A stretch of 25,680 nt of DNA from the IMG/VR virus record IMGVR_UViG_3300018411_000066, positions 1-25,680 of that record. One strand, written 5' to 3'. Positions 1 through 25,680 of the stretch are shown piece by piece. A program made the position numbers and the translations under genes. Positions within the stretch are counted from its first letter, which is position 1. Each line of letters begins with the position of its first letter. The notes under the pieces were generated by a model. The model was given only the letters and a program-made list of their open reading frames with translations. It ran no database searches and had not been told where the DNA came from. The stretch is from a virus.

Positions 1-283
1 AACCAGTTCCGAAATTAGCTTTAGTTGGATCTAATTCAGGATTGTTAAGATTAACCATAAATAGATTAGTAAAAGGTAGGTTGTATTGAGAAACAATATT
101 TACACCTGAGACAAGAGTCAATCCTGATATTATATCTACACCCTGTCTACTTATATCTACAGTCCATAATCCTCTACCGTTATTAGCTCTGGAATTAAGG
201 ATAACTCTAAAATCATAGTTGACGTTATTAAGACGTATAGAAAATATCTGCTCTGGATCGTTAGTTAAGGGTATTTCTATCAT
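1..283 (-). CDS. Baseplate plug protein, Pam3 gp18-like, C-terminus outside window
   Basis: The first 94 residues are visible; the gene runs off the left edge. It opens MIEIPLTNDPEQIFSI and continues with a small beta-rich domain containing NYDFRV, LWTVDIS and, towards the end, NLNNPELDP. This pattern is what I remember of the short baseplate plug protein family typified by cyanophage Pam3 gp18, which closes the tube at the baseplate centre. The family assignment is from memory. The start codon shares one base with the stop of the preceding Dit-like gene (TAATG), so the two are probably translationally coupled. Lying just downstream of tape measure and Dit-like genes fits a baseplate role. 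Confidence 0.7.
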   Translation of the reverse strand, partial: MIEIPLTNDPEQIFSIRLNNVNYDFRVILNSRANNGRGLWTVDISRQGVDIISGLTLVSGVNIVSQYNLPFTNLFMVNLNNPELDPTKANFGTG

Positions 284-897
284 TATCCACCTACCCAGTC
301 TATAACTGATTTTAATACTGATTTATTAGTCGCTTCTGCTACCGGCTTAGCTTCTTGACGACCTCTTCTAACAGCCGACTGAGCTTGCTCTTTAGGTGAA
401 CCAGCAGCTAATTGTTCAGCGCTTAATTGTACCACAACTGAGGAAGTAATTATAACTTCTTTTAACTCTATGTTCATACGGACGATACGAGATGTATCTT
501 TGTCCTGAGTTACGTTGATATTAGTTATCAACATATTTTTATACAGTTTTAATCTGGTTTGAACGTCAATCGGCTCACGAGCATTTTGTATTTGAACTAA
601 AGCGTTATAAGCAGCGTTACTACGAGTTACGTTAGAAGCAGTAGAACTTCCAAAAAGACCTGTTACCAAATCGACTATCTGGCTAAAAGCTGCACCGCCT
701 AAAGGAGTATCGCTGACTTCTGCTACTATCTTTAGCTGTATAGGTTCTACGATAGAATGATCAGTTATATCCGCTCCTAACTCTACAGGATTATCAGTAG
801 TTCTAACCGATGTATTGTGAGTCTCGCTTAACACAGCATCTAACTGAACACCACCTATAGACTTTTTGGTTCTTATAAATAGATTTTCAAAAGCCAT
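283..897 (-). CDS. Dit-like baseplate/tail protein
   Basis: This 204-residue protein starts at the ATG at 897, two bases after the tape measure stop; the longer open frame lacks a sensible start. Residues 1-65 carry the pattern usual in Dit-like baseplate hub proteins: a stretch on the target surface (GGVQLDAVLSETHNTS), then NPVELGADITDHSI, then a strand ending VAEVSDTP. The middle is Ala/Asn-rich and predicted helical, and the tail is basic (RRGRQEAKP). The likely role is to join the end of the tail tube to the baseplate. Position between tape measure and plug protein supports this. It has no visible enzymatic domain, so I would not call it a lysin. Confidence 0.72.
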   Translation of the reverse strand: MAFENLFIRTKKSIGGVQLDAVLSETHNTSVRTTDNPVELGADITDHSIVEPIQLKIVAEVSDTPLGGAAFSQIVDLVTGLFGSSTASNVTRSNAAYNALVQIQNAREPIDVQTRLKLYKNMLITNINVTQDKDTSRIVRMNIELKEVIITSSVVVQLSAEQLAAGSPKEQAQSAVRRGRQEAKPVAEATNKSVLKSVIDWVGG

Positions 898-898
898 A

Positions 899-2401
899 TT
901 ATTGATCCACCGGAGTTTCCAAGTCCTCAGCAGCTTGCTGGAACATATTATAAACACTGTTAGCGATAGTTTCAGCGCTATCTGAACCACCATTAACAGA
1001 TATCTCTACTCGGTCAACATTTATAGACCTAGAGTTGTTAGAGGTAGGAGAGCCTAAAAAGCTTAGATCTTCATTTTCAAAACCTTGTAAAGAACCAGCG
1101 GAACTAAGACCTCCAAAAAGAGCGGATATCTCAGCAGCTCTTTTGACGGCTTCTGGACCACCTACGTTTCTTTGAATCATAAGAGCTGATTCTGTCAACT
1201 CTACATCTGACTTAGGTTTTATACCAACTGAGAACTTCAAACCTTCCCATAAATCTTTTAGTTTGGTGTCACCTTTGACTATATCCATTATGTGACCCCA
1301 ACCTTCGAAAATCTTAGCGGTTAAGTCAGCTATAGTGGCAAACAAAGCAGCAACTACTCTTATTTCGTCAGCCCATTGAGGATATTTTTCAAGCATAGAA
1401 CCTATAAAAGACTCTCCACCTTCGAAGAATACCTTAGCATCCTCTGCTAACAAGCCTATCGCTGTTATTATACCTGCTATTAGCATTGGTAAAATAAACA
1501 TCGCTGCGTTCATTAGCAGAGCGCCTACAGTGACTCCTTTGATAAGACCTATTAGAGTCACAAAGTAAGCTGCTAATTTATAACCTATAAATACAGCTAC
1601 AGCTATAGAAAGTAATTTTAAAGCTTGAGTGAATTTGTCTATCCACTCTGGTATTTTCTGCTGGATGATATCCCTATTGGCTTTCCACCAGTCTGTAAAA
1701 GTGGAAACTAACTCAGTCATCATAGGAGCTAACTCTCTAGATATCGATCTAGATAAATCCTTTATTATCTTCCATAGATTAGTAAGGCTGTCTTGGAACT
1801 CAGCTGCTATAGCAGCATCTTCAGCAGTGGTGTTACCTAAAGCTTCGGCTTCGTTGATAAGCTCTCTTATTGCTTTTGGTCCTTGCTGCAATAATCTTAA
1901 AGAGTCTGAGAGTCCTAATTTGTCAGCTAACTCTATTTGCTGTCTACGATCTAGACCTTGCATCCGTTCAGAAACTTCTAATAACAAATCAGAAGTAGGT
2001 TTGAGCTGACCGTTAGCATCCTGTATAGATATTCCTAATCTACCAAAAGCTTCTATCCCTGAGCCTGATCCCATAACAGCATCGGCTATATTTTTACTAA
2101 AACTCTTAAGGGAAGAGCTCATACCGTCAGCAGAGCCGCCAGATCTCACTAAAGAGAACTGTAAAGCATCTAACATCTCTACCGATATACCTATTTCATT
2201 TGCGAACTTACCTTGTTCGTCAGATGCTTTTGTACTGGTTACAACTAAAGCAGTTAAAGCAGTAGCAGCTCCTACTACTGCTTTAGTGAGATTCTTTACT
2301 AGGTTGACGCTACCGTCTATATCCTTTTTGAAGTCGGACATCTCCTTAGGATCATATTCAAATCCTAGACCGACTAACAGTTCGTCAAGTAAAGAAGACA
2401 T
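899..2401 (-). CDS. Tail tape measure protein
   Basis: This 500-residue protein has the layout of a phage tail length ruler. The N-terminal 230 residues are helical, with repeated Ala/Ser/Leu segments (DALQFSLVRSGGSADGMSS, LKPTSDLLLEVSERMQGLD). A hydrophobic region at about 255-320 has at least two membrane-spanning segments (LLSIAVAVFIGYKLAAYFV; MFILPMLIAGIITAIGLLA). The C-terminus is polar and Ser/Asn-rich. The start shares one base with the stop of the frameshifted chaperone reading frame (TAATG) and has a GAGG ribosome site six bases upstream. At the usual ~0.15 nm per residue it would give a tail of roughly 75 nm, short for a myovirus. That length is an inference. Confidence 0.88.
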   Translation of the reverse strand: MSSLLDELLVGLGFEYDPKEMSDFKKDIDGSVNLVKNLTKAVVGAATALTALVVTSTKASDEQGKFANEIGISVEMLDALQFSLVRSGGSADGMSSSLKSFSKNIADAVMGSGSGIEAFGRLGISIQDANGQLKPTSDLLLEVSERMQGLDRRQQIELADKLGLSDSLRLLQQGPKAIRELINEAEALGNTTAEDAAIAAEFQDSLTNLWKIIKDLSRSISRELAPMMTELVSTFTDWWKANRDIIQQKIPEWIDKFTQALKLLSIAVAVFIGYKLAAYFVTLIGLIKGVTVGALLMNAAMFILPMLIAGIITAIGLLAEDAKVFFEGGESFIGSMLEKYPQWADEIRVVAALFATIADLTAKIFEGWGHIMDIVKGDTKLKDLWEGLKFSVGIKPKSDVELTESALMIQRNVGGPEAVKRAAEISALFGGLSSAGSLQGFENEDLSFLGSPTSNNSRSINVDRVEISVNGGSDSAETIANSVYNMFQQAAEDLETPVDQ

Positions 2402-2640
2402 TATTTACCTCTTGGTGGCTTAGGAGCTAAGCTAATTTTTAGATCTATTATCTCATGCATCATTAATAGATCGTCTATTGAATATGTTCCGTCTTGTAAC
2501 TCTCTCAAGCTACACATCGGAGGATCCACTAATAGAGGTCTGTGTAACATAAGATCTACATTAGGGAATCTCTTTCTGTCTAAAGGTTTTCCTTCACTTT
2601 GGCCAGAAGTCGATCTGCCAACTGGCCTTTGAACAAATTT
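2401..2640 (-). CDS. Tail assembly chaperone, -1 frameshift extension (gpT-like)
   Basis: This frame has no plausible start of its own. It is open from upstream of the slippery heptamer at 2634-2640 to a TAA at 2401-2403 that overlaps the tape measure ATG. After a -1 slip the ribosome would add 77 residues, giving a 204-residue fusion with the first 127 residues of the chaperone. The added domain contains FPNVDLMLHRPLL and then SIDDLLMMHEIIDLK, a helix like those ending other T-type chaperone extensions. It ends KPPRGK. This is the same arrangement as lambda G/GT: a short abundant chaperone and a rarer longer one, just upstream of the tape measure. Confidence 0.75.
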   Translation of the reverse strand, partial: KFVQRPVGRSTSGQSEGKPLDRKRFPNVDLMLHRPLLVDPPMCSLRELQDGTYSIDDLLMMHEIIDLKISLAPKPPRGK

Positions 2641-3014
2641 GAGTAATTTACCTGCAATACAAATAAGAAAACTTTGTAAAGATCCATCATATTGTCACCT
2701 GAGAACAACTCATTATAAGTAGTCTCTGTTATACGAGCACCGTTACAGGCAACGCCCAATACCGATTGCTTTATAATAGCAGCAATCTCTTCAGGATTAG
2801 AACTTGAGAATAAGATAGACAAACCTTCAGAGAAAGCTTTACCTTCTCCTGATTTGCTTTTAGACTTGGTATCTTCAGAGTTAGCCATAGAAGCAAAAGC
2901 TGCTCCAAATATCTTAACTAACTTGATCTTAGTGATCAAAGCTCTATCTACTGGCCACTGAGTTACACTGAACTCGTTATCGCCTATTTGTTTTGATTCT
3001 GTTTTACAAGCCAT
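2580..3014 (-). CDS. Tail assembly chaperone, zero-frame product (gpG-like)
   Basis: This 144-residue, mostly helical protein sits between tail tube and tape measure, the standard place for the tail assembly chaperone that keeps the tape measure soluble while tube subunits polymerise round it. Readable segments include WPVDRALITKIKLVKIFG near the N-terminus and SSNPEEIAAIIKQSVLGVACNG in the middle. The start has a GGGAG ribosome site. Its last 17 codons overlap the -1 frame described separately, so two products are expected. Assignment rests mainly on position, size and the frameshift signal; sequence alone gives only moderate support. Confidence 0.75.
   Translation of the reverse strand: MACKTESKQIGDNEFSVTQWPVDRALITKIKLVKIFGAAFASMANSEDTKSKSKSGEGKAFSEGLSILFSSSNPEEIAAIIKQSVLGVACNGARITETTYNELFSGDNMMDLYKVFLFVLQVNYSNLFKGQLADRLLAKVKENL
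2634..2640 (-). promoter_or_regulatory. Programmed -1 ribosomal slippery site A AAT TTG
   Basis: On the leftward strand the zero-frame codons AAT TTG are preceded by A, giving AAATTTG, a full X-XXY-YYZ heptamer. Both tRNAs can re-pair on AAA TTT after slipping back one base. It lies 54 nt before the zero-frame stop, inside the only stretch where both frames are open. No strong hairpin was identified just downstream by eye. Confidence 0.72.
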
Positions 3015-3052
3015 TATAAACTCCCGAAAGTTTACCCTGCCGAGTTAAAGAT

Positions 3053-3110
3053 CCGAGGAGGAGCGTCCCAAGTAGGCCGGGATTTTTGAAACGCTTTTGT
3101 TCCTCCTCGG
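3053..3110 (-). other. Strong hairpin between tail tube and chaperone genes
   Basis: The arms CCGAGGAGGA (3053-3062) and TCCTCCTCGG (3101-3110) are perfect 10-bp complements. An inner GCGT/ACGC pair (3063-3066 with 3091-3094) extends the stem across a 6-nt bulge. In the leftward transcript it begins eight bases after the tube stop and ends before the chaperone ribosome site. It lacks a clean U-run, so it is not a textbook intrinsic terminator. It may lower downstream expression or protect the 3' end of the tube message. The arms are Shine-Dalgarno-like, but no start codon follows them. Confidence 0.6.
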
Positions 3111-3117
3111 AAAAACT

Positions 3118-3537
3118 TTAAGATCCTGCGTGAAGCATATCCAAACGCTCTACTACAATTTCCCATTCCTGAGCGTTAGCGTTAGTACCGCGTACCATTG
3201 CAGCAGGACGAGGAATATACCCTTGAGTACCGCTACCTAAGTCAAAACCTTTGGTATCTTTAAACTGTACAAAGACAGGTATGAAAGCACCGTTTTCCTG
3301 AGAAGATATCAAACCTGAAAGCAAGCGATTACTTGTAGAGGTTTGCATCAAGCGGAAACGAACTGAACCGCTACGATCAGCGCTTATAGATACAGTCATT
3401 TCACCATCTGTACCAATCTTATGAGCGGCTGAGTCTGACAGTCGCTCTAAGGTTATAACGTCGTCACCTTCGTCGTAACCTTGCATCTCAACACCGTTGA
3501 CCAGTAAGAGAGTATTTAAAAAGCTATAATCTTTCAT
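3118..3537 (-). CDS. Tail tube protein (DUF3277-like)
   Basis: This 139-residue protein opens MKDYSFLNTLLLVNGVEMQGYDEGDDVITLERL. A small beta-rich domain follows, with SADRSGSVRFRLMQTSTSNRLLS in the middle and AQEWEIVVERLDMLHAG at the end. That order matches the DUF3277 family of myophage tube proteins, which stack into the inner tube of the contractile tail. The gene directly follows the sheath gene, as in relatives. It has a good AAGGAG ribosome site, and codon use leans to CGT and ATC, as expected for an abundant structural protein. A strong hairpin lies just past the stop. Confidence 0.85.
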   Translation of the reverse strand: MKDYSFLNTLLLVNGVEMQGYDEGDDVITLERLSDSAAHKIGTDGEMTVSISADRSGSVRFRLMQTSTSNRLLSGLISSQENGAFIPVFVQFKDTKGFDLGSGTQGYIPRPAAMVRGTNANAQEWEIVVERLDMLHAGS

Positions 3538-3548
3538 TCAATCGCTCC

Positions 3549-5030
3549 TTAGCGCTCAAAAGTACCATTGATCTGAACGCCGTGTATAGCACCAGCGCCT
3601 AAGATAGTAAAACTCAAACCGCCGTAGAATCGAGCTTCTTTGTCCGACTGGTTTACTTCAGCTACTGGAGTCACTACTGTAATGTACCCTTTCGGTAAGA
3701 ACTCACCGTCGATTGTAGTTCCTGGAGCCGCTAAACCGTTACGGACTGCTTCGTCAAGAGCTTTGATAGTTTGCTGCTCTAAAGAAGCAGTACCTTTGTC
3801 GGTATACGGCACTTTAGTCGTACGGGTTAACATGTAACCAAAGACGTTAGTTTGGATTGCATTTTCTAACCAATCTAAACCATGCACTTCGTCAAAGAAA
3901 ACACCACTAGCCATTTTAGACTCTGCGAACATCACACTAGCACCTACACTAATTAGACAGTTGATATTCTTACTGTCTAATACCGCTTTTTCACCTTGAG
4001 TGATGCTTTCAACTGTAATACCTGGAAGTTGTTTAAATTTCAGAGTAATAGTACTATTAGGCTGACCAAAGTTAACGGTAAAAGCACGACCCAAAACAGA
4101 CGCAGAGGGATACTGGTCAGGATAAGAACTGAAAGTAGTAATGGTACGACGATAACTAGCCAGCTTAAGAACACTACCGATATCGTTAGTCGTAACAGAA
4201 TCGGAAGCATCTGGGTTATTAGTAGTGTTTCCAAATACTTTAGTACGAGCTTCAGCCCATGTAGCAGCCGCAACCACTGCATCTTCACCGTTGATTTGAA
4301 CACCATCGCGGACTTCTTTAGTGAATATAAAGCCATACCAGTCTGTACTCACGTTTTGAATCGCGTTTAAGCTTGCTGTGATAGTCTCAGCCGCTATGCC
4401 GTTAGCTTTAGTAGCTAAACCTTGACGCAAACGTAAAAGCTCACTGATGTCTGTACCGCTGGCCGCTGGCGCTGCAAAACTGATTGTAGAGAGATCCCCA
4501 GTAGTACCAGAACCGATTAAGAACCGACCACCTGAAAACACGCAAGTTGCTAAGGTAAAACCACCTGTAGCTACTGCTCGCAACGCTGTTTGGATTATAC
4601 CGGCTGCTTGACTAAAGTCAGTAATACCGCTAAAATTTAAACCAGTTATATCTTTGCTAGTTCCGTCAATATTAATACTAAAAGAACCGGCGACGATATC
4701 TTCTAATAATAGTAGAGAAGCATCCTCGTCAACAAAACTACCACCTCGTAATTGAGCAGACTGAGCTGTTGGATAGCGAGTACTAACTCTTAATTGAGTT
4801 GGTTTAGGTTGTTGACCGAAATAAGCAGAAGCAGCTTTCACTACTTCAGAATCAGCAGGCCATTCAGCGGTAACGCCGTCCAGATTTGAATAAGAACGTA
4901 TACGCTCAGCAACCCCAATAACACCAGTTTCTGCGGTGATGATATTGAGAGTGCCAAACCCTGCTCTTGCTGGAAAAGTCGCACCTACTGCAATGCTGAC
5001 GTTAACCACTGTAGAAACTGGAATTGTCAT
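3549..5030 (-). CDS. Contractile tail sheath protein (DUF3383-like)
   Basis: This 493-residue protein starts MTIPVSTVVNVSIAV. Early it has the segment FGTLNIITAE and then SYSNLDGVTAEWPADSEVV-KAASAYFGQQPKPTQLRVSTR, the characteristic start of DUF3383 sheath proteins. The middle is beta-rich (GFTLATCVFSGGRFLIGSGT). The C-terminal third holds LKFKQLPGITVESITQGEKAV, FFDEVHGLDWLENAIQTNVF and GYITVVTP, all typical of the sheath polymerisation domain. It would form the contractile outer tube. The gene is followed by the tube gene and preceded by neck genes. Family length is close to 500 residues, so it appears complete. Confidence 0.9.
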   Translation of the reverse strand: MTIPVSTVVNVSIAVGATFPARAGFGTLNIITAETGVIGVAERIRSYSNLDGVTAEWPADSEVVKAASAYFGQQPKPTQLRVSTRYPTAQSAQLRGGSFVDEDASLLLLEDIVAGSFSINIDGTSKDITGLNFSGITDFSQAAGIIQTALRAVATGGFTLATCVFSGGRFLIGSGTTGDLSTISFAAPAASGTDISELLRLRQGLATKANGIAAETITASLNAIQNVSTDWYGFIFTKEVRDGVQINGEDAVVAAATWAEARTKVFGNTTNNPDASDSVTTNDIGSVLKLASYRRTITTFSSYPDQYPSASVLGRAFTVNFGQPNSTITLKFKQLPGITVESITQGEKAVLDSKNINCLISVGASVMFAESKMASGVFFDEVHGLDWLENAIQTNVFGYMLTRTTKVPYTDKGTASLEQQTIKALDEAVRNGLAAPGTTIDGEFLPKGYITVVTPVAEVNQSDKEARFYGGLSFTILGAGAIHGVQINGTFER

Positions 5031-5031
5031 G

Positions 5032-5568
5032 TTATTGCACCTCTATATTAAAATTATAAACTAAACCGCGAGCTTGATATTCACCTTCAATATTAAGAAC
5101 TTGTATAGATCTTATTATATCTGTATCTGTACTCACTGTACTTAACACAATATCAAATTGTGATCTTTCTTCCCAGCCGTTTTCTAAAGGCTCGTCTATT
5201 TCTCTAACGTCAGATCTAGTTAGAAGACCTAACCCAGCAGCTGAAAATAAAGACTGTATAGATTCTCTTACTAATCCTATCTTAACCTTACGAGCATTAT
5301 CGTAAGCGTTATCCCTGTAGAAATTTAAAGAGATCATAAGCTTTCTATAACCTCTTATAGTTTCTGTAATATCAGGATCGTCAATATTATCAGTTAGTGT
5401 ATGCTCTTCCCATCCTACAGCAGTGTCTAGCATGACATCTACGTCAGCATAAGCACCTATCGGTCTAGGAGCATCTTTTTGCTTGGCTTTTATTGTGTAT
5501 CCTGGAGAAGATAAAAGCAAGTTAACAGTGTCCCGAATTAACTTATTTATAGCATCAGAAGGTATCAT
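5032..5568 (-). CDS. Tail terminator / neck protein
   Basis: The ATG at 5568 overlaps the upstream stop as TAATG; the longer frame to 5613 begins with TTG inside the previous gene and is unlikely. The product is 178 residues: MIPSDAINKLIRDTVNLLLSSPGYTIKAKQ, then a strand-rich part with IGAYADVDVMLDT, and FYRDNAYDNARKVKIGLVRESIQ. This resembles the neck or tail-terminator proteins found just before DUF3383 sheath genes (LIC_12616-like). Such proteins cap the tube at its head end. It has dense AGA and ATA codons, unlike the neighbouring sheath gene. Confidence 0.65.
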   Translation of the reverse strand: MIPSDAINKLIRDTVNLLLSSPGYTIKAKQKDAPRPIGAYADVDVMLDTAVGWEEHTLTDNIDDPDITETIRGYRKLMISLNFYRDNAYDNARKVKIGLVRESIQSLFSAAGLGLLTRSDVREIDEPLENGWEERSQFDIVLSTVSTDTDIIRSIQVLNIEGEYQARGLVYNFNIEVQ

Positions 5569-5921
5569 TAATCTCTTACTCCATAAGCTATACAATGACC
5601 AAACACAATCCAACCTTCTACTCGTATTATCTTATACCAGTTACCATTATACTTAACTCGGTCGGCTTGTATGTTGTCTTTATCTATAGTAGGTCTTAGA
5701 AGTTTATTACATATAAACTTGAACATATCTTTGTTCCGCTCACCTTCCGGTAAAACCATTGCTTCTTCTGGGGTAGGTTGTTGAGGACTAAGTAGAACTT
5801 TAAAAAGCGAATCAGGAGCTTTAACATAAACGCCGTCTACGTAACTACCTAATCCTTTCCGCTCAACTACAGTTAGTATAGCAGTGTCGGAGTCTAAAGC
5901 TTCGGATACATTAATAGGCAT
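5568..5921 (-). CDS. Head closure / neck protein
   Basis: This 117-residue beta-rich protein begins MPINVSEALDSDTAILTVVERKGLGSYVDG and ends VKYNGNWYKIIRVEGWIVFGHCIAYGVRD. The last part (strand, WYKIIRVEGW, strand) is typical of small neck adaptors whose C-terminal barrel faces the tail, as in head closure proteins. It overlaps its neighbours on both sides by a single base (TAATG), so it belongs to a coupled translational unit of neck genes. I recognise the class, not a specific family. Confidence 0.55.
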   Translation of the reverse strand: MPINVSEALDSDTAILTVVERKGLGSYVDGVYVKAPDSLFKVLLSPQQPTPEEAMVLPEGERNKDMFKFICNKLLRPTIDKDNIQADRVKYNGNWYKIIRVEGWIVFGHCIAYGVRD

Positions 5922-6373
5922 TACTCACCTACCTGATAAGTTATAGATTGTCTTAAGTGGCCTGTATCTATTAGAGGATTACCTTCTCTATATTTTAAAG
6001 CAGGTTCTTTGATAGTCTCTATTTTCATCTGGACATCTCCTTGGACTTTTATACCTAGTAGATCTAAAGCTTTATCCATTGTCATCTTACCAGATATAAT
6101 ATGACCTGCTAGTTTACCTATCATCTCACGATATTCTTTACGTCTTTCGACTAATGTGCTTCTGAGGTAGCTACGAGCGGGAACTCCTCTAGCAGGACTA
6201 CCGAACTCATGTACTGTACCTACCATTATAACGCTAGTTCCGTCAGGATAAGGATTAGAACCTTTTGGTAAGCCTACTTTTACAGATGTCGGTCCTTGTA
6301 AAAGAGAACCTAACTTCTCAAGCTCTTTTATAGCCTTTTCTGGTCTCTTAAGAACTTTAGTCTTGGATTTCAT
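5921..6373 (-). CDS. HK97 gp10-like neck protein
   Basis: I place the start at the ATG at 6373, which overlaps the upstream stop as ATGA; the longer frame opens with TTG. The product has 150 residues. Residues 30-75 read SVKVGLPKGSNPYPDGTSVI, VGTVHEFGSPARGVPARSYLR. This matches the HK97 gp10 fold, where a short strand, HEFG and PARSFLR are the conserved signature. After a helical section with REMIGKLAGHI it ends GNPLIDTGHLRQSITYQVGE; L-x-D-T-G-x-L-x-x-S-I is also usual in the family. It should act at the head-tail joint or tail completion. Confidence 0.8.
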   Translation of the reverse strand: MKSKTKVLKRPEKAIKELEKLGSLLQGPTSVKVGLPKGSNPYPDGTSVIMVGTVHEFGSPARGVPARSYLRSTLVERRKEYREMIGKLAGHIISGKMTMDKALDLLGIKVQGDVQMKIETIKEPALKYREGNPLIDTGHLRQSITYQVGE

Positions 6374-6765
6374 AATCCGCTTGCAACCAGTACACCGGCA
6401 AAGCAAGAACGCCTAACTATAAGGAATTGCTGACCATAAGAAGTACTTGACAAAAAGTCGTCTTGATCAGATCTGTCTTTAGCTACAGAACCTCTTGTCA
6501 CACTAACACCGCCAGCTGATTTACTGGTTATAGAACCGGATTTACTGTTACTGTCACCGGCTGCAGAATCCGTAGCGGACTTTAATAAATGAGCTACCAG
6601 ATAAGCCTGAGCATAGTTGTACTTACCGCACCAGCGAGATTCTTGATCACCCATATAAACTAAGATAGAATCTTCAATCATCATCTGTATTTTTACGTCA
6701 GAGTACATATCTACATCTGAGAACTCTTCAAATCTTAACCGGATATCAGCTACTGTTGCGGTCAT
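6370..6765 (-). CDS. Head-tail connector, DUF4054-like
   Basis: A 131-residue protein with the order expected of DUF4054 adaptors: DIRLRFEEFSDVDMYSDVKIQMMIEDS, then SRWCGKYNYAQAYLVAHLLKSA, a Gly/Ser-rich insert (SKSGSITSKSAGGVSVT), and SSTSYGQQFLIVRRS near the end. This helical class attaches below the portal. The AHLL helix and the SYGQQF segment are the clearest matches. The gene has an AGAGG ribosome site and overlaps the next gene by four bases. Confidence 0.78.
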   Translation of the reverse strand: MTATVADIRLRFEEFSDVDMYSDVKIQMMIEDSILVYMGDQESRWCGKYNYAQAYLVAHLLKSATDSAAGDSNSKSGSITSKSAGGVSVTRGSVAKDRSDQDDFLSSTSYGQQFLIVRRSCFAGVLVASGL

Positions 6766-6766
6766 G

Positions 6767-7162
6767 TTAACCTCTAGTTAGTAAGAATATTATCAAAGCA
6801 GAAAGCAATCCAGCTAACCACTTTAAAGCTTCCTTACCTATATCTTTGTGACCTTTACCTACATCAAGTTGATGCTCTATAACATCCACTTTGTCACTCA
6901 CCGCCTTGATGTTTTCTTGTACATTGCTTATTATTCTTTCTATGGTAGCTTTATCTCCATGATTAGCTTGCCATAATTCGGATTCTCTAAGTCTAATATC
7001 GTGGTTGTCTAATCTATTACCGTATCTTGACAGAGCGTGATCATGATTATTAACTCTTTCTTCAAGACGCACAACTTCTTTAAGCTGACTGTCGATGTTA
7101 GTCAGCTTATCTTGCATAGAGTCTAACAATTTCCAAAGTCTAGCTATAGAAAACTGTTCCAT
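6767..7162 (-). CDS. Coiled-coil protein with C-terminal membrane anchor
   Basis: The shortest credible product starts at the ATG at 7162 (131 residues) with an AGAGG site about ten bases upstream. A TTG at 7198 with AAGGA seven bases before it is an equally arguable start, adding 12 residues. The protein is one long heptad-rich helix (LLDSMQDKLTNIDSQLKEV, RLEERVNNHDHALSRYGNRL). It ends in one hydrophobic segment LAGLLSALIIFLLTRG. This plan, coiled coil plus a single C-terminal transmembrane helix, is like XhlA-type membrane proteins or spanin/holin accessories. Its place between capsid and neck genes is unusual for lysis. Function is unknown. Confidence 0.6.
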   Translation of the reverse strand: MEQFSIARLWKLLDSMQDKLTNIDSQLKEVVRLEERVNNHDHALSRYGNRLDNHDIRLRESELWQANHGDKATIERIISNVQENIKAVSDKVDVIEHQLDVGKGHKDIGKEALKWLAGLLSALIIFLLTRG

Positions 7163-7214
7163 TGATTCTAAACCTCTGAGATTGTCGTTATTACTCAACT
7201 TCTCATCCTTATAA

Positions 7215-7256
7215 TTCTTTTCAATTAAATACTGAGTAATACTTAATTGAAAAGAA
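7215..7256 (-). promoter_or_regulatory. Possible antiterminator hairpin before the neck genes
   Basis: The arms TTCTTTTCAATTAA (7215-7228) and TTAATTGAAAAGAA (7243-7256) are perfect 14-bp complements with a 14-nt loop. In the leftward transcript this hairpin ends just before the ribosome site of the coiled-coil gene. Seven bases of its 5' arm (in the transcript) are shared with the 3' arm of the neighbouring 11-bp hairpin, so only one of the two can form at a time. Confidence 0.6.
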
Positions 7257-7277
7257 CCCTAGTATCAGGGTTCTTTT
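7250..7277 (-). terminator. Intrinsic-terminator-like hairpin after the capsid operon
   Basis: AAAAGAACCCT (7250-7260) and AGGGTTCTTTT (7267-7277) form a perfect 11-bp stem with a 6-nt loop. It lies five bases after the stop of the gene at 7283-7747. In the leftward transcript the stem is followed by U-rich sequence (TTCTTTTC), as expected of an intrinsic terminator. The same bases overlap a longer alternative hairpin. Confidence 0.68.
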
Positions 7278-7282
7278 GTATT

Positions 7283-7747
7283 TTACTTCTTATCAGTTAC
7301 GGCTGGTTTGTTAGCTGCTTTTAATTGAGCCAGTTCCATCTGAGCTTTTTCAAGAGCTAACTTAGCAGTTTCAGCTTCAGCTTGAGCTTTTTCAGCTTCG
7401 GCTTTATGCTTGTTCGCAATGTTAAGATTGTCTTCTGCGTCTTTAGAAGCCTTTTCCAGCTGAGCAGTTAATACTGCCATTGGCTCAGAGCGAGATTTGG
7501 AAACAGTATCTGGATCCATTTCTAACTCTAAGTCGTTGACGTGATCACCATAATCCAGATGACCTAACTTCTTAAGCTCTGCAACATAAGGGTCTATGCC
7601 CTTTCCACTTTTAGGAACAAAAGCTTCCCAGTGTTCGTCATTAACCACGTTGAATCCAGGAGCAATACGTACAATAACACGATGCCCCTGTTTAGTGATA
7701 CACTTTAAGTTAAATTGACGAGCGGTTTTATTTAAGATCCCGGCCAT
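7283..7747 (-). CDS. Capsid-linked accessory protein with C-terminal coiled coil
   Basis: This 154-residue protein has two parts. Residues 1-65 form a compact domain (RQFNLKCITKQGHRVIVRIAPGF, then DEHWEAFVPKSGK), which I have a sense of seeing next to phage capsid genes but cannot name. Residues 85-154 are Ala/Glu/Lys repeats (KHKAEAEKAQAEAETAK) that must be a coiled coil or extended helix. It is the last gene before the terminator and follows the major capsid gene with no room for a promoter, so it is probably made with capsid. A head fibre, decoration or connector role is possible; none is shown by the sequence. Confidence 0.6.
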   Translation of the reverse strand: MAGILNKTARQFNLKCITKQGHRVIVRIAPGFNVVNDEHWEAFVPKSGKGIDPYVAELKKLGHLDYGDHVNDLELEMDPDTVSKSRSEPMAVLTAQLEKASKDAEDNLNIANKHKAEAEKAQAEAETAKLALEKAQMELAQLKAANKPAVTDKK

Positions 7748-7750
7748 GAC

Positions 7751-8791
7751 TTAAATCCCCGTTGCAATAGCTAAAGACAGCGGATAGTAGATGTTCAAAC
7801 CACCTAACCGCGAACGTCCTGGAACTACAAATTCCAAGTTCTTCTGCTGAACCGGTAACATTTCCAGCTCTACTGGGATTTCCAGTTGTAGCTTGTCAGG
7901 GTTCAGGTCGTACGCTACCATAGCGTCAGTGCTCAACAAAGGATTGTTAACAGCAGCACATTCGTTGACAGGGATGATATCGTCAATACTGTTCAGGTAC
8001 GGGCTGTTTTGAGCCAGATACTGAGCAATAGTGGTATCGCTGTTGATAGAACGCGGAGTTGACATAATATAAGACCACTGAGATGGAGGTAACAGCAGCG
8101 TATTACCGCGCTCGACCATCTTAGTAGTTTCAAAAATGTCGGCGAAAAGATCGTTAACATCAAACAGGATCTGCTCTGGAGTCTTAGTAGACCATGCAGT
8201 ACCAGAACCAGGATTCACAACAGCACCGGTTGGAATGTTAGGATTACTAAACAGACCTGGAAGACCAGAATCTGAATCACCGTAGAATGCTACATCGTTA
8301 ACAACTTGTTCGTTAGAACGACGAGCAGCATTAGCACGACGCTGATCCAGCTGAGCACCGGTCATTGCAGAGGAGTTGATTTCGTCCAAGTTGTAACCGA
8401 ACGAGATACCAACAGAGCGTACAGGTATAGTAGTTTCTTTACCAGCAACGTCAGCACGAGGTAAGTCATCAGCATAAGCGTTGATGATTTTAGCAGCACC
8501 AGACTGATCGTAAGTGCGGTAAGTGATACTGGTGATACCAGCGCCACCTTCGTTAGACACAGGGAATAATGTACGAGCTTTAAGTTCCGGATAGCGGACG
8601 TCGTAGCTGCGAGCTTTAATGTGCTCAAGCTGGCGCTGGAAAAAGAAAGCGCCGTCAGCATCCAAATAGCCGGTATGTAAAGCGGTGTTGATAGCACCAT
8701 CTAAAGTGATACGCTTATCACCTTGTACAACAGATACATTGGCTCCATCAAAAGTAGCCACTGAACCGTCGCGAAGTGTAAATTTCTTCAT
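7751..8791 (-). CDS. Major capsid protein (DUF2184-like)
   Basis: A 346-residue protein matching the DUF2184 type of HK97-fold capsid proteins. The N-arm contains LDADGAFFFQRQLEHIKARSYDVRYPELKART. Next come the GITSITYRTYDQSGAAKII strand and DLPRADVAGKETTIPVRSVG. Then comes the RRSNEQVVNDVAFYGDSDSGLPGL segment, where family members bind peptide and fold the A-domain. It ends with LEFVVPGRSRLGGLNIYYPLSLAIA. Codons are strongly biased to CGT/CGC and ATC, avoiding AGA and ATA, as expected for the most abundant virion protein. The AAGGGG ribosome site is well placed. Confidence 0.9.
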   Translation of the reverse strand: MKKFTLRDGSVATFDGANVSVVQGDKRITLDGAINTALHTGYLDADGAFFFQRQLEHIKARSYDVRYPELKARTLFPVSNEGGAGITSITYRTYDQSGAAKIINAYADDLPRADVAGKETTIPVRSVGISFGYNLDEINSSAMTGAQLDQRRANAARRSNEQVVNDVAFYGDSDSGLPGLFSNPNIPTGAVVNPGSGTAWSTKTPEQILFDVNDLFADIFETTKMVERGNTLLLPPSQWSYIMSTPRSINSDTTIAQYLAQNSPYLNSIDDIIPVNECAAVNNPLLSTDAMVAYDLNPDKLQLEIPVELEMLPVQQKNLEFVVPGRSRLGGLNIYYPLSLAIATGI

Positions 8792-8802
8792 TTCAGTTCC
8801 CC

Positions 8803-9282
8803 TTATACGCCAGCAGTAGTAGCTGAGGTTTCGATACGGATAACAGCCAACTCACCAGCAGCAGCGCTTGTTTCCCACTTAGCACCAACCAAGTTGGTCT
8901 CGCCTGCACCGGCTGCACCTGCATTAAGCACACCAGTAGTATTGACGTATTTTACAGCAGCACCAGCAACACAGCCAGCAGGACAAACCACCCATACATA
9001 ACCATTGCGGATAACACCGGCAGATTCTTTTTGATTCCAACGGATAGCACCTGTGTTGGCTGCACCTTCTTTATCTAAAGAACGGATAGTAATACCCAGA
9101 AAATCAGCACCACCTAAAACAACCTGATTTTCTTTGTCAGTACCACGGCTAACCGCTGCACCAAAAGGAATACCATCTACAGTTTCTACTTTACGACTGA
9201 CAATATCGTGCGGAGCTTGAGCGTAAATCAAACCAGCATAGGCACGAGGTTGTCTCATTGAATAGGAAGTTTGTGCGCTCAT
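8803..9282 (-). CDS. Capsid cement/decoration protein
   Basis: This 159-residue protein is rich in Ala, Gly and Val and predicted all-beta. It starts MSAQTSYSMRQPRAYAGLIYAQAPHDIVSRKV. The middle has VVLGGADFLGITIRSLDKEG. The end, ELAVIRIETSATTAGV, is like the edge strands of small cement proteins. In DUF2184-capsid phages this slot between the protease/scaffold and the capsid gene is held by a structural cement protein (Gp24/DUF2190 type). Start and upstream stop share one base (TAATG). Low cysteine, no catalytic motif. Confidence 0.72.
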   Translation of the reverse strand: MSAQTSYSMRQPRAYAGLIYAQAPHDIVSRKVETVDGIPFGAAVSRGTDKENQVVLGGADFLGITIRSLDKEGAANTGAIRWNQKESAGVIRNGYVWVVCPAGCVAGAAVKYVNTTGVLNAGAAGAGETNLVGAKWETSAAAGELAVIRIETSATTAGV

Positions 9283-10433
9283 TATTTATTCGCTCCTTTT
9301 TTCTTCCACATATCACGACTGTCAGCCATCATTTTCTCACGAGCAATGACGTCTGCAGGACGGTTGTCTTTGGTCTCTACAGGTTTAGTAACCTGAGTGG
9401 CCAAAGCTTTATCCAGGCTAATCTGAGGATCACCTGCGATCTGTTCAACGATCAAATCGAAGCTGGCGTCAACATAAGCATCTGTCACGCTATCCATTTG
9501 AACGTTAGGGCGCATAAGAGCTACTACTTCACGTTTCAAAGTCTTAGCGTCTTTACCTTGCCATTTGATATCAGGAGCAACAGTCGTAACAGTAGCTATT
9601 AAAGCAGTACGATCGGCAACCATCTTATCCAAAGTATCAGCAGTCGGTATCTGAGCCTTCAAAGAATCGACTTGGGCTTTCAGAGTTTCTTTCTCTTCTT
9701 CAGAGTCTTTCTTCTCTTCTTCCATTTCGTCTTCTTTCTTTTCTAACTCTTCGTCTTTCTTTTCGAGTTCGGCTTCGGTATCTGAGATCCGCGCTTGCAG
9801 TTTTGATACTGCCTGCGCAGCCTGTTCAGACACTTCGAAGTCAACCCCATCAATGGTAACTTTAGCCATTTTGACTATTTCTCCGTTATCGGGTAGGTTA
9901 TCGGCCACTCTGCAAGCAGGTCCAGCGCGACCACGTTCTACAATGGCAATGTGATTGCCTTTGATGTTTCTCTGTACGGCGTCATATTGCTCACCGTCTG
10001 GAGTAACTCCTGGAGTCCAATCTATATCAGCGGTATATCCATTAGACAGTTCAACCTTTCCAGATTCAACTGCTTTTATGGATTCTGCGTCCGTGATATA
10101 AAGGACAGTTTTGGCGTACATACCATCTTTGTCAACAGTAGCTCCAGCGTGACCGACAGAATATAGCTTGGAGTTGCTGGCGTCTACTAAGACAGGGGGA
10201 TGATTGTTAGTGACAGGTTTATTAGTAAAAGATGACAAAGACTGTTCTGAGAAAACCTCTTCTTCAGGACGCCATACTCTTACTATAGAATCAGGTTCTC
10301 TATCTGTAAGACCCATCTCAACAGCTAGATAATCCTGTATACCAGTACGAGATATACGAGCAGGGACTATCAAGAATCCTTCGTCAGTATACTGGCGTTC
10401 GGTAGTGATGTTAAGACGGTCTTTTAAAAACAT
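9282..10433 (-). CDS. Prohead protease-scaffold fusion (DUF2213-like)
   Basis: I place the start at the ATG at 10433 (383 residues, AAGG site upstream); the frame extends to a TTG at 10460 but that overlaps a promoter -10. The N-terminal ~170 residues follow DUF2213: a strand with DEGFLIVPARISRTGIQDYL, RVWRPEEEVF, NKPVTNNHPPVLVD, and ELSNGYTADIDW and KGNHIAIVERGRAGPACRV. The N-HP and N-H-A/RGRAG pieces are those of phage prohead proteases. A Glu/Lys-rich coiled coil follows (ELEKKDEELEKKEDE and more), then a helical C-terminus, as in scaffolding proteins. It would shape and process the procapsid. Confidence 0.8.
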   Translation of the reverse strand: MFLKDRLNITTERQYTDEGFLIVPARISRTGIQDYLAVEMGLTDREPDSIVRVWRPEEEVFSEQSLSSFTNKPVTNNHPPVLVDASNSKLYSVGHAGATVDKDGMYAKTVLYITDAESIKAVESGKVELSNGYTADIDWTPGVTPDGEQYDAVQRNIKGNHIAIVERGRAGPACRVADNLPDNGEIVKMAKVTIDGVDFEVSEQAAQAVSKLQARISDTEAELEKKDEELEKKEDEMEEEKKDSEEEKETLKAQVDSLKAQIPTADTLDKMVADRTALIATVTTVAPDIKWQGKDAKTLKREVVALMRPNVQMDSVTDAYVDASFDLIVEQIAGDPQISLDKALATQVTKPVETKDNRPADVIAREKMMADSRDMWKKKGANK

Positions 10434-10459
10434 TGACAGCACCCTTGAAATTTGAATCA

Positions 10460-10488
10460 ATATTAAATCATGTTGCCGGTAAAAACAA
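10460..10488 (-). promoter_or_regulatory. Predicted sigma70-type promoter for the capsid genes
   Basis: On the leftward strand a -35 TTGTTT (10483-10488) is 17 bp from a -10 TAATAT (10460-10465). Transcription would start near 10453, about 20 nt before the protease ATG. It lies in the only gap between MuF and protease genes, and the -10 overlaps the alternative TTG start, which argues against that start. Confidence 0.55.
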
Positions 10489-10514
10489 CTTTATGATGGA
10501 AATTACTCAAAGCT

Positions 10515-11336
10515 TTATAGCGTTATAATAGGTATAGCTACGCACCGGCATTGAATATCCTCACCTGGATGTCCTGTTTCTGGTGGATCGTCCCAGCGGA
10601 AAGTCTTACCGTTATTCTCTCTGTGAGTCTCTCTTACTCTGTCTCCGTCGCCTGATGTACGCCATACGTACTCTTCTATCCCTAGATTCTGCTGGCGCTG
10701 CTGATTAAGAGCTGAGTTCAATTTAGCTGTTTGATCTCTAGCTATTAACCTAGCTCTTTTCTCAGTGACGTTACCTATCTGCTGAAGTTCTTCTATCATA
10801 GAGGTAGCTTTAGTACCTTGGGTGACATTAGTCCAAATCATACTCTCTATCTTTTTAAAGTACTCTTCAGGTATAGATCTTATAAGAGCTACGTTGCTTC
10901 GAGTCATAGAGACAAGTACATCTTCTACATTGTCTTTCTGTATGACTGATTGTAAATTCACACCTACAGCTTCTTCCATAGCTGCATAAAATCTTTGTTT
11001 CTGCTGATTATCAACATCTTGAGTGAAAGACTCAGATATGACTCTTGCATTTTTATCTATGTTGATATAACCATTGCGCAGACGGTCAAAAGCTTCTGAT
11101 AACGTCTTTGCATAAGCGTCGTTAACATAATCTGCTTCTAACTGTTTTAGCAAAGGTACAACAATAGTATTGGTGTCTCGCTTTAAACGCTCTACTAAAG
11201 CATAGAGCGTATTACGATACTTTACTTCAGCAGACCTCGGAGCCTTAGCTGTCCTCACCTGTTTCTGCTTGCTCTTCTGGAGCTTCTTCTGCAATCTTAG
11301 GGTCATCAACTTCGGTAGGGGTTTCAGGTTGCTCAT
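10515..11336 (-). CDS. MuF-like minor head protein
   Basis: This frame is clearly the Mu gpF family minor head protein. The C-terminal half has LIARDQTAKLNSALNQQRQQ, IEEYVWRTSGDGDRVRETHR, NNGKTFRWDDPPETGHPGE and CRC followed by short hydrophobic strands. Those are the conserved W-R/K-T-x-x-D-x-R-x-x-H and GxxxxCRC motifs. The protein is thought to be carried in the capsid near the portal. The start is uncertain: the ATG at 11336 gives 273 residues but overlaps the portal gene by 92 nt, whereas a GTG at 11258 would leave only a 14-nt overlap. The overlap encodes a Lys-rich peptide. Confidence 0.82.
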   Translation of the reverse strand: MSNLKPLPKLMTLRLQKKLQKSKQKQVRTAKAPRSAEVKYRNTLYALVERLKRDTNTIVVPLLKQLEADYVNDAYAKTLSEAFDRLRNGYINIDKNARVISESFTQDVDNQQKQRFYAAMEEAVGVNLQSVIQKDNVEDVLVSMTRSNVALIRSIPEEYFKKIESMIWTNVTQGTKATSMIEELQQIGNVTEKRARLIARDQTAKLNSALNQQRQQNLGIEEYVWRTSGDGDRVRETHRENNGKTFRWDDPPETGHPGEDIQCRCVAIPIITL

Positions 11337-12657
11337 TGACGTAGCTCTCTAATTCTTTAACATACTCTTCAGTCACGTTAGTGTACGTGCTGTCCTGTTG
11401 TAACTCTTTAGCTATGATAACTTCATCGATAACGTTCATATCATAGTATAGTTTATCACGTTCAGCTCGGGTCTTCTCTAAAGTAGCCTGCTGTTCAGGA
11501 GTCATTTGGAATAGCGGCTTAAAGTCGTAAGACAAATCTAAATTTTCAGATAAACCTAGACTAGCAGCCATGATATCGTCAAAGTAATCTAACTTAGGTT
11601 TATATTCAGTTATCTGATCAGCTTTGATTTTGTCGTAATAGTTCTTAAGGTCGCCTTCACCAGTCGCATTGAATCCACTGGCGGCTTCACCAAGTAAACG
11701 AGTAGCCGGTACGTCCGCTGCAGACGCCAAAATATGACCATAGCGAGCAATAAGGTCAGGTAAACCAGCAAAGGTATTGGTCTTGGTCTGAAACTCCTCC
11801 TCGTTGTCCAGGAGCATCATGTTGTTAAAGCTTTTTAGCATACCGGCTAATGTAAAACGCTTGCGCAGTAAAGCTTCACCTTCTGCAGTCTGCAAGTATT
11901 GCATAAGACCTTTAACTTTAACAATATCTACGTTAGTCTCAAACACCATACTAGCTGTACCCTGAGTAACCGTATTGAAGTTAATCAGCGAGTCGTATAG
12001 GCGATCTAAAACCGAGTCTGAGAAGTAATTGTTACGTCTAAACTCGTCGTAAGGTAGTTGTACGCCGTCAAAGCGCAAAACTCTACTGTGATGTATACGC
12101 ACCGAGGTCTCTGCGAATCGGTAGAACTCAGGCATACCGAATTTAGAATTCATCGGATCGGCGATAGGAGTCTGATCTCCAGTACTAATGCGGTGACGGT
12201 CTATTACATTTATGTGACGTAAACCGCCTTTCTTGATACTAGCTATGTTTAGAGGTTTATCAGGTTCTAAACCGTCGTCTACAGCAAGCACAATAAATGC
12301 AGTACCGTAAAGTCTAGCCCATTTATGAGCGAGATTAAACTTATGCACTACACCTAGACGATCTTCTTCACTTCTTAACATCTCAGCAGTGGCGGTTTCA
12401 ACTTTGGTAAATAGTCTCCACTCCCTTGTCATATCATTAGGGATAATGTCAACGACTTTACCAGCTAACCAGTCTGTACGGTAAAGTGCATCTAGCTCTT
12501 GCCTGTTACCAGGATCTGACAGACGCTTGTTATTGACAAACTTGCTGTGATGTCTTTTATCCTGCTCTGTACCTAACTGAGCTATCAGGTTTTCCAAACC
12601 ATCTTTAGTCTCGGCATCTTCCAGGATTGTTGCCGCTTGATAATTTTCTTTTGACAT
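11245..12657 (-). CDS. Portal protein (DUF1073-like)
   Basis: A 470-residue portal. Diagnostic stretches in order are ALYRTDWLAGKVVDIIPNDM, LAHKWARLYGTAFIVLAVDDG, INVIDRHRISTGDQ, YGMPEFYRF-like and SRVLRFDGVQLPYD. Next is the helix ending TRLLGEAASGFNATGEGDLKNYYDKI. These correspond to the usual order in DUF1073-type portals, the ring through which DNA enters. The acidic tail (EEAPEEQAETGEDS) lies outside the conserved core. An AAGGTGAG ribosome site precedes the ATG; immediately upstream of that is one of the two 111-bp inverted-repeat elements, so this gene may start a new transcript or be controlled by it. Confidence 0.88.
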   Translation of the reverse strand: MSKENYQAATILEDAETKDGLENLIAQLGTEQDKRHHSKFVNNKRLSDPGNRQELDALYRTDWLAGKVVDIIPNDMTREWRLFTKVETATAEMLRSEEDRLGVVHKFNLAHKWARLYGTAFIVLAVDDGLEPDKPLNIASIKKGGLRHINVIDRHRISTGDQTPIADPMNSKFGMPEFYRFAETSVRIHHSRVLRFDGVQLPYDEFRRNNYFSDSVLDRLYDSLINFNTVTQGTASMVFETNVDIVKVKGLMQYLQTAEGEALLRKRFTLAGMLKSFNNMMLLDNEEEFQTKTNTFAGLPDLIARYGHILASAADVPATRLLGEAASGFNATGEGDLKNYYDKIKADQITEYKPKLDYFDDIMAASLGLSENLDLSYDFKPLFQMTPEQQATLEKTRAERDKLYYDMNVIDEVIIAKELQQDSTYTNVTEEYVKELESYVNEQPETPTEVDDPKIAEEAPEEQAETGEDS

Positions 12658-12677
12658 TTTTACTCACCTTTTGGATA

Positions 12678-12788
12678 GGGTTAGTTTAGGGGTGAAATCG
12701 TCCTGACCTAACACATATATAAAAATTTTTATTTCAGTTTTTATTTAGCCTGCATTAATAACTAATGATTTTACCCCTAAACTAACCC
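12678..12788 (-). repeat. 111-bp covarying inverted-repeat element, copy A
   Basis: Copy A has perfect 16-bp arms, GGGTTAGTTTAGGGGT (12678-12693) and its complement (12773-12788), around a 79-nt AT-rich loop. The loop matches copy B at 68 of 79 positions, and 63 of the first 67 are identical, including TCGTCCTGACCTAACACAT and AGTTTTTATTTA. The arms match copy B only at 12 of 16 positions, but each difference is mirrored. It ends about 20 bp before the portal ATG on the leftward strand. I do not recognise the element; RNA structure, DNA cruciform or protein-binding site are all possible. Confidence 0.85.
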
Positions 12789-12817
12789 TTTCTCGGTTTT
12801 AGAAGATTTAAATCAAA

Positions 12818-13564
12818 TCACATTGACCCTTTACTATATATCATGTCTTCAAACACCAATAGGTCTTCCACTGCGTCCATTGTTGGGTCTATCTGATCGT
12901 CGTGTTTATGAGTCATCATAGGAGTAAATTTTGAAAACTCCTCTTTGTAATCAAAAACAAAATCAGCTTCTCTAGGTATGTGAATGTATCCACTTGCAAA
13001 GTACTTGACCACACCCATAGCCCGTAAGACTTTATCCGTGTTACGCTGGATAGGTTCCACAGGGATCATATAGTCCTTTTTGATAGACTGTATCAAGCTA
13101 CTACCAGAAGATTTATCCTCTATCTTGACAATCTGCGCACCAAACGGTCTAAACTGGTTTGGCTTATGCTTTGACCAAAACTCAACCAGCTTAGACTCAA
13201 GCTCTGGAGCTTCCCATTTACCGCGAGCTTGGTCTATCAAGAATATACCCTTGGTACGTGATCTAGCCCAGCACTGGAATACGCTAAAGTCATTGCGCTC
13301 AGCAGTCTTTTGAGCTGTATCCCCATAGATCCTTATCAGGTCTATGTCAGGTGGTAGTATGTCGTAGTACTTCCAGTAACTGTCTTTGAACATACCACCA
13401 CCGGCCGGTTTAGGGTTTTGCTGATATTGGCTTGCAGCGGTATATGGATCGCCTTTAAACAGAGTTGAGAGCTGCTCTAAGTCCTGTTTAAACGGCCAAA
13501 GCGGACTCCCAGCAACCAATTTACGGGGTACATACGTTGCTATATTTTCGGAGTTAAAAAGCAT
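12818..13564 (-). CDS. terL: Large terminase, nuclease half (gene in pieces)
   Basis: This reading frame holds the second half of the DNA-packaging motor. I choose the ATG at 13564 (248 residues), with GAGGAG upstream, overlapping the HNH stop by 11 bases (ATGCTTTTTAA). The N-terminal part PLWPFKQDLEQL... SQYQQNPKPAGGGMF is the usual linker to the nuclease domain. The RNase H-like nuclease follows: IRIYGDTAQK (first Asp), VKIEDKSSGSSL, then KHDDQIDPTMDAVEDL (last Asp). It looks complete and intact. It lacks the ATPase domain, which is encoded separately by 14095-14958. Likely both polypeptides associate; not tested. Confidence 0.85.
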   Translation of the reverse strand: MLFNSENIATYVPRKLVAGSPLWPFKQDLEQLSTLFKGDPYTAASQYQQNPKPAGGGMFKDSYWKYYDILPPDIDLIRIYGDTAQKTAERNDFSVFQCWARSRTKGIFLIDQARGKWEAPELESKLVEFWSKHKPNQFRPFGAQIVKIEDKSSGSSLIQSIKKDYMIPVEPIQRNTDKVLRAMGVVKYFASGYIHIPREADFVFDYKEEFSKFTPMMTHKHDDQIDPTMDAVEDLLVFEDMIYSKGSM

Positions 13565-14105
13565 AGTAGAGCTCCTCTGAGGACTCAGAAATAAGCTTCT
13601 TACCATGATTGCAATAATATCCATGCTCTTTTTCTGCAGTTAACCTTACTTTTATAGCTTCTTCTTTACTTGTAAAAGATCCTAAGTGAGTTTTCTTACC
13701 TTCGATAGTTATATAGGCTATCCACTTATTTATACGTTCTTTCCACAACACTCCGGTTACACCAGACTTATTATTAGATTGTTTAGGTTTGTTGTGATGA
13801 TTAATTTTATTACTACATTCTCTTAAATTATACCAACTGTTATTAGACTTATTCTGATCCTTATGGTCTATTTGATCCTCAGGCCAAAAACCTAAAACGT
13901 AAAAATAAGCTAATCTATGAGCTGCATAAGATTGTCCAAAAAGCTTTACGGAGATATAACCTTTACCAGCCTTATGTCCGGCTTGATCTCCTATTTTAAA
14001 CTTACAGGAATGATGGTAAGGTTCTATCTTCCAAGTGAATAAGCCTGTTTGCTTGTTGTAGTCTAATGTTCTTCTAAGTATTTCCGGTGTCAATTTAAAA
14101 GACAT
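13554..14105 (-). CDS. HNH-AP2 homing endonuclease interrupting the terminase gene
   Basis: A 183-residue protein with a putative HNH nuclease domain followed by an AP2-like DNA-binding domain. Residues 5-30 carry the usual lead-in YNKQTGLFTWK. The core, 48-105, has AAHRLAYFYV, then PEDQIDHKDQNKSNNSWYNLRE, with H63, D80/H81 and N93 in HNH_3 positions. Residues 113-160 (SGVTGVLWKERINKWIAYI, HLGSFTSKEEAIKVR) look like AP2. It starts in the terminase N-half tail (ATGTCTTTTAA) and ends in the C-half start (ATGCTTTTTAA). GGAGG precedes its ATG. Freestanding endonucleases spread by cutting uninterrupted alleles. Confidence 0.9.
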   Translation of the reverse strand: MSFKLTPEILRRTLDYNKQTGLFTWKIEPYHHSCKFKIGDQAGHKAGKGYISVKLFGQSYAAHRLAYFYVLGFWPEDQIDHKDQNKSNNSWYNLRECSNKINHHNKPKQSNNKSGVTGVLWKERINKWIAYITIEGKKTHLGSFTSKEEAIKVRLTAEKEHGYYCNHGKKLISESSEELYYAF

Positions 14106-14958
14106 ATTCTTCTCCTCCGTGCAGCGCTGAGAGGATACCCTCTATACTTATAGGTTTTCCGTGACTGTACTCTTTAGGATAAGGTCTGTTTATGATCTCT
14201 TCAGTCAACAGAGTAGGTATTAAAAGGTGATGCCAATAGTCACCTGAACCGCCTTTGAGTAAGTATCCGCTGAGGTCTTCTTCGTGTATCCGCTGCATAA
14301 TGACTATCATAGGGACAGTCTCTACGGCAAGACGAGAACGCATAGTATTGTTAAAACGGTTGTTGATAGCTTGCCTTTTGACTGAGGAATAAGCATCGTC
14401 AGGTTTTACAGGATCGTCTATTACGAATGCACCAGTGAATCCAGGTTCCATTCTACCTGCTCTAAAACCGGTTATCTGACCTCCAGCTGGCGCGGCCATC
14501 ATACCACCTCCTAGCTCGGTAAACCATCTTTTCTTACCTTTGCTGTCTACCCTTATTTGCATCGGCCACAATTCTTGAAAGTATTGTGACTCTACAGTTT
14601 CCTTGATTTTAGAGGAGTTTTCCTGAGCTAGGTCACCAGAATAAGATGCGTGAATGAATTTGGCTCTGCTGTTTAAAGCCAAACCACGAGCTATAAAGTT
14701 CAGAACCGCTTGTTCTGTCTTGGTATATCCTGGAGCAATGTTTATCACAAGGCGGTCTATCTTACCATCTAAAACAGCCTGTAGTACGTACTCTATCACA
14801 AAGTGATGCCAGTTAAGCAGCATCTTGTTACCTTCACGTAGTTTGAAAAAGTACCTCATAAACTGGATACCATCAGACTGTAGCATATACTTGAGCATAC
14901 GCTTTTCGTTATAAGACCATAAGTCTATGCTGGATTCTTTGGAATCAAAATTCGTCAT
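14095..14958 (-). CDS. terL: Large terminase, ATPase half (gene in pieces)
   Basis: This 287-residue protein is the packaging ATPase. It contains the helical lid start LLNWHHFVIEYVLQAVLDGKI, a diverged Walker A at INIAPGYTKTEQ, a Walker B ending in GAFVIDDPVKP (D-D pair), and the coupling motif VPMIVIMQRIHEEDLSGYLL. It stops 11 bases into the HNH gene at LHGGEEYVF. The start has AGGAGAAG and overlaps the preceding TerS gene by 14 bases. Normal large terminases run on without a break into the nuclease domain. Here an ordinary stop leaves a stand-alone ATPase half. Confidence 0.87.
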   Translation of the reverse strand: MTNFDSKESSIDLWSYNEKRMLKYMLQSDGIQFMRYFFKLREGNKMLLNWHHFVIEYVLQAVLDGKIDRLVINIAPGYTKTEQAVLNFIARGLALNSRAKFIHASYSGDLAQENSSKIKETVESQYFQELWPMQIRVDSKGKKRWFTELGGGMMAAPAGGQITGFRAGRMEPGFTGAFVIDDPVKPDDAYSSVKRQAINNRFNNTMRSRLAVETVPMIVIMQRIHEEDLSGYLLKGGSGDYWHHLLIPTLLTEEIINRPYPKEYSHGKPISIEGILSALHGGEEYVF

Positions 14959-15349
14959 TGAACTTCTCCTTAAACAGCTCTATCTCTTCCGCTGTCAAAG
15001 GTTGCTGACTAGGGTCTGTAGCACCAGTGTTGTTACCACCAATGTCTATCTGCTTACGCTTAGGATGTAGGTATTCAGCTATAGTCTTAGCTGCATTAAT
15101 TGATTCTGACATACTAACGGTATGATATTTGAAACGAGTATTAACGTGGTCTACTATCTCAGCCCAATCTTCTTTTGACAGTTCACCGTTGGTAAAACTA
15201 TCTATCTCCATGATCAGTTCATATATACTAGATAGTCTTCTAGGGTCTTGCCCAGACATTATAGACTCTAAAAAGACAAGAGGATCCTTAACCTCACCTT
15301 TGTGGATGAGAGCTCTTAGATCCTCTATTGTGATAGGCTTGTAAGGCAT
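14945..15349 (-). CDS. Small terminase subunit (candidate)
   Basis: A 134-residue protein just upstream of and overlapping the large terminase, the normal position of the DNA-recognition subunit. It opens MPYKPITIEDLRALIHKGEV and is helical through the middle (SSIYELIMEIDSF, SESINAAKTIAEYLHPKRKQIDI). The C-terminal tail LTAEEIELFKEKFNDEF resembles the peptide other TerS proteins use to bind TerL. I assign it mainly from position and these helices, since the N-terminal DNA-binding part is not obviously a standard helix-turn-helix. Its codons include many AGA and ATA. Confidence 0.72.
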   Translation of the reverse strand: MPYKPITIEDLRALIHKGEVKDPLVFLESIMSGQDPRRLSSIYELIMEIDSFTNGELSKEDWAEIVDHVNTRFKYHTVSMSESINAAKTIAEYLHPKRKQIDIGGNNTGATDPSQQPLTAEEIELFKEKFNDEF

Positions 15350-15382
15350 ACGTTAATTGATATCTCCGGTATAATTACCATC

Positions 15383-15411
15383 AATATAAATCAATTTACG
15401 CGCTGTGTAAA
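15383..15411 (-). promoter_or_regulatory. Predicted promoter for the terminase genes
   Basis: On the leftward strand TTTACA (15406-15411) and TATATT (15383-15388) are spaced by 17 bp, with a predicted start near 15376, about 27 nt before the TerS ATG. The -35 lies at one end of an imperfect inverted repeat (TTTACGCGCTGTGTAAA), possibly an operator. Confidence 0.55.
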
Positions 15412-15413
15412 TT

Positions 15414-15755
15414 TTAAGTTGAACTGAGGTCAGCTAAATCCCTTTTTAACTGCTCCAGGAAGGCTACAGGGACGTCTTGCTGTGTCAATGCATAGTTAGC
15501 TCTGTCTATAGCAGATTGCATGCTGTCTAGTCGGCTTTGGAGCTCATCCTTAGGACACATCACACCGCAACACTGGAAGTAACCTCCCATCAGATTAACA
15601 GGATATTTAGTCACATCCTCCAGCAGCAACACTCCGTACCCTTTACGCTGAGCGTAGTCCATTGCCGATGCTGCATCATGTACGTTCATAGGAACATAAC
15701 CCGTAGGACACAGCGCTGTAGGTGGGATTTTAAAGTGGATTTTACTTGTACGCAT
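15414..15755 (-). CDS. Hypothetical protein of 113 residues
   Basis: Unrecognised. It starts MRTSKIHFKIPPTALCPTGY and has three cysteines in about 40 residues, CCGVMC after GGYFQ, spaced unlike a normal zinc finger. The C-terminal third is helical (ELQSRLDSMQSAIDRANYALTQ, VAFLEQLKRDLADL). It has an AGAGGT ribosome site, is the last of a run of small leftward genes and lies just ahead of the promoter for the terminase set. This kind of position, between replication and packaging genes, often contains accessory or host-takeover genes; no function can be read from the sequence. Confidence 0.55.
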   Translation of the reverse strand: MRTSKIHFKIPPTALCPTGYVPMNVHDAASAMDYAQRKGYGVLLLEDVTKYPVNLMGGYFQCCGVMCPKDELQSRLDSMQSAIDRANYALTQQDVPVAFLEQLKRDLADLSST

Positions 15756-15764
15756 TTTGACCTC

Positions 15765-15983
15765 TCAATCACTGTAATCTACGTTATCCATCTCACGGCA
15801 TTCATGCTCCATTTGACACTCAGAGCAGTAAATAGGCTGACTGTTACTTACGCTGAACAGCTTGTCTGCTTGATACTCACAGCTGTAGCAGATGTTATTC
15901 TGCAGAGCTTCTTGTAAGCGCTGAGCTCTTTTGGCTACGAACTCAGCACGGATTTCTTGCATACGAACTTGATATGGTAGCAT
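15765..15983 (-). CDS. Small Cys-rich protein, possible zinc-binding
   Basis: I choose the ATG at 15983 (72 residues), with AGGAGAG upstream; the longer frame begins with TTG. After a basic helix (MQEIRAEFVAKRAQRLQEAL) it has CYSCEYQADK, then YCSECQMEHEC, giving a CxxC...CxxC pattern typical of a treble-clef or zinc-ribbon knuckle. A small DNA- or protein-binding regulator is plausible. It sits one base from the stop of the preceding gene, so the two are co-translated. Confidence 0.6.
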   Translation of the reverse strand: MLPYQVRMQEIRAEFVAKRAQRLQEALQNNICYSCEYQADKLFSVSNSQPIYCSECQMEHECREMDNVDYSD

Positions 15984-15984
15984 C

Positions 15985-16140
15985 TCACTCTCCTTTAGGA
16001 TTAGTTTCAAACAGTTCCGCTACTGGGAACCATACGTTACGACCAGAGGTCTCAAAGCGACCAAACAGCTTCTTGCCTTCTTTGGTCTTGACACCGTAGG
16101 TAAAGAATTTGACACCGTGAGCTGAGTAGTAAGTGTTCAT
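15985..16140 (-). CDS. Small hypothetical protein
   Basis: Start at the ATG at 16140 (51 residues) with AGGAG six to seven bases upstream; the extended frame would need TTG. The sequence MNTYYSAHGVKFFTYGVKTK continues to GRFETSGRNVWFPVAELF. It is short, beta-rich and without cysteines. A promoter lies just upstream (16167-16195). No family recognised. Confidence 0.55.
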   Translation of the reverse strand: MNTYYSAHGVKFFTYGVKTKEGKKLFGRFETSGRNVWFPVAELFETNPKGE

Positions 16141-16166
16141 GCTGTTCTCCTGTTTAAGATGAGACA

Positions 16167-16195
16167 ATTATTCATCATATCAGAAAAGAAGTAAA
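16167..16195 (-). promoter_or_regulatory. Predicted promoter, member of a repeated pair
   Basis: Leftward -35 TTTACT (16190-16195), 17-bp spacer, -10 AATAAT (16167-16172); the ATG at 16140 lies about 20 nt after the predicted start. The same two hexamers at the same spacing occur at 16475-16503, and the sequence CTTTACTTC(C/T)T(C/T)TCTGA round the -35 is shared by both. Confidence 0.55.
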
Positions 16196-16218
16196 GGACT
16201 TTTGTGATAAAAAGTCCT
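16195..16218 (-). terminator. Hairpin separating two small genes, terminator-like
   Basis: AGGACTTTT (16195-16203) and AAAAGTCCT (16210-16218) form a perfect 9-bp stem with a 6-nt loop in the gap after the gene ending at 16231. On the rightward strand it is followed by CTTTTTG; on the leftward strand by UUACUUCUUUUC. It sits immediately before the promoter at 16167-16195, consistent with isolating the two transcripts. Confidence 0.5.
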
Positions 16219-16230
16219 CTTTTTGTGATT

Positions 16231-16446
16231 TTATTTTGCTAACTTTTTAGCAGCCTGGAAGTCAGCTTGACGTTCAGCTTGAGTAGTGTACTGGCTTTTG
16301 CTAACTACTACAAAGTATACTTCGTCATCTTCTGATTCGTCAACCATCACTTCACAGTTAGCTAGTGCAATCCATTTTTCAATTTTAGCCAGTTCTGAAG
16401 TTGTACCAGTTACGATGCTTGTGCCGTGTGAGTGTTGTACTTTCAT
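16231..16446 (-). CDS. Small hypothetical protein with acidic stretch
   Basis: The ATG at 16446 (71 residues) has an AGAGGAGAG site six bases upstream; a longer form from the ATG at 16476 has no such site. It begins MKVQHSHGTSIVTGTTSELAK, contains VDESEDDEVYFVVVSKS and ends with a Lys/Ala-rich helix. I recognise no family. It follows an inferred promoter (16475-16503) and precedes a hairpin, so it may be transcribed alone. Confidence 0.55.
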   Translation of the reverse strand: MKVQHSHGTSIVTGTTSELAKIEKWIALANCEVMVDESEDDEVYFVVVSKSQYTTQAERQADFQAAKKLAK

Positions 16447-16474
16447 TTTAACTCTCCTCTCTGATGATGAATTC

Positions 16475-16503
16475 ATTATTGTCCATCTCAGAGAGGAAGT
16501 AAA
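16475..16503 (-). promoter_or_regulatory. Predicted promoter and palindrome, repeated pair
   Basis: Leftward TTTACT (16498-16503), 17 bp, AATAAT (16475-16480), with a start near 16468 and the ATG at 16446. ATGAATTCAT (16467-16476) is a perfect 10-bp palindrome covering the start region, and one mismatch aside it extends to 16 bp. A helix-turn-helix gene lies immediately upstream, so an operator here is plausible. Confidence 0.52.
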
Positions 16504-16507
16504 GCAT

Positions 16508-16723
16508 TTATCGTAAAATTTCTGAGAAAAAGTTTATCAGCAGAATTTTACCAATAAGGTGTAACTCGTCACAGCGGAAGCTAACTATCCCTAACTCCCT
16601 TTGACTGTATGAGCTGCTACTGATACCTATGCTGTCAGCTATAGCTTCCTGGCTTATACCAGCTTTGGTTCTGTAGTGTCTTACCTTATTAGCTAGGTTG
16701 CCGTTGAAAGAAGGATCTAACAT
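16508..16723 (-). CDS. XRE/Cro-CI-type helix-turn-helix protein
   Basis: This 71-residue protein carries VRHYRTKAGISQEAIADSIGISSSSYSQRELG, the standard five-helix XRE DNA-binding core: recognition helix residues fall in SSSYSQRE. It starts within the last codons of the upstream gene and is too short to have more than the DNA-binding domain. It may regulate the adjacent promoter with its palindrome at 16467-16476. Whether it represses or activates cannot be told. Confidence 0.75.
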   Translation of the reverse strand: MLDPSFNGNLANKVRHYRTKAGISQEAIADSIGISSSSYSQRELGIVSFRCDELHLIGKILLINFFSEILR

Positions 16724-17169
16724 GGATCCTCCGTTTTGACGTTAGTGTCGTACTGGATAGGTTGGGGTTGAGGTTTGTTATTTTCAGGAGAGGTTAAACT
16801 GATGGATAATTTTCTTATCTCCTCTGCAACAGCCCAAAAATCATCCTGAGTATACATCGGATGTTGACCTTCCTGTATATACCACTGATTCTGAGCTTCC
16901 ATACCTTTAGCGTGGATAATAGCTGCTTGAATAAGACCGTAAGCTTTAAGAGTTTCACGGTCTACGCTTATGTTCATCATCAATTCTTCAGTTTTCATGG
17001 TTTCAACCTTAATATTATCGTCAACAAACATTTCCCACTCGTATTCTTCTAACCAACTAGAAGATCCTTTACAACCAATGGTTGCGCACTTTTGAATCTG
17101 CTCGCCTGCTCTGCGACTATACTTTAAAACGCTTTTACAAATAGGACATTTCTTGTAATCTATAGTCAT
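16717..17169 (-). CDS. Protein with N-terminal zinc ribbon
   Basis: Residues 7-33 hold CPICKSVLKYSRR and then QKCATIGCKG, a CxxC...CxxxxC arrangement suggesting a zinc ribbon. The rest of this 150-residue protein is helical and acidic (MFVDDNIKVETMKTEELMMN; DFWAVAEEIRKLS), with a Pro/Gln-rich tail. Small Lar-like restriction-alleviation proteins have a similar N-terminal metal site, but the remainder does not resemble them. Overlap with the next gene by seven bases suggests coupling. Confidence 0.55.
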   Translation of the reverse strand: MTIDYKKCPICKSVLKYSRRAGEQIQKCATIGCKGSSSWLEEYEWEMFVDDNIKVETMKTEELMMNISVDRETLKAYGLIQAAIIHAKGMEAQNQWYIQEGQHPMYTQDDFWAVAEEIRKLSISLTSPENNKPQPQPIQYDTNVKTEDPC

Positions 17170-17179
17170 CTTTAACCTC

Positions 17180-17437
17180 TTATAAAAATGCAGCGGATAT
17201 CTTACCGCTCATGTCTTTGATTATTTCCTGGTCAGTGAATTTACTACTATATGTAGGATTCATCTTAACCTCTTTGTTTGCATGGATTCTAGAGTACACA
17301 GTTACCCATTTACTGTCATCTTGCTCAGTTATGGTAAAGTGTATCCAGCTAGGTAACTGATAAGACTCCATGCGATAACCTCTTTCAGCTGGATACTCAA
17401 CTCTGGCTAAGAGGTGATCGTACCTTGTGATCCTCAT
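17180..17437 (-). CDS. Hypothetical protein of 85 residues
   Basis: Unrecognised; MRITRYDHLLARVEYPAERGYRME, then LPSWIHFTITEQDDSKWVTVYSR. It looks like a small alpha/beta protein with a basic/aromatic core and a Lys-rich C-terminus. The ribosome site AGAGGTTAG is good. It is packed tightly between neighbours (four to ten bases), so it belongs to the same operon. Confidence 0.5.
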   Translation of the reverse strand: MRITRYDHLLARVEYPAERGYRMESYQLPSWIHFTITEQDDSKWVTVYSRIHANKEVKMNPTYSSKFTDQEIIKDMSGKISAAFL

Positions 17438-17441
17438 TATA

Positions 17442-17768
17442 CTAACCTCTTATGTAATCTAGATTACCTGCTAAACCGGTAGGATTATTATAGATAGTAT
17501 CTACAATCACAAATCCTGGATTTATCAAGCTCAAAGACTCAACCAGTTTTACACCGAACATCGTACCCCGAGTCTTAAACTCCAACTCTACAGGTGACAG
17601 TCGGTCTTTATTGTTAAGATCGTCCTGGATTTGTTGCCAGCCGGACTTACTGAATCTTGCTTCTAGACAAAAGCTAGGGTCTAAAATACCTTCACGGATC
17701 ATCTTATTACGAGTAGTTACTATTACAGCTCGTACTGTATCTAAAGTGAGTGTTTGTGACTTAGTCAT
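17442..17768 (-). CDS. Hypothetical protein of 108 residues
   Basis: No family recognised. It starts MTKSQTLTLDTVRAVIVTTRNKM, a helix, then a mixed alpha/beta stretch (LEFKTRGTMFGVKLVESLSL) ending NPTGLAGNLDYIRG. GAGGATT is the ribosome site. Nothing catalytic is obvious, and it is one of six tightly spaced leftward genes between 16508 and 18119. Confidence 0.5.
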   Translation of the reverse strand: MTKSQTLTLDTVRAVIVTTRNKMIREGILDPSFCLEARFSKSGWQQIQDDLNNKDRLSPVELEFKTRGTMFGVKLVESLSLINPGFVIVDTIYNNPTGLAGNLDYIRG

Positions 17769-17771
17769 TTG

Positions 17772-18119
17772 TTAATCCTCTAAGTTTGAAAAGTCTGAGT
17801 AACCATTAGCTGCAGACCTTATATCTTGAACTAGAGACTCTACGTCCATAATACCGTAGTAGTTTCTAACTATACCTCTATCATTAACCTTTTTGCTTTT
17901 TGAGTCTTTAAGATCTAAGTTCCACTTGTATCTATACTTCTGACGACCTGGATGGTCAGCTACACGTATAGATCTTAAAGACTCATCCTCAAACTTAAGA
18001 TAAACAGATCCATGCTGACTAACGTGATAAATCCATATACCTAAATCCTCAAGCTCATCAAGCAAACAACCTATGACGAGTTGAGTTCTTTGGTTACGTA
18101 TGTCAGCTAATGTCGGCAT
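17772..18119 (-). CDS. Hypothetical phage protein of 115 residues
   Basis: The segment GSVYLKFEDESLRSIRVADHPGRQKYRYKWNLDLKD (residues 37-72) is striking: a short beta meander with a DHPG turn and a W-x-L strand. I have a memory of similar pieces in other phage genomes but cannot assign a function. The N-terminal helix (RTQLVIGCLLDELEDLGIWIYHVS) precedes it. A function in nucleotide or host control is possible, not shown. AGAGGAG is an excellent ribosome site. Confidence 0.52.
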   Translation of the reverse strand: MPTLADIRNQRTQLVIGCLLDELEDLGIWIYHVSQHGSVYLKFEDESLRSIRVADHPGRQKYRYKWNLDLKDSKSKKVNDRGIVRNYYGIMDVESLVQDIRSAANGYSDFSNLED

Positions 18120-18134
18120 ATCTGTTCTCCTCTT

Positions 18135-18683
18135 TTACTTGACCGTTGGTGTCAAGAGCCTTTTCCACATGTAGGTGATTGACTCTGCCTGAAAGTTTGC
18201 ATCATCCAAAGCATTATGTAAAGTCCCGCCTGACTTTCTGTTTAGACCACCTCGGCTTGACTCGTACATATCCTTGATTGTCCGCATATCCCTGACATTC
18301 CAAAACTTCCAAGGAACCTCTAAGCCGTGTTGACGGTAGGCGTTCTCTAGAATGCTGATGTCAAACGTAGCTCCATTACCCCATACCTTGCAATCGGACG
18401 GTAGCCAAAAGGCGAGGTCTATAAGCTGATCTCTAAGGTCCTCAGAACCGTTTAGAGCGGCTTTAGCTTTAGGCGACTGCCGTTGCCACCAAGCTGTTGT
18501 ATCCGGACACAGGAAGCGATCCTGGGCTTGCCAGTTTAATTCGGTGTAGAACTTATCCTGTGTGACAACATTATATCTAGGATCGAAAATCACAGCTCCG
18601 ATAGACACTATTGCACACTCGGGAGTCTTCCCCATTGTTTCCAAGTCGATACTTACGTGACGCGGAGTTTTTGATTGTTCCAT
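18135..18683 (-). CDS. DEDDh 3'-5' exonuclease (Rv2179c/RNase T-like)
   Basis: A 182-residue DEDDh-type exonuclease. Motif I is VSIDLETMGK; motif II is GNGATFDISILENAYRQHG (Asp); motif III is HNALDDANFQAE (His and Asp). The extra WWQRQSP segment at about residue 60-70 and ICPD/FLCPDTT resemble the Rv2179c-like 3'-5' exoribonuclease group. It could trim RNA or act on DNA near the replication proteins; the substrate cannot be told from sequence. The ATG has AGGA upstream and lies downstream of the second 111-bp element. Confidence 0.8.
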   Translation of the reverse strand: MEQSKTPRHVSIDLETMGKTPECAIVSIGAVIFDPRYNVVTQDKFYTELNWQAQDRFLCPDTTAWWQRQSPKAKAALNGSEDLRDQLIDLAFWLPSDCKVWGNGATFDISILENAYRQHGLEVPWKFWNVRDMRTIKDMYESSRGGLNRKSGGTLHNALDDANFQAESITYMWKRLLTPTVK

Positions 18684-18747
18684 AAATAATTCCTGTTTTG
18701 ATTAATCTTTTGAAATAAACCGTCACAGAAGCGGTGTTTTTACCATA

Positions 18748-18858
18748 GGGTTAGAAAAGGTGTAAAATCGTCCTGACCTAACACATATATAAAAATATTT
18801 ATTACAGTTTTTATTTAACCTGCATTAATATTTAATTAAAACACACCTTTTCTAACCC
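18748..18858 (-). repeat. 111-bp covarying inverted-repeat element, copy B
   Basis: Copy B has perfect 16-bp arms GGGTTAGAAAAGGTGT (18748-18763) and complement (18843-18858) with a 79-nt loop. The loop is conserved with copy A (68 of 79), above all in the first 67 positions, where only four differ. Relative to copy A, arm positions 8, 9, 10 and 14 change on one side and the mirrored positions change on the other, keeping pairing perfect. It lies in the 320-bp gap between the primase-helicase and exonuclease genes. Its 5' neighbour in the leftward transcript is a G-rich, C-poor tract. Confidence 0.85.
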
Positions 18859-18931
18859 TGACCACTTCTTACCCTAAAACATTTCCAACTATCCCTGTTT
18901 CCTACCTTCCATTTTCTAACCTTTCTAACCC
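18848..18931 (+). repeat. TTTCTAACC repeats, G-poor tract, possible origin
   Basis: TTTCTAACC occurs as a tandem pair at 18913-18921 and 18922-18930 and again in the right arm of copy B (18849-18857). The plus strand from 18859 to about 18960 has only about four G in 100 bases, so a leftward transcript would be purine-rich and C-poor. Repeats, strand skew and the adjacent primase gene suggest a replication origin, but no known origin motif is recognised. Confidence 0.35.
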
Positions 18932-18952
18932 TTCCCTGTATCCAAGTATCCA

Positions 18953-18990
18953 AACTGTCAAAGATTATTCACAAACAATCCTTGACAGTT
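18953..18990 (-). terminator. 14-bp hairpin after the primase-helicase gene
   Basis: AACTGTCAAAGATT (18953-18966) and AATCCTTGACAGTT (18977-18990) form a 14-bp stem with a 10-nt loop; the single mismatch becomes a G-U pair in the leftward transcript. It lies 14 bases after the primase stop. There is no U-run afterwards, so it may stabilise the message end or act as a factor-dependent terminator. Confidence 0.5.
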
Positions 18991-19003
18991 CCAAAGCACC
19001 TTG

Positions 19004-21685
19004 CTACAAATCATCAAAATCTTCCTCAAACTCAAAACCATCAGAGTCCAAATCCGGACTTTCCTCACTGTCTAATACACTATCAAAGTCTGCAGTCACA
19101 TCCGACTTTACACCGTCAAGCATTTTACCGCCGTAAACTTTCAGCGCGTTACCACCACCAATACGGACGCTATAACCAAGGCTTATCAAATCTTGCTTGA
19201 AGTGGGATTTGCGCTTGCGCATCTTCTCGTCGATGTCGTTGTCTTGGCACCACTCGTTATACACAATACCGTAGAAATCGCTAAAGTCAGCAACAATCTG
19301 GTTAGCGTTACCAGTAAACTCAACCTTCTCTTTAAGGAAGCGTACAACATTGTTAGCATGACCAAACCACTCATCCTTAGCCTGTTTACAAGACTCTGGC
19401 ATTTTGAACTTACCACGACTACGCAAGCGCTGCAGACCTTCTAACATAAAGTTAAGTACGCCAGCCATCTCTTTGGGATTTTGAGTGATATTAAGGACTC
19501 GGTCTACATCTTCCTGATTATGTTTGGTAAACTGACGGCTGAACGGTATTACATTAGCCCGACGGAACATACCATGACTAAGGTCGCGAGTCGCTGGCCA
19601 ACCGTTGCTACACATAATCAAATTGCCGGCGTACATAAAGTGGAAAGCTTCACGACCTTTAGGGTTCGCTTCCATTTTAGTATTCTCAGAGAACATCTTA
19701 ACACCAGCATCCTTTAACAAGTAACCAGCCGGTAATTCCTCAACCACAACCGCCAGTTTAGCGACCAAGGAGTTTAAGGCATGGTTATTACTGGTATCTG
19801 TACCGGCGCTTAACAGCTTAACCGTGGTCATTAGCTGACTGTCTTGGAGGATTGCTTCCATAATCTTTAGGATAGTAGACTTACCATCACCACCAGGACC
19901 TCGGAATAACCACCAGCTTGCAATGTTCTTATACGGTTGAGACGTATAACCCATCAACTCACCCATGTGACGTATCATATCTTCACCGTCGTCAAACTCA
20001 GCAAAGATTTCACTCAATGTCTGCATAAACAAAGGACACTCAGCTGCTGGGTCGTAATCAACGTTAAGACAGTTAATCAGGTAGCTACGATACGTATGCG
20101 GCTTTAATACGTGAGAGCCATCTTTGTTAATCCACAACTCGCCGTTCTTACAGTTAATAACGCTTGACGGCATATCCTTTTTAAATATACGGTCAGCTAA
20201 GGTACTCACCTGAATACGCGCCAGCTTAACGGCCTGTTGGATTAAAGTTAGCTCGGGGAGTTCTAAGCTCATCTTTTCCTTTATGCCGTGTAGCGTTGCC
20301 TGTACCAGCTTAGCCAGGAATTCGTCTGATATTGGCTTCCAGTGAGTCTTATGGTAAGCCCACAGAACACCAGATGGAGGGCAGGTTAAATGCTTGCCTT
20401 TATTAAAGGTGACTTCTAAAGTCTTACGGCTAAGTAATAAGGCTAAGTCGTCTGAGAGTTTAGTATCTAACTCTTTTAGCATCTTGTTGATGTTGGACTG
20501 CTTCATTACTTTGTTAGCTACGAGTATCTCCTGAGCGCGCATAGACTCAAACGTGTCAGCAGCTTTAATAAGACGTAAACAGCGCATAATGTCTTCAGAG
20601 TCGCTGTTTGGTCTTAACTCGTTTGCAGCTTCTATTGCTCGACCTTCTACACCTTCTTCCATTTCTGGGTCGTTGAAGATATCACCAATGTCAATCTCAG
20701 CGGCTAGACGTTTACTGTCCTTGAGCATAGATGCTTCGTCGCTGTTGTCTTCGTCATCTTCGTCGTTTAAATACTGGTTGCCAAAGCTGAGTATAGCCTT
20801 TACATCCTTAGTATCTTCACCGAACTGCTCCAGCTGGCGAATCAAAGTACCTATAGTAGTTGAGTTGTCTTTATCCCATAAAGATTCCCATCGTGTACGT
20901 ATAGTGTTCTCTTCTTCAGAATACATATCGTCTTGTAACGACCAAGCTACGAACTCTTCAATCCCCTGACCATCAGTAGCATGATGCGCACCGCACAACA
21001 AAGGAAACCATTCGTCGTTGCTACCAAAGTCTTCAGGGTTAAGCTTGGAGAGTATCAGGTCTTGCAGTTGTTGACCAGTTAGACAACCTTTACCACTGGA
21101 GTACTCGTCCTTTTTGGTTTTTTCTGGACGTTGTATTAAAGCCAGGATGCTCTCAGGTAAGTCTTGTTTATCACTGTTGCTGTTAACCCACTTATAGTAA
21201 TTACCGCTAGGGTGTTTACTACCAGCACACAACACCTGACGACCAAGACGTTTAAACTCAACTCCAGGAAGATCTTCCAAAGTCTCACGCAGCAGACCGC
21301 AATAAACTTCTTCGGGTAAGGTGCAATAAATATGCCATCCACCACCACCGGTCTTAACGCAAGGTAATTCTTCGGTTAGTTCTTCAAAGTCAAAATAACC
21401 AAACAGTTCGGCAACTGCAGACTCAACGTCTTCACCCTTGTAATTGCGAGGATCCATGTCAATTACGACTTCGTTATGTGGTATACGATAGCCGAGGTTG
21501 TAACCCTTCTCGATCCACTTTTCAACGTCTGAGACTTTATAATCTTTGGTTGTCCAGTCTTTGTCGACTGGCGTCTTACCGCGCTCTTTACCCTTAACCA
21601 TCTTGTTCCAAACATTAATAGGAATAATGTCAGCACCGGTCTTAGCAAAAGCTAGGTAAGGTCTTAGCTCTTTTTTGTTATACAT
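19004..21685 (-). CDS. PrimPol-SF3 helicase fusion, replicative protein
   Basis: This 893-residue protein joins a bifunctional primase-polymerase to a helicase. The N-terminal PrimPol has NEVVIDMDPRN (catalytic D76/D78), GGGGWHIYC (H118) and the third-motif region VEFKRLGRQVLCAGSKHPSG. A central acidic linker (EDDEDNSDEAS, residues about 300-330) follows. The SF3 ATPase has Walker A GPGGDGKST near residue 594, Walker B VVVEE and sensor I LIMCSNGW, followed by a C-terminal winged-helix-like region and an acidic tail (DSEESPDLDSDGFEFEEDF). It should unwind and prime phage DNA. Only the extreme C-terminus looks unstructured. Confidence 0.9.
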   Translation of the reverse strand: MYNKKELRPYLAFAKTGADIIPINVWNKMVKGKERGKTPVDKDWTTKDYKVSDVEKWIEKGYNLGYRIPHNEVVIDMDPRNYKGEDVESAVAELFGYFDFEELTEELPCVKTGGGGWHIYCTLPEEVYCGLLRETLEDLPGVEFKRLGRQVLCAGSKHPSGNYYKWVNSNSDKQDLPESILALIQRPEKTKKDEYSSGKGCLTGQQLQDLILSKLNPEDFGSNDEWFPLLCGAHHATDGQGIEEFVAWSLQDDMYSEEENTIRTRWESLWDKDNSTTIGTLIRQLEQFGEDTKDVKAILSFGNQYLNDEDDEDNSDEASMLKDSKRLAAEIDIGDIFNDPEMEEGVEGRAIEAANELRPNSDSEDIMRCLRLIKAADTFESMRAQEILVANKVMKQSNINKMLKELDTKLSDDLALLLSRKTLEVTFNKGKHLTCPPSGVLWAYHKTHWKPISDEFLAKLVQATLHGIKEKMSLELPELTLIQQAVKLARIQVSTLADRIFKKDMPSSVINCKNGELWINKDGSHVLKPHTYRSYLINCLNVDYDPAAECPLFMQTLSEIFAEFDDGEDMIRHMGELMGYTSQPYKNIASWWLFRGPGGDGKSTILKIMEAILQDSQLMTTVKLLSAGTDTSNNHALNSLVAKLAVVVEELPAGYLLKDAGVKMFSENTKMEANPKGREAFHFMYAGNLIMCSNGWPATRDLSHGMFRRANVIPFSRQFTKHNQEDVDRVLNITQNPKEMAGVLNFMLEGLQRLRSRGKFKMPESCKQAKDEWFGHANNVVRFLKEKVEFTGNANQIVADFSDFYGIVYNEWCQDNDIDEKMRKRKSHFKQDLISLGYSVRIGGGNALKVYGGKMLDGVKSDVTADFDSVLDSEESPDLDSDGFEFEEDFDDL

Positions 21686-21692
21686 TATTACC

Positions 21693-21926
21693 TCAAAGTT
21701 CTGGGCGTAACTGCTGTAGGGTAAACTTCTCTTTTAAGGTTTGGTGCTCGGTCACTTTAATAGCACCGTTTTTGGATATACGTTCGCGTCGCACCCAGGA
21801 TTTGACGACTTCTACTTCTACCTGTAGCATTTTAGCTAGATGAACCTGACTACCGGCATGGTCTATCAGTTGTTGAAGAGCGGCTTTGTGCTCTTTTCGC
21901 AACTGCTCTAGTGTCATTGTTAGCAC
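21693..21926 (-). CDS. Cro/YdaS-like helix-turn-helix protein
   Basis: A 77-residue protein with QLIDHAGSQVHLAKMLQVEVEVVKSWVRRERISKNGAIKVTEH, the pattern of Cro/YdaS-type DNA-binding proteins (alanine-led second helix, then VxSWVRR). I keep the GTG at 21926, because GAGG is eight bases from it and 17 from the next ATG at 21917. It is the first gene of the leftward early transcript and lies beside the divergent promoters, so it is the obvious candidate to regulate them. No partner repressor is seen in the window. Confidence 0.72.
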   Translation of the reverse strand: MLTMTLEQLRKEHKAALQQLIDHAGSQVHLAKMLQVEVEVVKSWVRRERISKNGAIKVTEHQTLKEKFTLQQLRPEL

Positions 21927-21961
21927 TGGCTTTACCTCTTTATTTATATGTCAGTCTGAGC

Positions 21962-21990
21962 ATTATGCACCCAAAAAAGACACCAAGCAA
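21962..21990 (-). promoter_or_regulatory. Leftward early promoter with GCTTGCTT box
   Basis: Leftward -35 TTGCTT (21985-21990), 17 bp, -10 CATAAT (21962-21967). It leads into the helix-turn-helix and replication genes. The -35 lies in GCTTGCTT, the same 8-mer carried by the rightward promoter. Confidence 0.62.
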
Positions 21991-22035
21991 GCCCCTGATA
22001 AAAAACACCGTTTACGACACAAAAAACGCTTGCTT
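21985..22035. repeat. 8-bp inverted repeat embedding both -35 boxes
   Basis: AAGCAAGC (21985-21992) and GCTTGCTT (22028-22035) are exact complements 35 bp apart, lying one in each divergent promoter. They are candidate operators for the adjacent Cro-like protein. Confidence 0.62.
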
Positions 22036-22058
22036 TACCTAAACACCTCAGGCAGAAT
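22030..22058 (+). promoter_or_regulatory. Rightward early promoter with GCTTGCTT box
   Basis: Plus-strand -35 TTGCTT (22030-22035), 17 bp, -10 CAGAAT (22053-22058), with a start near 22065 and a leader of about 63 nt to the ATG at 22129. Same -35 hexamer and spacer length as the leftward promoter. Confidence 0.58.
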
Positions 22059-22128
22059 AGCTCCACTGGTCTAGCAAACACAGCAAACCAGCTTAACAGT
22101 AACTCACTTTAACTTGTAAGGATATACC

Positions 22129-22728
22129 ATGAACAATTTCGTAACGTTCCAAATCGCGCTTTTACCTGCTAATGCAGCACTGATTGACCAAGTCAGCCAA
22201 CTGGTTTTAGGTAGTTCAACAGTCACCGAAGAACCGGCTCCAACCAAAGCTGCTGAAAAAGCGCCAGCTAAAACCACTAATGCCAAAGCTCCAGCTAAAG
22301 CAGCCGAAGGTCCGACTTACGACCAGTTTAAAGACTGCATCAAAAAAGTTAAAGCTGAACACGGCCAGGAATTCATCGACGCCACTTTAACCGAAGCCGG
22401 TATCACGCTGGGTGCATCATTAGCTAAGTCTGTTGCTGCTGTTGACGCAAGTCAGTACGCCGACCTGATGGAAGTATTAAATGCCGGTCCGACCGAATCA
22501 GCAGTAGATGAACCTGAAGATGATGGTTTTGATGATGACGAAGACGGCTTAGAAGACGAAGCTGAAGTAACGGTTGAGTCTGTTAAAGCAGCGGCCAAAG
22601 CGTATGCCAAAGATGTAGGTCGTGACGAAGCCAAAGAAATCATGACCAAACACGGAGCACCAACTTTAACAGCTATCGACAAGTGTACGCCTAAACAGTT
22701 AGCCGCGATGTTCGCTGCTTTCCAGTAA
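22129..22728 (+). CDS. Two-domain acidic protein of unknown role
   Basis: The first gene of the rightward block, 199 residues, with an AAGGA site seven bases upstream. It has an Ala/Lys/Pro-rich linker (KAAEKAPAKTTNAKAPAK), then two related-looking helical domains: TYDQFKDCIKKVKAEHGQEF to YADLMEVLNA, and VESVKAAAKAYAKDVGRDEA to QLAAMFAAFQ. Between them lies an acidic hinge DEPEDDGFDDDEDGLEDEAE. The shared shape (helix, K-x-x-G/H-G, helix, ASQYADLM / TPKQLAAM) suggests internal duplication. Such domains are known from phage early proteins near recombination genes; I cannot give a reaction. Confidence 0.6.
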   Translation: MNNFVTFQIALLPANAALIDQVSQLVLGSSTVTEEPAPTKAAEKAPAKTTNAKAPAKAAEGPTYDQFKDCIKKVKAEHGQEFIDATLTEAGITLGASLAKSVAAVDASQYADLMEVLNAGPTESAVDEPEDDGFDDDEDGLEDEAEVTVESVKAAAKAYAKDVGRDEAKEIMTKHGAPTLTAIDKCTPKQLAAMFAAFQ

Positions 22729-22830
22729 TAGGTTAGGTTCAGACCGAGAGCGTACCCTTTGCGAACAATCCGATAGCCGGAGTCTTAAGAGACAAAATCG
22801 CAAACAGTCTTTAAACTAGGGCGCAACAAA
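22729..22830 (+). other. Gap between early gene and tRNA pair
   Basis: About 100 bases without a reading frame. The only structure I found is a weak 7-bp inverted repeat TTTGCGA (22758-22764) and TCGCAAA (22798-22804). It may be the processing leader of the tRNAs. Confidence 0.3.
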
Positions 22831-22907
22831 GTCCCCTTAGCTCAGTTGGTTAGAGCGTCCGACTCATAATCGGTAGGTCACTGGTTCAAATCCAGTAGGG
22901 GACACCA
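22831..22907 (+). tRNA. tRNA with CAT anticodon, probably tRNA-Ile2 (AUA)
   Basis: The 77-nt gene folds with acceptor GTCCCCT/AGGGGAC, D arm AGCTCAGTTGGTTAGAGC, anticodon loop CTCATAA (22863-22869), and T arm CTGGTTCAAATCCAG; CCA is encoded. Anticodon CAT at 22865-22867 could be elongator Met or lysidine-modified Ile2. The CCCCTTAGCTCAG start and the CTGGTTCAA T arm resemble bacterial Ile2 better than elongator Met. One anticodon-stem pair (T58-T74 on 22800 numbering) is mismatched. Confidence 0.87.
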
Positions 22908-22909
22908 TA

Positions 22910-22986
<77 letters not shown>

Positions 22987-23004
22987 TTTATTTTCACATT
23001 TAGC

Positions 23005-23033
23005 TTTACCTATGATGATTGTCGTGCAATAAT
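23005..23033 (+). promoter_or_regulatory. Predicted rightward promoter before DUF2786 gene
   Basis: TTTACC (23005-23010), 17 bp, AATAAT (23028-23033). The -10 is identical to that of the small-gene promoters at 16167 and 16475, and only the last base of the -35 differs. The predicted start is near 23040, about 34 nt before the ATG at 23074. Confidence 0.5.
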
Positions 23034-23073
23034 CTGCATAGATAAGACTAAAACAGTAAAACAGGACACTACC

Positions 23074-23793
23074 ATGACAGATTCTAAAACCATTGAAAAG
23101 CTTCGCAAACTACTGGCTCTTACCGAATCAAATAACGAGCATGAAGCTCTTGCAGCTGCTCGCCGTTTACATTCTCTGTTAGCTAAGCACAATATCTCTA
23201 TGACTGACCTTGAGCGTAATGAGGACAATGTCGGTCAGGAGTCAATCAACACCAGTGTAAGACCTTGGAAGCAGTTAGTAGCTCAGTCTATTGCTAGGTT
23301 GTATTTCTGTGAGTTCTATACCAGTCGTTTACGCAACAGTAAGAACGGTATGTTCATCTTTGTAGGTACTGAAGCTAACCGTATGTTCGCAATGCACATC
23401 TTCCAGATGGTTGTAACTACTGTAGAGCGTGAGTCACGCCGTGAGTCTAAAAAGCTTTACGGTAAAGAGAACTGTACGTTTGTAAACAGCTTTTGGACTG
23501 GCGCTCAGCGTCGTATTACTGAGCGCTGTGAGCAACTTATCCGTAGCGCTAAAGAAGGCTCTTTACAGGACGAAGACGGTAGCCTGCTACCTGTTATGCT
23601 AAGCACGTACGAGCAGTCCGCTAAACTTGTTACAGGATGGATTGCAGATAACATAGCGGGTCTTAAAAACAAACCTACCCGAACCAAAGCAGACGATATA
23701 TCTGGTTATACAGCCGGTCAAAACACTGGTGATAAAGTTCAGCTGAGCCGAGCTTTACAGGGTAAAAATTCAACTAAATTGTTAGGAGCTTAG
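23074..23793 (+). CDS. DUF2786 family protein
   Basis: Residues 6-45 read IEKLRKLLALTESNNEHEALAAARRLHSLLAKHNISMTDLE, matching DUF2786: K-I-x-K-L-L-A-L-x...N-E-x-E-A-x-x-A-x...L-L. The following part (RPWKQLVAQSIARLYFCEFYTS, FVGTEANRMFAMHIFQMVV, FWTGAQRRITER) follows the longer phage members. No catalytic residues are known for this family. The 239-residue length is typical of phage members. A good ACAGGA ribosome site precedes the ATG. Placed in an early operon with a Cas4-like nuclease. Confidence 0.8.
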   Translation: MTDSKTIEKLRKLLALTESNNEHEALAAARRLHSLLAKHNISMTDLERNEDNVGQESINTSVRPWKQLVAQSIARLYFCEFYTSRLRNSKNGMFIFVGTEANRMFAMHIFQMVVTTVERESRRESKKLYGKENCTFVNSFWTGAQRRITERCEQLIRSAKEGSLQDEDGSLLPVMLSTYEQSAKLVTGWIADNIAGLKNKPTRTKADDISGYTAGQNTGDKVQLSRALQGKNSTKLLGA

Positions 23794-23794
23794 T

Positions 23795-24097
23795 ATGTCT
23801 CAGAACATGACGGACAAAGACTGGGCTATACTCAACCAAAGCTGGTTAGATTCATATTCCTCTTATAGCTGTAAAGCTGAGGAGGAGCGCAAAGTAGAGT
23901 CCTATAAACAAGACTTCCTTTACGAAGTAGGCGACGGTACGTTTAAAGCCAGATTTTTCTGTACTGAGGAACTAGACGGTAAAGTCATGGGTTTTTGGGT
24001 TCCTAGGTCAGCTATAGTTGGTCAGGAGCGTAAGCGCAGGCGGCTTAAAATAGCAACTTGGTGTAAACTAAAGATTATACAGTATAACAGGAGTTAG
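23795..24097 (+). CDS. Hypothetical protein of 100 residues
   Basis: Start at the ATG at 23795 with AGGAG in the preceding gene's tail. The sequence is DWAILNQSWLDSYSSYSCKAEEE, then VGDGTFKARFFCTEELDGKVMGFWVPRSAIVGQE. The last section resembles small phage proteins with a W-x-P-R/K-S-x-I strand, whose function is not known to me. A basic C-terminus (RKRRRLKIATWCKLKII) could bind nucleic acid. Confidence 0.5.
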   Translation: MSQNMTDKDWAILNQSWLDSYSSYSCKAEEERKVESYKQDFLYEVGDGTFKARFFCTEELDGKVMGFWVPRSAIVGQERKRRRLKIATWCKLKIIQYNRS

Positions 24098-24099
24098 GT

Positions 24100-24276
24100 A
24101 TGAAAACTGTAAGTATGCTATATACTACTGAAGTTTCTTTAAGATGTCCCGAATGCGGAAATTACGAAGAAGGTTTTGTAGTCGACCCCAGAGGTCAAAC
24201 TTTTAAGTGTGAAGATTGTGGTGCTACTTATAAAGTACATCCTGACGCAGATGTAGAGTATGGTATAGCAATATGA
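24100..24276 (+). CDS. Small zinc-ribbon protein (58 residues)
   Basis: A short complete gene with AGGAG seven bases before the ATG, overlapping the nuclease gene by four bases (ATGA). The product MKTVSMLYTTEVSLRCPECG has CPEC, then CEDC, in all CxxC-(18-20)-CxxC, with DPRGQTFKCEDCGATYKVHP at the second knuckle. This is a zinc ribbon of about 58 residues. It probably binds DNA or another phage protein, and its coupling suggests association with the downstream Cas4-like nuclease. Confidence 0.75.
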   Translation: MKTVSMLYTTEVSLRCPECGNYEEGFVVDPRGQTFKCEDCGATYKVHPDADVEYGIAI

Positions 24277-24473
24277 GTGACGATAACGCTAAAGATCATG
24301 CTAAGCTAAGCCCTAGCGGTGCAAAACGCTGGATGACCTGTCCTGGATCTGTAAAGTTAGTTGAGGATCTTAACATAGTAGATGTACCGTCCGTCTATGC
24401 GGCCGAAGGTACAGTAGCTCACGAGGTTCACGAGCAGTGTTTACTAAAAGAGCTCAACGCCAATGCTTTTTAG
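24273..24473 (+). CDS. DUF2800/Cas4-like nuclease, N-terminal part before frameshift
   Basis: The first 66 residues read LSPSGAKRWMTCPGSVKL-VED and VYAAEGTVAHEVHEQCLL, the start of DUF2800 proteins: an LSPS..RW..C cap with a Cys and the AEGT.AH motif I of RecB/Cas4-type nucleases. The frame then ends at TAG at 24471-24473 after TTT. In family members the chain simply continues. The continuation is present in the -1 frame at 24470 onward, so this part alone would lack most of the nuclease. Start overlaps the zinc ribbon gene by four bases. Confidence 0.78.
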   Translation: MSDDNAKDHAKLSPSGAKRWMTCPGSVKLVEDLNIVDVPSVYAAEGTVAHEVHEQCLLKELNANAF

Positions 24474-25555
24474 GTAAAACTATTAAAGCTGACGGTATGT
24501 CCTTTACTGTAAACGAAGATATGGTTAAAGCTGTACAGCTTAGCTTAGACTATATCCGTGACAGAATATACGGGTTTGAAGCTCAAGGTTACGACGTAGT
24601 TCTTATAGTAGAAGAAAGAGTAAGCTTAGAGCATCTTGGTGTAGCTGGTATGGACGGCGGTACTGCTGACGTTATCCTTATGGTTTACAACCAAGGTCAG
24701 CTTATCGAGATTGAGATTATAGATTATAAGCATGGAGCCGGTGTAGCAGTAGAACCAGAAGATAATCCTCAAGCTATGTCTTATGCTTTAGGCGCTTTGG
24801 CTATGCCGTCTGTAAAAGAACCTGAGTGGGTTGAGGTTATAACAGTCACGATATCTCAACCTAGAGCCATACACCACAGAGGTCCTATCCGTAGCTGGAC
24901 AACTACTTACGACTACTTGATAGACTGGCAGGATAACCAGCTAGTACCGGCAGCTAAAGAGACTCACAATCCTAACGCTAAAATAGTAGCTTCGGTTGAG
25001 GGTTGTAAATTCTGTCCCGCAGCCGGTCAATGTTCAGCTATTTATGGTGCAACTCAAGAAACAGCCATGCTGGATTTTGACGAGTTCACTGACGAGTCTG
25101 ACTTACCAGATGTAAGGGTTATGACCGAGCAACAGAAGATGTTTGTTATGCAAAACGCAGACATGATCCGTTCGTTTTTAGTAGCTGTAGAGAACCAAGT
25201 TAAAATAGAAGTAGATCATGGTTCAACAGCTTATGAACATGGTTACAAGCTGGTAGAACGTACTACTCAACGTAAGCTTACCGAAGATGCAACAGACGAA
25301 GACTTTTCACCGCTGTTAGACTATCTACAGCCTGAAGATCTTTACGAGCGCAAGGTCTGCTCTTTAAGCTCTTTAGAGGACAAGCTCAAAAAGGTTTTAA
25401 AAGATCGCAAGGTTAAACCTGTCGGACCAGCGGTCAAAGCAATAATGGAACAAGTCACCACCAAAGCTCCTGGTGAGCTGGTGATTGCTCCAATATCTGA
25501 TACTCGACCGGCCATCCTACCGACGATTATCAGTGACTTTACAAACCTGGATTAA
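24437..25555 (+). CDS. DUF2800/Cas4-like nuclease, C-terminal part after frameshift
   Basis: The coding sequence proper resumes at about 24470 (LGKTIKADG...); the GTG at 24437 has no ribosome site and is probably not used. It contains the rest of a PD-(D/E)XK nuclease: VAGMDGGTADVILM, then IEIIDYKHGAGVAVEPEDNPQAMSYALGA (D-x-K and the Q-motif helix). The C-terminus carries CKFCPAAGQC, the three-Cys cluster which with the N-terminal Cys would hold a [4Fe-4S] cluster, as in Cas4 and AddB. It would process DNA ends in recombination. It is intact only if a -1 slip or a base change repairs the frame. Confidence 0.78.
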   Translation: MFTKRAQRQCFLGKTIKADGMSFTVNEDMVKAVQLSLDYIRDRIYGFEAQGYDVVLIVEERVSLEHLGVAGMDGGTADVILMVYNQGQLIEIEIIDYKHGAGVAVEPEDNPQAMSYALGALAMPSVKEPEWVEVITVTISQPRAIHHRGPIRSWTTTYDYLIDWQDNQLVPAAKETHNPNAKIVASVEGCKFCPAAGQCSAIYGATQETAMLDFDEFTDESDLPDVRVMTEQQKMFVMQNADMIRSFLVAVENQVKIEVDHGSTAYEHGYKLVERTTQRKLTEDATDEDFSPLLDYLQPEDLYERKVCSLSSLEDKLKKVLKDRKVKPVGPAVKAIMEQVTTKAPGELVIAPISDTRPAILPTIISDFTNLD

Positions 25556-25612
25556 CAAGGCATAATGCCGCTCAGTAAACCAACCTAAACAGTAAACGAA
25601 GGAAACAACAAA

Positions 25613-25680
25613 ATGGCTAAAATTATCTTACAAGACGTCCGTGGTTCTTACGTGTTTTTACAAAATCCTCGTAAGAAAGA
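25613..25680 (+). CDS. DUF2815-like single-strand DNA-binding protein, 3' end outside window
   Basis: Only 22 residues are visible, MAKIILQDVRGSYVFLQNPR, then KK. The VRxSYxxLxxP pattern is the usual beginning of DUF2815 proteins, thought to be gp2.5-like single-strand DNA-binding proteins, and DUF2800 and DUF2815 genes are commonly neighbours. AAGGAA lies ten bases before the ATG. The identification is from a short piece plus context. Confidence 0.6.
   Translation, partial: MAKIILQDVRGSYVFLQNPRKK

Follow-up and report, generated by a model that had tools for sequence, protein, structure and literature searches.

Two iteron-armed stem-loops in a tailed-phage genome as candidate pRN1-type replication origins of a PrimPol-helicase protein

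The closest described systems are stem-loop origins of the pRN1 kind. In the plasmid pRN1, a stem-loop of 100 bp that lies 54 bp behind orf904, the gene for a PrimPol-helicase-winged-helix protein, is the replication origin (PMC4234260). This stem-loop is required, it functions when moved and its loop is essential, and the relatives of pRN1 retain the fold but not the sequence, with arms that stay complementary (PMC4234260, PMC3869888). In Bordetella phage BIP-1, the gene for a PrimPol-PriCT_2-D5 protein is followed by a stem-loop which was proposed as an origin (PMC4234260). The satellite phage P4, with its alpha protein, ori1 and crr, has a primase of the Toprim type, and iterons but no long stem-loop (PMC4234260). 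As for the priming sites themselves, the reports on NrS-1 state that its PrimPol recognises 5'-TTTGGTTA-3' and 5'-GTG(A/G)-3' and that primers start just 5' of the site on the template; one TTTGGTTA is present per strand in the middle of the NrS-1 genome and was proposed as its origin (PMC8718748, PMC7102993), and no long stem-loop is known to be described for it. Our literature search for earlier descriptions of such an element in phages led only to these four papers. Where PrimPol-helicase phages start DNA synthesis is poorly known, and the literature found has a single stem-loop origin that was demonstrated, in an archaeal plasmid, and a further one, in a Bordetella phage, that is no more than a proposal.

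The window analysed here is a stretch of 25,680 nt from the IMG/VR virus record IMGVR_UViG_3300018411_000066. It contains two related stem-loops, called copy 1 and copy 2 below. The initial annotation knew of no named family with this form, which was wrong in kind, since stem-loop origins of the pRN1 type have been described (PMC4234260, PMC3869888). The features of the window that are needed in the following are:

11245-12657, minus strand: portal protein gene (Phage_portal_3 by Pfam), the next gene after copy 1.
12677-12789, no strand assigned: copy 1 (portal side), with arms at 12677-12693 and 12773-12789; proposed second origin or initiator-binding site.
18135-18683, minus strand: Rv2179c-like 3'-5' exonuclease gene (by Pfam), the next gene after copy 2.
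18747-18859, no strand assigned: copy 2 (primase side), with arms at 18747-18763 and 18843-18859 and an AT-rich loop of 79 nt; proposed replication origin.
18916-18932, minus strand: additional GGTTAG/GGGTTAG iterons, directly repeated, that lie past the primase stop codon and before copy 2.
19004-21685, minus strand: replication protein gene (893 residues; Prim-Pol, PriCT_2, D5_N and DUF5906 helicase by Pfam, with a predicted C-terminal winged helix); presumed initiator.

The two elements had first been delimited as 111-bp segments with 16-bp arms at 12678-12788 and 18748-18858, and these coordinates and lengths proved exact. The agreement of the loops at 68 of 79 positions, 63 of them within the first 67, was confirmed too, as were the arm differences at positions 8, 9, 10 and 14, each mirrored on the opposite arm. 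Once the flanking A/T is counted, each copy has perfect arms of 17 bp (AGGGTTAGTTTAGGGGT and AGGGTTAGAAAAGGTGT), and the arm of copy 1 extends to 23 bp with one mismatch; the loops are 67-79 nt long. Overall, copies 1 and 2 are identical at 92 of 111 positions (83%), and the likeness between them ends at the palindrome ends (115 nt). They rank as the two best stems with a long loop in the window, bar one 17-bp pair inside a gene (17901-17985), and both fold far better than dinucleotide shuffles, whether as RNA or as DNA (z -4.3 to -8.4). The sequence AGGGTTAG occurs five times in the window, namely in the four arms of the two copies and at 18925, within the additional direct repeats beside copy 2.

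Every gene around the two copies is on the minus strand. Copy 1 is flanked by the terminase C-terminal ORF and the portal gene, and the start codon of the latter is about 20 nt beyond the right arm. Copy 2 begins 145 nt past the primase stop and is followed by the exonuclease gene; copy 1 is not adjacent to the primase gene. The C-terminal winged helix of the replication protein is predicted from a structural model (pLDDT 82), in which the domain has the winged-helix order of helices and strands; the best fold match of this model is the RFX DNA-binding domain, with a probability of 0.99 but an E value of 0.054. The weak profile matches of the protein include ORF904. The GC skew of the window has its minimum near 22-23 kb, which is where the gene direction changes, and because of this coincidence it is uninformative about an origin.

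Exact loop patterns gave no match in 2.9 million viral contigs, and distant BLAST of phage records and plasmids gave chance-level matches only. Since no viral contig matched the loop by sequence, relatives were gathered through the primase instead, which gave 55 primase loci, drawn from bacterial genomes as well as viral contigs. For each locus, a stem finder evaluated the best ungapped stem with a loop of 30-160 nt within 400 nt behind the primase stop codon, with every other 400-nt stretch of these loci serving as a control. As positive controls, the same finder applied to the 400 nt 3' of the replication gene returned the published origins of pRN1 (start +54, 21-bp perfect arms, loop 58) and pRN2 (61-157, 20 bp, loop 57). 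It was found that 37 of the 55 primase-3' regions (67%) have a stem score of at least 12 compared with 16 of 1115 control windows (1.4%; Mann-Whitney p 2.5e-25), and when 300-nt stretches 3' of other ORFs are taken for comparison, one obtains 33/54 to 21/628 (p 8e-28); the loci were gathered by similarity and hence are non-independent, so both p-values are nominal and too small, while the effect size is large. The primase-side stems have a median loop of 81 nt and a median start of +62 nt from the stop codon. About a third of the 55 primase relatives have no such stem by this finder.

The first relatives inspected, L010, L011, L012 and L006, all have repeats of the GGGTTA type directly behind the primase, together with an AT-rich core and an inverted arm, in regions that are otherwise unlike that of the window in sequence, and in L010, L011 and L012 there are also extra repeats similar to those at 18916-18932. 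Long perfect arms are found in L006 (24 bp, loop 133) and L019 (18 bp, loop 74). Achromobacter phage AchV4 (Casjensviridae) also fits the pattern: its primase is no more than about 27% identical, and the arms found in the same position are GGGTTGGATTGTTGG, with perfect outer arms of 15 bp. In most relatives the loops are not alignable, and the arm sequences of other survey members are unrelated. No strong long-loop stem was detected in the Mesyanzhinovviridae phages Donnerlittchen and PaMx28, Vibrio phage 1.055.O, Parabacteroides phage PF672P2 or BPP-1; in BPP-1, which is near-identical to BIP-1, the finder gave only a 9-bp stem, no better than shuffles. By eye, repeats of the CTAGGCC/CTTAGA type follow the primase in Donnerlittchen and PaMx28.

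A typical arm is made of two tandem iterons of about 9-10 nt, which are inverted on the other side. For example, the iteron pairs include GGGTTAGAA-GGGTTAG, GTGACGAAA-GTGACGAAA, GGTTAAAT-GGTTAC and CAAAACCTAA-CAAACCTAAC, and others besides. GGTTA or GTG is present in the arms of the family, and among the primase-side stems these motifs are oriented: GTG was counted 21 times on the outward-firing strand and 0 times inward, compared with 13 to 13 in control stems, and for GGTTA/GTGA/GTGG the counts are 26 outward to 2, compared with 8 to 9. Sites oriented in this way would direct primers away from the core on both strands. The motifs are those of the NrS-1 enzyme, and the enzyme of the window may use motifs of the same type; a sequence search with its N-terminal 300 residues gave no homology to the NrS-1 PrimPol, and NrS-1 itself was not located by sequence search. 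As for the known origins, pRN1 arms are without GGTTA, and pRN2 arms are without both GTG and GGTTA.

Arms made of iterons imply protein binding, and this would also suit an operator, in which the arms bind the primase winged helix or another phage protein and thereby control the downstream gene, or couple replication to the late genes, with no origin involved. Both copies are situated in the 5' leader of the next gene, and in L006 a small stand-alone protein encoded right after the stem-loop has a C-terminus resembling the primase winged helix (E 9e-06, two-sequence search). However, the element is found behind the primase regardless of which gene comes next: in L011 and L012 it is again the exonuclease gene, but in L010 it is a different ORF. 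Moreover, an operator does not need long matched arms or an AT-rich core of rather constant size, and the proven equivalent in pRN1 is an origin. We regard autoregulation of this kind as unlikely.

The initial annotation also held that pairing rather than sequence has been kept in the arms. In the 13 elements of the GGTTAG group, we compared the left arm with the right arm within an element and between elements. At spacer positions 8-11 the arms match in 77% of cases within an element versus 44% across elements (permutation p 0.0006), and for the second iteron the values are 92% and 64%. Each left arm thus agrees better with its own right arm than with the arms of other elements. By this comparison the arms change in step, with pairing favoured but not absolute, as only 15 of the 41 stems in the family are perfect and the portal-side arms of the relative G009 pair at just 12 of 22 positions, in an element that is 84% identical to its orthologue as a whole. 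The covariation part of the claim stands, then, whereas strict maintenance of pairing does not; G009 is also a partial example of what had been named as counter-evidence, a homologue whose arms unpair while the loop is kept. Given the imperfect stems and the loss in G009, sequence alone does not tell apart selection on pairing, iteron content and correction of the palindrome by template switching.

The same mismatches bear on another option in the initial list, a regulatory RNA, whereby a hairpin in the leftward transcript ends, splits or regulates the exonuclease and portal messages. The coding strand folds strongly (z about -6) and both copies are intergenic within a single leftward operon, although the plus strand of copy 1 folds as well or better. 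Among the arm mismatches there are 18 G.T and 16 A.C, which is no G-U bias for the coding strand; since A.C is about as frequent as G.T, there is no sign of RNA-level pairing on that strand. In a promoter and terminator scan neither element forms a promoter or a terminator or has a U-run after its stem, and no Rfam family was found, only two tRNAs reaching the Rfam cut-offs. A regulatory RNA also leaves the motif orientation and the linkage to the PrimPol gene unexplained. This option is therefore disfavoured, and we consider it improbable, even more so than the operator.

A scan of related genomes showed that the second site is not peculiar to the window. A stem-loop just before the portal is also present in G002 (the genome of L010), G008 (that of L012), G004 and G009; the window not counted, these are 4 of 18 related records, and with these counterparts the two-site layout exists beyond the phage of the window. 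Among G002, G004 and G009 the portal-side copies share 80-84% identity, and the primase-side copies of G002 and G004 share 79%, whereas the two copies inside one relative's genome are only about 60-68% alike, compared with 53% for shuffled sequence. By these identities, the two sites evolve as orthologues in this subgroup. The copies of the window are 83% identical to each other and about 60% to their orthologues. Being closer mutually than to the orthologues, they indicate that precisely the stem-loop unit was copied or underwent gene conversion. Most simply, one site of the window would have been copied onto, or converted by, the other, with tract ends that would be the palindrome ends.

Copies that are 83% alike, that bear terminal repeats and whose similarity ends at the palindrome ends might also be expected of a small MITE-like mobile element with terminal inverted repeats that was inserted twice. 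Target duplications are absent at either copy and the window holds no third copy, nor did the viral contigs and phage records searched yield one; furthermore, the stem-loops of the relatives are located at the same two places with unrelated sequence and evolve as orthologues. We give this explanation very little credence, the least of all those considered. Two further candidates were considered: integron attC sites were dropped because the motif orientation is wrong, and known TIR families because of the missing target duplications.

The anatomy of the elements, their position, the family-wide association with the primase gene, the motif orientation and the two-site layout in relatives are best explained by replication. 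We judge it probable that each element is a stem-loop replication origin of the pRN1 kind, or an initiator-assembly site, for the phage's own PrimPol/D5 helicase. Of the options listed initially, a replication mark is thus the best supported one, by the primase-linked stems and the likeness to pRN1. In such an origin, the arms would be short binding or priming repeats of the GGTTAG and GGTG type, inverted around an easily melted AT-rich core. The winged helix of the replication protein would bind the arms and the helicase would open the core, possibly by way of an extruded hairpin or cruciform. Primers would be started by the PrimPol immediately 5' of the GGTTA/GTG sites thus exposed, and with these sites inverted, synthesis would proceed outward both ways. 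Copy 2 would be at the ancestral place 3' of the primase gene and copy 1 would be a second such site, the two presumably having become alike in the window through a recent event, copying or gene conversion, that was confined to the stem-loop unit. A more specific proposal, to which we lend only tentative weight and which may well turn out otherwise, is that phages of this kind have two PrimPol-dependent stem-loop origins, behind the primase gene and in front of the portal gene, whose arms are outward-directed priming sites of the PrimPol itself; in the phage of the window they would be kept alike by exchange of just this unit, so that an origin could be copied elsewhere as a module.

The survey points to a common type of origin in bacterial viruses and prophages, namely an inverted stem-loop with primer sites that lies behind the PrimPol gene. 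It allows the origin position to be predicted from nothing but sequence, and it connects the arms with the known recognition motifs of a characterised phage PrimPol. In addition, the natural origin duplicate of the window, with arms changed in step, is a ready test of pairing versus sequence.

When compared with the Sulfolobus plasmids pRN1 and pRN2, the elements share a unit of about 100 nt with long matched arms and a large loop, placed 3' of a gene for a PrimPol, SF3/D5 helicase and winged-helix protein, and in both cases the arms diverge among relatives yet remain complementary, the portal-side copy of G009 being the exception. The features of the pRN1 type found in the window are the position 3' of the replication gene (for copy 2), the size, the divergence of the arms with complementarity, and the protein domains, among them the winged helix predicted by the model. 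Unlike in pRN1 and pRN2, the units of the window are 113 nt long, with 17-bp arms composed of iterons and a 79-nt loop; they belong to a tailed phage of bacteria, and there are two copies per genome, one of them far from the primase gene. For BIP-1/BPP-1, in contrast, a single site was proposed. The alpha protein of P4 is similar in that a D5-type helicase with a C-terminal winged helix acts at repeats. P4 has two cis sites, one of which is next to the gene. The likeness to NrS-1 is in the recognition motifs: GGTTA or GTG is present in the arms with the same outward orientation, and in NrS-1 the single TTTGGTTA of each strand gives an inverted pair. What sets these elements apart from the known stem-loop origins is that their arms are made of iterons, that they belong to a tailed phage of bacteria and that a second site recurs in front of the portal gene.

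Two relatives carry three alternating iteron arrays on the 3' side of the primase gene, at the loci L064:5571-5819 and L044:6582-6839, and these arrays give rise to two neighbouring perfect stems. In several relatives, an additional stem with a loop of 53-58 nt was also found about 3.8-3.9 kb upstream of the primase stop, as listed here for two genome records (G) and two primase loci (L):

G003:41441-41532, additional stem upstream of the primase stop
G006:12827-12924, additional stem upstream of the primase stop
L050:2693-2792, additional stem upstream of the primase stop
L053:2699-2791, additional stem upstream of the primase stop

The arms of this stem in G003 and G006 lack the GGTTA and GTG iterons, and a search for a tRNA in the G003 stretch found none. 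Another type of perfect inverted repeat in the window (17901-17985; 17 bp, TGAGTCTTTAAGATCTA, loop of 51) carries no iteron motif and falls within the ORF at 17772-18119.

Directly downstream of the stem-loop in the primase locus L006, a stand-alone protein of 95 residues is encoded (12899-13186). Its C-terminus is similar to the primase end (RRGGGNILKVYG versus RRGGGNVVKIYG), and it is possibly a free origin-binding domain or a regulator.

Tandem tRNA-Met (CAT) and tRNA-Arg (TCT) genes lie at 22831-22986 in the window, near the point where the gene direction switches. In the related genome G007 (C1:26698-28018), the portal gene is broken and was matched as two pieces, one of which contains an in-frame TAG stop codon.

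The large terminase of the window consists of two ORFs in different frames (region 12818-14958), and an endonuclease ORF is found with them:

14095-14958, terminase N-terminal ORF
13554-14105, HNH_3/AP2 homing-type endonuclease ORF
12818-13624, terminase C-terminal ORF

The terminase is likewise split into two ORFs in different frames in the relatives L010 and L012, where the N- and C-terminal ORFs overlap at TATGnnTTTTA, which represents either a +1 shift or a start and a stop codon that overlap. The endonuclease ORF of the window sits as an insertion exactly at the split junction and is flanked at each end by sequence resembling that junction.
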